A DNA stretch of 64,000 nt from assembly GCA_019510435.1 (NCBI GenBank), contig JAEKKJ010000016.1, forward strand, positions 124,001 to 188,000, read 5' to 3'. Under the pieces are notes generated by a model, which was not told the DNA's origin, searched no databases, and worked only from the letters and a program-made list of their open reading frames with translations. The stretch comes from Caulobacterales bacterium (lineage in GTDB: Bacteria > Pseudomonadota > Alphaproteobacteria > Caulobacterales > Caulobacteraceae). The first letter of the stretch is position 1. Every line of letters starts with the position of its first letter. Positions 1-64,000 of this stretch are shown here, one piece after another. The position numbers and the translations under genes are program-made.

Positions 1-627
1 GGGATGGATGTGCTGGGCGCGGCCGTGGAGACGGCCACCGGCAAGATGCTGCCCCAGGTGGTCTCCGAGCGGGTCACCGCCAAGCTCGGCCTCAGCGACA
101 CCGGCTTCTCGGTCGGCGACCGCGGCCGGCTCGCGGCGCCCTATGCCGACGGCCCGCCACCGGTGCGGATGGGCGACACCCACGTCGTGCCGTTCGCCGA
201 GCTCTCGGGCCTGCGTTTCGCCCCCGACCGCATCTTCGACCAGAGCTCGTTCCCCTCCGGCGGCGCCGGCATGGCCATGAGCGCGCCCGATTTCCTCAAG
301 TTCCTGGAGGCGATCCGCACCGGCGGCGGCCCGCTGGTCAGCCCGGCCACCGCGCGCGAGATGATGACCAACCAGACCGGCGACAAGGCCATCGTCACCA
401 GCGGTCCCGGCTGGGGCTTCGGCTATGGCGGCGCGGTGATGCTGGACCCGGCGGCGGCCGCCTCGGCCCTGCCCGTCGGCGCCTGGATGTGGGGCGGGGT
501 CTACGGCCACAGCTGGTTCGTCGATCCCAAGGGCCAGACCAGCTTCGTGCTGATGACCAACACCTCCACCGAGGGCATGAGCGGTCGGCTGTCGCAGGAA
601 CTGATCGCGGCCGCCGCCACCGCTTGA
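1..627 (+). CDS. Serine hydrolase / beta-lactamase (class C-like) family protein, 5' truncated by window edge
   Basis: ORF open to the window start; contains FPSGGAGMAMSAPDFLKFLEAI and GWGFGYGGAV...GHSWFVDPKGQTSFVLMTN, typical of beta-lactamase-family serine hydrolases. Confidence 0.8.
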   Translation, partial: GMDVLGAAVETATGKMLPQVVSERVTAKLGLSDTGFSVGDRGRLAAPYADGPPPVRMGDTHVVPFAELSGLRFAPDRIFDQSSFPSGGAGMAMSAPDFLKFLEAIRTGGGPLVSPATAREMMTNQTGDKAIVTSGPGWGFGYGGAVMLDPAAAASALPVGAWMWGGVYGHSWFVDPKGQTSFVLMTNTSTEGMSGRLSQELIAAAATA

Positions 628-690
628 CGCATCGCGCTTGAAGCCTCCAGGGGCGCGGTGGAATAGTCCGCCGCTTTCGGGGAGAGGCTC

Positions 691-2124
691 ATGTCCAAGT
701 TCACCGCGGCGCTGGCCGTGTCTTTGGCCGCCGCATCGCTGGCCACCGCCGCCCGCGCGCAGGCGCCCAAGACCGCGCCCGACACCGGCGAGGCGGGCTT
801 CCGCGCCCTCTACAAGGAGCTGGTGGAGACCAATACGACCTTCTCGGCCGGCAACTGCACGACCGCCGCCGAACAGGTCGCCGCCCGCCTCAAGGCCGCC
901 GGATTCGCCGACAGCGACCTGACGCTGTTCACCCCGCCCGACCATCCGAAGGACGGCGGCCTGGTTGCTGTCTATGCGGGCAAGGACCCCAAGGCCAAGG
1001 CGGTCCTGCTGCTGGCCCACATCGACGTCGTGGAGGCCAAGCGCGAGGACTGGGTGCGCGACCCCTTCAAGCTGGTGGAGGAGGACGGCTATTTCTACGC
1101 CCGCGGCTCGTCCGACGACAAAGCCCAGGCCGCCATCTGGGCCGACCTGCTGATCCGCCTGAAGAAGGAAGGCTACAAGCCACGCCGCACGATCAAGATG
1201 GCGCTGACCTGCGGCGAGGAAGGCGGCGGCCAGGTCAACGGCGCCATGTGGCTGTCGCAGAACAAGAAGGACCTGATCGACGCCGGGATCGCCCTCAACG
1301 AAGGCGCGGGCGGCGAGCTGGACGCCGCGGGCAAGCCGGTCTCCCACACCATCCTGGCGGCCGAGAAGACTTCGCAGGGCTATCGCCTCGAGGTGACCAA
1401 CCCCGGCGGACACTCCTCGCGCCCGGTCCCCGACAACGCCATCTACCGCCTCGCCCACGCCCTCACCGCCATCGAGGGCTATGAGTTCCCGGTCCAGCTG
1501 AACGACGCCAACAAGGGCTACTTCAGCGCCATGTCCAAGATCGTGGGCGGCGAGACCGGCGCGGCCATGGCCGCCATCCTCGCCAACCCGCAGGACAAGG
1601 CGGCTGACGCCCTGCTCAGCAAGGACCCCAACTACCACGCCACCCTGCGCTCCACCTGCGTCGCCACTATGCTCGACGCCGGCCATGCGCCCAACGCCCT
1701 GCCCCAGCGGGCGCGCGCCACGATCAACTGCCGCATCTTTCCCGGGACCAGCCCCGAGGCGGTGCGCGGGACTCTGGAGAAGCTGGTCAATGACCCCAAG
1801 GTGGCGGTCACCATGAACGACGTGCGCCACGCTCCGGTCTCCCCGACGCCGCCGCTCTCCAAGGCCGTGCTGGATCCGATCCAGAAGGTCTCCCAGGCCA
1901 TGTGGCCCGGCGTGCCGGTCGTGCCGATCCTGCAGGCGGGCGCGACGGACGCGGTGTTCACCAACGCCGTCGGCATCCCGACCTACGGTGTCTCCGGCAT
2001 CTTCTACGACCCCGATCTCGGCCACATCCACGGCCTCAACGAGCGCGTGCGCGTGAAGTCGGTGCTGGAGGGTCGCGAGTTCAGCTACACGCTGATCAAG
2101 CTCTACGCCGACGCCAAGGACTGA
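691..2124 (+). CDS. M20/M25/M40 family metallopeptidase with signal peptide
   Basis: Signal peptide; LLLAHIDVVEA, ARGSSDDKAQAA, CGEEGGG, GGHSSRP motifs of M20 peptidases. Confidence 0.9.
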   Translation: MSKFTAALAVSLAAASLATAARAQAPKTAPDTGEAGFRALYKELVETNTTFSAGNCTTAAEQVAARLKAAGFADSDLTLFTPPDHPKDGGLVAVYAGKDPKAKAVLLLAHIDVVEAKREDWVRDPFKLVEEDGYFYARGSSDDKAQAAIWADLLIRLKKEGYKPRRTIKMALTCGEEGGGQVNGAMWLSQNKKDLIDAGIALNEGAGGELDAAGKPVSHTILAAEKTSQGYRLEVTNPGGHSSRPVPDNAIYRLAHALTAIEGYEFPVQLNDANKGYFSAMSKIVGGETGAAMAAILANPQDKAADALLSKDPNYHATLRSTCVATMLDAGHAPNALPQRARATINCRIFPGTSPEAVRGTLEKLVNDPKVAVTMNDVRHAPVSPTPPLSKAVLDPIQKVSQAMWPGVPVVPILQAGATDAVFTNAVGIPTYGVSGIFYDPDLGHIHGLNERVRVKSVLEGREFSYTLIKLYADAKD

Positions 2125-2130
2125 GGCGCC

Positions 2131-2583
2131 TTGCGGATCTGGATCGCGGCTGCGCGTGACGCAGGGTTGGGGACCGGCGGCTGGGCCGTGGTGCGGGACG
2201 GCGCCGAGCCTGCGGGCTGGGCCGGCGGAGAGCGGCGCACCACCCGGCCGCGGATGGCCCTGGCGGCCTTCGTGGCGGCGTTGAAGGACGTCGCCTCGGG
2301 GGAGGCGCTCAGCGTCGTAGCGCCCGAGGCCGACGCGCGGGTGCTGCACGCCCTCCTGAAGCCGCCGGCGACGCCGCCGCTGGACGACCTCGACCTGCGC
2401 GCGCTCCTGGCCAAGGCGCTGGCCGGCCGAACGTGGAAGCTGGCGGTGGGCGATCCGGCCGGGGCCACCCCGGTCGCCTTCGCCGCGGCCTGGGCCGACC
2501 TCGCCCGCGACAAGGCCCGCTCCGGCGGCGCCTTCGCCGCCACGATCCCCAAGGCCAACCTGGCGAAGGTGAAGGGGCTCTGA
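2131..2583 (+). CDS. Degenerate RNase H-like protein, putative catalytically inactive
   Basis: TTG start 7 nt after the previous stop; GTGGWAVVRDG...GGERRTTRPRMALAAFVAAL aligns by eye with the RNase HI core [12 protein letters not shown]...[20 protein letters not shown]. Confidence 0.6.
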   Translation: MRIWIAAARDAGLGTGGWAVVRDGAEPAGWAGGERRTTRPRMALAAFVAALKDVASGEALSVVAPEADARVLHALLKPPATPPLDDLDLRALLAKALAGRTWKLAVGDPAGATPVAFAAAWADLARDKARSGGAFAATIPKANLAKVKGL

Positions 2584-3071
2584 TCGTCGGACCGCCTTCG
2601 CCGTTCGCCGTCCAGCCGGTCGGCGGCCCGGACGACCTCGCGGCCGTGGCCGGGCTGTTCCGCGCTTATGCCGCCTCGCTGCCCGTCGATCTCGGCTATC
2701 AGGATTTCGCGGCCGAGCTGGCGGCGCTGCCGGGCAAGTATGCCCCGCCTCAGGGCGCGCTGCTGCTCGCGCGGACGCCGGCCGGCGAGGCCCTGGGCTG
2801 CGTCGCCCTGCGGCCGCTGGAGACCGCCGGGGTGTGCGAGATGAAGCGCCTGTTCCTGCGGCCGGCCGCCCGGGGCCTGGGCGTCGGCCGCGGCCTCGCC
2901 GAAGCGATCGTGGCCCAGGCGCGTGCGTTGGGCTATCGCGAGATCCGCCTCGACACCCTGCCCAGCATGACCACCGCCGTGGCCCTCTACGAGGCCCTGG
3001 GCTTTGTCCGCACCGGCGCCTACTACGCCCCGACCCCGCCGGGTACGATCTTCATGGCGCTGGAGCTGTAG
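2580..3071 (+). CDS. GNAT family N-acetyltransferase
   Basis: CEMKRLFLRPAARGLGVGRGLAEAIVAQARALGYREIRLDTLPSMTTAVALYEALGFVRTGAYY is a classic GNAT core; the exact start is uncertain. Confidence 0.85.
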   Translation: MIVGPPSPFAVQPVGGPDDLAAVAGLFRAYAASLPVDLGYQDFAAELAALPGKYAPPQGALLLARTPAGEALGCVALRPLETAGVCEMKRLFLRPAARGLGVGRGLAEAIVAQARALGYREIRLDTLPSMTTAVALYEALGFVRTGAYYAPTPPGTIFMALEL

Positions 3072-3089
3072 GCGCGGCCGGGGCGCGGC

Positions 3090-3536
3090 TCAGTGGATGT
3101 CGCTCATCCACACGCGAAGGGCCCGCAGGAACGGCAGGGCCTCGCGGAATTCCTTCTGGGTGAAGCCGTCGCGCAGGCGCTCCACCTTGGGCCGGATCGC
3201 CGCCATGGCGCGGCCATAGGCCTCCCGACCGCCCGGCGTCAGGCTCACCCGCTTCTTGCGCCGGTCGGCGCCGCACACCTCCACGCCAACCAGGCCCGTG
3301 GCCTCCAGCCGCTGCAGCGTGTTGGTGATGGCGCCCGGCGTCATGCGCAGGGCGGTGGCGATGGCGTTCGGCGCAAGGTCCTCGCCGCGCCGGGCGATGA
3401 GGTTCAGCACCTCGTACTGGGGGTAGGTGAGGCCCACCGGCAGCGCGCGGGTGATGGCCATGCGCACATGGTGTTCGATGAGGCTGATCTCGTCGAAGAC
3501 CTGGACCTCCGGGTGTTCCTCGATCACTGCGGCCAT
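3090..3536 (-). CDS. MarR family winged-helix transcriptional regulator
   Basis: LTYPQYEVLNLIARRGEDLAPNAIATALRMTPGAITNTLQRLEATGLVGVEVCGADRRKKRVSLT. Confidence 0.9.
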   Translation of the reverse strand: MAAVIEEHPEVQVFDEISLIEHHVRMAITRALPVGLTYPQYEVLNLIARRGEDLAPNAIATALRMTPGAITNTLQRLEATGLVGVEVCGADRRKKRVSLTPGGREAYGRAMAAIRPKVERLRDGFTQKEFREALPFLRALRVWMSDIH

Positions 3537-3575
3537 GGAGCCTCCCTGCGAATCCCGGCAGGTGAAGCGATATCA

Positions 3576-3601
3576 TTCAATCTTGAACGTTCAAGATTGA
3601 A
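3576..3601. promoter_or_regulatory. 26-bp perfect palindrome, candidate MarR operator
   Basis: TTCAATCTTGAACGTTCAAGATTGAA, ~40 bp upstream of the MarR start codon on the minus strand. Confidence 0.55.
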
Positions 3602-3603
3602 AT

Positions 3604-4038
3604 TTAGACCGCGCCGTCGCGCGCCTGCACCAGGCCCTTGCGGGCGAGCGCATCGGCCCGCTCGTTGAGCTCGTGTCCGGCGTGCCCCTTCACCCATCGC
3701 CAGCTCACGTCGTGACGCGACCGGGCTTCGTCAAGGCGCCGCCACAGGTCGTCGTTCTTCACGGGCTTGCCGTCGGCGGTGCGCCAGCCGCGGCGCTTCC
3801 AGGAATGGATCCATTCGTGGATGCCCTTCTGGACGTACTGGCTGTCGGTGTGCAGCTCCACCTTGCAGGGCTTCTTGAGCGTTTCCAGCGCCTGGATCGC
3901 GGCCATCAGCTCCATGCGGTTGTTGGTGGTCCCCGGCTCGCCGCCGCAGATTTCCTTCTGTGTCTCCCCGTGGATGAGGATCGCGCCCCAGCCGCCCGGC
4001 CCCGGGTTCCCGGAACACGCGCCGTCGGTGAAGATCAT
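3604..4038 (-). CDS. rnhA: Ribonuclease HI
   Basis: [21 protein letters not shown]...[12 protein letters not shown]...HTDSQYV...[18 protein letters not shown]; all catalytic residues present. Confidence 0.97.
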
Positions 4039-4049
4039 CACGTGCGGGA

Positions 4050-5015
4050 TCAAGCCGCCGCCCCGAACAGCACCAGGTCCGGCGAGGCGCGGTGGATGGC
4101 GAGCTTGCGCTCGTATTCCAGCGGGTCCTTGGGCTTCACCAGGGCGCCGGCGGGGGTCGCCCCCCAGTCGTGCAGCCGGGTCAGGAAGAACCGCATCGCC
4201 GCGCCGTGCGCCAGCACCGGCAGCGCCGCGCGCTCCGCGCCGGACAGCGGCCGCACGCTCTCGTAGCCCGCCACCAGCGCCCGGGCCGCGGTGATGTTGA
4301 AGCTGCCGTCGGGCTCGAAGCACCAGGCGTTCAGCGCCACCGCGACGTCGTAGGCCAGGGCGTCCGTGCAGGCGAAGTAGAAGTCGAAGGCGGCCGCGAA
4401 CTTGCCGCCCTGGAAGAAGACGTTGTCCGGGAAATAGTCCGCGTGGATCACGCCCTCCGGGAGGCCCTTTGGCCAGGCCGCCCCCAGGTGGTCGAGGTCC
4501 CGGCCGATCACCGCGGCGAGGCCGGGCTTCAAGGCGTCGGCCTGGGCCTGCAGCCCGGCGAACATCGGCGCCCAGTGCGGCTGCCCCAGGTCGTTCTCCC
4601 GCCGCATGGGAAAGCCGGCGCCGGCCAGGTGCAGCTGCGCCAGGCTCATGCCGGCCTCGCGGCAGTGGGCCACGCCCGGACGGCGCACCGACAGACCGCT
4701 CAGGAAGCTCACCAGGGCGCAGGGCTTGCCGCGCACCCGCTTCAGGATCTCGCCCCGGCGATCGGCGATCGGCGTGGCGCTCGGAAAGCCGTGCTCCCCC
4801 AGCCAGCGCATCAGGCCCAGGAAGAACGGCAGGTCTTCCTCCCGCACCCGCTTTTCATAGACGGTCAGGAAATAGCGCCCGGTCTCGGTCTCGAGCAGGA
4901 AGTTGGAGTTCTCCACGCCCTCGGCGATGCCCTTGAACGACAGCGGCGCGCCCAGGTCGAAGTCGGCCAGGAGGGCGGCCAGCTCGTCGTCGGTGATGTC
5001 GGTGTAGACCGCCAT
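4050..5015 (-). CDS. thrB: Homoserine kinase (APH-fold type)
   Basis: [43 protein letters not shown]...[14 protein letters not shown]...[25 protein letters not shown]. Confidence 0.93.
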
Positions 5016-5099
5016 GGGCGCCCAGTGCGGTACGTCGGCGAGACGGTCAACCCTCCCGGCGAGTTGTGCTAGAACCGAAAGGCTCTTGGGAGGACTTCC

Positions 5100-5327
5100 A
5101 TGATTGCGCTGAAGGTCGAGAAGGTCGGCGACCGCGTGGCGGTCGTGCTCACGGAGGAGGCCCAGCAGGCGCTGCACCTGAGCGTCGGCGACACCCTGTG
5201 CCTGGAGCCCTCGGGCGACGGCGCCTTCAACGCCCTCACCCGCGAAGGCTGGGTGGACGATCCCCACGCCCGCGGCCGCGCCTTCCTGCGCCGCTACAAC
5301 AAGAGCTTCACCCAGCTGGAGGGGTGA
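5100..5327 (+). CDS. AbrB/MazE-like DNA-binding (antitoxin-type) protein
   Basis: MIALKVEKVGDRVAVVLTEEAQQALHLSVGDTLCLEP resembles the swapped-hairpin AbrB N-domain; no toxin-like ORF beside it. Confidence 0.65.
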   Translation: MIALKVEKVGDRVAVVLTEEAQQALHLSVGDTLCLEPSGDGAFNALTREGWVDDPHARGRAFLRRYNKSFTQLEG

Positions 5328-5349
5328 GGCGCCCTTCCAGGCCGATCGC

Positions 5350-6291
5350 CTAAGCCACCGCCCGCGGCAGCTTGAAGGTCACGGTCTCGCGGGCGGCGTC
5401 GGACTCCTCGACGGTCACCTCGAAGCGCTCAGCGAGGCGGGCGATCACGCCCTGCACCAGCACCTCCGGCGCAGAAGCCCCCGCCGTGACGCCGATCGTA
5501 CGCACGCCCGCCACCCAGGCCCAGTCCAGCCCGTCGGCGTCGTCGATCAGGTAGGCCCGCGCTCCGGACCTGCGGCCCACCTCCGCGAGGCGCACGGAGT
5601 TCGAGGAATTGGCGCTGCCCAGCACCAGCAGCACCTCGGCCCGCGCCGCCGCGGCCTTCACCGCGTCCTGGCGATTGGTGGTGGCGTAGCAGATGTCTTC
5701 CTTGTGCGGCGCGGCGATGGCCGGGAACCGCTGGCGCAGGGCGGCCACGATCTCGGCCGTGTCGTCGACCGACAGGGTCGTCTGGGTGACGAAGGCGACG
5801 TTGGCGGGGTCGCGCGGGGCGAAGGCGCGCGCGTCCTCCACCGTCTCGATCAGCGCCACCGCGCCGTCCGGCAGCTGGCCCATGGTGCCCACCACCTCGG
5901 GGTGGCCGGCGTGGCCGATGAGCACGATCTCCCGGCCGGCCTCGAAATGGCGTTGGGCCTCCACGTGCACCTTGGAGACCAGCGGACAGGTGGCGTCCAG
6001 GTAGAGCATCTGGCGTGACTTGGCCTCCGCGGGGACCGACTTCGGCACCCCGTGGGCGGAGAACACCACCGGCCGGTCGGCGGGCGCCTCGGCCAGCTCC
6101 TCCACGAACACCGCCCCCAGCGCCTTCAGCCGGTCGACGACGTGGCGGTTGTGGACGATCTCGTGGCGCACATAGACGGGGGCGCCATACTTGGCGATCG
6201 CCCGCTCGACGATCTGGATCGCCCGGTCCACCCCGGCGCAGAAGCCGCGCGGGCTGGCGAGCAGGACGGTGAGCGGCGGCCGGGACGACAT
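5350..6291 (-). CDS. ispH: 4-hydroxy-3-methylbut-2-enyl diphosphate reductase
   Basis: [20 protein letters not shown]...[12 protein letters not shown]...[11 protein letters not shown]...IGHAGHPEV...[14 protein letters not shown]. Confidence 0.97.
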
Positions 6292-6384
6292 TCGCCGGAA
6301 CCTAAGCGCCCGCAGCCAGAAGGGAACCCGCAAAGCAGCAATAATCTGTGCAGATGCCGCGAAGCGGCGGCGTCCCACTGGAGA

Positions 6385-6445
6385 ACCACGGACCATCACG
6401 GACGGACAGGCCGCGAGTCCGTGCTGGTCCGTGATGGTCCGTGGT
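6385..6445. repeat. Intergenic inverted repeat with 19-bp perfect arms
   Basis: ACCACGGACCATCACGGAC (6385-6403) and GTCCGTGATGGTCCGTGGT (6427-6445) are exact reverse complements. Confidence 0.85.
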
Positions 6446-6617
6446 GAAAACAGGAAGCCTCCGCCGGCGCGAAGGCTCGTGGGGACCTCCGTCACGGTTC
6501 AGCGGCCACGCGCCGCGTGGTGCAATCGTCGGGCCGCGTTGCGGCCGCATTCCTCAGGCTGTACTAGGCACAAGACCCCGCGACGTCCTCGCGGCCCTTC
6601 CAGTTGGACGCCTTTCC

Positions 6618-7307
6618 ATGCGCCGCCAGATGCTCCTCGCCGCCGCCCTGTTGGCGGCCGTGACCTGCGTTCCCACCTTCTCGCACGCCCAGATCGGCGG
6701 CGGGGGCGGCGGCGCGGACCAGCAGAAGAAGGACGAGGAAGACGCCGCCAAGCGCAAGAAGCGCCAGGAGGAGTGGGGCGACAACCAGGCGCCGCTGCCG
6801 CAGCTGCGCAACGCCGGCCCCTGCCCCTTCGTGAAGACGCTGTACGACGCGGCCCGCTATGTGGAGTTCAAGGACAACCGGGAAGCCTCGGCCAATGTCG
6901 GCTACACCGGCGAGATCCAGGGCGTCTCCGCCGGCTGCCAGTACAAGGACGACCAGCCGATCCAGGTGACCATGCAGGTCCTGTTCGAGCTGGGCCGCGG
7001 GCCGACGTCGGCTGGCCGCGAGAAGACCTTCCGCTACTGGATCGCCGTGACCGACCGCAACAAGATGGTGCTGGCCAAGGAGAGCTTCGACCTGCCGGTG
7101 AAGTTCCCGGAGGGCAAGGACCGGGTCTACCTGACCGAGAACATCGACAAGATCGTGATCCCCCGCGCATCGGTGGCCACGTCGGGCTCGAACTTCGAGG
7201 TGCTTGTGGGCTTCGAGGTGACGCCGCAGATGGCGGAGTTCAACCGCGCCGGTAAGCGCTTCCGCCTCAACGTCGGCCAGACCGCGAGCAACGCGCCGAA
7301 CCCATGA
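6618..7307 (+). CDS. Conserved secreted/periplasmic hypothetical protein
   Basis: Signal peptide [25 protein letters not shown]; stop overlaps argS start (ATGA). Confidence 0.75.
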
Positions 7308-9085
7308 GCGATCTGAAACGGGCGCTGGGCGAGGCGGTCGAAGCCGCCTTCGCCGCCGTCGGCGCGCCTCCCGAACTGGGCCGGGTGACGCCCTCGGACC
7401 GGCCTGACCTGGCCGATTTCCAGTCCAACGGCGCCCTGGCCGCCGCCAAGCGCCTGGGCAAGAACCCCCGCGAGATCGCCGCGGCCGTGGTCGAAGCCTT
7501 GGCCGGCGACCCGCGGCTGAGCGCGGTCGAGATCGCCGGGCCGGGGTTCATCAACCTAAAGGTGGCGGATGCGACGCTGGCGAGCCGCGCCGACGAGGTG
7601 GCCGACGATCCGCGGGCGGGCGCCGAGACGGTGGCCCAGCCGCGGCGGGTCATCGTCGACTACGGCGGCCCCAACGTGGCCAAGCCCATGCACGTGGGCC
7701 ACCTGCGCGCCTCGATCATCGGCGAGAGCGTCAAACGCATCTATCGCTTCCGCGGGGACACCGTGGCCGGCGACGCCCACTTCGGCGACTGGGGCTACCA
7801 GATGGGCCTCCTGATCGGCGCGGTCATGGACGAGGACGCCGAGATCGCCGCCGAGGTGGAGGCGCTGAACGCCGCCGGCGGCGTGGACGATCCGATCCCG
7901 GCGGCCTTCGCCAAGGTCACGCTGGCCGACCTCGACCGGCTCTATCCGCTGGCCGCCGCCAAGGGCAAGGAAGACCCCGCCTACCGCGACCGCGCCCGCA
8001 AGCTCACGGCCGACCTGCAGGGCCACAGGGCCGGCTGCTACATCCTGTGGCGGCAGTTCCGGGCGGTGACCCAGGTGGCGCTGGAGCGCGACTTCCACGC
8101 CCTGGGCGTCGACTTCGACTGGTGGAAGGGCGAAAGCGACGTCGACCAGCTGATCGAGCCGATGGTGGCCGAACTCGACGCCAAGGGCCTCCTGGTCGAC
8201 GACCAGGGCGCGCGAATCATCCGGGTGGCGCGCGAGGGCGACAAGCGCGAGTTGCCGCCGCTGCTGGTGGTCTCGTCCGAAGGCTCGGCGATGTACGGCA
8301 CCACCGACCTGGCCACGATCCTGGACCGCAAGCAGGTCTTCGATCCCGACCTTGTCATCTACTGCGTGGACCAGCGCCAGGCGGACCACTTCGAGATCGT
8401 CTTCCGCGCCGCCTACCTCGCCGGCTATGCCCACGAGGGCCAGCTGGAGCACATCGGCTTCGGCACCATGAACGGGACCGACGGCAAGCCCTTCAAGACC
8501 CGCGAAGGCGGGGTCCTGAAGCTGAACGACCTCATCGAGATGGCCCGGGCCAAGGCCCGCGAGCGGCTGCACGAGGCCGGGCTCGGCGAGGACCTGCCCG
8601 AGGCGGAGTTCGAGGACATCGCCGGCAAGGTCGCGGTCGCGGCGCTGAAGTTCGCCGATCTCTCCAACTTCCGCGGCACCTCCTACGTCTTCGATCTGGA
8701 CCGGTTCACCAGCTTCGAGGGCCGCACCGGCCCCTACCTGCTGTACCAGGCCGTCCGGGTGAAGAGCCTGCTGCGCCGGGCCGAGGGCGAAGGCGCGACG
8801 GCCGGCCCCGTGATCGTGGCGGAGAGCGCCGAGCGCGACCTGGTGCTGACCCTGGACGCCTTCGATGCGGCGCTGACCGAGGCCTACGACAAGAAGGCCC
8901 CCAACGCCCTGGCCGAGCACGCCTATCGCCTGAGCCAGGCCTTCTCCAAGTTCTACGCCGCCTGCCCGATCCTGCAGGCCGAGCCGGCGATCCGGGCCTC
9001 GCGCCTCACCCTGGCCGGCGCGACCCTGCGGCAGCTGGAGCTGGCGCTCGACCTGCTGGGCATCAGCGTCCCCGAGCGCATGTAA
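7304..9085 (+). CDS. argS: Arginyl-tRNA synthetase
   Basis: [25 protein letters not shown]...[22 protein letters not shown]...C-terminal SISVPERM. Confidence 0.97.
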
Positions 9086-9170
9086 GGCGGGCCAAGCTTA
9101 GCCCTAGGTCAGCCGCGGTTCATTCGCCTCGCGCCAGGCTCCCGTTCGTCGGGGTTTGCGGAGGTAGCGT

Positions 9171-9539
9171 ATGAAAGTCCCGATCCTTGTGTGCACGGCC
9201 GCGGCGGCCCTCATGGCCTCATCGGGCGCGGCCCAGGCCTGCCGGCCGCACCACCACCGCGCGGTCTATTACGGCGAGTACCGCCATCCCTACGCGCGCC
9301 GCGTCGTCTATGTCCGAGAGCGCGTCTGGCGGCCCGCCCCTCGTCGCGTGGTCTATGTCTCGCCCGAGCCGGTGCGCGTCTATCGGTACGCCTCGTACGC
9401 GCCACGGGTGGTGGCCTACGACGACGACGACGCCGGCTATGGCTATGGCTACGGCGCCCGCTACGTGACGGTCCGCAGCGACGGCTGGCGACACGAACGG
9501 TACGAGCGCCGCTGCCACCACCGCCACTGGGACGACTAG
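9171..9539 (+). CDS. Secreted Tyr/Arg/His-rich hypothetical protein
   Basis: Signal peptide then RRVVYVRERVWRPAPRRVVYVSPEPVRVYRYASYAPRVVAYDDDDAGYGYGYG. Confidence 0.6.
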   Translation: MKVPILVCTAAAALMASSGAAQACRPHHHRAVYYGEYRHPYARRVVYVRERVWRPAPRRVVYVSPEPVRVYRYASYAPRVVAYDDDDAGYGYGYGARYVTVRSDGWRHERYERRCHHRHWDD

Positions 9540-9652
9540 AGCCTGTCCCGCTTTGATGGAACCATCAAAGCGGGAGGAACAGGCTCGCCACTTTTGGTCG
9601 ACGAGCACGATTCAGGCACTTGTCGACTCCGACAAAAGTCATCGTGCTCTAG
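9536..9652 (-). repeat. CTAG-bounded GANTC-containing dispersed repeat, copy 1 (reverse orientation)
   Basis: Reverse complement CTAGAGCACGATGACTTTTGTCGGAGTCGAC...GGGACAGGCTCTAG aligns end to end with copies 2 and 3. Confidence 0.92.
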
Positions 9653-9667
9653 CGGCGCCGTCGGCTG

Positions 9668-9916
9668 TCAGCCCTCCGGCTTGCCCAGTTCCCGCCAGCT
9701 TCGCTCTTCCAGCTTGACGTCGAACTTCTTGGCCGCGGCCCGGATACGCTTCCAGGCCTCGTCGCGCTCCGCGTCGGTGACGCCCTCCACCTGGTCGAAG
9801 CGGGCGACGGCGTTGCGGACGTGGCTGGCGTCCTCCAGCGGCTCCTTGCGCTGTTTGGGGAAGGCGAATTGCCGGTCGCTCAGGTGGTCGCGGTCGGCTT
9901 CGTCGAGCCTGCTCAT
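9668..9916 (-). CDS. Small conserved hypothetical protein (DUF6582-like)
   Basis: MSRLDEADRDHLSDRQFAFPKQRKEPLEDASHVRNAVARFDQVEGVTDAERDEAWKRIRAAAKKFDVKL. Confidence 0.75.
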   Translation of the reverse strand: MSRLDEADRDHLSDRQFAFPKQRKEPLEDASHVRNAVARFDQVEGVTDAERDEAWKRIRAAAKKFDVKLEERSWRELGKPEG

Positions 9917-10040
9917 GATCAGGCCTCCGCTGCGCCGCCGCGATGCCGGCGGCGCGCCTGGAACGTGCAGGGCGGTCGCTGGGCTCCCTGCACGCCCATG
10001 CCCCGTTGACTCGCGCCCCGGCCTCCACGACAACCCCTCC

Positions 10041-10246
10041 AACTCTCGCGGGAGAGGCCGGGCCATCGCGTCCGGCGCCGAAGGCGCAACCGCCCCGGAA
10101 ACGCTCAGGCAAAAGGACCGCGACGGGCTGATGAACGCTGGAAAGTTCCCTCCCTAGCCTTGGCGATGGAGGGGCGCCGAAGGAGCAGGGGATCGCCAGG
10201 CAAGCGGCGGTCCGAAATCTCTCAGGCTCTAGGGACAGCGGGGGCG
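10041..10246 (+). ncRNA. Tandem glycine riboswitch (gcvT RNA element), two aptamers
   Basis: Aptamer 1 GGAGAGGCC...GGCGCCGAAGGCGCAACCGCCCCGGAAACGCTCAGGCAAAAGGACCGC; aptamer 2 GGGGCGCCGAAGGAGCAGGGG...AATCTCTCAGGCTCTAGGGACAG; directly upstream of gcvT. Confidence 0.93.
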
Positions 10247-10322
10247 TGCGAGGCCAGGGTCCTATCCCGCGAGGGATGATCGCCCGGGCGCGCGCCGGAT
10301 CGTCAGCTCAGGGTCGCCCAAC

Positions 10323-11453
10323 TTGTCCGAGACCGCCCTCAAGACCACCCCGCTCACCGAGGCGCACGTCGCGCTCGGGGCCCGCATGGTGCCGTTCGCC
10401 GGCTATTCCATGCCGGTGCAGTACCCGATGGGGGTGATGGCCGAGCACCTGTGGACCCGCGAGCATTGCGGGATCTTCGACGTCTCCCACATGGGCCAGG
10501 CCCGCCTCACCGGCGTCTCGCCGCTCTCGGCCTTCGAGGAGGTGGTCCCCGGCGACTACATCGGGCTGAAGGCGGGCAAGCAGAAGTATTCCGTGCTGCT
10601 GAACCGCCAGGGCGGGATCATCGACGACCTGATGGCGGGGCGGCCGACCTCCGCCGACGGGACGCCCGACGATGGCCTGTTCGTGGTGGTCAACGGCGCC
10701 TGCAAGGACAACGACTTCAAGGTGATCGACGACGAACTGGCCGGCCAGGTGGAGAGCCGTCGGCTGGAGGACCGCGCCCTGATCGCCGTCCAGGGTCCGG
10801 AAGCCGCAGCGGTGGTCAACGGCCTGGTCCCCGAGACCACGTCCATGGTGTTCATGGACATCCGCTCGCTGAAGGGCCTCGAGACCGACCTGATCGTCTC
10901 GCGGTCCGGCTACACCGGCGAGGACGGCTACGAGATCTCCGTACCGGCCGGCGAGGCCGCGCGGGTCTGGACCCTGCTGCTGGCCGATGAGCGTGTGCGG
11001 CCGATCGGGCTGGGCGCGCGCGATTCGCTGCGCCTGGAGGCCGGCCTGCCGCTCTATGGCCACGACCTGGACGAGACCGTCTCGCCGGTGGAGGCGGGCC
11101 TCACCTTCGCCATCAACAAGAACCGCCGCGAACAGCGCGACTTCCCCGGCGCGGCCCGGATCGTCAAGGAGCTGGCCGAGGGGCCGGCGCGGACGAAGGT
11201 TTGCCTGCGCGTGCTGGAAGGCGCCCCGGCCCGCGAGGGCGCCGAGGTGGCTGACGAGGCGGGAGCCGTGATCGGCGTCGTGACGTCCGGCGGCTATTCC
11301 CCCTGCCTCAAGGCCGGCATCGCCCTCGCCTTCGTGCCGCCCGCCTTCAAGGCCGAGGGGACGAAGCTGAAAGTCATCGTCCGCGGCAAGGCCCAGGCCT
11401 GCGAGGTCGTGGCCTCGCCGTTCGTCCCCCATCGCTACGTTCGCAAAGTCTAG
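10323..11453 (+). CDS. gcvT: Glycine cleavage system aminomethyltransferase T
   Basis: TTG start; [42 protein letters not shown]; operon with gcvH/gcvP. Confidence 0.97.
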
Positions 11454-11464
11454 GAGAGAGACCG

Positions 11465-11830
11465 ATGCGCTTCACCAAGGATCACGAGTGGGTCGAGCTG
11501 GAGGGCGATGTCGCCACCATCGGCGTCACCGCCCACGCCGCCGAGCAGCTGGGCGACGTGGTGTTCGTCGAGACTCCGGAGGTGGGCAAGACGGTGAAGG
11601 CCGGCGACGCCTTCGCCGTGGTCGAGAGCGTCAAGGCGGCCTCCGACGTCTACGCCCCGCTGTCCGGCGAGGTGGTCGAGGCCAACGCCGTGCTGGGCGA
11701 CGCCCCCGAGACCGTCAACGCCGACCCGGAGCGCGGCGGCTGGTTCGCCAAGCTGAAGGTCGCCAATCCTGCCGAGTACGAGGCGCTGATGGATCGCGCT
11801 GCGTACGAAGCCTTCCTGCAGACGCAGTAG
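11465..11830 (+). CDS. gcvH: Glycine cleavage system H protein
   Basis: [68 protein letters not shown] with the lipoyl-lysine motif. Confidence 0.97.
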
Positions 11831-11833
11831 GTC

Positions 11834-12352
11834 GTGAGCTTCGACGTCTTTCTGATTTCGTCCAGCGCCTCGCCGAGCGGCGCGGAGGCGGACATGGCCC
11901 TGGATCGGGCGCTTGCGCTTTGCGGGGCACGGCGCGGCGCGACCGCCGACGCCGATATCGTGTTGCCTAGCGGTGACGATGTCGAATTCTTTGGCGCAGG
12001 GCCGGGCGAGGTCGGGGGAATGTTCGCTCTGCGCAGCCTCGACCAGGAGCTGGCCAACCTGATCTTCGAAGTCGCTGACGCGACGCGCTGCCTGGTCATC
12101 TTCCCAGGTGATGAACCGGCCTTCTTGCGCACGCCGGGACATGAGGGGGTGGCGCTCGACCCGGATGCTCCCGAGATCGTCGAGGTCGAAGACGCCGCCG
12201 CCCTGTTCCGGCGCTTGCACGGTCCTGCCGAGAGCTGGGCCGACTATGCCGGCAGCGTGACCGGGGCGCCTCCGCCCGACGCTCCGGAGGCGACCAACAG
12301 CGATCCCACGCTTCTCGACCGGTTCTTCAAGCGGTCGAACAAGAAAGACTGA
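11834..12352 (+). CDS. Hypothetical protein encoded inside the gcv operon
   Basis: GTG start 3 nt after the gcvH stop and ending 4 nt before gcvPA; complete in-frame [30 protein letters not shown]...[31 protein letters not shown]. Confidence 0.7.
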
Positions 12353-12356
12353 CCCG

Positions 12357-13691
12357 ATGCGATACCTCCCCCTCACGCCCGATGATCGCGCCCAGATGCT
12401 GGGGGTGATCGGTGCGCCGGATATCGACGCCCTGTTCGCGCACGTGCCGGCCGCCGCGCGCCGCCGCGAGCTGTTCGACCTGCCGCTGCATGCGGGCGAG
12501 ATGGAGGTGGAGCGGGAGCTGGCGGGCCTGGCCGCCCTGAACCGCGCCGCCGGCGCCGGACCCTTCTTCTGCGGGGCGGGGGCGTATCGCCACCACGTGC
12601 CGGCCACCGTCGACCACGTGATCCAGCGCTCGGAATTCCTGACCAGCTACACGCCGTACCAGCCCGAGATCGCCCAGGGCACGCTGCAGGTGCTGTTCGA
12701 ATTCCAGACCCAGGTCGCCGCGCTCACCGGCCTCGATGTGGCCAACGCCTCCATGTACGACGGCTCCAGCGCCTGCGCGGAAGCCGTGATGATGGCCCAG
12801 CGCGTCACGCGCCGGGAGAAGGCCATCCTCTCCGGTGGGGTGCACCCGCACTATGCCGCCGTCACCCAGACCATCGCTCACGCCGAGGGCATGGAGATCG
12901 TGCGCCAGCCCGCGGCCATCGACGCCGAGGCCGCCGTGATCGCCGCGATCGACGCGGAGACCGCCTGCGTGGTGGTCCAGACGCCCAACGTCTTCGGCGT
13001 GGTCACCGACGTGAGCCGGATCGCCGAGGCCGCGCACGCCGCCGGCGCGCTGCTGATCGTGGTGACGACCGAGGCCGTCTCCTTTGGCCTGCTGAAGTCC
13101 CCGGGCCAGATGGGCGCCGACATCGCCGTGGCCGAGGGCCAGTCGATCGGCAACGCCCTGAACTATGGCGGCCCCTACGTAGGGCTCTTCGCCTGCCGCG
13201 AGAAGTTCGTGCGCCAGATGCCCGGCCGGCTGTGCGGCGAGACGGTCGATGCGGAGGGCCGGCGCGGCTACGTCCTGACCCTGTCGACGCGCGAGCAGCA
13301 CATTCGCCGCGACAAGGCCACGTCCAACATCTGCACCAACTCCGGCCTCTGCGCCCTGGCGTTCACGATCCACATGACGCTGCTGGGCGGCGCCGGGCTG
13401 CAGCAGCTGGCGCGGCTCAACCATAGCCGGGCGCGAGAGCTGAAGGCGGCGGTCGAAGGTGCGGGGCTGCAGGTGCTGACGCCGCGGTTCTTCAACGAGA
13501 TCGCGGTGCGGACGAAGGGGCCCGCCACGGCCCTGGTCGAGAAGCTGGCGGGCGAGGGCATCCTCGCCGGCGTGCCCTACGCCCGGCTCGACCCCCACGC
13601 CGGGCTGGACGACGTGCTGCTGGTCGCGGCCACCGAAACCACCACCTCCGACGACATCGCGGCCCTAGCCGCGGCCCTGAACGCAGGCTGA
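12357..13691 (+). CDS. gcvPA: Glycine dehydrogenase (decarboxylating) subunit 1
   Basis: [27 protein letters not shown]...[49 protein letters not shown]. Confidence 0.97.
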
Positions 13692-15271
13692 TGACCATGC
13701 AGACCATCGGACGCCCGACCCGCCCCGACAGCGACGCCGCCGCCGGCGGCTTCGCCTCCCTGACTGGCGGCCGCGGCCTGGTCCAGAGCGAGCCGCTGAT
13801 CTTCGAACTGGGCGGCTGGAACAAGACCGGTGTCGACCTCGAGCCGCCCGCGCAGGACGCGGCCGACCTCGACGGGCTGACCCGGGACGAGCTGGCGCTG
13901 CCCGGCCTCTCCGAGCCCGAGACGATGCGCCACTATGTGCGCCTGTCGCAGCTGAACCACGCCATCGACCTGGCGCTCTATCCGCTGGGCTCGTGCACGA
14001 TGAAGCACAACCCGCGGCTCAACGAGAAGGCCGCGCGCATGGCCGGCTTTGCCGACCTTCACCCGCTGCAGCCGGTCTCCACCACCCAGGGCGCGCTCGC
14101 GCTAATGGACCGCCTGGCCCACTGGCTGAAGACCCTCACCGGCATGCCGGCGGTCGCGCTGTCGCCCAAGGCCGGCGCCCACGGCGAGCTCTGCGGCCTG
14201 CTCTGCATCAAGGCCGCCCACGAGGCCGCCGGCCAGGGCCACCGCAAGGTCGTCCTGGTCCCCACCTCGGCCCACGGCACCAATCCGGCCACCGCGGCCT
14301 TCGTCGGCTACACCGTCACCGAGATCGCCCAGACCGCCGACGGGCGGGTCGACCTCGCGGACCTGGAGGCCAAGCTCGGCCCCGACGTGGCCGCGATCAT
14401 GGTCACCAACCCCAACACCTGTGGGCTCTTCGAGCGCGACATCGTCGAGATCAGCCGGCTCACCCATGCGGCCGGCGCCTACTTCTATTGCGACGGCGCC
14501 AATTTCAACGCCATCGTCGGGCGCGTGAAGCCGGGCGATCTCGGCGTCGACGCCATGCACATCAACCTGCACAAGACCTTCTCCACGCCGCACGGCGGCG
14601 GCGGGCCCGGCGCAGGTCCGGTGGTGTTGTCGCAGGCCCTGGCGCCCTTTGCGCCGGCGCCCTGGCTGGTCAGCGGGCCGGAGGGCCTGGCGCTGGTGGA
14701 GGAAGCCCGTGGCGAAGCGGCCCAGGCGTTCGGCCGGATGTGCGCCTTCCAGGGCCAGATGGGCATGTTCGTACGCGCCTACGCCTATATGCGCAGCCAC
14801 GGCGCCGACGGCCTGCGCCAGGTGGCCGAGGACGCGGTGCTCAACGCCAACTACATCAAGGCGCGGCTTTCCGACGTGATGAGCCCGGCCTTCCCCGAGG
14901 GGCCGTGCATGCACGAGGCCCTGTTCGACGACGCCTGGCTGGAGGGTACGGGAGTCACCACCCTCGATTTCGCCAAGGCGATGATCGACGAGGGCTTCCA
15001 CCCGATGACCATGTACTTCCCGCTCGTGGTGCATGGCGCGATGCTGATCGAGCCGACGGAGACGGAGTCCCGGCGCGAACTGGACCGGTTCTGCGAGGCC
15101 CTGCGTGCTTTGGCCGCAACGGCCAAGCTTGGGGAGGTCGAACGGTTCAAGGGCGCCCCCTTCCTCGCCCCCCTCCGCCGCCTTGACGAGACCCTGGCGG
15201 CGCGGAAGCCGAAACTGGCGTGGCGCCCAGAACCCGGCACTGTGGCGCCGGCGCCATTAGCGGCCGAATAG
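13691..15271 (+). CDS. gcvPB: Glycine dehydrogenase (decarboxylating) subunit 2
   Basis: YPLGSCTMKHNPRLNEKAARM...SAHGTNPATAAFVGY...MHINLHKTFSTPHGGGGPGAGPV PLP-lysine motif. Confidence 0.97.
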   Translation: MTMQTIGRPTRPDSDAAAGGFASLTGGRGLVQSEPLIFELGGWNKTGVDLEPPAQDAADLDGLTRDELALPGLSEPETMRHYVRLSQLNHAIDLALYPLGSCTMKHNPRLNEKAARMAGFADLHPLQPVSTTQGALALMDRLAHWLKTLTGMPAVALSPKAGAHGELCGLLCIKAAHEAAGQGHRKVVLVPTSAHGTNPATAAFVGYTVTEIAQTADGRVDLADLEAKLGPDVAAIMVTNPNTCGLFERDIVEISRLTHAAGAYFYCDGANFNAIVGRVKPGDLGVDAMHINLHKTFSTPHGGGGPGAGPVVLSQALAPFAPAPWLVSGPEGLALVEEARGEAAQAFGRMCAFQGQMGMFVRAYAYMRSHGADGLRQVAEDAVLNANYIKARLSDVMSPAFPEGPCMHEALFDDAWLEGTGVTTLDFAKAMIDEGFHPMTMYFPLVVHGAMLIEPTETESRRELDRFCEALRALAATAKLGEVERFKGAPFLAPLRRLDETLAARKPKLAWRPEPGTVAPAPLAAE

Positions 15272-15391
15272 GCGCGCGTTAGGAAAATTTAACGCGGCTG
15301 CGCCTTTACGATCTCTGCGGACGTACGCATATCAGGTGCGTGATCGGTGGGACCTCCCCGCCCCGCCGCGCGCCCCCCAGGACTAATCTAA

Positions 15392-15802
15392 GTGTCTTTC
15401 GCCATGCCCTCTTTGCGCGTCTATCGCGCCACGGACGATCTCGCGCGCGAGATCGCGGGCCGCGTCGTGCGGTTCGGCCTGCTGATCATCGGCGGGCTGA
15501 TCATGCTCGTGGGTCTGGGCCTGGCCTTCCTGCCGGGGCACCTGGGCCTGCCGCTGCTGGTGGTCGGGCTGATGATCGTGCTGCGCAACTCCTTCAAGGC
15601 GCGGCGCCAGTTCGTGCGCATGCAGCGCGCCCACCCGAAGATGGTCTTCCCGCTCCGCCGCCTGATGCGCCGCGACCCCGAGATCGTGCCGGTCTTCTGG
15701 CAGCAGACGCTGCGGGTGGAACGCGTGATCCTGAAGCGCCGCTGGCGGGTGCTGGGCAAGGCGCGCCGCCGCTGGCTGCGCCGTCGGCCGGCCGCGGCCT
15801 GA
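15392..15802 (+). CDS. Small basic membrane protein, hypothetical
   Basis: Hydrophobic segment GLLIIGGLIMLVGLGLAFLPGHLGLPLLVVGLMIVL followed by an Arg-rich C-terminus. Confidence 0.65.
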   Translation: MSFAMPSLRVYRATDDLAREIAGRVVRFGLLIIGGLIMLVGLGLAFLPGHLGLPLLVVGLMIVLRNSFKARRQFVRMQRAHPKMVFPLRRLMRRDPEIVPVFWQQTLRVERVILKRRWRVLGKARRRWLRRRPAAA

Positions 15803-15928
15803 GCGGTCGGGCGACGCGGCAATAGTCCGCGCGCCGATCGATAGGTCCAAGAGCGCCGCAATCCGAGAGAGCTGAACTGAGAAGGCCGCTGTCAGGCCCG
15901 GTGTTGGTGCGGCCTATGTGTTCTTGTT

Positions 15929-16255
15929 TTGTTCTTTACAAATGAGCTGACCTCCCATATTCTCGCCTTGGTGGTGATCGGGACGCGCTCCCGGCAGGGA
16001 CGAGGGGCTGCACGGGTGTGGGATCCACGACACGAACTCCTGGAGGCCAAAGGGCAGGGTTACGCATCACTCTTCGGCACGCGCTTCGGCCACTTGGTCA
16101 TGGGGTCGATTGAAGGACAGGCAGACCGACAACGTAATGTCGCTCGGGGTCGACCGATCGAGTGGCATGTCGCCGAGCGACCAGCCAGCGACGCGATACG
16201 GGAAAACATCTGGAAGTCCGTCCCTGATGTCCTGTTTGATCCGCCGAGGTGGTGA
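15929..16255 (+). CDS. Tox-REase-5-like polymorphic toxin C-terminal nuclease domain, N-terminus/delivery region missing
   Basis: VWDPRHELLEAKGQGYASLFGTRFGHLVMGSIEGQADRQRNVARGRPIEWHVAERPASDAIRENIW resembles the Tox-REase-5 ExK core and (G)QArRQ...G.PxEWHvAE region; in-frame TGA at 15878; TTG is the only apparent start. Confidence 0.6.
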   Translation: MFFTNELTSHILALVVIGTRSRQGRGAARVWDPRHELLEAKGQGYASLFGTRFGHLVMGSIEGQADRQRNVARGRPIEWHVAERPASDAIRENIWKSVPDVLFDPPRW

Positions 16256-17019
16256 TGGCGCCAGCAGATCTGGATGTCGAATTCCACCTGAGCCTCGGTC
16301 GGAAGATCGCGGTCGGCTGGAATGGCAATCGCCCGCAATCCGCCGAGGACATCGCCGGTCGCCTCAAGGCGATGGTGGAATGGCTGACCGCGATGCGAGT
16401 GCTTAAGACGTCGGTCTGGCCCCTCTTCGACCGCGTGCCACGGGCGAGCGACCCCACGGTCGCTTTGCTCCCCACCGCCGATCTGGCGCAGCTTATTGAC
16501 CGCAAGGCGAGGTTCGATCCTCCACCGTTGCCTCGGCCCGTCGGCCCTACGGGCTATCATTTCGTGGTGGCCTCGAACGAGCTTCCCCGCGAGCCCACGC
16601 GCGCCAGCATCTGGTTGAAGGTGGGCATGAGCCGTCCCAGCGATGAGAATACCGTCTTGCTCAACCTTCACGGTCGCCATCCGCTCTGGGCCGATGAGGC
16701 CGGCTGCCGCGAAGCATTGCGGTTCCTGATCGCGCTTTGGGGTGCGGAATGGGGCTTGATTGGGAGCGCTCTGCGGTCGGAGTTCAGCGGAGGCGACAGG
16801 CCCCCGCCCAGCTACGCCTTGGGGGATTTCGTCTGGATGAATTGGGCAAGACCCGGGGTGAGGCGCCAATGGAAGGCCGGGTTCTGGACCCCGCCTGCGC
16901 CCGCGGACGCCGTCGAGCCGTGGCTCAATGGACAGCTGTCGGTCTGGTCGGACGGGGCTGTTTCGAACGTTCCGGGGGCCGGCGACGTGCAACGCCAGCC
17001 GCCGAGATCCGACGGCTAG
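16255..17019 (+). CDS. Imm52-like immunity protein
   Basis: VGWNGNRPQSAEDIAGRLKAMVEWLTAM...LPTADLAQLIDRKARFD...GYHFVVASNE...NTVLLNLHGRHPLWADEAGCREALRFLIALWGAEWGLI; TGATG overlap with the toxin-like ORF. A GTG at 16249 is an alternative start. Confidence 0.62.
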   Translation: MAPADLDVEFHLSLGRKIAVGWNGNRPQSAEDIAGRLKAMVEWLTAMRVLKTSVWPLFDRVPRASDPTVALLPTADLAQLIDRKARFDPPPLPRPVGPTGYHFVVASNELPREPTRASIWLKVGMSRPSDENTVLLNLHGRHPLWADEAGCREALRFLIALWGAEWGLIGSALRSEFSGGDRPPPSYALGDFVWMNWARPGVRRQWKAGFWTPPAPADAVEPWLNGQLSVWSDGAVSNVPGAGDVQRQPPRSDG

Positions 17020-17127
17020 CACGATCACGTTTGTCGGAATCGACAAAGTCTGACTCGTGCTCGTCGATCTAAAATGCCGAGCCCGTTCTTCCCGTTTTGA
17101 TGTTCGAGCAGACGGGACAGGCTCTAG
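17016..17127 (+). repeat. CTAG-bounded GANTC-containing dispersed repeat, copy 2
   Basis: CTAGCACGATCACGTTTGTCGGAATCGACAAAGTCTGACTCGTGCTCGTCGA...CCCGTTCTTCCCGTTTTGATG...GACGGGACAGGCTCTAG. Confidence 0.92.
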
Positions 17128-17182
17128 CGGATCGCAGATCTAAGCTTGCCAGCGCGCCGCGGGCCGTTGCGGGAGTCGAAGA

Positions 17183-17285
17183 GGCCCACGGACACCCGCC
17201 TCGCCGGTCGGCGCCGGATCCCAGCCTCCCCAGGCGGAGGGATCCTTGCGGTTTCGATCGGAGAGGGGACGGGGGTCCGTGGGCC
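17183..17285. repeat. Intergenic long-range inverted repeat with nested inverted repeat
   Basis: GGCCCACGGACACCC (17183-17197) vs GGGGGTCCGTGGGCC (17271-17285), 14/15 complementary; internal GGATCCC...GGGATCC. Confidence 0.6.
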
Positions 17286-17369
17286 GGTCGACGGCGCCGG
17301 CGTTCCCCAACGCCTGCGCCTGACCATTGACGCCGCCCGCGAGCCCGGGGGCGGCGCCGATCTTGAGGA

Positions 17370-17861
17370 CTACTGCAGCTTGCCCGCCAGCTGGCCGATG
17401 GCCTGATCGATCAGCGGGTCGGACTTGGCGCCGGCCAGGCGCTGGACCAGCACCTGTTCGGCCATCTGGGCCGCGAGTTCGGCGGCGGCCGCGCGGACCT
17501 CGGCTTCGGCCTGAGCCTCGGCCTGGGCGATCTTGCGCTCAGCCATCAGGCCGCGGCGCTCCAGCTGTTCGGCCAGCTTCACCTGGGCCTCGGCCTGCAG
17601 GCGCTGGGCCTCGTCCTTGGCGTTGGCCAGCATCTCGGCGGCCAGCTTCTCGGAGGCGTCCTTCTGCGACTTCACCTGGGCCAGCAGGGCTTCAGCCTCC
17701 CGGCGCAGGGCCGCGGCCTCGTCCAGCTGGGCCTGCACCTTGGCGCCGGCGTCGCCCAGGGCCTTCCAGGCGAACCTGTGGACTCCGGCCATCACCAGGA
17801 TGCCCAGGAAGACCACGAAGGCGGCGCCCACCCAGAAGTGGGCGTCCAACAACAGTTCCAT
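17370..17861 (-). CDS. atpF: F0F1 ATP synthase subunit B
   Basis: MELLLDAHFWVGAAFVVFLGILVMAGVHRFAWKALGDAGAKVQAQLDEAAALRREAEALL. Confidence 0.93.
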   Translation of the reverse strand: MELLLDAHFWVGAAFVVFLGILVMAGVHRFAWKALGDAGAKVQAQLDEAAALRREAEALLAQVKSQKDASEKLAAEMLANAKDEAQRLQAEAQVKLAEQLERRGLMAERKIAQAEAQAEAEVRAAAAELAAQMAEQVLVQRLAGAKSDPLIDQAIGQLAGKLQ

Positions 17862-17864
17862 CGC

Positions 17865-18389
17865 TTATCCCTTCGCCGCCGCGGAGAGCTCCGCCGCGGA
17901 CGCCGTCTTGCCGGTCAGCTTGGTGACGATCGCCTGGGCCGTGTCGGCGGCGATGCCGGCGACATTGGCCATGGCGGCCTCGCGGGCCTTGGCGATACGC
18001 GCCTCGGCCTCGGCGCCGGTGGCGGCCAGCTTGGCCTCCTCCTGCGCCAGGCGGGCGGCGATCTCGGCCTGGGCTTTCGCCCGGGCCTCGGCCGCCACCT
18101 TCTGAGCCCCGGCGCGGGCCTTGGCGGCCTCGACCGCTGCGGCCTGGGCCTGGGCGTCGGCCTCGTCCTTCATCCGGCGCGCATCGGCGATGTCGCCCGC
18201 GATCTTGCCTTCACGCGCCTCGATCGTCCCGCCCACCTTCGGAACGGCGAAGAAGCGCATGAACGCCATCACGCCGAAGAAGATGATCAGGAACCAGGCG
18301 ATCTGGCCTGGCCACCAGTGGAAGTCGAACTGCGGCAGGCCTCCCGAGGCGCCCTCGGCGGCAGTGCCAGCTTGGGTCTCGGCCGCCAT
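17865..18389 (-). CDS. F0F1 ATP synthase subunit B'
   Basis: LPQFDFHWWPGQIAWFLIIFFGVMAFMRFFAVPKVGGTIEAREGKIAGDIADARRMKDEADA. Confidence 0.92.
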   Translation of the reverse strand: MAAETQAGTAAEGASGGLPQFDFHWWPGQIAWFLIIFFGVMAFMRFFAVPKVGGTIEAREGKIAGDIADARRMKDEADAQAQAAAVEAAKARAGAQKVAAEARAKAQAEIAARLAQEEAKLAATGAEAEARIAKAREAAMANVAGIAADTAQAIVTKLTGKTASAAELSAAAKG

Positions 18390-18396
18390 CGGTGGA

Positions 18397-18630
18397 TTAC
18401 GCGCCGGCGCCGAACAGGATGATCAGCGACACCACGAAGGCGAACAGGCCCATGGTTTCGGTCAGGGCCATGCCGAGGAACAGCATGGTCTGCTGGCTGG
18501 CGGCCGCCGACGGGTTGCGGATGGCGGCTTGCAGGTAGTTGCCGAACAGCACGCCGAGACCGACACCGGCCCCGATCATACCGGAGGTGGCGAGACCCGC
18601 GCCGATCAGCTTGGCGGCATGAGCGTCCAT
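18397..18630 (-). CDS. atpE: F0F1 ATP synthase subunit C
   Basis: AAKLIGAGLATSGMIGAGVGLGVLFGNYLQAAIRNPSAAASQQTMLFLGMALTETMGLFAFVVSLIILF. Confidence 0.97.
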   Translation of the reverse strand: MDAHAAKLIGAGLATSGMIGAGVGLGVLFGNYLQAAIRNPSAAASQQTMLFLGMALTETMGLFAFVVSLIILFGAGA

Positions 18631-18663
18631 TGGAATTAGTCCTCTCTGGAAATCTAGGTTGGG

Positions 18664-19491
18664 TTAGTGGCCGTGACCGAAGTTCACGACCTCGTTGAGG
18701 TACACCGTGGCCAGGGCCACGAAGACGAAGGCCTGCAGCACCGCCACCACCAGCTCGAGGCCGGAGAGGGCCACGATCATGCCGAAGGAGAGCGCGCTGG
18801 GGACGATGGCGAGCGAGGCGATGCCGCCGGTCAGGGCCATGAGGCCCAGGGCCACCACGAAGGAGCCGAACAGGTTCATCACCACGTGGCCGCCCAGCAT
18901 GTTGCCGAACAGTCGCATGGCCAGGGTGATCGGCCGCACGAAGTAGGAGATCATCTCGATCGGGGCCATCAGGGTGGCGCCGATGACGCCCATGCCCGAG
19001 GGGAAGAACAGGCCGAGGAACTTCGGCCCGTGCTTGATGAAGCCCAGGAAGAAGATGCTGAAGAAGGTGAGCACGGCCAGGGTGGCGGTGATCGCCAGCT
19101 GCGAGGTGACCGTGAAGCTCCAGGTCTGGCCGAACAGGTGGCCGAACGAGAGCAGCACGCCCATCAGGTTCAGCACCAGGATCACGCTGAACAGCGTGAA
19201 GAGATAGGGGATATAGGGCCGCCCGTGCGGGCCGATGATCGGCGTCACCAGCACCCGGTCGACGATATTATAGAGGCTCTCGGCCAGGGCCTGGCCCCGG
19301 TTCGGCACGATCTGGCCACGCGCGGTCAGGGCGAAGAACGCCATGAGGATAATGGCGCCGGCGATCATGCTGGCCACTGAGTTGGTGATCGACATGTCGA
19401 AATGGACGCCGCCCAGGTCGAAGGACGGCCCCGGAATCCACTTGTGGATCAGGAACTGCTCCATCGGTTCGATGGGAGGCGCCTTGGCCAT
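18664..19491 (-). CDS. atpB: F0F1 ATP synthase subunit A
   Basis: PIEMISYFVRPITLAMRLFGNMLGGHVVMNLFGSF...LSGLELVVAVLQAFVFVALATVYLNEVVNFGH. Confidence 0.97.
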   Translation of the reverse strand: MAKAPPIEPMEQFLIHKWIPGPSFDLGGVHFDMSITNSVASMIAGAIILMAFFALTARGQIVPNRGQALAESLYNIVDRVLVTPIIGPHGRPYIPYLFTLFSVILVLNLMGVLLSFGHLFGQTWSFTVTSQLAITATLAVLTFFSIFFLGFIKHGPKFLGLFFPSGMGVIGATLMAPIEMISYFVRPITLAMRLFGNMLGGHVVMNLFGSFVVALGLMALTGGIASLAIVPSALSFGMIVALSGLELVVAVLQAFVFVALATVYLNEVVNFGHGH

Positions 19492-19499
19492 CTGGTCCT

Positions 19500-19847
19500 C
19501 TAGTCCTCGTCCTCGTTGCCGCGACTGCCGGGCGGGGGCCCGGCCTTCGCCGATTCTTCTTTTGTCGTCCGCGCCGCGGTTCGCACCGCGACGAAGATCG
19601 AAAGCCCGCTGCCGCCCAGGAGCCCGATGATCAGGCCCAACGGCGTCGTGCCGATGAAGCGATCGAACAGCCAGCCCAGGCCGGCTCCCATCAGCACCCC
19701 ACCCACCACTTCACCGAGGAAGCGGTAACCCTGCGCCATGGCCCGGTGCGAGTCGCCGCTCGTCCGCCGGACCTGCGCCGCCTCAGCCGCAGCGAGCCGT
19801 TTGTCGAGGCTTTGGGCCTCGGCGTTCGGCTCGTTGTTCCGGCGCAT
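19500..19847 (-). CDS. atpI: AtpI / ATP synthase gene 1-like membrane protein
   Basis: GYRFLGEVVGGVLMGAGLGWLFDRFIGTTPLGLIIGLLGGSGLSIFVAVRTA; first gene of the F0 operon. Confidence 0.88.
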   Translation of the reverse strand: MRRNNEPNAEAQSLDKRLAAAEAAQVRRTSGDSHRAMAQGYRFLGEVVGGVLMGAGLGWLFDRFIGTTPLGLIIGLLGGSGLSIFVAVRTAARTTKEESAKAGPPPGSRGNEDED

Positions 19848-20016
19848 TCGTGGGATGGCCTTGCGACCGCCACGTCGCCGCCACGGCGGGGGCTTCAGGT
19901 CGCGCGGAACCTATAGACCGTGCTGCGGCGCGTCAAGACAAGTCAGGTACCTCGTAACCGTTTGAATTTGCTTACGTTTACAGAGGCCGCGACAGTCCGC
20001 CCGCCCCTCGACGCCG

Positions 20017-23000
20017 CTATTGCGCAGCCATCGCCTCGGCTTGCCTAAGGTCAACCGAGACCAGTTGCGAGACCCCGCGCTCAGCCATGGTCACCCCGAA
20101 CAGGCGGTCGGTGCGGGCCATGGTGACCGGGTTGTGGGTGATCACGATGAAGCGGGTCTCGGTGCGCCGGCACATCTCGTCCAGCAGGTTGCAGAAGCGG
20201 TCGACGTTGGCGTCGTCCAACGGCGCGTCCACCTCGTCCAGCACGCAGATCGGCGCCGGCTGGGCCAGGAAGACCGCGAAGATCAGGGCCGCGGCAGTCA
20301 GGGCCTGCTCCCCGCCGCTCATTAGGCTCATGGTGGCCATGCGCTTGCCGGGGGGGCAGGCGTAGATCTCCAGGCCCGCTTCCAGCGGGTCGTCCGATTC
20401 CACCAGTCGCAGCTCGGCCTGGCCGCCCTGGAACAGGGTGGCGAACAGGGCCTTGAAGTGCTCGTTGATCACGCCGAACGCGGCGGTCAGCCGCTCGCGC
20501 CCCTCCCCGTTCAGCTCGTCAATGCCCTGGCGCAGGCGCGCGATGGCCCCGGTCAGGTCGGCCCGCTCGACGTTCATGGTCTCCAGGCGCTGGGCGAGCT
20601 CGGTGGCCTCTTCCTCCGCCCGCAGGTTCACCGGCCCGATCGCCTCGCGCTGGCGCTCCAGGTTGAAGAGGTGGGCCTCGGTCCCTTCAGCGTCGGTGGG
20701 AATCGCCACCGCCTCGTCAGCGAGCTTGCGGGCCAGTTCCTCCGGCTCCATGCGCGCGGCCTCGCGGATGTTGGCGGAGACCTCGGTGAGCCGCTGGACC
20801 GCGGCCTCGGCGTGGGCGGAGAGGCTGGCGCGCACCTCGCGGGCCTCGCCGGCCGCCGCTTCGGCGGCGCGCAGGCCGCGCTCGGACTCGGCGCGCTCGT
20901 GCTCGCCCGCGGCCAGGGCGTCCGACGTCTTCTCCCGCCGCGCCTCGGCGACCGCCAGCTCGTCCAGCAGCGTGATCTTGCGCGCCTCCAGCGTGCTCGG
21001 CGCGTCGTGGGCGGCGTCCAGGGCGGCCTTGGCCTTGGCGCGGGCGGCGTCCAGCTGTTCGGCGCGCTTGGCGGCGCTCGCGGCGCGGCGGGTCCAATCC
21101 TCGTGTTCGCGGGTCAGGGCCTCCAGGCGGCGGGCGCGGCCGTCCCGCTCGCGGATCTCCATCTCATAGGCCGCGCGGGCGTGGGCGGCGGTGTCGCGGG
21201 CCGGCCCCGCCGCGGCGCGGGCGGCGGCCAGGCGCTCGGCCAGCTCGCGGTCGTCGCCGGCGTCGGCCTCGCCCAGCACGGCGGCCAGAGCCGCCTCATG
21301 CTCGGCAAGCTCGACCTCGAAGCGGCCGATCAGGTCGTCCAGCGACGCGGCGCGCGCTTCCTTGAGGGCCGCCTCGCGCTCGAAGCGCTCCAGGGCGGCG
21401 CGCGCCTGGACGGCCTTCTGCTCCAGGCCCGGGGGCTCGCGGCGCGCGGTCCGGAGCATCTCCTCCGCCTGGCGCAGGCGCGTGGCGGCGGCGTCGGCGG
21501 CGGTGCGGGCCGCCAGGGCCCGTGGCTCCAGGGCCTCGATCTCGGTCTCGAGCTCGGCGAGGCGGGTCTTCTGCTCCAGGCGCACGGCGGCCGGCTTCGG
21601 CGCCTCGGCCCGCGCGACGAAGCCGTCCCAGCGCCACAGGTCGCCCTCGCGCGACACCAGCCGGGCGCCGGGCGGCAGGGCCTTGGCCAGCCGGTCCCCG
21701 TCGGCGCGGTCCACCAGCGCGACGAAGGCGAGGCGCGCCGCCAGGGCCGCAGGCGCGCGCACCAGCGGCGCCAGGGGCTTCGCGCCCTCCGGCCAGACGG
21801 GCGGTTCGGCGTCGCGGCCGCCCCAGTGCGACGGCGCCGCGGCGTCCAGGGAGGCGTCCAGGTCGTCGCCCAGGGCGGCGGCCAGGGCGACCTCATAGCC
21901 GCGGTCGGGGGAGACGGAGTCGAGGGCCGGCGTGAAGCCGCCGCGCTTGGCCTGGGCGACCAGGCCCGCCAAGGCGCGCGCTTCGGCGGTCAGCCGCCCC
22001 AGCTGCTCGTCCAGCTTGCGGCGCGCCTCCCGGGTCCCTGCCTCGGCCTCGATGGCGCGGGTGCGCTCGTCCTCGGCGGCGTCCAGCGCGGCGCGGGCGG
22101 CGGTCAGGGCGGTCTCGGCGGCGGCCAGGTCGGCGCGGGCCTGGGCGGCCTGCGGATGGACGGCGGGGCCGAGCGCGGCGCGCTCCTGCTTGGCCTGGTC
22201 CAGGGCGCGGCGGGTGCGCGAGACGCGGGTCTGAGCCTCTTCCACCCGGGCGCGGGCCGCGCGGCGGTGGGCCTCCAGCGCGGCGGCTTCGGCGGCCAGG
22301 CGCTCGACCTCCGCGTCGGCGGCGGCGCGGGCGGCTTCGGCGGCGCGGGCGGCGGCCTCCAGTTCCGGCCCGCGCTCGGGCGCGGCGGCGATCTGCCCCT
22401 GCAGCGCCTCCAGGTCCTGGGCCAGGCGCGCCAGGGCCGCCTCGGCGTCCTCGCCGATGTGCGCCTCGCGGGCCCGGTCGGCGTCGATTCGCTCCAGGTC
22501 GCCGGTGAGGCGGGCCAGTTCGGCGGCGTGCGCCTCGGCCTCGCGGTCCAGCCGGTCCTTGTCGATGGCCAGCTTGTGCAGGATCGCGGCGGCCACGGTC
22601 TCGGCCTCGCGCAGGGGCTTCAGCGCCGCATCCGCCTCGGCGGCGCGGGTGGTCGCGGCCGCGGCGGCGCGCGCGGTCTCCTCCACCGCCCGGACGGCGG
22701 CGCTGGCCTCGGCCTGCAGGCGCTCGGCAGCCGACCTGGCCTCGGCCCACTTGGCGTAGAGCACCGCGCCTTGCAGCGCCCGGATCTCGGCGGAGAGCTT
22801 GCGGTAGCGCTCGGCGGCGCGGGCCTCGCGCTTCAGGCGGCCGAGGTTGGCCTCCAGCTCGCGGGCCACATCGTCCAGCCGCGTGAGGTTGGCGTCCGCC
22901 GCGCGCAGCCGCAGCTCCGCCTCGTGCCGGCGCGAATGCAGCCCGCTGACGCCGGCCGCCTCTTCCAGGATCAGCCGCCGGTTCTGCGGCTTGGCGGCGA

Positions 23001-23457
23001 TCAGCTCGGAGATCTGCCCTTGGCGCACCAGGGCCGGCGAGCTCGCGCCTGTCGAGGCGTCGGCGAACAGCAGCTGCACGTCGCGCGCGCGCACCTCGCG
23101 GCCGTTGATCCGGTAGGTGGACCCGGCGCCCTTGTCGATCCGGCGCACCACCTCCAGGACCGGGTGGTCGTTGAACGCCGCCGGTGCGCGGCGCTCGGAA
23201 TTGTCGATGGTGAGCGAGACCTCGGCGTGGCTGCGGCCCGGGCGGTTGGAGGCGCCGGCGAAGATGACGTCGTCCATGCCGCCGGCGCGCATGGCCTTGG
23301 CGGAATTGGCGCCCATCACCCAGCGGAGCGCCTCCAGCAGGTTCGACTTGCCGCAGCCGTTCGGCCCGACGATGCCCGTGAGTCCAGGCTCGATCCGGAA
23401 CTCGGTCGGATCGACGAAGGACTTGAAGCCCGCGAGCCTGAGCCGCTGGAAGTGCAC
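20017..23457 (-). CDS. smc: Chromosome segregation protein SMC
   Basis: [50 protein letters not shown]-terminal [44 protein letters not shown]. Confidence 0.97.
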
Positions 23458-23461
23458 CGTG

Positions 23462-24133
23462 CTAGCGCCTCCCGGCTTTCTGCGCCTTGGCGACCGCGGC
23501 TTCGAGGTCGGCCAGCTCGGGCACGCTGGCGTTGGGCAGCTGCTCGCCGTTGACGAAGAACGTCGGCGTGCCGGTCACGTGGTCGGTCTCCACCGCGTAC
23601 TGGATGCGTTTTTCCAGCGCGTCCTGCGCCTTCTCGTCGGTGAGGCAGGCGTTGAACTGGGCCTCGGTCAGGCCGTTGGCCTTGGCGATCTCCAGGAAGA
23701 TCGGCTTGATCTGACCCGACTGCCACTTGGGCTGGCTGCGGAACACCTGATCGACGATGGCGAAGTAGTGGCTGCCGTCGCCGCAGCGGGCCATCAGGAA
23801 GCCCGCCGCCGCCACCTGGGGCGGGGCCGTCAGCAGCTCGCGGATCGTGTAGTAGACGCGCCCGGTGTCCACGTACTTGGCCCTGAAGGCCGGGAAGGTC
23901 GTCTCGTTGAAGTGGGCGCAGTGCGGGCAGGTCAGCGAAAGGTACTCGACGACGTGCACCGGCGCGGCCGGATTGCCGAGGCTCATGTCGCCGGGGGCGC
24001 TGGGCCAGGTCGACGCCTTGGCCGCGGCGGCGGGCTTGGCTTTCGCCGCCGGCGCAGCCTGGCCGGGCGCCGCCACCAGCAGTCCCGCGGCGAGGGCGGC
24101 GGCGGCCATCGAGAGGCGGGAAAGGCTCGGCAT
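23462..24133 (-). CDS. DsbA family thioredoxin-fold protein (periplasmic)
   Basis: Signal peptide; [25 protein letters not shown]...[13 protein letters not shown]. Confidence 0.88.
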
Positions 24134-24245
24134 CAGGGCGTCCGCAAGATCTGAACGAAGGATTAAAGCCCGATTCCCGCCTCGGCGCACAAACCGCGCG
24201 GTAGAACCGGGTCCGCACCGGCCATGCGGCCGCGGCGGATGTGTG

Positions 24246-24794
24246 TCAACGCGACGTTCCGCGCCGCAGGACCGCCCGCCCGAGCGCCGCCAGGGAGTCC
24301 TTCAGCCGCCCGTCCGGCGCCTCGGCCAGGCTGCGGGCCAGCTCGGCCTCCGCGGCCGCGTCCAGCGGGACCGCGCGGCGCTTGGCGAGCGCCGGTGGCG
24401 CCGTCTCGGCCCGCTGCAGCGGGCCCTGCACGATCCGCAGCTTCTGCACGGCGTCCGCCCCCAGGAACAGGTTCACCCGCGCCAGGATCTCGTGCGCCTG
24501 GTGCTGGATGATCGCCGCCGCTGGCCCCGCTACCCGGATCTCCAGCGACGATGGCCCGCCGCCCCGAGCACGGGTCAGTTTCACCGGCTCGGTGCGGCGG
24601 GCGATTTCGGGGCCCACGACCTCCCGCCAGCGCGCCATCAGGCCGTTGGCGCCCTGGCCGAACCTGCCGTCCAGCTCCTTGAGGTAGGCGGTCAGCTTGC
24701 GACCGACCGGCGGCGGCGGGCGGCGCTGGGGCCGGGTCCGCTTGGCGGTGAGGATCCGCAGCGCGTCCTCGGTGGATGGCAGGGGCCTGCGCAT
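24246..24794 (-). CDS. DUF721 (DciA-like) domain protein
   Basis: RWREVVGPEIARRTEPVKLTRARGGGPSSLEIRVAGPAAAIIQHQAHEILARVNLFLGADAVQKLRIVQGP. Confidence 0.85.
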   Translation of the reverse strand: MRRPLPSTEDALRILTAKRTRPQRRPPPPVGRKLTAYLKELDGRFGQGANGLMARWREVVGPEIARRTEPVKLTRARGGGPSSLEIRVAGPAAAIIQHQAHEILARVNLFLGADAVQKLRIVQGPLQRAETAPPALAKRRAVPLDAAAEAELARSLAEAPDGRLKDSLAALGRAVLRRGTSR

Positions 24795-24841
24795 GGTCCG
24801 AACCCTACCGCGCGAGGCCCGGCGGTGGTAGGCGGCAAAGT

Positions 24842-25888
24842 GTGAGCCCCGAAGCCCTGCGCGCCCGCCTCTTGTCCTGGTACGACGCTCACGCCCGCGA
24901 CCTGCCGTGGCGTGTGCGGCCGGCCGACCGCGCGCGGGGCGTCCGGGCCGATCCCTACCGGGTGTGGCTCTCCGAGGTGATGCTGCAGCAGACCACGGTG
25001 CCGCACGCCACGCCCTATTTCCTGGCCTTCACCGCGCGCTGGCCGACGGTGGGCGACCTGGCGGCCGCGCCGGACGCCGACGTCATGGCCGCCTGGGCCG
25101 GGCTCGGCTACTACGCCCGCGCCCGCAACCTGCTCGCCTGCGCCCGCGCCGTGGCGCGCGACCACGCCGGCGTCTTCCCCGACACCGAGGCGGGCCTGCG
25201 CGACCTGCCGGGCCTCGGGCCCTACACCGCCGCCGCGGTGGCGGCCATCGCCTTCGACCGCCCCGCCAATGTGGTAGACGGCAACGTAGAGCGCGTCATG
25301 GCGCGGCTGTTCGCCGTGGAAGCCCCGCTGCCGGACGCCAAGCCGGAGCTGAAGCGCCTGGCCGCCACCCTGGTGCGCGACGATCGCCCCGGCGACTGGG
25401 CCCAGGCGCTGATGGACCTGGGGGCCACCGTCTGCCGGCCCAAGGCGCCGCTGTGCGAGCGCTGCCCCGTGGCCGAGGCCTGCGCCGGCCGCGCCGCCGG
25501 CGCCCCGGAAAGCTACCCTCGCCGCAGCGCCAAGGCCGAACGACCGCATCGTCATGGCGTGGCCTATGTGCTGACCCGCGGCGAGCAGGTGGCCCTGGTG
25601 CGGCGGCCGCCCAAGGGCCTCTTGGGCGGGATGCTCGCCCTGCCCACCAGCGACTGGCGCACGGCCCGCTGGAGCGACGCCGAGGCCCTGGCCCATGCGC
25701 CCGCGGCCGCCGACTGGCGAGGCGTGGGCGAGGTGGAGCACGGCTTCACCCACTTCACCCTGACCCTGCGCCTGCTGCGGGCCGAGGGCGACGCCGAGGG
25801 CGTGATCTGGAGCCCTCGCCGCGACCTGGCCGCCCTGCCCAGCGTCTTCCTCAAGGCCGCGCGGGCGGGGCTCGCCAACCTGCTGTAG
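24842..25888 (+). CDS. mutY: A/G-specific adenine glycosylase
   Basis: RDLPWR, SEVMLQQTTV, LPGLGPYTAAAVAAIAF, VVDGNVERV, C-X6-C-X2-C-X5-C cluster, C-terminal NUDIX-like domain. Confidence 0.95.
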   Translation: MSPEALRARLLSWYDAHARDLPWRVRPADRARGVRADPYRVWLSEVMLQQTTVPHATPYFLAFTARWPTVGDLAAAPDADVMAAWAGLGYYARARNLLACARAVARDHAGVFPDTEAGLRDLPGLGPYTAAAVAAIAFDRPANVVDGNVERVMARLFAVEAPLPDAKPELKRLAATLVRDDRPGDWAQALMDLGATVCRPKAPLCERCPVAEACAGRAAGAPESYPRRSAKAERPHRHGVAYVLTRGEQVALVRRPPKGLLGGMLALPTSDWRTARWSDAEALAHAPAAADWRGVGEVEHGFTHFTLTLRLLRAEGDAEGVIWSPRRDLAALPSVFLKAARAGLANLL

Positions 25889-25932
25889 CGAGGATGTTCC
25901 TCTCCCACTTCGTGGGAAAGGAACAGCCGCGC

Positions 25933-26229
25933 TCACCGCCGCCAGGGCGCGAAGACCTCGTACACCGGCGGGCTCGTCGGTCCGTCCCGCTCAGCCGCGA
26001 TCAGCCGCCGCCGGTCGCGCAGGTAGCGGACCGCGTTCTGCACCGCGGACTTCGACAGTCCGGTTTCCCGCGCGATGGTCTGCAGGCTGGCGGCATGGCG
26101 CCGCCGTCCGCCATCGGTCTTCGCCCACAGCCAGAGGAAGACCAAATAGCCGGACGGATTGCGGTCGTGGCCCACCATGTCGCGCATCAGTGTCTCGACC
26201 ACATAGCGGTCCACGGCGAGCTGCGTCAT
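25933..26229 (-). CDS. Small helix-turn-helix regulator
   Basis: HAASLQTIARETGLSKSAVQNAVRYLRDRRRLIAAER. Confidence 0.75.
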   Translation of the reverse strand: MTQLAVDRYVVETLMRDMVGHDRNPSGYLVFLWLWAKTDGGRRRHAASLQTIARETGLSKSAVQNAVRYLRDRRRLIAAERDGPTSPPVYEVFAPWRR

Positions 26230-26311
26230 GCCAGCTACTATAGCATCCATTGGACCGATTGCGCGCGCAGTCGAGCCCGCGGCATAGGCTGGGCCTCCTA
26301 CGGAGGGCCCC

Positions 26312-26674
26312 ATGATCACCCACCTGAAATTCGCCAGCGTCCCCTGCCGCGACCAGGACGCGGCGCTGAAGTTCTGGACCGAGAAGATCGGCTTCCACGT
26401 GGTGACCGACCAGCCCATGGGCGACCAGCGCTGGATCGAACTGGCCATCGGCGACGCGGACACCCAGCTGGTGCTGTTCACCCCGCCCGGCCACGCCGAC
26501 CGGGTCGGGAGCTTCTTCAACGGCTCCTTCGCCTGCGACGATGTGGAGGCGACCTACCGCCAGCTCTCCGCCCGCGGCGTGAAGTTCCGCGGCCCGCCCG
26601 AGAAGCAGCCGTGGGGGACCTTCTGCGTCTTCTACGACGAAGAGGGCAACGAGTTCGTCATGGGCTCGCGCTGA
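26312..26674 (+). CDS. VOC (glyoxalase/bleomycin resistance) family protein
   Basis: HLKFASVPCRDQDAALKFWTEKIGFHVVTDQPMGDQRWIELAIGDADTQLVLF. Confidence 0.9.
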   Translation: MITHLKFASVPCRDQDAALKFWTEKIGFHVVTDQPMGDQRWIELAIGDADTQLVLFTPPGHADRVGSFFNGSFACDDVEATYRQLSARGVKFRGPPEKQPWGTFCVFYDEEGNEFVMGSR

Positions 26675-26677
26675 CGG

Positions 26678-27103
26678 TCAGTGTGGCACGGCCTTCTCCA
26701 GGCCCTCCAGCATCGTGGCCCAGGTCTTCTCGTAGTCAGCCTTGTGCTGGCGGTCGGCCTCGGTGACCTGGCCGTCGGTGTTGGACTGGACGATCCTGAC
26801 CTCCGTGCCGCCCTCGCGCGGCTCCAGCTCGATGGTCACCAGGTGCTCCGGCCCAGGCGCCGCGCCGCTGGCGTGGGTATAGCTCAGCCGGCGTTGCGGC
26901 TCGTAGCTGCGCACCTCGCCCCGGTCCTCGTACGGCTTGCCGCCATATTCGCCGCGCATGACGATCGGGCCGCCGACGCGCCAGTCGGTCTCCACGTCGG
27001 CGCCCAGCATATAGGCCTTCATCCCCTCGCGGGAGGTCAGCGTCTCCCACACGGTCAGGGGATCGGCCGGGATCAGGCGCGAGGCCTGGGCTGTGGCGGT
27101 CAT
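26678..27103 (-). CDS. SRPBCC/AHSA1 family protein
   Basis: ADPLTVWETLTSREGMKAYMLGADVETDWRVGGPIVMRGEYGGKPYEDRGEVRSYEPQRRLSYTH. Confidence 0.88.
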   Translation of the reverse strand: MTATAQASRLIPADPLTVWETLTSREGMKAYMLGADVETDWRVGGPIVMRGEYGGKPYEDRGEVRSYEPQRRLSYTHASGAAPGPEHLVTIELEPREGGTEVRIVQSNTDGQVTEADRQHKADYEKTWATMLEGLEKAVPH

Positions 27104-27176
27104 GGTCGCCTCCTTCGCTGCAGCCACAACGCGCAGGCGCAAGGCCCAGGTTCAGAGACGGAGCTTCAGAGCGGCC

Positions 27177-28304
<1,128 letters not shown>

Positions 28305-28334
28305 TTATGGTGAAGGCCGTGTTTACGGCCATGG

Positions 28335-28349
28335 TCAATGAAACCTTAA
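28335..28349 (-). promoter_or_regulatory. CtrA-box-like site upstream of ccrM
   Basis: Minus strand TTAA-GGTTTCA-TTGA versus consensus TTAA-N7-TTAA; a GAATC (28291-28295) lies between it and the start codon. Confidence 0.5.
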
Positions 28350-30595
28350 GCCGCCAGTTTCGCGGCCGCGTGGGGTTCCAGGGCGCCGACCAGCTGGGCG
28401 ACGGAGACGGGCTTGGAGATGTGGCCGTCGGCGCCGGCGGCGATACCGGCGTCCACATGCTCCTGCAGGCAGTTGGCCGAGACGATGTAGATCGGCATGC
28501 GGGGCCGGCCCGCGTCCTTCTCCCAGCCGCGGATGCGGCGGGTGGCCTCGAAGCCGTCCATCACCGGCATCTGGATGTCCATCAGCACCGCGTCGAAGCC
28601 GCCGGCCGTCGCCGCCTCCACGCCGTCGCGGCCGTTCTCGACCTCGGCGTGCTCGATCCCCACCGAGTCCAGGATCAGGCCCAGCACCTGGCGATTGACC
28701 GCATTGTCGTCGACCACCAGCACGCGGAACTGGCCCGGCGCCCCCGGCGCGACCCCGGGCCCAACGGCTGCCGGCGTCTCGGCCAGGGCCGGCAGGTCCA
28801 GGCTGAAGGCGAAGGCCGACCCCTGGCCGAGCGCGCTCACGCAATCCAGCTCGCCCCCCATCAGGCGCACATATTCCTGGCAGATCGCCAGGCCCAGGCC
28901 GGCGCCGCCGTGCTTGCGCGTGGCGCTGTCGTCGCCCAGCTGGAAGCGACCGAACAGCTGCGCCTTGGCGGCGGCGTCGAAGCCGAGGCCGGTATCCCGC
29001 ACCTGGAACGTCAGGCGATCGCCGTCGCGCAGGACCGAGAGCACCACTTCGCCGGCTTCGGTGAACTTCACCGCATTGCTCACCAGGTTGCCCAGCACCT
29101 GGCGCAGGCGGATGGCATCGCAGGCCGCCCAGCCCATGGCGTCCGCATCCACCTCGACCCGCAGCTCGAGGCCCTTCTGCTCGGCGCGGGCCGCGAACAG
29201 GCGGCCGACGGCGCTCACCAGGGCGGCGATGTCGGTCGCCTCGGGGCGCAGCTCGGCCACGCCGGCCTCCACGCGCGCCAGGTCCAGGAGATCGGTCAGC
29301 AGGGCGTTCAGCAGGCCGCCGGAGGTCTGGATCACGTCCACCAGCTCGCGCTGGCGGCCGCTGAGCTCGGTGACGGCGAGGAGGTCGGCCACGCCGAGGA
29401 CGCCGTTCAGCGGGGTGCGGATCTCGTGGCTCATATTGGCCAGGAAGTGGCTCTTGGCGCGGTTGGCGGCCTCGGCGGCGTCGCGCGCCTCGGCCAGGGC
29501 GCGGGCCGCCTCATGTTGCTGGGTGATGTCGATCAGCACCGTCACGGCGCCGCCGTCGGAGGTGACGAAGGCCTCGTGCTGCATCCAGCGGCCATCGGGC
29601 AGGCATACCTGGATCGGCGGCGCAGCCTCGCCGTGGTAGTAGGCGCTCTGGCGCTCGATCTCGGCGTCCTGCGTCACCCAGCCCGCGCGGATGCAGGCGT
29701 CTCCGATGGCCTGGCGACGCATGCCCTCCTCCACCGTCAGGCCGAACTGGGTCAGAAGCACCGCGTAGGCGCGGTTCCAGGAGACCAGCCGGCCCTGCGC
29801 GTCGAAGAAGCCCAGCGCGGCGGAGAGCACGTCCAGCGCGCCCCGCAGGCCGCTGAGCGTTGCGCGGCGCCCCACCCGTTCCATCCAGATCAGGGCCGCC
29901 GCCGAGGTCAGGATCACAGCGGCGAGGCCGACGGTGGCGATGGCCAAGGCCCCGCGCTGGACCAGCTCCGGCGGCAGCGCCAGCCGCGGATCCGGCGTCA
30001 GCCTCACGGCCGCCATGGCGGTGAAGTGCAGCGCGACGATGGCCAGCACCAGCAGGCCGGCGGCCACGGTCCACTGCCGCCGGCCGGTCAGGCGGTGGCA
30101 GGCGAAGAAGCTGGCGGCCGCCCCAACGGCGCCCAGCACGATCGCCGCCCAGACATAGGGGTAGTCCCATCCGATCAGGGCCTGCGCGCGCACCGCGGCG
30201 ATGCCCATGAAGTGCATGGCGCCGACCGAAAGGCCGGTGATCGCGCCGCCAGCAACGACCACGCCCCGGCGCGGCTGCAGCACCGGCAGGGCGAAGCCGG
30301 CGCCCATGCCGATGATGGCGGTGGCGAGCGAGGCGGCGGTGCCCGCGAGGTCGTAGCCCATCGGCAGGCTCGGCCGGTACGCCAGCATGGCGATGAAGTG
30401 GGTGGCCCATACGCCGGAGCCGGCCACCAGGCCGGTGAGCGCGATCCACGCCCAGCGCATGGCCGAGGGGCCGGCGCGCTGGGCCCGCAGGTGGAACCCG
30501 AAGGCGGCGCTGCAGGCGATGGCGCAGATCAGCGCCGCCACCACGACCAGCCGCAGGTCATGCTCCTGCGTGATGCACATTAGGACGGCGAACAT
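28346..30595 (-). CDS. MHYT-domain sensor hybrid histidine kinase with C-terminal receiver
   Basis: MHYT motifs (THFIAML, MHFMGI, LHFTAM); PAS-like region; HisKA MSHEIRTPLNGVLG; HATPase LGLAICQEYVRLMGGEL; REC DAVLMDIQMPVMDGFEATRRIR. Confidence 0.9.
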   Translation of the reverse strand: MFAVLMCITQEHDLRLVVVAALICAIACSAAFGFHLRAQRAGPSAMRWAWIALTGLVAGSGVWATHFIAMLAYRPSLPMGYDLAGTAASLATAIIGMGAGFALPVLQPRRGVVVAGGAITGLSVGAMHFMGIAAVRAQALIGWDYPYVWAAIVLGAVGAAASFFACHRLTGRRQWTVAAGLLVLAIVALHFTAMAAVRLTPDPRLALPPELVQRGALAIATVGLAAVILTSAAALIWMERVGRRATLSGLRGALDVLSAALGFFDAQGRLVSWNRAYAVLLTQFGLTVEEGMRRQAIGDACIRAGWVTQDAEIERQSAYYHGEAAPPIQVCLPDGRWMQHEAFVTSDGGAVTVLIDITQQHEAARALAEARDAAEAANRAKSHFLANMSHEIRTPLNGVLGVADLLAVTELSGRQRELVDVIQTSGGLLNALLTDLLDLARVEAGVAELRPEATDIAALVSAVGRLFAARAEQKGLELRVEVDADAMGWAACDAIRLRQVLGNLVSNAVKFTEAGEVVLSVLRDGDRLTFQVRDTGLGFDAAAKAQLFGRFQLGDDSATRKHGGAGLGLAICQEYVRLMGGELDCVSALGQGSAFAFSLDLPALAETPAAVGPGVAPGAPGQFRVLVVDDNAVNRQVLGLILDSVGIEHAEVENGRDGVEAATAGGFDAVLMDIQMPVMDGFEATRRIRGWEKDAGRPRMPIYIVSANCLQEHVDAGIAAGADGHISKPVSVAQLVGALEPHAAAKLAA

Positions 30596-30691
30596 GGACG
30601 GCTCAGTCGAAATTCCGAGCCTCGACCCTAGGCGGGGATCGTTAACATCGAGGCGCACAAGCTCGCCCCTCGCGTGGGGTGGCGGCGGCCG

Positions 30692-31759
30692 CTACTCCTG
30701 GTCGGCCTCCCAGGCGACGGTGGCGCCGTGGGGATGCACCAGGGCCAGCCGCCGGTCCTCGCCGCTGGGCCACAGCGTCAGGCGCAGCTCCACCACCGCG
30801 AGGTTGTCCATGGGCGGCTCCATCCGCAACCAGGCGAAGGGCGCGCTGGCGCTGGCGCGGGCGCCGATGTCCTGGATCGCAGCCTCAAGCCCGGCGCGCG
30901 TTTCGGCCGGCAGGTACTGCCAGAAGATCGAATGATAGAGCACGGTCGCCGTCCCGGACCGCGGCGCCACGCGCTCGCGCGTCCAGGCCAGGGCGTCGGC
31001 GGCGTCGACCTGAACGCCGCGGGCCAGGGCCAGGTCGATGGCGGCGCGGCTGCGGGCCAGGCGGTCGAACTGGTCGGGCCAGATGCAGGCGATCAGGCGT
31101 CGCCGCTGGGCGGGATCGGCCAGGTCGGTGGGCCGCCGGTCGCAGGCATGGCGCTCGACGACCTGCACCTCGGCGCCCAGGGGCGGGAGGGGGCCGGTCC
31201 AGTCGACCGGGATCTCCACCGGCGAGGCCGGATCGCCCCACTCGGCCTCGCCCAGGCGGTAGTGGAACCGGTCCCAGTAGAGGTTCAGGCCCGCGCTGGC
31301 CCCCAGCTCGAAGGTGCGCAGCGGCAGGCCGGTCTCCGCCGCGACGGTGAGGAAGCCGCCCAGCAGGCAGCCGGCCCGGCGCACCTCGTTGGTCTGGGGC
31401 TCATGGCCCATAAAGGCGGCGAGATGCTCAAGGTGCGGCCCGATCGCGGCGCGGGCGATGGGCCAGGCGGCGTCGGGATCGGCCGGCCGGTCCGGCGCGG
31501 GATAGGCCGCCGTAAGCTCGGCCGCCTCGCCGCTCAGGGCCAGGTGGTTGAAGGCGTTGATCAGCCGGAGCGGCACGGCCTCGTCGAACAACTGGCGCGC
31601 GCCCACACCCGCCCACGGCGACAGCAGCTGGCGCACCGGACCGCCGGCCTCGTAGTCGCCCGCCATGTGCTGCAACATCCCGCCGTTGAAGGGCGAGCCG
31701 AAGCTGGTGCAGACGCCGGCCTGCAGCCGCAGCGCACCGGGGATGGGATCGTCGCTCAT
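30692..31759 (-). CDS. DUF2332 family protein
   Basis: GSPFNGGMLQHMAGDYEAGGPVRQLLSPW...LRTFELGASAGLNLYWDRFHYRLG. Confidence 0.8.
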   Translation of the reverse strand: MSDDPIPGALRLQAGVCTSFGSPFNGGMLQHMAGDYEAGGPVRQLLSPWAGVGARQLFDEAVPLRLINAFNHLALSGEAAELTAAYPAPDRPADPDAAWPIARAAIGPHLEHLAAFMGHEPQTNEVRRAGCLLGGFLTVAAETGLPLRTFELGASAGLNLYWDRFHYRLGEAEWGDPASPVEIPVDWTGPLPPLGAEVQVVERHACDRRPTDLADPAQRRRLIACIWPDQFDRLARSRAAIDLALARGVQVDAADALAWTRERVAPRSGTATVLYHSIFWQYLPAETRAGLEAAIQDIGARASASAPFAWLRMEPPMDNLAVVELRLTLWPSGEDRRLALVHPHGATVAWEADQE

Positions 31760-31819
31760 GGCGTCACCGGGCCGCGCAGAGGCGTCCGGGTCAATCTTGA
31801 TTCAGCCGATCAATTCCCC

Positions 31820-31952
31820 TTCCCCCGTTTGCGGGGGAAATGTCGCCTATGTCCCGCAGGGACGGGCGACAATGGGGGAGGTTTCCTTAGGCCACTTCCC
31901 CCATCGACCCTCGCCTTCGGCGTCGGGGATGGTTTCCCCTTGCAGGGGGAAG
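31820..31952. repeat. Cluster of short intergenic hairpins (REP/BIME-like mosaic)
   Basis: TTCCCCCGTTTGCGGGGGAA; TGTCGCC-TATGTCCCGCAGGGAC-GGGCGACA; ATGGGGGAGGT...ACTTCCCCCAT; TTTCCCCTTGCAGGGGGAA in succession. Confidence 0.75.
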
Positions 31953-31976
31953 ATAGAGGCCCAGCGGGCCCCACCC

Positions 31977-32639
31977 TTAGCAATCCTCGAACGGCAGCTC
32001 GTCCTGCAGGTCGGCGACCAGCCGGGGGTCCTGGCCGGCGAGCACCAGCTTCACCGGCCGCCACGCCAGGCGGTGGATCTCGCACGGGCCCAGGCTGACC
32101 AGGGCCTCGATGTGGCTGGGGGCGTTGTAGCCCTTGTGGCTGGCGAAGCCGTACCCCGGGTAGAGCCCATCCAGCTCGATCATCAGCCGGTCGCGCGCCA
32201 CCTTGGCCAGGATCGAGGCCGCCGCGATCGACTTCGACTTGCCGTCGCCGCCCACCACGGTCTTCACCTCGCACGGCAGCTGGAAGCGGTAGTTGCCGTC
32301 GACCAGGGCGTAGGCCGGCGCGGGGCTCAGCGCCTCCACCGCCCGGCGCATGGCCAGGCCCGTGGCGTGCAGGATGTTGAGCTCGGCGATCTCGGCCACG
32401 CTGGCCGAGGCCACGCCCCAGGCGAGGGCCTTGTCCATGATCTCCACCTCCAGCGCCTCGCGCGCCTTGGCGGTGAGCTTCTTGGAGTCGTCGAGCCCCT
32501 TGGGGACCTTCCGCGGATTGAGGATTACCGCGGCGGCATAGACCGGTCCCGCCCACGGCCCCCGCCCGGCCTCGTCCACGCCGCAGACGTGGCCGCCAAC
32601 GAAGGCCTTCTCGAGCAGGAGGGTGGGACCCTTAGGCAT
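31977..32639 (-). CDS. rnhB: Ribonuclease HII
   Basis: [23 protein letters not shown]...DDSKKLTAK...[13 protein letters not shown]...[18 protein letters not shown]. Confidence 0.96.
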
Positions 32640-33232
32640 CAGCGGACCAGGGTCTTCACGTGCTCGTGCCGGAAGCAGCCGGTCACGTGGTCATTGACCA
32701 GGCCCACCGCCTGCATCCAGGCGTAGACGATCACCGGGCCCACGAACTTGAAGCCCTTGGCCTTCAGGGCCTTGGAGACCTCCACCGCCAGGGGCGTCTG
32801 GGCCGGGACCTCGGCCTTGGCGGTCCAGCTGTTCTGCACCGGCTTGCCGTCCACGAAGCTCCAGCAGAAGGCGGAGAAGTCCTCGCCGCGCTCGCGCATG
32901 TCGAGGAACACCTGGGCTCCCGAGATCGCCGCGTCGATCTTGGCGTTGGAGCGCACGATGCCGGCGTCGGCCATCAGGCGCGCGCGGTCCGCCTCGCCAT
33001 AGCGGGCCACCTTTTCGGGGTCGAAGCCGTCGAAGGCCGCGCGGAAGGCGTCGCGTTTCCGCAGGATGGTGATCCAGGCCAGCCCGGCCTGGAAGCCGTC
33101 CAGCACCAGCTTTTCCCAGAGCGCGCGGGAATCGTATTCCGGCACGCCCCATTCGGTGTCGTGATAGGCCTCGTAGAGGTCGTTTCCGGCCATGCCCGGC
33201 CATTCGCACCGGATGATCTGAGTCCCCGCCAT
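32639..33232 (-). CDS. tag: DNA-3-methyladenine glycosylase I
   Basis: [57 protein letters not shown]...HVTGCFRH. Confidence 0.95.
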
Positions 33233-33282
33233 TCCGGCACTCAGAGCCCAGGCGCGGCCGCGAGACAAGGGGGGTGGTTTCG

Positions 33283-34164
33283 ATGGCCTTCGAAGGCTTC
33301 CAGTTGTCGCAGGTGGAGGTCGGCGAGGTCTCGCTGCGCGTCCGCCACGGCGGGTCCGGGCCGCCCGTGTTGCTGCTGCACGGCTATCCGCAGACTCACA
33401 TGATGTGGGCCCATGTGGCTGAGGGCCTGGCTCGAGATCACACGGTGATCTGTCCCGACCTGCGCGGCTACGGCGGCTCGAGCCTGCCACCTAGTCAGCC
33501 CGACCATTCGCAGTCGTCGAAGCGGGCCATGGCGCGCGATGCGGTGGCGCTGATGCAGCATTTCGGGTTCGAGCGGTTCGCGGTGGCCGGGCACGACCGC
33601 GGTGGGCGGGTCGCCTACCGCCTGGCGCTGGACCACCCGCAGGCGGTGTCGCGGGTCGCGATCCTGGACATCATCCCGACCGGCGAGATCTGGGCCCGGG
33701 CGGACCGGCGTTTCGCCCTGGGCTACTGGCACTGGCCGTTCCTGGCCCAGCCGGCGCCCCTGCCCGAGCGGCTGATCGGGGCGGACCCGGAATGGTTCTT
33801 CTTCGACGGCGAGTTTCCCGATGCGCGGCGGACCTTCCGCGGCGAGGCCCTGGCCGACTATGTGGCGGCGGCGAAGAAGGCGTCCGTCATCCACGCCATG
33901 TGCGAGGACTACCGCGCCGGCGCCGGCCACGACCGCAAGCTCGACGAGGAGGACAAGGCGGCCAGCCGCAAGATCGCCTGCCCGGTGCTGGTGCTCTGGG
34001 GCGGCAAGGGCGCCGTGGCCGCCTGGTACGATCCGCTCGAGGTGTGGCGCGGCTGGGCGAGCAACCTCACCGGCCAGGCCCTGGACTGCGGCCACTTCAT
34101 TCCCGAAGAAAAGCCGGCCGAGACCCTGGCGCTGCTAGGCGGCTTCTTCGCCGAGGGCCTCTAG
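33283..34164 (+). CDS. Alpha/beta hydrolase, haloacetate (fluoroacetate) dehalogenase-like
   Basis: PPVLLLHGYPQTHMMW, GHDRGGRVAYRLALDHP, GYWHWPFLAQP, MCEDYRAGAGHD resemble FAcD catalytic/halide-site regions. Confidence 0.8.
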   Translation: MAFEGFQLSQVEVGEVSLRVRHGGSGPPVLLLHGYPQTHMMWAHVAEGLARDHTVICPDLRGYGGSSLPPSQPDHSQSSKRAMARDAVALMQHFGFERFAVAGHDRGGRVAYRLALDHPQAVSRVAILDIIPTGEIWARADRRFALGYWHWPFLAQPAPLPERLIGADPEWFFFDGEFPDARRTFRGEALADYVAAAKKASVIHAMCEDYRAGAGHDRKLDEEDKAASRKIACPVLVLWGGKGAVAAWYDPLEVWRGWASNLTGQALDCGHFIPEEKPAETLALLGGFFAEGL

Positions 34165-34983
34165 GAACCACGCCGGACGCTCCAGCCGCACGGGGCGGCC
34201 CTCCACGGTGAGGCTCGCGCCCTCCGCCCGGTCCAGCCGCAGCAGCGCGATGGCCCCGCCATCGCCGGACGACGTCACCACGCCGGCGCGCAGATCGCCG
34301 GCCAGCACCTCGGCGCCCGGCGCGGGCGGCGGGCCCTCGAAGCGCAGCGGCAACATGCGGCTCTTCACCTGCCCGCGGCGCTTCATGCGCGAGGTGGTCT
34401 CCTGGCCGACAAAACAGCCCTTCTTGAAGTCGATCCCGTTCAGCAGGTCGAAATTGGCCTCGATCGGATAGGTCTTGTCGGAGCCCCAATCGGCCGGACC
34501 AGGCACGCCCAGGCGCAGCTTCTGGGCCTCGCGGGCGGCCTCGTCGACGGTCGCCTTCGCCTCGCCGTAGATCCGCCAGCCCAGGGCCAGCAGCCGAGGA
34601 TCGCGGGCGGCCAGGGCTTCGCCGAGCGGCGGGGACGCAGCCGGCGCCTCGCCGGAGTGGGGATCGAAGGCCGCGAAGACCGGCGTCTCATCCGGGGCGA
34701 TCTCCACCTTGGCCCGCAGCCGATACATCGAAAGCCGCTGGACGATCGCCTCGCGATGCGCCGCCTCCACGTCCAGCCAGGCGCCCTCGGCGCGTCCCAC
34801 CACGAACAGGTCGTAGAGCAGCCGCCCCTGCGGCGTCAGCAGGGCGCCGAACCGCGCCTCGCCCACGGCCAGGGTCTCCACGTCCTGGGTGATCAGCCCC
34901 TGCAGGAAGCTGCGCCAGTCCGGCCCGGCCAGGGCGATCAGGGCGCGGCTCTTCAGGTGCGCGACGGCCACAGTGTTGCTCAT
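34135..34983 (-). CDS. ygfZ: YgfZ/GcvT-like folate-binding protein
   Basis: LAGPDWRSFLQGLITQDVETL...YPIEANFDLLNGIDFKKGCFVGQETTSRMKRRGQVKSR (K-G-C-x-x-G-Q-E motif). Confidence 0.93.
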   Translation of the reverse strand: MSNTVAVAHLKSRALIALAGPDWRSFLQGLITQDVETLAVGEARFGALLTPQGRLLYDLFVVGRAEGAWLDVEAAHREAIVQRLSMYRLRAKVEIAPDETPVFAAFDPHSGEAPAASPPLGEALAARDPRLLALGWRIYGEAKATVDEAAREAQKLRLGVPGPADWGSDKTYPIEANFDLLNGIDFKKGCFVGQETTSRMKRRGQVKSRMLPLRFEGPPPAPGAEVLAGDLRAGVVTSSGDGGAIALLRLDRAEGASLTVEGRPVRLERPAWFLEALGEEAA

Positions 34984-35044
34984 GCCGACAATTTGGGGCC
35001 GGCGGCGGTGGAGCGCCATCCCCGCCTTGCCTATAGAGACGACG

Positions 35045-36007
35045 ATGTCCGCCGCCTTCCCCATCCTCTTCATCACCGCCACCCGGATCGGGGACGCCGT
35101 CCTCTCCTCGGGGCTGATCAAGCGGCTGGCGGACGAGATCCCCAACGCCGCCTTCACCATCGTCGCCGGGCCCGACGCCGCGCCGCTGTTCGCGGGCGTG
35201 CCCAACCTCAAGCAGGTGATCGTCTTCGAGAAGTCGCGGACCGGCAGCCACTGGTTCGAGCTGTGGCGCCAGGTGCGCGCCACCCGCTGGGGCCTGATCG
35301 TCGATCTGCGCGGCTCCGGCATCTCCCGGTTCCTCAGCGCCAAGAAGCGGGCGGTGCATCGGCGATCGACCCAGCCGACCCACAAGGTGCTGGAGGCCGC
35401 GCGACTGCTGCGGATCGAGGACGAGCCGGCCGCGCCGCACATTTTCGTCAACGCTGACGTCGAGGCCTACGCCGAGGAACTGACCGTCGGCAAGGGCCCG
35501 ATCCTGGCCATGGCGCCGGCCGCCAACTGGATCGGCAAGACCTGGCCGGTTGAGCGCTTCAGCCAGGTGGCCATGCGCCTGCTGCGCGAGCCGGGGCCGC
35601 TGCAGGGCGGCCGGCTGATGGTGCTGGGCGGGCCGGGCGACGAGAAGCTGACGCGGCAGCTGCGCGACGTGGCCCTGCACCGCTTCATCGACCTGGCGGG
35701 GACAGTGGACCTGCCCACGGCCTACGCCTGCCTGAAGCGGGCGCGCCTCTTCATCGGCAACGATTCGGGCGCCATGCACCTGGCCGCGGCGGCGGGTTGC
35801 CCGACGATCGGCCTCTTCGGCCCGTCCGACGAGCGGCTCTATGCCCCGTGGGGCGAGCACACCCGGGTCGTACGCGGCGCGCGCAGCTTCGAGGAGGTCC
35901 GCGCCGCCGACCCCTCGCTGTCCCAGGCCCTGTGCCACATGATGGACCTGCCGGTGGACAAGGTGCTGGCCGCGGCGCACGAGCTCCTGAAAGTCACCGA
36001 ACCATAA
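35045..36007 (+). CDS. Glycosyltransferase family 9 (heptosyltransferase-like)
   Basis: ILFITATRIGDAVLSSGLIKRL...MAPAANWIGKTWP...LFIGNDSGAMHLAAAAGCPTIGLFGPS. Confidence 0.9.
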   Translation: MSAAFPILFITATRIGDAVLSSGLIKRLADEIPNAAFTIVAGPDAAPLFAGVPNLKQVIVFEKSRTGSHWFELWRQVRATRWGLIVDLRGSGISRFLSAKKRAVHRRSTQPTHKVLEAARLLRIEDEPAAPHIFVNADVEAYAEELTVGKGPILAMAPAANWIGKTWPVERFSQVAMRLLREPGPLQGGRLMVLGGPGDEKLTRQLRDVALHRFIDLAGTVDLPTAYACLKRARLFIGNDSGAMHLAAAAGCPTIGLFGPSDERLYAPWGEHTRVVRGARSFEEVRAADPSLSQALCHMMDLPVDKVLAAAHELLKVTEP

Positions 36008-36024
36008 GAAGGCGTGAGACCCCG

Positions 36025-37359
36025 ATGCCCGAAACCTACGACCTGATCGTCCGCGGCGGCGAGGTGATCAACCACGCGGGGCGGGGCGCGGCGGACGTGG
36101 GCGTGCGCGGGGGCAAGGTCGCCGCGATTGGCGACCTCGGCCAGGCTTCGGCCGGCGAGGTGTTCGATGCGGCGGGGCTGACGGTCATGCCGGGGGTCAT
36201 CGACACCCAGGTCCACTTCCGCGAGCCGGGCCTGGAGTGGAAGGAGGACTTGGAGAGCGGGTCGCGCTGCGCCGTGCTGGGCGGCGTGGTGGCCGTGTTC
36301 GAGATGCCCAACACCGAGCCCACCACCACCGACGCCGACGCCCTGGCCGACAAGCTCGCCCGCGCCAAGGACCGCATGCATTGCGACCACGCCTTCTACG
36401 TGGGCGGCACCCACGAGAACGCCGCCTTCCTGGGCGAGCTGGAGCGCCTGCCCGGCTGCTGCGGGGTGAAGGTGTTCATGGGCGCCTCGACCGGCACCCT
36501 CTTGGTGCAGGACGACGAGGGCGTGGAGCAGGTGCTGCGCCACATCCACCGCCGCGCCGCCTTCCACTCCGAAGACGAATACCGCCTGGCCGACCGCCGG
36601 CCCTTGGCCCGCACCGGCGACTGGACCAGCCACCCCGAGGTGCGCGACGCCCAGTCGGCGATCCAGTCCACCGAGCGGCTGGTGCGGCTGGCCCGGGCCA
36701 CCGGCAAGCGCATCCACGTGCTGCACGTGACCACCAGGGAAGAGATCGAGTACCTGGCCCACCACAAGGACGTGGCCTCGGTGGAGGTGACGCCCCAGCA
36801 CCTGACCCTGGCGGGTCCGGAGGCCTATGAGCGGCTGAAGGGCTTCGCCCAGATGAACCCGCCGATCCGTGACGCCGCCCACCGCGCAGGCGTCTGGGCC
36901 GGCGTGGCCAACGGGGTGGCCGACGTGCTGGGCTCGGACCACGCGCCGCACACCCGCGAGGAGAAGGCCCGGCCCTATCCCGCCTCGCCGTCCGGCATGC
37001 CCGGCGTGCAAACCCTGCTGCCGGTGATGCTGACCCATGTGGCCGAAGGGCGGCTGACGCTGGAACGGCTGGTGGACCTCACCAGCCATGGCGCCAACCG
37101 CATCTTCGACCTGGCCGACAAGGGCCGCCTGGCGGTGGGCTACGACGCCGACCTCACCATCGTGGACCTGAAGGCGCGGCGCACCATCACCCACGACCAG
37201 ATGGCCACCCGCTCCGGCTGGACCCCGTTCGACGGCATGGAGGCCAAGGGCTGGCCCATCGCCACCATCATCCGCGGCCGCGTGGTCATGCGCGACGACG
37301 AGATCGTGGCGCCCGGCCTGGGCCAGCCGGTGCGGTTCCGGGAAACGCTGGCGGCCTAA
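36025..37359 (+). CDS. Dihydroorotase-family cyclic amidohydrolase
   Basis: VMPGVIDTQVHFREPGLEWKEDLESGSRCAVLGGVVAVFEMPNTEP...LGSDHAPHT. Confidence 0.92.
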   Translation: MPETYDLIVRGGEVINHAGRGAADVGVRGGKVAAIGDLGQASAGEVFDAAGLTVMPGVIDTQVHFREPGLEWKEDLESGSRCAVLGGVVAVFEMPNTEPTTTDADALADKLARAKDRMHCDHAFYVGGTHENAAFLGELERLPGCCGVKVFMGASTGTLLVQDDEGVEQVLRHIHRRAAFHSEDEYRLADRRPLARTGDWTSHPEVRDAQSAIQSTERLVRLARATGKRIHVLHVTTREEIEYLAHHKDVASVEVTPQHLTLAGPEAYERLKGFAQMNPPIRDAAHRAGVWAGVANGVADVLGSDHAPHTREEKARPYPASPSGMPGVQTLLPVMLTHVAEGRLTLERLVDLTSHGANRIFDLADKGRLAVGYDADLTIVDLKARRTITHDQMATRSGWTPFDGMEAKGWPIATIIRGRVVMRDDEIVAPGLGQPVRFRETLAA

Positions 37360-37368
37360 GGTCGGCCG

Positions 37369-37644
37369 CTACTTCTTCTTGGCGCTCGCGGCCGGCAACG
37401 GCTCGCTGTTGGCGACGCCGCACTTGGCGAACTTCTTGGTGGTCTTGTCGCGGCACTTGCCGGCGGTGGAGGCGGTGCTGGCCGCCCCTGCGGCCGACGG
37501 CGCGCCCTGGCAGACCTCCATCTTGGCGAACTTGCCGTTGGCGTCGTGGCACTTGCCCTTGGCGTCCAGCTTCTGGGCGGCGACGGGGCCGGAAAGGCCC
37601 ACGGCCAGCACCATGGCCGCTACAAATGAGAGTGCGCGCTGCAT
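37369..37644 (-). CDS. Small secreted Cys-containing hypothetical protein with duplicated motif
   Basis: Signal peptide; GKCHDANGKFAKMEVC and GKCRDKTTKKFAKC. Confidence 0.65.
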   Translation of the reverse strand: MQRALSFVAAMVLAVGLSGPVAAQKLDAKGKCHDANGKFAKMEVCQGAPSAAGAASTASTAGKCRDKTTKKFAKCGVANSEPLPAASAKKK

Positions 37645-38042
37645 CGAGATCTCCTGTTGAAGAGATATTCAACACTGCGTTGTGTGACCGAGACCATGAG
37701 CAAGGTCACGTACAAATAAAGCTTCACCATTCGAAACCCCCACTACGTGCAGTTTTTCGAAATGCAACTTGGAACAATTTGGCAACTGTTGAGAATCCGT
37801 CATAGACGGCCAAGCTTGACCTTGGAGATCCATTTGAACTGCTGAAGTCCGGTGCGACGACCGGAATTCGCCCGGCCAATCTGCCGCCCGCCGAACGGCT
37901 CTACCCGGAGGCCAGCTGCGCCGCGTGCGCGGCTGATTTTCCACAGGCTGGAGCGCCGCCGTAAGGCCTCCGCTAACCAGCCGCCCCTAGCGTGAGGAAC
38001 CGCTGGCGCGGGCAAGGAAGGACCCGCTCCGCGGAGTGGGTC

Positions 38043-38429
38043 ATGCTTTTCCTGTTGAACGCCGTCGTCGTGAAGATCAGCGAGAGCGTCGCCCTGCCGC
38101 GCGGCCTCGAGCCCCTGGCGCAGATGACGCCGGCGGGCGTGCTCAAGGCCGGCGGCGAGATCTACGCCCGTCATCCGCGCCTGGAATACGACCGGCCGGA
38201 CATCGCCGAGTGGTACTGCAGCCTGCTGGCGGCCAAGCATCCCGCCGCGGGCGCCGCCCGCTTCCGCAAAGACGCCGGCGGCTATGCCGGCCAGCTGGCG
38301 GCCGTCCCATTCCCTCTGCTCGCGCGCCTCTGGACGATGCAGCGCGACGGCCTGCCCATCGACGACGAGGTGCGCCGCACCGTCTGGGAGCCCGAGGCCT
38401 CGCGCCTCAAGGCCCTGCTCGCGAGCTAG
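38043..38429 (+). CDS. Hypothetical protein
   Basis: Complete ORF MLFLLNAVVVKISESVALPRGLEPLAQMTPAGVLKAGGEIYARHPRLEYDRPDIAEWYCSLLAAKHP. Confidence 0.65.
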   Translation: MLFLLNAVVVKISESVALPRGLEPLAQMTPAGVLKAGGEIYARHPRLEYDRPDIAEWYCSLLAAKHPAAGAARFRKDAGGYAGQLAAVPFPLLARLWTMQRDGLPIDDEVRRTVWEPEASRLKALLAS

Positions 38430-38472
38430 GGGCCTCTTCCCTTTCGCGCCGGGGGCCCGTAACCCTCCCCCC

Positions 38473-40251
38473 ATGCACGCCGAGCTGCGCACCGCCGACG
38501 CCCCCTTCCGGGATCCGCGCTATGCCCCGCGCCGCCTGGAGGTGGAGCAGCGGCCGGGCGGGGAGATGGTGCTCACCAACCCGACGCCCTATTCGACCGC
38601 CTACCTGACCACCACGGCGCCCCTCGCGCGGTGGGCCACCGAGGCGCCGGACCGCATCTGGCTGGCGGAGCGTTCGGGCGAGGGCTGGCGCACCGTGACC
38701 TTCGCCGAGGCCTGGCAGCGGATCGCGGCCCTGGCCGGCTGCCTGCGCGAGCTTGGCGTGGTGGGTGAGCGGCCGCTGCTGATCCTGGCGCGCAACACCA
38801 TCGACCACGCCCTGATCGCCTACGCCGCCATGGGCCAGGGCCTGCCGGTGGCGCCGGTCTCGCCGCAGTACGGCCTGCCGGGCGCGAACCTGGCCCGCCT
38901 GGCCCACGCCTGCCAGGTGCTGAACCCGGCCGCGGTGTTCACCGAGGACGCGGCCCTGTTCGCGGAGGGCCTCGGCGCTGACGTCCTGGCCGGCCTGCCG
39001 GTGATCGCCTCGGCCAATCCGCGGCCCGGCGACGTCGACATCCAGCAGCTTTATCGCGCCAACCCGACCCCGCCGGCCGCCACCCCGGACCAGCACGCCA
39101 AGTACCTGCTGACCTCCGGCTCCACCGGCCTGCCCAAGGCGGTGATCTGCACCCACCGCAACATGAGCCTGAATGCGGCCCAGCTGACCGCCTGCTTCGA
39201 CGATCCGGACCCGCCGGTGATGGTCCACTCCGCGCCCTGGAGCCACAGCCTGGGCGCCAATGCGATCCTGAACTGGTCGGCCTATCGCGGCGGCACGCTC
39301 TACATCGACGCCGGCCAGCCGACGGCGGCCCGCTTCGGCGAGACCCTGCGCAACCTCAAGGACGTCGCGCCCACCTACCAGAACATGGTGCCGGCGGCCT
39401 GGATGCTGTTCGCCGACGCCCTGGAGCGCGACGAGGCCCTGGCGCGCCACTTCTTCTCGCGCGTGCGGCTGATGCAGTACGGCGGCGCGGCGCTGGGCCA
39501 GGCCACCGCCGACCGCATCCAGGCCGTGGCCGTGCGCACGGTGGGCGAGCGGATCAGCTTCGGCTCCGGCTATGGCGCCACCGAGACCGGGCCCACCGCC
39601 TGCAACGTGCACTGGCCGAACGCGCGCATGGGCATGATCGGCCTGCCGCTGCCGGGCACCTCGGTGCGGCTGGTCCCCGAGGCCGGCAAGCTGGATTTCC
39701 GGGTGAAGGGCCCGCAGGTGACGCCTGGATACCTGGGCCAGCCGGAGCGCTCCGCCGCCGCCTTCGACGAGGAGGGCTTCTATCGCCTGGGCGATGCCGC
39801 GCGCTTCGTGGAGCCGGGCAATCCGCAGGCCGGCATGGTCTTCGACGGCCGGCTGTCGGAGAATTTCAAGCTGGTCTCCGGAACCTTCGTCACCGTCGGC
39901 GACCTGCGCATCCGCGCCATCGGGGCCATCGGCGATGCGGTGACCGACGCGGTGGTCTGCGGCGAAGGCCAGGCGCATGTGGGCCTGCTGCTCTATCCCA
40001 ACCCGACGATGGACCGGGCTGAGATCGAGGCGGCGGTGCGCCGCGGCCTGACGGCGTTCAACGCCGGGTCGAAGGGCGCCGGCGGCCAGATCGCCCGCGC
40101 GCTGGTCCTGCCGGATCCGCCGGACGCCGCCGCCGGCGAGATCACCGACAAGGGCTACATCGCCCAGAGCCTGGCGCGCACCCGCCGCGCCGCCGACGCC
40201 GCCCGCCTGTTCGCGGACCCCGCCCCTCCAGACGTGATGGTATTCGCATGA
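38473..40251 (+). CDS. AMP-dependent acyl-CoA synthetase, feruloyl-CoA synthase-like
   Basis: YLLTSGSTGLPKAVICTHRNM...GSGYGATETGPTACNVHWP...LDFRVKGPQVTPGYLGQPE. Confidence 0.88.
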   Translation: MHAELRTADAPFRDPRYAPRRLEVEQRPGGEMVLTNPTPYSTAYLTTTAPLARWATEAPDRIWLAERSGEGWRTVTFAEAWQRIAALAGCLRELGVVGERPLLILARNTIDHALIAYAAMGQGLPVAPVSPQYGLPGANLARLAHACQVLNPAAVFTEDAALFAEGLGADVLAGLPVIASANPRPGDVDIQQLYRANPTPPAATPDQHAKYLLTSGSTGLPKAVICTHRNMSLNAAQLTACFDDPDPPVMVHSAPWSHSLGANAILNWSAYRGGTLYIDAGQPTAARFGETLRNLKDVAPTYQNMVPAAWMLFADALERDEALARHFFSRVRLMQYGGAALGQATADRIQAVAVRTVGERISFGSGYGATETGPTACNVHWPNARMGMIGLPLPGTSVRLVPEAGKLDFRVKGPQVTPGYLGQPERSAAAFDEEGFYRLGDAARFVEPGNPQAGMVFDGRLSENFKLVSGTFVTVGDLRIRAIGAIGDAVTDAVVCGEGQAHVGLLLYPNPTMDRAEIEAAVRRGLTAFNAGSKGAGGQIARALVLPDPPDAAAGEITDKGYIAQSLARTRRAADAARLFADPAPPDVMVFA

Positions 40252-41789
40252 ACGGCGCCCACGCCCTGATCTCGACCCTGGTGGCCAACGAGGTCACCGC
40301 CTGCTTCGCCAATCCCGGCACCAGCGAGATGCAGTTCGTGGCGGCCCTGGACGGCGTGCCGGCGATGCGCCCGGTGCTCTGCCAGTTCGAGGGCGTGGCC
40401 ACCGGCGCGGCCGACGGCTATGGCCGCATTGCCGACAAGCCGGCCTGCACCCTGCTGCACCTGGGCCCCGGCTACGGCAACGGCGTCGCCAACCTGCACA
40501 ATGCCCGGCGCGCTTTCACGCCGATCGTCAACGTCATCGGCGACCACGCCACCTACCACCGCCAGTACGACGCGCCGCTGAACTCCGACATCGCGACCCT
40601 GGTGAAGCCCAATTCGATCTGGGCGAAGTCGGCCGACAGTCCGGACGCCGTGGCCGGCCTCGCCGCCGAGGCCGTGGCCGCCAGCTTTGGCCCGCCCGGC
40701 GGCCCGGTCAGCTTCATCCTGCCGGCGGACTCGGCCTGGCTGCCCGCCAAGGGCGAGCCGGTGATCGCCCAGCGCCCGGTGCGCCCGGCGCCGGCTGGCG
40801 AGGCGGTCGAGGCGGCGGCGCGAGCGATCAAGGCGGCCAGGAAGCCGGTGGTGCTGCTGGGCGGCCAGGCCTGCCGGGCCGAGGCCCTCAAGGAGGCGGC
40901 CCGCCTCCAGGCGGCCGGGGCCACGGTCTTCACCGACACCTTCGTGGCGCGCCAGCCGCGCGGCGCCGGCGGCTTCGCGCCCAAGAAGATGCCGTACTTC
41001 GGCGAGCTGGCCCTGGCCGAGCTGGAGGGCGTGGACCTGATGGTCTTCGTCGGCACGACGATGCCGGTGGCGTTCTTCGCCTATCCCGACCGGCCCAGCG
41101 TGCTGGTCCCGGAGGGCTGCGCGACCCTGAAGCTGTGCGAGCGCAGCGAGGACGCCGTGGCTGGCCTGGCGGCGCTGGCCGACGCCCTGGGCGCGCCGAA
41201 ACAGGGGCCGGTCCAGGCGCTGGCCCTGCCGGAGGCCGCCCCGGCCGGCAAGCTCACCGCCTATGCCGTGGGCGCCTCAATCGCGCGACACATGCCCGAC
41301 CACGCGATCATCTGCGACGACGCGGTGACCTCGGGCGCGGGCGTGGCGGCCGGCACGGCGGCGGCGCGGCCGCACGAGGTGCTGGCCCTGACCGGCGGCG
41401 CCATCGGCATCGGCCTACCGCTGGCCATCGGCGCAGCGGTGGCGGCGCCCGACCGCAAGGTGCTGAGCCTGAACGGCGACGGGGCGGCGATGTACACGAT
41501 CCAGTCGCTCTGGACGATGGCGCGCGAGAACCTGGACGTCACCGTGGTGGTGTTCGCCAACTACACCTATCGCATCCTGAACGTGGAGATGGACCGCACC
41601 GGCGCCGGACAGGCCGGGCCGTCGGCGCGCAAGCTGCTGGACCTGGGCGATCCCAACATCGACTTCGTGTCCGTGGCCAAGGGGCTGGGCCTGCCCGCGG
41701 TGCGCTGCGAGAGCGCCGAAGCCTTCGAGAAAGCCTTCGCCGACGCCATGGCCCAGCGCGGCCCGATGTTCATCGAGGCGGCGATCTAA
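40248..41789 (+). CDS. ThDP-dependent enzyme, acetolactate synthase large-subunit-like
   Basis: VTACFANPGTSEMQFVAALD...LCQFEGVATGAADGYGRI...LSLNGDGAAMYTIQSLWTMARENLDVTVVVFANYTYRIL (GDG...N ThDP motif); 4-bp overlap with previous gene. Confidence 0.88.
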   Translation: MNGAHALISTLVANEVTACFANPGTSEMQFVAALDGVPAMRPVLCQFEGVATGAADGYGRIADKPACTLLHLGPGYGNGVANLHNARRAFTPIVNVIGDHATYHRQYDAPLNSDIATLVKPNSIWAKSADSPDAVAGLAAEAVAASFGPPGGPVSFILPADSAWLPAKGEPVIAQRPVRPAPAGEAVEAAARAIKAARKPVVLLGGQACRAEALKEAARLQAAGATVFTDTFVARQPRGAGGFAPKKMPYFGELALAELEGVDLMVFVGTTMPVAFFAYPDRPSVLVPEGCATLKLCERSEDAVAGLAALADALGAPKQGPVQALALPEAAPAGKLTAYAVGASIARHMPDHAIICDDAVTSGAGVAAGTAAARPHEVLALTGGAIGIGLPLAIGAAVAAPDRKVLSLNGDGAAMYTIQSLWTMARENLDVTVVVFANYTYRILNVEMDRTGAGQAGPSARKLLDLGDPNIDFVSVAKGLGLPAVRCESAEAFEKAFADAMAQRGPMFIEAAI

Positions 41790-41830
41790 GCAGTCTCCAG
41801 CGCCCTGCCCCGACAGCGCCGCCACAGCAC

Positions 41831-41864
41831 AAAAGCAAAAGGCCCGCGGATCGCTCCGCGGGCC
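41831..41864 (-). terminator. Rho-independent terminator for the downstream minus-strand gene
   Basis: GGCCCGCGGA-TCGC-TCCGCGGGCC stem (41841-41864) with AAAAGCAAAA preceding it on +, i.e. a T-tract on the minus strand. Confidence 0.8.
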
Positions 41865-41889
41865 TCGCTGTCCGATCGGGATCGGAACC

Positions 41890-43209
41890 CTAGACGTTAC
41901 CCGGCAGCTTGCAGCCGCCGGCCAGGGCGCAGCCCGGCGCGTTGATCGCCGTGATCTTCGGGGTGGTCTGGTACTCGATCACATAGCCCTTCAGCTTGTC
42001 GGCGCAGGCCACTTCCACATAGGTCGTGCCCTTGTCCGTCTTGCCGACGATGCGGCTGTTGGACACCTCGCAGGTGGTGTCAGGGTGCAGCTTCTTCAGG
42101 TCCGCCGTCAGGTTGGCGAAGCCCGTGTCCTTGCTCAGCGAGCACTTGAAGCCCGCGATCGGGGCATGGCCGCAGTCCAGCACCTGGCTGCCCGCGCCGC
42201 CCGGCTTGAAGACGCCGATGGCGCCCGAGCCGTCCTTGCAGACCATCTCCACGTCCTCTTCGCCCGGCTTCGGCGGGAACAGGGCGTAGTGGTCGACGTC
42301 GCAGTTCGAGCCCGCGGCCTTGGAGAGCTTGGTGTAGAGCGCCGCCTGCTCCGAGAGCGCCTGGCGCGCGTCGGTCAGGGTGCAGCCGCCCAGGATCTGG
42401 GTGGCCTTGGCGCAGTCGTAGGTCTCCTTGAGCGCGCCGGCGGGGTCGGTCTTGTAGATGTAGCCCTTACCGTCCTGGCACGAGGCTTCGTAGAAGCTGG
42501 AGTTGTCCTTGGCCATGCCGACGAAGCGGCGGTCCTTGACCACGCAGCCGTTGTTGGCGCCCGCCACGTACTTGTCGACGATGGCCAGGCGCGCGGCCTT
42601 GTCCGCCAGCGTGCACTTAATGTTGGTGTCGGCCTCGTCGTACATCAGGCAGTTCTGCGCCTGCAGCGGCTTGGCGCCGTCGAACGGGGCGCTGGCCAAG
42701 AGGATGTAGCCGGCGCCGCCCTGGCAGGCGACCTCGATGTAGGTGTTGGTCTTGGTCTGGCCGATGCCGCGCGCGGAGGTCGGGATGCAGTCGACCCCGG
42801 CGGTCTTCAGCAGCGGCTGCAGCGCCAGCTTCGGATCCAGGTTGGTGGGCAGCATGCAGGGCGCGGACGGCGCCTGGCCCGGGGCCGGCGGCGTGTCGGC
42901 CTCGACGCAGCTGTAGGCGATCGGCGGCGCGCCGGCGGGAGCCTGCAGCACATAGCCCATGGCGCCCGGGCCGCATGCGACCTCGTAGTAGCTGGCCTTG
43001 CTCTTGGTGTCCTGGCCGATCAGGCGCGCGTCGGAAACCTGGCAGCTCAGGCCGGCGGCCTGGGCGACGGCGGGGGCCGCGGCCATGCCTTTCTTGCGCG
43101 AGTCCTCGGAAATGGGGGCCGGCTTCTTGGCCTGCGAGATCGCCGCCGCAGGGACGAAGAACATCGCCAACAGCGCCATCGCCAGCCCGAATGCCTTGGG
43201 CGTCTTCAC
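41890..43209 (-). CDS. Secreted protein of five ~80-aa four-cysteine repeats, unknown function
   Basis: GTG start VKTPKAFGLAMALLAMFFVPAAA signal; repeated C...(R)xxG...YxEVAC..GxGYI...C...C units. Confidence 0.8.
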   Translation of the reverse strand: MKTPKAFGLAMALLAMFFVPAAAISQAKKPAPISEDSRKKGMAAAPAVAQAAGLSCQVSDARLIGQDTKSKASYYEVACGPGAMGYVLQAPAGAPPIAYSCVEADTPPAPGQAPSAPCMLPTNLDPKLALQPLLKTAGVDCIPTSARGIGQTKTNTYIEVACQGGAGYILLASAPFDGAKPLQAQNCLMYDEADTNIKCTLADKAARLAIVDKYVAGANNGCVVKDRRFVGMAKDNSSFYEASCQDGKGYIYKTDPAGALKETYDCAKATQILGGCTLTDARQALSEQAALYTKLSKAAGSNCDVDHYALFPPKPGEEDVEMVCKDGSGAIGVFKPGGAGSQVLDCGHAPIAGFKCSLSKDTGFANLTADLKKLHPDTTCEVSNSRIVGKTDKGTTYVEVACADKLKGYVIEYQTTPKITAINAPGCALAGGCKLPGNV

Positions 43210-43489
43210 CGTTATTCTCTCCTGGGTCGTGACCTTGGGTCGGTTCTTGGGGGTCGTGATTTTGCGGGCACATAAGCGCCGCGAGCCCCCCGGGGTCAAG
43301 CTGCCCGGCGATCTCGGCCGAACTGTGGCGCAGTTCCAAGCACTTAGCGTGACTGTATGATGTTGCGAGGCGCCTGGAGGCGCGAGTCGCCCAAGCACTG
43401 GGCGCCGCCGCTATGCGCCACCGACCTGCGGCAACTTCGATATCGCGCGCCGGCTCGCCTCGGGCCGCCTGGTCTGTTAGCCAGCCGCC

Positions 43490-44092
43490 ATGGTCCGCGC
43501 TCGCCCCGCCCTGCTCGCCGCCCTCCTGGCGCCCGCCGCCGCCCTCTGCCTCGCCGCGGTCCACGCGCCCAAGGCCGCGCCCGCCAAGCCCGCTGCGCCG
43601 AAGCCGGCGGCTGCTCCGGCCACGGCCAGGCCGGCTGTCCCCACCACCGGCCCGTTCGACATGACCAATCCGCAGGGCCTCATGAGCGTGCTCGATGCGG
43701 CCGGCGCCAAGGTCCAGACCAGCAAGCGCGACGCCGACTCGGTGTTCGTGGCGGTGACCTCGCCGGCCGCCAACTTCTCCATGCAGTTCGCCGGCTGCAA
43801 CGAGCAGGGGCGGGCCTGCAAGGCGGTGCTGCTGGACAGCGCCCTGGACTCGCTGAGCAAGGCCGGAACCCCGGTGCGCCTCGAGCAGGTCAACGCCTTC
43901 AACCAGACGTCGGTCCTGTGCCGGATCTACCAGGCTAAGGATGGGACGCCGCACGTGCTGTTCTCGGCGGTGCTGTCCGCCAGCGCCACCCGCGAGGACG
44001 GCCAGGGCTATATGATCGCCTGGCAGGGTTGCCTCGCCGACGGCCGTGACTTCGTCCACGACCCGGTGAGCTACCTCGCCAACGCCGCCTGA
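43490..44092 (+). CDS. Secreted YbjN-like hypothetical protein
   Basis: Signal peptide, Ala/Pro-rich linker, then MTNPQGLMSVLDAAGAKVQTSKRDADSVFVAVTSPAANFSMQFAGCNEQGRACKAVLL. Confidence 0.65.
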   Translation: MVRARPALLAALLAPAAALCLAAVHAPKAAPAKPAAPKPAAAPATARPAVPTTGPFDMTNPQGLMSVLDAAGAKVQTSKRDADSVFVAVTSPAANFSMQFAGCNEQGRACKAVLLDSALDSLSKAGTPVRLEQVNAFNQTSVLCRIYQAKDGTPHVLFSAVLSASATREDGQGYMIAWQGCLADGRDFVHDPVSYLANAA

Positions 44093-44098
44093 CGCGGC

Positions 44099-45088
44099 TC
44101 AGGCCGGCGCCAGCGTCTTGCCGCGGAGCGCCGCCAGGCGGTCGATGGACGCCTCGGCCTCGGCCATGATCCGCGCCACGATCTCGCCGGCCGGCAGCAC
44201 CTCGCGGACCCCGCCCGCCGACTGGCCCATGGCGAAGGCGGAGCGGTCGATGTCCAGCCCCTCCACCTGGCCGCCGATGCCGCCCATCACCCCGGCGCGG
44301 CTGGACAGCATGGCCTGCTGCGGGAAGGGCTGGATGTCCTGAGGCCGCCGCTCCCAGTCCTCCACGTAGGGGTTCTTCTTCACCCGCATCGGCTTGCCGG
44401 AGTAGCTCTTGGTGCGGACCGTATCCTCGTCGGTCGCCTCGACGATCACGTCCCGGTACATCTGGCCGGCGTGGGCCTCCACCGACGCGATGAAGCGCGT
44501 GCCCATCCAGACGCCGACCGCGCCCAGGCTCAGCGCCGCGGCCAGTCCCCGGCCGTCGTAGAGCCCGCCGGCGGCCACCACCGGGATCTTCACCTGCTCC
44601 ACGGCCTGGGCCACCAGCGGCAGGGTGCCGACGAGGCCCGTGTGGCCCCCGCCCTCGCCGCCCTGACAGATGACCGCATCGCAGCCGGCCTGCTCGGCCT
44701 TCACTGCATGCTTCACCGCGCCGCAGACCACCATCACCTTCAGGCCCGCCGCCTTGAGCTTCTCCAGGATCGGCATCGGGACGCCCAGGCCGGCGACAAA
44801 GCTGGACGCGCCCTCCCCGATGATCACGTCCACGGAGGCCGTCAGGCTCTCCGGCGAGGCCGCCAGCAGGTCGACGCCGAACGGCTTGTCGGTGAGCTTT
44901 TTCACCAGCCGCATCTGCTCGGCGATGAAGTCCGGGCCGCGCCCGGCCATGCCCAGCACGCCATAGCCGCCGGCGTTGGAGACCGCCGCCACCAGCTCGG
45001 CGTAGGAGACCCCGCCCATGCCCGCCAGCATGATCGGATGCTTCACGCCCAGCATGTCGCAGAGCTTGGTGTGCAGGGCCATGGCCAT
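44099..45088 (-). CDS. Nitronate monooxygenase family protein
   Basis: LCDMLGVKHPIMLAGMGGVSYAELVAAVSNAGGYGVLG...DAVICQGGEGGGHTGLVGTLPLVAQAVE...AAGGLYDGRGLAAALSLGAVGVWMGTRFI. Confidence 0.92.
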   Translation of the reverse strand: MAMALHTKLCDMLGVKHPIMLAGMGGVSYAELVAAVSNAGGYGVLGMAGRGPDFIAEQMRLVKKLTDKPFGVDLLAASPESLTASVDVIIGEGASSFVAGLGVPMPILEKLKAAGLKVMVVCGAVKHAVKAEQAGCDAVICQGGEGGGHTGLVGTLPLVAQAVEQVKIPVVAAGGLYDGRGLAAALSLGAVGVWMGTRFIASVEAHAGQMYRDVIVEATDEDTVRTKSYSGKPMRVKKNPYVEDWERRPQDIQPFPQQAMLSSRAGVMGGIGGQVEGLDIDRSAFAMGQSAGGVREVLPAGEIVARIMAEAEASIDRLAALRGKTLAPA

Positions 45089-45151
45089 CCTCCCGAACTG
45101 TTTCGTGGGAGGATGGCGCCGTAGGTTATCGTTGGAAACCGTGACGCGAGG

Positions 45152-45901
45152 TCAGGCGGCGACCTGCGCCTGCGCCTTGGCGTCCTCGAAGGTGTAGGCC
45201 CGGTCGATCAGGCCGTCGCCGTCCAGCAGCAAAAGGCCCGAGCCGGTCAGCGCCGCGTCGCCCTCGCCGGCCGCCCAGTCGAAGCGGACGGCGCCGTGGT
45301 GGCCATCGGGAGCGCCCGTCAGCCGGAACGGTCGGCCGCGCGCCGCATAGGCAGCGGCGGTCTGGGCGGCCGCGGCCAGGATCGCCGGATGGCCCTGCTC
45401 CACGCCATGGCCGTCCGCATGGCCGCCGCCCCGCGCCCAGAGCCCGGCCACGGTGGCGGCCAGCCGCCCCGGATCCGTCTCGTTCCAGAACGCGAGATAG
45501 GTTTCGACCAGGCCCAGGCGGATGGGCTCGTCGTCGGCCGCCTGGAGCGGGAACTGGTAATCGCACAGGACCCGCCCCGCCGCGTCGAGCACGAGGTAGC
45601 TCTGCGCGCGCGAGTCCACCTCGCCCGTCGCTCGCGAAGCCATCACCCAGACCAGGCGCACGGCCTCGCCGAAGGCGCTCACCCGCGCGGGCCGGAATTC
45701 GAAGCCGCCGTCGCGCACCCACCGGTCGTTGGCGCCGGTCACACGCTCCACGATGGCGTCATAGCCCCGCGCCTCCAGCATCCGGTTGAAGGTGGCGCCG
45801 CCCGGCGCCCACAGCGCCCCGATCCGCCGACGGCGCCGGGCCGGATCGGTCTCGTTCCAGACGGCGAGGTAGTCGTCGACGAGGGCCTGATGCTGGGTCA
45901 T
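45152..45901 (-). CDS. Tandem-duplicated SnoaL/NTF2-like protein
   Basis: VDDYLAVWNETDPARRRRRIGALWAPGG and VETYLAFWNETDPGRLAATVAGLWARGG within one ORF. Confidence 0.75.
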   Translation of the reverse strand: MTQHQALVDDYLAVWNETDPARRRRRIGALWAPGGATFNRMLEARGYDAIVERVTGANDRWVRDGGFEFRPARVSAFGEAVRLVWVMASRATGEVDSRAQSYLVLDAAGRVLCDYQFPLQAADDEPIRLGLVETYLAFWNETDPGRLAATVAGLWARGGGHADGHGVEQGHPAILAAAAQTAAAYAARGRPFRLTGAPDGHHGAVRFDWAAGEGDAALTGSGLLLLDGDGLIDRAYTFEDAKAQAQVAA

Positions 45902-45960
45902 GACGGAGGCTCCGGGGAGGAAGGGGAACCCCAGCCTGGCGTGTCGGCCGCGCGTCCGCG

Positions 45961-45976
45961 ATTACCTTGAGGTAAT
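45961..45976. promoter_or_regulatory. Candidate operator in the divergent promoter
   Basis: ATTACCT-TG-AGGTAAT inverted repeat 47 bp before the HTH gene and 59 bp before the divergent NTF2-like gene. Confidence 0.45.
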
Positions 45977-46023
45977 GGCCCCGACCCTGGCGGCCCGGCA
46001 GCATCGTCACTAGCTTTCAGGCC

Positions 46024-46821
46024 ATGCTCGACAAGCCCACACCCCTCGGCGAGACGCTGAAGCGCTGGCGCGAGCAGCGGGCGCTGAGCCAGCTGGAGCT
46101 GTCGCTGCGGGCCGAGGTCTCCACCCGGCACCTGAGTTTCGTGGAGACCGGCCGGGCCGCGCCGGGCCGCGACCTGCTGCTGCGCCTGGCCGACGAGCTG
46201 GCCATCCCCTTGCGCGAGCGCAACACGATCCTGGTGGCCGCCGGTTTCGCCCCGGTCTTCGCCCACCGCCGCTTCTCCGATCCGGAGTTCGACGCGGTCC
46301 GCACCATCATCGACCGCACCCTGGCCAACGCCTGGCCGTTCCCCGCCTACGTCATCGACCGGCACTGGAACGTGGTGGCCTCCAACGCCGCGATCCCGGA
46401 GCTCTTCGAGGGTGCGCGCGCGGACCTGGCGGAGCGTCCCGTCAACGTCGTGCGCCTGATGCTGCACCCCGAAGGGATGGCCCCGCGCATCCGCAACCTG
46501 GCGGTCTGGCGCGCCCACTACCTGCACGCCCTGCACCGCCAGCTGCAGTTCTCGACCGACCCGGTGCTGGAACGGCTGCTGGCCGAGGTGCTGGCCTATC
46601 CGGACGCCTCGCCCGCCGACGACACGCCGCAGGGCGGGGGTCTGGCCGTGCCGCTGGAGGTGGAGACCCGGCTGGGGCGGCTGTCGTTCCTGTCGGCCAC
46701 CACCGTCTTCGGCGAGCCGCTGGACGTGACGCTGGAGGAGATCGCTGTCGAGCAGCTCTATCCGGCCGACGACGCCACCGACCGGGCGGTCAGGGCCGCA
46801 GCGCCGCCTCGGGCCGGATAA
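46024..46821 (+). CDS. XRE-type HTH regulator with MmyB-like ligand domain
   Basis: LKRWREQRALSQLELSLRAEVSTRHLSFVETGRAAPGRDLLLRLADELAIPLRERNTILVAAGFAPVF...FPAYVIDRHWNVVASNAA. Confidence 0.9.
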   Translation: MLDKPTPLGETLKRWREQRALSQLELSLRAEVSTRHLSFVETGRAAPGRDLLLRLADELAIPLRERNTILVAAGFAPVFAHRRFSDPEFDAVRTIIDRTLANAWPFPAYVIDRHWNVVASNAAIPELFEGARADLAERPVNVVRLMLHPEGMAPRIRNLAVWRAHYLHALHRQLQFSTDPVLERLLAEVLAYPDASPADDTPQGGGLAVPLEVETRLGRLSFLSATTVFGEPLDVTLEEIAVEQLYPADDATDRAVRAAAPPRAG

Positions 46822-47704
46822 CGCCCAGCCGCGACAGCTCGGCCGCGGCGAAGTCCAGGAAGGCGCGCACGCGGGCCGGGGTGAGGCGCACGCTGGGCGT
46901 CACCAGCTGCACCGGGATCGGCGGCGGCTCGAAGCCCGCCAGCAGCCGCACCAGCCGCCCGTCCGCCAGCTCCTCGGCGATCTGGTAGGAGAAGACCCGG
47001 ATGACGCCCCGCCCGGCGACGGCGGCCTCCACCACGGGCTCGATGGCATTGATTGTGAGCCGTGGGCGCAGCCGCACCGTCACCGGCCCGCGGCGGCCGT
47101 CGAACCGCCACTCCACCGGGCCCGGCTGGGTGCTGGAGAAGACCACCTCATGGTCCGCCAGGTCGGCCGGAGTCGCTGGGACGCCGCGGCGGTCCAGATA
47201 GGCCGGCGCGGCCACCAGCACGCGCTTTACTTCGCCGACCCGCCGCGCCACCAGGCTGGAGTCAGCCAGGGCGCCGATGCGCAGGGCGACGTCCAGGCCC
47301 TCGTCCACCGTGTCGAGGTTGCGGTCGTTCAGCACCAGCTCGGCGGCTACCCCCGGGTGCAGGTCGAGGAAGCGCGCCAGCAGCGGGACCACGTGCCGGC
47401 GGCCGAACACCAGGGGCGCGCTGATCCGGACGCCGCCGCGCAGGGGGCCGGCCTCCTCGCGCGCCATCGCCCGGGCGTAGCCGGCCAGCAGCGGCCGCGC
47501 CTCCTCCGCCAGCCGCCGCCCCGCCTCGGTGACCGAGAGCCGCCGCGTGGTGCGCTCCACCAGCCGCGCGCCGATCCGGGCCTCCAGGGCGGTCAGGGTC
47601 CGCGTCACCGCCGGCGGCGAGCGCCGCAGCCGCCGCGCCGCCGCCGCGAGGCTGCCGGTCTCCAGCACGGCCAGGAAGGTCTCGAGCTCGTCCAGCCGGT
47701 CCAC
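46790..47704 (-). CDS. LysR family transcriptional regulator
   Basis: LDELETFLAVLETGSLAAAARRLRRSPPAVTRTLTALEARIGARLVERTTRRLSVTEAG; GTG start proposed. Confidence 0.88.
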   Translation of the reverse strand: MDRLDELETFLAVLETGSLAAAARRLRRSPPAVTRTLTALEARIGARLVERTTRRLSVTEAGRRLAEEARPLLAGYARAMAREEAGPLRGGVRISAPLVFGRRHVVPLLARFLDLHPGVAAELVLNDRNLDTVDEGLDVALRIGALADSSLVARRVGEVKRVLVAAPAYLDRRGVPATPADLADHEVVFSSTQPGPVEWRFDGRRGPVTVRLRPRLTINAIEPVVEAAVAGRGVIRVFSYQIAEELADGRLVRLLAGFEPPPIPVQLVTPSVRLTPARVRAFLDFAAAELSRLGVIRPEAALRP

Positions 47705-47805
47705 GTCCAACCTTCCGCAGAATGGAATTCTGACTTGCAAGGATGCCGACTTCTGGACGGCCGGTGCAAGACCTAGCTTGAGCAGGCCGCAGGGAGAGAC
47801 CGACC

Positions 47806-48420
47806 ATGACCGCCAAGATCCGCCTCCACGGGATCCCGCTTTCCGGACACGCCCACAAGGTGGAGCTGTTCCTCCGCCTGCTCGGCCTCCCGTTCGACTA
47901 TGTCGAGGCGCCGGCCGAGGCGCGGGCGAGCGACGCCTTCGCCGCGCTCAATCCCCTGCGCCAGATCCCCGTGCTGGAAGACGGCGGCGTGGTGCTGACC
48001 GACTCCAACGCCATCCTGGTCTATCTGGCCAAGCGCTACGACCCGACCGGCCCCTGGCTCCCGGACGATCCGGCCGCCGCCGCCCAGGTCCAGCGCTGGC
48101 TGTCGATCTCGGCCGGGGAGATCAAGTTCGGGCCCGCGGCCGCACGGGTGATCCAGCTGTTCGGCCGCACCGGCGACCTGGCCGAGGCCCAGGCGATCGC
48201 CGCGCGCCTGCTCGGCTTCATGGAGGGCCATCTGGCCCGGCACGCCTGGCTGGCCGGCGACAGCGTCACGCTCGCCGACATCGCCTGCTATCCGTACCTG
48301 GCCTGCGCGGCGGAAGGCGGCGTCAGCCTGGAGGCCTATCCGAAGGTGCGCGCCTGGATCGCCCGGGTGGAGGCCCTGCCAGGCGTCAAGGCGATGCCGC
48401 GCGCAGCCGTACCCGCGTGA
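47806..48420 (+). CDS. Glutathione S-transferase family protein
   Basis: GIPLSGHAHKVELFLRLLGLPFDYVEAP...NPLRQIPVLEDGGVVLTDSNAILVYLAKRY. Confidence 0.92.
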   Translation: MTAKIRLHGIPLSGHAHKVELFLRLLGLPFDYVEAPAEARASDAFAALNPLRQIPVLEDGGVVLTDSNAILVYLAKRYDPTGPWLPDDPAAAAQVQRWLSISAGEIKFGPAAARVIQLFGRTGDLAEAQAIAARLLGFMEGHLARHAWLAGDSVTLADIACYPYLACAAEGGVSLEAYPKVRAWIARVEALPGVKAMPRAAVPA

Positions 48421-49349
48421 CCGCCGTGGACGCCCCCGACGCCGAGCCCTGGCACGAAGGCGAGCTGCTGGCGCAGCGGCTGGCGGGGATCGAGCACGGC
48501 TCCAGCGGCGCGGGCATCCGCAGCTTCATGCCCGACCAGCACCGCCTGTTCTTCGCCCAGCTGCCGTTCATGGTGGCGGGCGGCGTGGATGGGTCGGGCG
48601 CCCCGGTGGCGACCTTGCTGGTGGGCGGCGAAGGCTTCGTGGCCAGTCCGGACCCGCGGGTGCTGGCCATCGCCGCGACCAGCCCCTCGCCGGCGGGCCG
48701 GTGGCTGGCGTCCGGCGCGCCCATCGGGCTGCTCGGCATCCAGCCGCACACCCGCCGCCGCAACCGTGCGAATGGCCGGATCAGCTACGCCGGCGAGGAG
48801 GGCCTGATCGTCGAGGTGGCCCAGAGCTTCGGCAACTGCCCGCAGTACATCCACCCCCGCGGGCTGGAGCTGGCGGCAAGCGACGCGCCGTTTGAGAGCT
48901 TCACCGGGCTGGACCAGGCCGCCCGGGCGCAGATCGCCGCGGCCGACACCTTCTTCGTGGTCACCACCAGCGGCCGGGCGATCGCCAACGGCGGCGTGGA
49001 CGTCTCCCACCGCGGCGGGCCCGCCGGCTTCGTGCAGGTGGACGGCGAGACGCTGACCATCCCCGACTACCGCGGCAACCGCTACTTCAACACCCTGGGC
49101 AACCTGGTGCTGGAGCCGCGCGCGGCCCTGCTGTTCGTGGACTTCGCGGCGGGCCGGATGCTGCAGCTGCAGGGCGTTGCCGAGGTGGCCTGGGACGAAC
49201 GCGCGCTGCCGGGCGCCGAGCGCACCTGGCGCTTCAGCGTCCTGCGCGGTTGGCGCGGCCCGGCGGGCCTGCGTCAGGTGGCGGTCCAGCCCCCGTCCAC
49301 CGAGAGCGCCGCCCCGGTGGCCGCCGATCCCATGTCCGAGACCAGGTAG
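48417..49349 (+). CDS. Pyridoxamine 5'-phosphate oxidase (FMN-binding split barrel) family protein
   Basis: HRLFFAQLPFMVAGGVDGSGAPVATLLVGGEGFVASPDPRVLAIAA...IPDYRGNRYFNTLGNLVLEPRAALLFVDFAAG; GTG start overlapping the GST stop. Confidence 0.85.
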   Translation: MTAVDAPDAEPWHEGELLAQRLAGIEHGSSGAGIRSFMPDQHRLFFAQLPFMVAGGVDGSGAPVATLLVGGEGFVASPDPRVLAIAATSPSPAGRWLASGAPIGLLGIQPHTRRRNRANGRISYAGEEGLIVEVAQSFGNCPQYIHPRGLELAASDAPFESFTGLDQAARAQIAAADTFFVVTTSGRAIANGGVDVSHRGGPAGFVQVDGETLTIPDYRGNRYFNTLGNLVLEPRAALLFVDFAAGRMLQLQGVAEVAWDERALPGAERTWRFSVLRGWRGPAGLRQVAVQPPSTESAAPVAADPMSETR

Positions 49350-50071
49350 AGCAGCATCCCCGCCAGGTTCTGGTACTCGACGAAGGTCTTGGTGGGCTGG
49401 GCGGCGAGGATCACATCCTCCACCACCCGCTCTGGCGTGATGCCACGCGTCTTGGCCTGGTCGACGATCTGGCCCTCGATCAGCGGGGTCTTCACATAGC
49501 CGGGGCAGATGGCGTTGACCGTGATCCCGGTGCGGGCCAGCTCCACGGCGCAGGACTTGGTGAAGCCCACCACGCCGAACTTCGCCGCGCAGTAGGGGGC
49601 CTTGAATGCTGACGCCACCAGCCCGTGGGCCGAGGCGATGTTGACGATCCGGCCGCGCCCCTGGGCCTTCATGATCGGTATGGCCGCCTTGCTGGCGTGG
49701 AAGGTCGACGACAGGATCACCGCGATCAGGGCGTCCCACTTGTCTTCCGGATAGTCGTCCACCGCCGCCACGTGCTGGATCCCGGCGTTGTTGACCAGGA
49801 TGTCGAGGCGCCCCAGCTCGCGGTGGGCGTAGGCCACCAGGTCGCGGATCTCCTCCGGCTTGGTCATGTCGGCCGCGTGATAGAGCACCCGCGCATTGGT
49901 CTTCTGCTGAATCGCCTGGCGGTCGGCCTCGATCTTGGCCGGGTCGCCGAAGCCATTGAGGACGACGTTGACGCCCTGCTCCGCCAGGGCCGTGGCCAGC
50001 GCCTGGCCAATGCCGGAGGTCGAGCCGGTGATCACGGCCACATGGCCTTCCAGATGGTAGTCCACGGCCAT
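49274..50071 (-). CDS. bdhA: 3-hydroxybutyrate dehydrogenase (SDR)
   Basis: AVITGSTSGIGQALATALAEQG...NNAGIQHVAAVDDYPEDKWDALIAVILSSTFHASKAAIP...YCAAKFGVVGFTKSCAVE. Confidence 0.9.
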   Translation of the reverse strand: MAVDYHLEGHVAVITGSTSGIGQALATALAEQGVNVVLNGFGDPAKIEADRQAIQQKTNARVLYHAADMTKPEEIRDLVAYAHRELGRLDILVNNAGIQHVAAVDDYPEDKWDALIAVILSSTFHASKAAIPIMKAQGRGRIVNIASAHGLVASAFKAPYCAAKFGVVGFTKSCAVELARTGITVNAICPGYVKTPLIEGQIVDQAKTRGITPERVVEDVILAAQPTKTFVEYQNLAGMLLYLVSDMGSAATGAALSVDGGWTAT

Positions 50072-50082
50072 GGTCGGCCTCC

Positions 50083-50889
50083 CTAGCTCTTGGTGGCAGC
50101 CTTGCGCTGTTGGGCGACCGGCGGCGGCTGGGGCCGCAGGAACACCATCTCGTCCTCGGACGACAGCTGCGGCTGGTAGGCGTAGCCGTCGGCGTCGAAG
50201 GCCTTGAGGTCCGCCGCCCGTTCGATCCGGTTGTCGATGGCGAAGCGCGCCATGCGGCCGCGCGCCCGCTTGGCGAAGAACGAGATGACCCGGGCCTCGC
50301 CGTCCTTGGCCTCCAGGAACCGGGTGGCGACCACCGGCGCCTTCAGCGCCTTGCGGTCCACGGCGGCGAAATATTCCTCGCTGGCGCAGTTCACCACCGC
50401 GCGCTCCTTGTGGCCCACCAGGGCCATGTCGAGAGTCTCGGCCACACGCGGCCCCCAGAAGTCGTAGAGGCTTGCGCCGCGCCGGGTCTTCAGCCGCGTT
50501 CCCATCTCCAGCCGGTACGGCTGGATGGCGTCGAGCGGGCGCAGCACGCCGTAGAGGCCGGAGAGGATCCGCACCCGCGCCTGCGCCCAGGCCAGCGCCC
50601 GCTTGTCCAGCTCACGCGCCCGCAGGCCGAGGTAGACATCGCCGTTGAAGGCGAAGGCCGCCTGCAGCCCCTCCTCGGAGTCCGGATCGAAGGCCTGGAA
50701 GCGCTCCCGGTTCAGCTGGGCCAGGCCGTCGGACAGCGCCATCAGCCGCTTGAGGTCCCGCGCGGTCAGCTTGCGGGTGGTCTTGGCCAGCTCCGCCGTC
50801 TGGTCGCGCAGCTCCGGCAGGGTCAGCGGGGTCCGGACCGGCGCGGCCGTGAAATCGAGCGCCTTGGCCGGGGAGAGGACGATCAGCAT
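50083..50889 (-). CDS. yaaA: YaaA family peroxide stress protein
   Basis: MLIVLSPAKALDF...LSGLYGVLRPLDAIQPYRLEMGTRL...NCASEEYFAAVD...ISFFAKRARGRMARF. Confidence 0.94.
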   Translation of the reverse strand: MLIVLSPAKALDFTAAPVRTPLTLPELRDQTAELAKTTRKLTARDLKRLMALSDGLAQLNRERFQAFDPDSEEGLQAAFAFNGDVYLGLRARELDKRALAWAQARVRILSGLYGVLRPLDAIQPYRLEMGTRLKTRRGASLYDFWGPRVAETLDMALVGHKERAVVNCASEEYFAAVDRKALKAPVVATRFLEAKDGEARVISFFAKRARGRMARFAIDNRIERAADLKAFDADGYAYQPQLSSEDEMVFLRPQPPPVAQQRKAATKS

Positions 50890-50979
50890 CGCCGCTCCTT
50901 TGCCGCGACTTGGGCCCGGCGCCAAGGCGCATAGATCACTACGGCTCAGCTTGCGTCGCGCCGGAGGCTCGGCAATGAG

Positions 50980-52839
50980 TTGCACATGGGGACTGTTCGC
51001 GGTGACAGGGCGCTCTACGCGCTGCTGGCGGGGTTTGTCGCGCTCGCGGCGGTGGTCCTGGCCACCGTGTGGTTCAGCGAGCAGGAGGCCGAGGCCTCGC
51101 GCTGGGTCGGCCATACGCTCCAGGCCGAGAGCCAGCTGAGCCGGGTGCGCGCCTCGATCCTCGAGGCCGAGGCCTCGCAGCGAGGCTACCTGCTCAGCGG
51201 CCGCGAAGACTTCCTGGTCCCCTACCACCAGGCCTCGGACGCCCTGCCGTCCGAGATTGACGAGCTGTCGCGGCTCACCGCTGACAACGACCGCCAGCGC
51301 GACAACATCCGGCGGCTGCGGGCGATCATCGAGGCCCGGCGCGTGCTGCTGGCTCAGAATGTGGAGATCCGCCGGAGTGGCGCGGCCGTGCCGGCCGAGC
51401 GGCTGGAGCGCGGGCGTCGACTGATGGACGACAGCGCCGCGGTGGTCGCCGACATGCGGGCCGTGGAGGAGCGCCTGTTCGCGCAGCGGACCGCGGCCGT
51501 CGCCGGCCAGCGCCTGGCGCTGCGGATCGCCCTGATCGCCACCACCCTGGTGGTCTTCGCCCTGGGCGCCTTTGCATTCGGCAATGCGCGGCGGCGCCTG
51601 GCCGAGGCGCTGCGGATCCGCGACGAGCTGGCGGCCGCGAACGAGCACCTGCGCGAGGAGGCCGCGAGCCGCGCGGCCGCGGAGGCCCAGGTCCGCCAGG
51701 TGCAGAAGATGCAGGCCATCGGCCAGCTCACCGGCGGCATCGCCCACGACTTCAACAACATGCTGGCCATCGTCATCGGCTCGCTGGACCTGGCCAAGCG
51801 GCGGCTGCGCACGGATGTCGACCGCGCCGAGGCCGGGATCACCAGCGCCCTGGAAGGCGCCGAACGCGCCGCCCAGCTGACGGCTCGCCTGCTGGCCTTC
51901 TCGCGGCTGCAGCCCCTGGAGCCGCGGGTGCTGGACGTCAACAAGCTGGTGGGCGGCATGTCGGAGCTGCTGCGCCGCACGATCGGCGAGCAGCTGCAGG
52001 TCGAGACCGTGCTGGCCGGCGGCCTCTGGCGCACCCAGGTCGACCCGGCCCAGCTGGAGAACGCACTGGTGAACCTGTGCGTCAACGCCCGCGACGCCAT
52101 GCCCGACGGCGGCAAGCTGACCATCGAGACGGCCAACAGCCACCTGGACGACGCCTACGCGGCCGGCCAGCCCGACGTGGAACCGGGGCAATATGTGATG
52201 ATCTCGGTGAGCGACACCGGCGTCGGCATGCCGCCGGACGTGGTCGAGCGGGCCTTTGAGCCCTTCTACACCACCAAGGGCGTCGGTCGCGGAACGGGCC
52301 TGGGGCTCAGCCAGGTGCACGGTTTCGTCAAGCAGAGCCGCGGGCACGTGAAGATCTATTCCGAGCCCGGCGTGGGCACGACGATCAAGATCTACCTGCG
52401 CCGCGCCACCGACGAGCCCGAGGCCGAGATTCCGGTGCGGCCGCCGGGAGACCTCCCGCGCGGCCTGCCAGGAGAGATCATCGTGGTGGTCGAGGACGAG
52501 GATCGCGTGCGCCATCTCAGCGTCGATGCGCTGCGCGAGCTGGGCTACACCGTCGTGCAAGCCTCCGATGCGGCCCAGGCGCTGGCGCTGCTGGCGCTGC
52601 AGCCGCGGGTGGACCTGCTGTTCACCGACGTGGTGATGCCGGGACTGGACGGCCGGCGGCTGGCCGACCGGGCCCGCGAACTGCGCCCCGACCTGAAGGT
52701 GCTCTACACCACCGGCTATACGAAGAACGCCATCGTCCACAACGGCATGCTGGACCCGGGCGTGGCGTTCCTGGCCAAGCCGTTCACGGTGGAGCAGCTG
52801 GCGGTGAAGGTGCGCCAGGTGCTGGACGCGGACGGCTAG
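50980..52839 (+). CDS. CHASE3-like sensor hybrid histidine kinase with C-terminal receiver
   Basis: N-terminal TM plus CHASE3-like region; [68 protein letters not shown]-like HATPase; REC [21 protein letters not shown]. Confidence 0.92.
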   Translation: [619 protein letters not shown]

Positions 52840-52951
52840 AGCACGATGACTTTTGTCGGAATCGACAAAAGTCTGAATCGTGCTCGTCGACTAAACGTGG
52901 CGAGCCTGTTCTTCCCGTCTTGATGTTCCATCAAAACGGGACAGGCTCTAG
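52836..52951 (+). repeat. CTAG-bounded GANTC-containing dispersed repeat, copy 3
   Basis: CTAGAGCACGATGACTTTTGTCGGAATCGACAAAAGTCTGAATCGTGCTCGTCGAC...TTCTTCCCGTCTTGATGTTCCATCAAAACGGGACAGGCTCTAG. Confidence 0.93.
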
Positions 52952-54357
52952 AACAGCACCCGCGGGTTCAGGATGCGCTTCGGGTCGAGCGCCTGGCGGA
53001 CCGCCCGCTGGGCCGCCAGCTCGGTCGCGCTCTTGTAGCGCGCGCCCTCGGCGGTCTTCATGGCGCCCAGCCCGTGCTCGGCGCTGATCGAGCCGCCCAG
53101 GGCCGCCACGATGTCGTGCACGATGCGCGAGCCGGCGTCGCGGCGCGCGGCATGCTCGGCGTCCGAGCCGCCGTCCGGGCGCAGGACGTCGTAGTGGATG
53201 TTGCCGTCGCCCACGTGGCCGAAGGCGGCGATGCGCGCGCCGGGCGCAAAGGTGGCCATGGCGGCGGTCGCCTGCTCCAGGAACGCGGGAACCTGGCTCA
53301 CGGGCACGGCGATGTCGTGCTTCCAGGTGGCGCCCTCGGGCTTCTGGGCCGGCGACTGGTTCTCGCGGATGGCCCACAGCGCCTTGGCCTGGGCCTGGGT
53401 CTGCGCCACCACGGCGTCGGCGATCAGCCCGGCCTCCAGGCCCTGCGCCAGGAAGCGCTCCATGGCCGCCTCCGCCGCGCCTTCCTCGGCCGCCTCGAAT
53501 TCGGCCAGGACGTACCAGGGATGGCGCTCAGCCAGCGGATCGCGCGTGCCGGCGATGTTGCGCAGGGCGAAGTCGATCCCCAGCCGGCCCATCAGCTCGA
53601 AGGCCTCCACCGCCCCGCCGGCGGTCTCCTTGGCGCGGGCCAGCAGACGGATGGCGTCGCTGGGCGAGGCGATGCCCAGCAAGGCGACCGCGCGCGACGG
53701 CAGGATCGGGAACAGCTTCAGGCTGGCGGCCGTGACCACGCCCAGGGTCCCCTCGGCGCCGATCAGCAGCTGCTTGAGGTCATAGCCGGTGTTGTCCTTG
53801 CGCAGGCGCTTCAGGCCGTTCCAGACCTCGCCGTTGGGCAGCACCGCCTCCAGGCCCAGCACCAGGTTGCGCGTCGTCCCATAGCGCAGCACCTGGGTCC
53901 CGCCGGCGTTGGTGGAGACCACCCCGCCCACCGTGGCCGAACCCTCCGACGCCAGCCCCAGCGGGAACCGCCGGCGCACCGCCGCCGCCACCTCATGCAC
54001 CTGGGCCAGGGTCACGCCGGCCTCGGCGGTCAGGGCGTCGTCGAAACCGTCGACCTCGCGGATCGCCCTCAGGCGCTCAGTGGAGAGCAGCACCTCGCCC
54101 TGCGGGATCTGGCCGCCGACGAGGCCGGTGTTGCCGCCCTGGACGGTGATCGCCTGGCCGGCCTCGAAGCAGACGCCCACCACCGCGGCCACCGCGGCCG
54201 TGTCGCGCGGCAGGGCCAGGAACGGCGTCTGGCCCACCCAGCGGTCGCGCCATTCCACCAGCTTGGGGGCGATGCGGTCGGGATCCTCGCTCCAGCCGCC
54301 CTCGCCAAGGACGGCCTTCAGGCGGGAGATCACGTCGGCGGGCACGGGCGCGGTCAT
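52948..54357 (-). CDS. FAD-binding oxidoreductase (D-2-hydroxyacid dehydrogenase / GlcD-like)
   Basis: VQGGNTGLVGGQIPQGEVLLSTERLRAIREVD...EGSATVGGVVSTNAGGTQVLRYG...FGHVGDGNIHYDVLRP...SISAEHGLGAMK. Confidence 0.92.
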   Translation of the reverse strand: MTAPVPADVISRLKAVLGEGGWSEDPDRIAPKLVEWRDRWVGQTPFLALPRDTAAVAAVVGVCFEAGQAITVQGGNTGLVGGQIPQGEVLLSTERLRAIREVDGFDDALTAEAGVTLAQVHEVAAAVRRRFPLGLASEGSATVGGVVSTNAGGTQVLRYGTTRNLVLGLEAVLPNGEVWNGLKRLRKDNTGYDLKQLLIGAEGTLGVVTAASLKLFPILPSRAVALLGIASPSDAIRLLARAKETAGGAVEAFELMGRLGIDFALRNIAGTRDPLAERHPWYVLAEFEAAEEGAAEAAMERFLAQGLEAGLIADAVVAQTQAQAKALWAIRENQSPAQKPEGATWKHDIAVPVSQVPAFLEQATAAMATFAPGARIAAFGHVGDGNIHYDVLRPDGGSDAEHAARRDAGSRIVHDIVAALGGSISAEHGLGAMKTAEGARYKSATELAAQRAVRQALDPKRILNPRVLF

Positions 54358-54380
54358 GCCTCTAAGGTAGTCCCACCCGG

Positions 54381-55308
54381 CTAGCCCACAAACCCCGCCG
54401 CGCGGCGCAGCCGGTCGTTGATCGCCTCGCCCAGGCCCTCGCCCGGCACCGGCGCCACCGCGATGCCCTTCGCCTGCGACCGGTCCGCCGCCCGCAGGAA
54501 GGAGAACAGGTTCGCCGCCGCCTCCGCCAGATCGCCTCGCGGGCTGAGGTTGAAGGCGCCCGGCCACCGCGGCCCGAACCCCACCCAGACCTCGTCGTCG
54601 CGCGGCTCGGTGACGTTCAGGCGCACCGGCAGGTTCGGCGCGTAATGCCGGGTGAGCCGGCCCGGGGAGCGTTTCGCATCGGCCTCGGCCTCGGAGAGCG
54701 GCCCCACCACGGCCTCGATCTCGGCGCGCGTCACCGCGCCCGGGCGCAGCAGCCGCGGGGTGTCGAGCAGAGACACGACCGTAGATTCCAGGCCGATGGC
54801 GCAGGGTCCGCCGTCCAGCACCGCAGCGGCCGCCGCCCCGGTCTCGTCCATCGCGTCGGCGAGGGTCGTGGGGCTGGGCCGCCCCGACCGGTTCGCCGAG
54901 GGCGCCACCACCGGCCCGCCGAACGCCGCGATCAGGGCGTGCGCCAGAGGATGGGCGGGAGCCCGCACCGCCACGGTGTCCAGCCCGGCGCGCGCCAGGT
55001 CGCATACCGCCATGTCGTCGCTCGCCGGCAGCACCAGGGTCAGCGGGCCCGGCCAGAACCGCGCCGCCAGCGCCTCGGCCCGCGCCTCGAAGCCGGCGAT
55101 GCGCCGAGCCATGGCCAGGTCGGCCACATGGGCGATCAGCGGGTTGAAACTGGGCCGGCCCTTGGCGGCATAGACCGCGGCCACGGCGCGTGGGTTGGCG
55201 GCGTCGGCGGCGAGGCCGTAGACCGTCTCCGTCGGCATCAGCACCAGGCCGCCCGCGGCCAGGGCCCCCGCCGCGGCGGCTACGGCTGGCGCCTGGCCTT
55301 CAGCGAGA
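54381..55308 (-). CDS. L-threonylcarbamoyladenylate synthase (Sua5/YciO/TsaC)
   Basis: GGLVLMPTETVYGLAADAANPRAVAAVYAAKGRPSFNPLIAHV...APSANRSGRPSPT...RHYAPNLPVRL; 5' end uncertain, probably overlaps the upstream gene. Confidence 0.9.
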
Positions 55309-56602
55309 CCGTCACGCTCACCTTCGCCGGGATCTGATCGGTGCTCTGCCACTCGCCCTGCCCAACGCCGAAGGCTGTCCGGTCGAGGCTGGTTACACCG
55401 CTGACCGTCGCTGTGTCGCCGTCGATCTTGAGCTTGAACGGCAGCTCCGCCGCCCGGCTGACGCCGCGCAGCTCCAGCTTGCCGTGGGCCACGAAGCGGC
55501 CCTCCGCGGTCTTGGTGAACTTGGTGGCCGTGAAGGTCGCCTTCGGATGCTCGGCGGTGTCGAACCAGTCGCCCGACGGCAGGCTGGCGTCGCGCTGCTG
55601 GTCGCCGGTGTTCACCGAGGCCAGGTCGATGGCGACGCTGACCTTGGAGCCCTCCAGGGCGTCGGGGCTGAACAGGATGTCGGCGGTCCATTTCTCGAAC
55701 CGCCCCTGGATCGGCGACCCGCCCCAGGCCGTGGCGAAGCCGAGGGTGGAGCCCGGCGCGATCTTCCAGGCGACCGGCTTGGCGATGGGCGCAGGCGGGG
55801 GCGCAGCCTCCGCCGTGGCGGCGGCTGCTGCGCCGGCTGATGGGGCCCCGACCGGAGGCGCGGCTTCGACGGGCTCAGCCGCGACCTGGGCGGCCGGCAG
55901 GGGCGCGGCGCGCGGCAGCGGCGGCTGGACCAGTTCGGCGAAGGCCACGACGCCGACGAAGGCCAGGGCGATGGCGATCAGCCGCGGCTCCAGCCAGCGC
56001 CCGCTCTTCGCACCGGGCGCCATGCGCGACAGGATCGGCTCGTCGACGTGGAACAGCTGGTGCTTGAGCGCGCCGGCCACGTGCAGGGCCAGCAGGACGT
56101 AGCCGAACTTGATGATCAGCCCGTGCCCGGTCACGCCGAACTTGTGCCAGGCCGCCTTGGCCGCCGGCGCCAGCTCCGCCAGGCCCGGGATGTGCGGCCA
56201 CGGGACCACGCCATAGAGCAGGGTCGGGATGGCGATGCGGCTGGTGGAGACCATGATCCAGCCGGTGAGCGGCATGCCGATCATGACCAGGTAGAACGAG
56301 CCGTGCACCACGCCGGACAGCCGCCGCTCCCAGGTCGAGAGGCTGGCGGGCTCCGGCGGCGGCGGATTGACCAGCCGCCAGGCCAGCCGCGCCAGACTGA
56401 GCAACAGGACCGTGATGCCGATCGACTTGTGCAGCTGGGTGACCGCGAAGTGCGCCGGCGTCGGCGGCCCCTCCATGCGGCCCGCCAGGATCACCTGGGT
56501 GACGATCAGCGCGGCGATGGTCCAGTGCAGGACGATGGCGACCGTGGAGTAGCGCTGGCGGGCCGCCGAGGTCGGCGCGCCGTGCGCGGGGACTTGCACC
56601 AT
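55280..56602 (-). CDS. Cytochrome b561 domain fused to a YceI domain
   Basis: N-terminal IVLHWTIAALIVTQVILAG...HKSIGITVLLLSLARLAWR...four TM segments; C-terminal GSTLGFATAWGGSPIQGRFEKWTADILFSPDALEGSKVSVAIDLASVNTGDQQRDASL. Confidence 0.9.
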   Translation of the reverse strand: MVQVPAHGAPTSAARQRYSTVAIVLHWTIAALIVTQVILAGRMEGPPTPAHFAVTQLHKSIGITVLLLSLARLAWRLVNPPPPEPASLSTWERRLSGVVHGSFYLVMIGMPLTGWIMVSTSRIAIPTLLYGVVPWPHIPGLAELAPAAKAAWHKFGVTGHGLIIKFGYVLLALHVAGALKHQLFHVDEPILSRMAPGAKSGRWLEPRLIAIALAFVGVVAFAELVQPPLPRAAPLPAAQVAAEPVEAAPPVGAPSAGAAAAATAEAAPPPAPIAKPVAWKIAPGSTLGFATAWGGSPIQGRFEKWTADILFSPDALEGSKVSVAIDLASVNTGDQQRDASLPSGDWFDTAEHPKATFTATKFTKTAEGRFVAHGKLELRGVSRAAELPFKLKIDGDTATVSGVTSLDRTAFGVGQGEWQSTDQIPAKVSVTVSLKARRQP

Positions 56603-56732
56603 TCAGTTCGCTCCCAGGCCCAACACGAGGCGCTCCGCCCGCGGCGTCAGCGCTGCACATCTAACGGCGCCGCTCGCAAAAGGGCGCCCGCGGAAGCGGA
56701 AAGACACTGCCGCCGCCGACGAAACAGCGCCG

Positions 56733-57335
56733 CTATTTCTTGACGAACTCGACCTCGAACGAGAGGTCGACGGTGTCGCCGGCGAAGGGGCGCCCGCCCG
56801 TCACGCCGAACTCCGAGCGCTTGATCTTGCCGACGCCCGAGAACCCCATCCGGGTGCCCGCGCCCAGCAGGCCCGGCCCCACGCCGTTGAAATCCACATC
56901 CAGGGTCACCGGCTTGGTCACCCCGTGCAGGGTCAGGTCTCCGGTCAGCTGGCCATGGCCCTCGGCGTCGCTCACCAGCCCGGTCGAGGCGAACTGGATC
57001 AGCGGGTACTTGTCCGGCTCGAAGTAGCCGGCGACGGTCTTGTTGAAGATGTTGTCCTCTGTGTCGATCGACTTCGGATCCACCTTGATCAGCACCTTGG
57101 TGGCCTGCCAGCTGGTCGGGTCGTAGCTGAAGGCGCCCTCCAGCTTGTTGAAGCGCATGGTGTAGCGGGAGAAGCCTCCCATGTGCGGGATCTTCACGAT
57201 CAGGCTCGCGTGCCGCGGGTCCATGGCGTACTCGCCCGGCGGGACCTTGGCCGGATCCTTGGTCTGGGGATCGGCCGCGGCGGCGCCGGTGGCCACAAGG
57301 CCGGCCAGGAGGGCGATCGTGACGTGACGCAGCAT
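56733..57335 (-). CDS. YceI family periplasmic protein
   Basis: Signal peptide; YAMDPRHASLIVKIPHMGGFSRYTMRFNKLEGAFSYDP...GDLTLHGVTKPVTLDVDFNG. Confidence 0.93.
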   Translation of the reverse strand: MLRHVTIALLAGLVATGAAAADPQTKDPAKVPPGEYAMDPRHASLIVKIPHMGGFSRYTMRFNKLEGAFSYDPTSWQATKVLIKVDPKSIDTEDNIFNKTVAGYFEPDKYPLIQFASTGLVSDAEGHGQLTGDLTLHGVTKPVTLDVDFNGVGPGLLGAGTRMGFSGVGKIKRSEFGVTGGRPFAGDTVDLSFEVEFVKK

Positions 57336-57566
57336 TCAGAGCGTTCCTTCCGATCGGACGACGGATGATAGGGCCAAGCGGGGCGGCGCGCCGCCCGTAA
57401 AAACCCTGCCTGCCGCCGGCGCTGTCCGGGACGCCGTCGGCGCAGGTCAATGCCGCCTTCTGCAGTGAAGGATGCTGGGTCGGCGAATTTTATTCCGGCC
57501 GGCGCGGCCTTGACCCGCCGGGACCGTGGCCTAGAGAGCGGGAGACCTCTGTTCCGGAACCTGCCC

Positions 57567-59312
57567 ATGACCTTCCGCGCCCCTGCCCGCGACCTGGCGT
57601 TCGCGCTCAAGACGGTGGGCCACAGCGAGATGATCGCCCGGCTCTATCCGGACCTGGACGAGGACACTGTCCAGGCCGTGCTGGAGGCCGCCGCCGCCTT
57701 TGCGGACAACGAGCTGGCGCCGCTGAACCGCAAGGGCGACCTCGAGGGCGCCCGCTACGAGAACGGCAAGGTCACCGCCGCGCCGGGCTTCGCCGAGGCC
57801 TATCGCCACTTCGTCGAGCAGGGCTGGAACTCTCTCTCCGCCCCGCCCGAGCACGGCGGCCAGGGCCTCTCCAAGGCCATGGAGTTGGCGGTGTTCGAGA
57901 TGGTCCACGCGGCCAACATGGCCTTCGGCCTCTGCCCCATGCTGACCCAGGGCGCCATCGAGGCGCTGACCCTGCACGGCACGGAGCGCCAGAAGCGCCT
58001 GGTGCTGCCCAAGCTGGTCAGCGGCGAATGGACCGGCGCCATGTGCCTGACCGAGCCGCAGGCGGGCTCGGACCTCTCGGCCCTGACGTCCATGGCCCGG
58101 CCCGACGGCCAGGGCGGCTGGCGCCTGACCGGCCAGAAGATCTTCATCACCTGGGGCGACCACGACGCGGCGGACAACATCTGCCACTTGATCATCGCCC
58201 GCACGCCGGACGCCCCGCCCGGCGTCAAGGGCATCAGCCTGTTCCTGGCCAACAAGTTCGAGGTGAAGGACGACGGCTCGCTGGGCGGGCGCAACGGTTT
58301 CCGGCCGGCGTCGATCGAGCACAAGCTGGGCATCCATGGCTCGCCCACCTGCGTCATGCTCTACGAGGACGCCCAGGCCGAACTGGTCGGCGAGCTGGGC
58401 CAGGGCCTGGCCCACATGTTCGTCATGATGAACGCCGCGCGCCTGCAGGTGGGCGTCCAGGGCGTGGCCATCGCCGAGCGGGCGTTCCAACAGGCGCTGG
58501 AATTCAGCCAGGAGCGCAAGCAGGGCCGCACCGCCTGGGACGCCGACGGCTCGATCTACGGCCACCCCGACGTGCGCCGCACCCTGATGCTGATGAAGGC
58601 CCGGATCGAGGCGGCGCGCGGGATCTGCCTGCTGACCGGCGTCCTGGCCGACCTGGCGCACAAGGCCGGCACCGAGGCCGAGCAGGCGGCGGCCAAGGCG
58701 CGCCAGGAGCTGCTGACCCCCATCGCCAAGGCCTGGTCCACCGACCTCGGCGTCGACGCCGCCTCCCAGGGCCTCCAGGTCCATGGCGGGATGGGCTTCA
58801 TCGAGGAGACCGGGGCGGCCCAACACTACCGCGACGCCCGCATCGCCCCGATCTACGAAGGCACCAACGGCATCCAGGCCCTGGACCTGATCGGCCGCAA
58901 GCTGCGGTCCAACGGCGGCGAGACCCTGCGGGCGCTGTGCGGCGAGATGGCCATGACCGCCGAGGCGCTGACCGAAGCGCCCGGCCTGGCCGCGGTGGGC
59001 CGCCGGCTGGCCACCGGGATCATGGCGCTGGAGCGCGCGGCCGACGGCATCGTCGCCGCCGACAACGCCGTGGCCCTGACCGTGGCGACCCCGTTCCTGA
59101 AGCTGGCCGGCGATGTAGTGGGCGGCTGGATCCTGGGGCGCCAGGCGCTGGTGGCCGCGGGATCGGACGATCCCTGGCTGGTGGCCAAGGGCGGCCTCGC
59201 CCGCCTCTACGCCAGCCAGGTGCTGAGCCTCGCGCCCGGCCTGGCCGACGCTATCGCGGAGACCGATCCGGCCGAGCTGGAAGCGACGCCGGCAGCGGCG
59301 CTGGCGGGCTAA
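57567..59312 (+). CDS. Acyl-CoA dehydrogenase (with C-terminal extension)
   Basis: GAMCLTEPQAGSDLSALTSMA...GQKIFITWGDHD...KLGIHGSPTCVMLYEDA...QGLQVHGGMGFIEETGAAQHYRDARIAPIYEGTNGIQALDL. Confidence 0.95.
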   Translation: MTFRAPARDLAFALKTVGHSEMIARLYPDLDEDTVQAVLEAAAAFADNELAPLNRKGDLEGARYENGKVTAAPGFAEAYRHFVEQGWNSLSAPPEHGGQGLSKAMELAVFEMVHAANMAFGLCPMLTQGAIEALTLHGTERQKRLVLPKLVSGEWTGAMCLTEPQAGSDLSALTSMARPDGQGGWRLTGQKIFITWGDHDAADNICHLIIARTPDAPPGVKGISLFLANKFEVKDDGSLGGRNGFRPASIEHKLGIHGSPTCVMLYEDAQAELVGELGQGLAHMFVMMNAARLQVGVQGVAIAERAFQQALEFSQERKQGRTAWDADGSIYGHPDVRRTLMLMKARIEAARGICLLTGVLADLAHKAGTEAEQAAAKARQELLTPIAKAWSTDLGVDAASQGLQVHGGMGFIEETGAAQHYRDARIAPIYEGTNGIQALDLIGRKLRSNGGETLRALCGEMAMTAEALTEAPGLAAVGRRLATGIMALERAADGIVAADNAVALTVATPFLKLAGDVVGGWILGRQALVAAGSDDPWLVAKGGLARLYASQVLSLAPGLADAIAETDPAELEATPAAALAG

Positions 59313-59341
59313 AACGGCGCCGGTAACACCGCGCGTTTTGG
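59313..59341 (+). terminator. Candidate bulged-stem terminator after the acyl-CoA dehydrogenase gene
   Basis: AAAACGGCGC...CGCGCGTTTT just after the stop codon. Confidence 0.35.
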
Positions 59342-59388
59342 GCTGATTTACCTTTGGAAATTACCGTTCGGCCGGGGGGATCGAACGG

Positions 59389-61215
<1,827 letters not shown>

Positions 61216-61219
61216 GGTC

Positions 61220-62401
61220 CTACGCCGCCTGCAGCGACGGCAGGTCGTGCAGCGCCGGCTCCAGGCCCGCGCCCATCAGGTCGATGAAGTTGTCGCGGTA
61301 GAAGGCCCGCTTCGCCCGCTCCGAGGCGTCCGCCAGGCTGTCGTTGAAGCGCTTCAGCGGATTGCGCCCGCCCTCCACGTGCGGGAAATCGGACGAGAAC
61401 AGCACCATCTCCTCGCCGGAGTTGGCCATGATCCAGGCCACGTCCTCATGCGGATAGGGCGTCACCCGCAGCTGCCGTCGCAGGATGGCGCTGGGGGTGT
61501 CGGAGAGCTTCTGCAGGCGTTCTTCGCGCCCGAAGGCGGCGCAGCCGGAATCCAGGAACTTCATCAGGCTGGGCAGCCACGACCCGCCCAGCTCGATGGC
61601 CCCGAACTTCAGCCGTGGGAAGCGGTCGAACACGCCGTCGATCACCAGGGCCGAGAGCGTCTGCCAGACCGACAGCGGGATCGCCATGAAGGTCAGGGAG
61701 GTGAAGTTCTCGTCCCCGCCGTGGAAGTCCTTCACGAAGGGCAGGCCGTTTTCCAGATAGTCCTTGTGCATCTTCTCCTCGCCGCCGACGTGGAAGAGGA
61801 TCGGCAGCCCCGCCTCCTCAGCCAGCGCCCACAGCGGGTCCAGCTCCACATGGCTGGGCGAGAAGCCCGGCGGATGGCGCGACGGCACGACCAGGCCCTT
61901 GGCGCCCAGGGCGATGGCCTCGCGGGCGATCTGCGGCGCGCGCTGGCGGTCGACGAGCGGCACATAGCCGGTGGCCAGCAGGCGGCGGTCGACCGAGCAG
62001 AACTCGGTCATCATCCGGTTGTGGGCCCGCGCCGCCTCCAGGGCCAGCTCCACCTCGCCCATCTGCTCAAGCCCGAAGTTGGAGAGGCAGGCGGTGGTGA
62101 AGACCAGCTGGCTGGCGAAGCCCAGGCAATCCAGGGTCCGGGGCCGATCATCGGCCCGGAAGGCGCCCAGGGCCTCGTAGTTCTTGCGCAGCAGGATATT
62201 GGCCTCGGCGCCGGCGCGGAACTCGGGGTCCTGCTGGCGCTCGGCGGCCTTGGCGAACCACTCGGGCAGCACGTCCTTGCGGCCGGTCTTCTCCACGAAC
62301 GCCTCGCGGAATTTCGGGTCCAGGTAGCGGTTGATCGTGCCCGGCAGCTCCATGATGTGGCTGTCGGCGTCATGGACGGTCTGGCCTTCGACGTAAGCCA
62401 T
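61220..62401 (-). CDS. Amidohydrolase family protein (metal-dependent, TIM-barrel)
   Basis: [12 protein letters not shown]...LPILFHVGG...[18 protein letters not shown]. Confidence 0.9.
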
Positions 62402-62416
62402 GGTCATCCTCCCTGG

Positions 62417-63067
62417 ATGCGCGGTTCTTTTGCCCCACATTCCGGACCTTCGAATCCCGGCCGTCAAGAGTCGGATCTTGCGTTCTGGGCGCGCCACCCC
62501 GTCGAGGTTGCCCGCGACCTGATCGGCTGGTCGGTGTTCGTGGACGGCGTCGGCGGGCGCATCGTGGAGACCGAGGCCTATCACCACGAGGACCCCGCCT
62601 CGCACAGCTACCCCGGTCCCACGCCCCGTAACGCCGTGATGTTCGGGCCCCAGGCGCACGTCTATGTCTACCGGTCCTACGGCATCCACTGGTGCATGAA
62701 CTTCGTCTGCTGGGGCGAGGCGCCGGGCGGGGCGGTGCTGATCCGCGCCCTGGAGCCCACCGCGGGTCTCGAGACCATGCACGAGCGTCGCGGCGTCGCC
62801 GATCCGCGGGCGCTCTGCTCCGGCCCAGGCAAGCTGTGCCAGGCGCTGGGCGTCACCTTCGCCCTGAACGGCCGCTCGGCCCTGGAGCCCCCGTTCGCGC
62901 TGGTCGAGGGGCCCGCCGCCGGGGTGGTCGTCGGCCCCCGCATCGGCATCACCAAGGCGGCCGAAAAGCCCTGGCGCTTCGGCGAGGCCGGCTCAAGGTT
63001 CGTGAGCCGGCCGTTTGCCATCACCTCTCCCCCGAGCGGCGCAGCCGCGAAGAGAGGGAGAGGGTAG
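62417..63067 (+). CDS. DNA-3-methyladenine glycosylase (MPG/AAG type)
   Basis: [67 protein letters not shown]...[18 protein letters not shown]. Confidence 0.93.
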
Positions 63068-63193
63068 GGAGAGGGCTGGCACGGGACAGGCGGTTCCACC
63101 GGCGGGACACCGAGGGCCCTCGCCGTCCTGTCTCGGTCGCCCAGACAGCCCTCTCCCTACCCTCTCCCTCTCTCGCTACGCTTGGGGGAGAGG
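63024..63193. repeat. Long imperfect inverted repeat, ~50-bp arms
   Basis: CCTCTCCCCCGAGCG...GAGAGGGAGAGGGTAGGGAGAGGGCTG (63024-63078) and CAGCCCTCTCCCTACCCTCTCCCTCTCTCGC...GCTTGGGGGAGAGG (63146-63193). Confidence 0.85.
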
Positions 63194-63198
63194 AGATT

Positions 63199-63681
63199 TC
63201 AGAGTTGCGCCAGCATGTAGTCCGCCGAGGAGACGCGGAATTCGCCGCCCTGCTCGACGTTCAGCTCGCTCACCACGCCGTCCTTGACGATCACGGAGTA
63301 GCGCTGCGAGCGCAGGCCCATGCCGAAGCGGCTGCCGTCCATCTCCAGGCCCACGGCCTTGGTGAAGTCGCCGTTGCCGTCGGCCAGCATGACGATGTCC
63401 TCGCCCACCGCCTGGTCCTCGCCCCAGGCGCGCATGACGAAGCCGTCGTTGACCGAGAGGCATGCGATCACGTCGACGCCCTTGGCCTTCAGGTCCGGCG
63501 CGTGCTGCTTGAAGCCCGGCAGGTGCTTGGCCGAGCAGGTGGGCGTGAAGGCGCCCGGCAGGGCGAACAGGGCCACGGTCTTGCCCTTGAAGAACTCCTC
63601 GGTGGAGACCGGCTTGGGTCCCTCCGCGGTCGCCTGGGAGATGGTGACGTTGGGGATCTTGTCGCCGACTTTGATCGTCAT
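63199..63681 (-). CDS. Peroxiredoxin (AhpC/TSA, Prx5-like)
   Basis: MTIKVGDKIPNVTISQ...GKTVALFALPGAFTPTCSAKHLPGFKQHAPDLKAKGVDVIACLSVNDGFVMRAWG. Confidence 0.95.
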   Translation of the reverse strand: MTIKVGDKIPNVTISQATAEGPKPVSTEEFFKGKTVALFALPGAFTPTCSAKHLPGFKQHAPDLKAKGVDVIACLSVNDGFVMRAWGEDQAVGEDIVMLADGNGDFTKAVGLEMDGSRFGMGLRSQRYSVIVKDGVVSELNVEQGGEFRVSSADYMLAQL

Positions 63682-63818
63682 GGGGAGCTCCTTCGAAGGT
63701 CCGGACGAGCCTGATAACCGAGAACCTAGGGGTGACGTAACCACGATTTCTGCGAGCGGCGCTCCGCGGGCGGCAGTTCTCCTTGAAGTCGTCACGATGC
63801 GGGGGGATTCTACGGGCG

Positions 63819-64000
63819 ATGGAAGGCGTCTTCTTGTCGGGCCAGCTCCTCATCGCCATGCCGGGGATCGGCGATCCGCGGTTCGAGCGTTCGCTCATCC
63901 TGATCTGTGCGCACGACGCCCAGCATGCCATGGGCGTGGCGCTCAACCGGCCGATCGAGGGCCTGACCATTCCCGAGCTGCTTGAGCGGCTGGAGATCCC
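63819..64000 (+). CDS. YqgE/AlgH family protein, truncated by window end
   Basis: FLSGQLLIAMPGIGDPRFERSLILICAHDAQHAMGVALNRPIEGLTIPELLERL. Confidence 0.92.
   Translation, partial: MEGVFLSGQLLIAMPGIGDPRFERSLILICAHDAQHAMGVALNRPIEGLTIPELLERLEI

Follow-up and report, generated by a model that had tools for sequence, protein, structure and literature searches.

An intact Imm52-type immunity gene behind a predicted SOS promoter and a truncated toxin gene: probable remains of a bacteriocin-like locus in a Caulobacterales genome

Next to the gcv genes of a Caulobacterales genome, within a window of 64,000 nucleotides (the whole stretch of DNA that was analysed), a short open reading frame (ORF) resembling the tip of a polymorphic nuclease toxin is followed by a gene for a putative immunity protein. 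Re-reading of the window reproduced the layout given in a preliminary description of this DNA, namely the ORF at 15929-16255 with its sequence, the overlap of its stop with the ATG at 16255 as TGATG, an in-frame TGA upstream, a preceding gene for an unrelated small membrane protein and a lower G+C content at the start region. We propose that the cassette belongs, with high probability, to an SOS-controlled, bacteriocin-like type of toxin-immunity locus and is an allele in which the toxin has been inactivated, an "immune non-producer". Its features are as follows (window positions):

15803 to 17369, no strand assigned: cassette-bearing segment between the membrane-protein gene and the atpF-like gene; 19 relatives compared lack a related immunity gene here
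15920 to 15934, plus strand: LexA (SOS) box, GTTCttgttttGTTC, which fits the Caulobacter consensus GTTCN7GTTC (PMC12700426)
15935 to 15963, plus strand: promoter predicted from sequence (-35, 17-nt spacer, -10)
15971 to 16255, plus strand: 3' remnant of a Tox-REase-5-like toxin gene, from alignments to intact relatives and the box-to-EAK distance
16255 to 17019, plus strand: intact, divergent Imm52-type immunity gene encoding 254 aa, from hhalign, Foldseek and GC content by codon position

The ORF, an open frame of 108 codons, had been assigned to the Tox-REase-5 family. Its sole Pfam match is Tox-REase-5 (PF15648, profile positions 34-94) at 15.3 bits against a gathering cut-off of 25; neither it nor its partner matched anything in NCBIfam, and the partner had no match in Pfam, including none to PF15579. 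Comparison with these two models, which had been suggested as a check, thus left the toxin below cut-off and the partner without a hit, and homology was instead supported by relatives and profiles. The partner protein was searched against 199 related genomes (E up to 0.001), which returned nine other Phenylobacterium loci, the weakest two of them marginal. Five Phenylobacterium genomes have a gene of the partner family immediately after one for a full-length toxin of 318-368 aa. Zhang et al. 2012 (PMC3482391) describe a Tox-REase-5 signature of Y, FDG, EAK, Y, Q and W and name Imm52 as the partner; in all eight aligned full-length toxins FDG, EAK, Y, Q and W are invariant, and intact relatives score 22.8 and 24.3 bits against PF15648, just under the gathering score.

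Only the last ~90 residues of these toxins can be aligned with the window ORF, and this alignment bears out the family assignment better than the sub-cut-off Pfam score does. EAK, GY, Q and W are kept, while FDG, the first signature Y and all protein N-terminal to these are lacking, leaving the Tox-REase-5 signature incomplete. Of the catalytic residues named earlier, the E-A-K stands, but the upstream D belongs to VWDPRH and does not correspond to the signature Asp. LexA box and EAK lie 123 nt apart in the window versus 851-1025 nt in intact relatives, so about 730-900 bp are missing from the window toxin gene; judged from this comparison, the deletion took the N-terminal domain together with that portion of the predicted active site which contains FDG. 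Because FDG is absent and the domain truncated, the remnant is very probably inactive as a nuclease. The toxin had been called "headless", which is right in that there is no delivery domain, but it is not an autonomous tip, since its own N-terminal part was deleted. A 15-nt direct repeat lies near the deletion (15964 and 16242); it may be due to chance and nothing is built on it.

Apart from the sequence at 15920-15934, neither strand of the window contains a GTTC-N7-GTTC. About 1.2 such matches are expected by chance per 64 kb over both strands, so the argument for a LexA box rests on position and conservation. Of 48 related loci, 36 have a forward GTTC-N7-GTTC no more than 350 nt upstream and 1 has it in reverse orientation, and in relatives the box mostly runs straight into TTGAC. 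The recA and lexA genes of the same genome have GTTC-N7-GTTC upstream in reverse orientation. The promoter predicted next to the window box comprises a -35 element TTTACA (15935-15940), a 17-nt spacer and a -10 element TATTCT (15958-15963), with a transcription start at ~15970. As the LexA box abuts an intact-looking promoter there, the AT-rich start region is a predicted SOS promoter, and the overlap of GTTC-N7-GTTC with a predicted promoter is the sequence pattern of a LexA regulon member. Position 15929 does not hold as a gene start, since its TTG falls within the LexA box, upstream of the predicted transcription start.

Comparison of the full-length toxins with 300 Caulobacteraceae genomes revealed many loci that match the N-terminal part only. 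A 47-residue profile of this part (consensus DPAxLxGDALxxWYLRSPxEIExERQ) matches 34 Phenylobacterium genomes and, weakly, one genome of another genus, and a sample of 387 Alphaproteobacteria adds only marginal matches. Behind this N-terminal domain at least six C-terminal groups were found: Tox-REase-5-like, HNH, GHH-motif, HH-motif, weakly Tox-REase-9-like and Cys-rich. The downstream proteins form matching families in five of them (Tox-REase-5-like, GHH, HH, HNH and REase-9-like), and in the Cys-rich group partners are mixed or missing, with a DUF6968 partner in only some members. The relatives thus have the make-up of polymorphic toxins, with a common N-terminal domain, varied C-termini and matching immunity genes. 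The N-terminal domain itself gave no match above chance in Pfam, NCBIfam or PHROG, no recognised trafficking domain and no match in PDB sequences; searches of solved-structure sequences with the N-terminal, toxin and immunity profiles returned nothing useful. The structure model of a full-length toxin is poor (mean pLDDT 47), only N-terminal helices 12-18 and 22-43 being moderately confident. A phage origin of the domain was considered and rejected, as it had no match in phage records and contractile sheath genes are rare in these genomes. From their sequences, these loci seem to form a hitherto undescribed Phenylobacterium family of antibacterial toxins under the control of DNA damage; within a partial coverage of the literature, nothing relevant was found on Phenylobacterium polymorphic toxins or on alphaproteobacterial LexA-controlled bacteriocins.

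In the window's own genome one member is intact; its tip is of another, GHH type, and it has a LexA box and a partner (G000:C1, locus L056). A full-length toxin with the same tip as the window remnant was found in this genome by neither PF15648 nor the toxin profile. At L056 (G000:C1:177000-189000) the SOS-box GHH-motif toxin occupies 6022-7812 and is followed by a 204-aa immunity-like gene. Other arrangements were seen in the family. One locus (L068, G018:C65:1-8853) carries two different toxins with the N-terminal domain and an orphan Imm52-like gene within a few kb, resembling a small toxin island. At L061, L081, L084, L063 and L077 a DUF6968 protein accompanies the toxin-like protein of the Cys-rich group, and from sequence DUF6968 may be an immunity family. 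The Tox-REase-9-like group is paired with a downstream family at L078, L086, L091 and L083, the member at L091 matching DUF4304. In a small-genome Phenylobacterium clade (L030, L034, L035, L036) the same toxin as in the Tox-REase-5-like group stands with an unrelated downstream gene of ~100 aa.

VipB (PF05943) was found in 0 of the 34 genomes with the N-terminal domain, with a positive control in E. coli, and phage-type contractile sheath genes are absent from 31 of the 34, so the T6SS is not the delivery route. The known Tox-REase-5/Imm52 pair (PMC3482391) has the same signature FDG-EAK-Y-Q-W as the intact relatives and an Imm52-type partner directly downstream, but it occurs in T2SS, T5SS, T6SS and PrsW contexts, whereas here the N-terminal domain is short and unrelated, SOS control is predicted and a T6SS sheath gene is lacking, and in the window copy FDG has been lost.

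The loci were also compared with a second kind of system. SOS-induced nuclease colicins and pyocins are encoded by LexA-controlled operons in which a nuclease toxin gene precedes the immunity gene, and the toxin is modular with an exchangeable C-terminus. The Phenylobacterium loci resemble them in the order of toxin and immunity gene under predicted LexA control and in a modular toxin with an exchangeable C-terminus; unlike them, they have no receptor-binding or translocation domain of a known type and no identified lysis gene, and their N-terminal domain is without sequence relatives in the libraries searched. In intact loci, LexA would repress one promoter that drives the 318-368 aa toxin, consisting of the 47-residue helical N-terminal domain, a variable linker and the Tox-REase-5 nuclease domain, together with the Imm52 partner directly downstream. 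In the window, a deletion of about 0.7-0.9 kb removed the N-terminal domain and FDG and left the LexA box, promoter and immunity gene; such a cell would no longer make this toxin but would still induce immunity when its DNA is damaged. The damage could come from an incoming nuclease of like kind, which would trigger the SOS response and thereby induce the antidote in the non-producer. By this reading the bacteriocin-like toxin would be delivered to other cells and act on them; the immunity protein would protect, and its retention would have been selected. A wider proposal is that these are Phenylobacterium's own SOS-induced, T6SS-independent bacteriocins, that the 47-residue domain governs export or entry and that retained LexA-controlled immunity is a damage-triggered shield; we offer it tentatively, as somewhat short of an even chance.

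The main competing explanation is that the intact relatives are self-killing or anti-phage devices that act inside the producer, with the immunity protein setting the threshold, and not bacteriocins. In its favour, PADLOC has toxin and immunity models under PDC-M17, a pair listed as a candidate for phage defence; an intact relative matches PDC-M17A (E 3.3e-15) and the window immunity protein matches PDC-M17B (E 0.0043), the toxin models being 425-591 positions long and matching only in the C-terminal part. Caulobacter also has a cell-death nuclease, BapE, which is likewise SOS-controlled (PMC12700426), and no delivery system was identified for the Phenylobacterium toxins. However, one conserved N-terminal domain heading at least six C-terminal groups that are unrelated to each other is how polymorphic toxins destined for other cells are laid out, the existence of immune non-producers is understandable if the toxins are bacteriocins, and BapE itself looks unrelated. 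We therefore regard action inside the producer as unlikely, while giving it more weight than any other alternative. Homology to BapE had been considered and was rejected: in the nearest genome, the gene beside the promoter published for bapE codes for a protein of ~107 aa that is unrelated.

The partner had been described as Imm52-like. This is supported by the intact relatives, the PADLOC models and both profile-profile and fold comparison. A relative of the window protein scores 11.6 bits against PF15579, and in other Caulobacteraceae genera the cut-off of this model is passed by proteins encoded beside Tox-REase-5-like toxins. The Phenylobacterium immunity set compared by hhalign with bona fide Imm52 (four proteins with PF15579 scores of 38-51 bits) gave a probability of 94.7 and an E of 5.7e-8. 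The predicted structure of the window protein (pLDDT 73.7, pTM 0.76) has 9oz0, 7dym, 9owg and 6jdp among its top Foldseek hits, which include TsiT/PA3908 and another P. aeruginosa Imm52 entry (E 7.8e-5 to 1.1e-3, TM ~0.53); a fold search against viral models gave nothing significant. The predicted fold thus matches TsiT of the TseT-TsiT pair (PA3907-PA3908, P. aeruginosa, PDB 7dym), but that is a T6SS effector pair, in contrast to the VipB-free Phenylobacterium genomes, and sequence identity is ~15%. From profile comparison and predicted fold, the window partner is an intact, divergent Imm52. Its C-terminus (16945-17019) runs ~23 residues past the stop of most relatives, which comes after a conserved WP or WS.

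Divergence raises the alternative that neither gene functions any longer and that both are debris about to be lost. The nearest relatives of the immunity protein are ~31-35% identical, no close orthologue of its gene was found among the sampled genomes and the stop codon of the gene lies elsewhere than in relatives; given these values, the C-terminal overrun and the lack of a Pfam or NCBIfam match, the protein could also be drifting. Against this stand 254 stop-free codons, conserved family residues, the confident predicted fold and a coding-type GC pattern by codon position (0.66/0.54/0.79). The same outcome has also arisen at several independent loci, with at least six further cases of a broken toxin and intact immunity. 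At L011 and L014 different 5' deletions leave the LexA box and immunity gene, at L036 the toxin is broken by stops and frameshifts with the partner kept, and at L063, L069 and L077 the toxin frame is cut off by a stop 18-34 codons in, whereas that of the immunity protein aligns stop-free. Sequencing or assembly errors in draft genomes may account for some of the premature stops but do not easily explain the deletions. Debris is improbable, and the suggestion of a decayed toxin kept for immunity, one of several in the preliminary description, is supported by the deleted FDG and N-terminus beside an intact immunity ORF.

Two further readings fare worse. Remnant and immunity gene could form a cassette reservoir from which tips are swapped into a full-length relative by recombination, and a C-terminal part and immunity gene are indeed kept together here as in orphan cassettes of other polymorphic toxins; yet there is no neighbouring full-length toxin, a silent reservoir would not need the promoter that is retained, and a swap would transfer a dead tip because the catalytic domain itself is truncated, all of which makes this reading very improbable. 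Weakest of all, and hardly credible, is an autonomous small nuclease with its antidote, as had been suggested. The open frame of 108 codons and the kept EAK, Y, Q and W would fit it, but the ORF lacks FDG as well as the first Y of the signature, its start codon lies inside the operator before the predicted transcript start, and its third-position GC (0.66) is low for the genome.

Acquisition at the end of the gcv operon had been proposed and agrees with the comparison of this site. The gcvPB and membrane-protein genes are present in 19 relatives, the atpF-like gene being also close in 18 (one locus ends first), and none of the 19 has a related immunity gene at the site; its cassette-free state in relatives supports insertion beside the gcv genes. 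Third-position GC is 0.79 in the immunity gene versus 0.92-0.94 in the gcv genes, a difference that acquired DNA would be expected to show.

The catalogue of bacteriocin-like weapons in Alphaproteobacteria is poor, and we found no paper on this class. A genus-restricted N-terminal domain with nuclease-like tips, a predicted SOS link and no T6SS offers a handle on an unexplained delivery route, and the repeated loss of the toxin with promoter and immunity kept provides a natural series for studying cheater or immune types in bacterial warfare. If the immune non-producer reading is true, nuclease attack itself would raise the SOS response and induce its own antidote in non-producers. In other Caulobacteraceae genera, Tox-REase-5-like/Imm52 pairs occur behind a different head with the motif RVPAGNGRxSGQW (L092-L095). 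LexA boxes lie close to the frame start at these loci, which suggests that SOS control of Tox-REase-5/Imm52 toxins is wider than the Phenylobacterium class.
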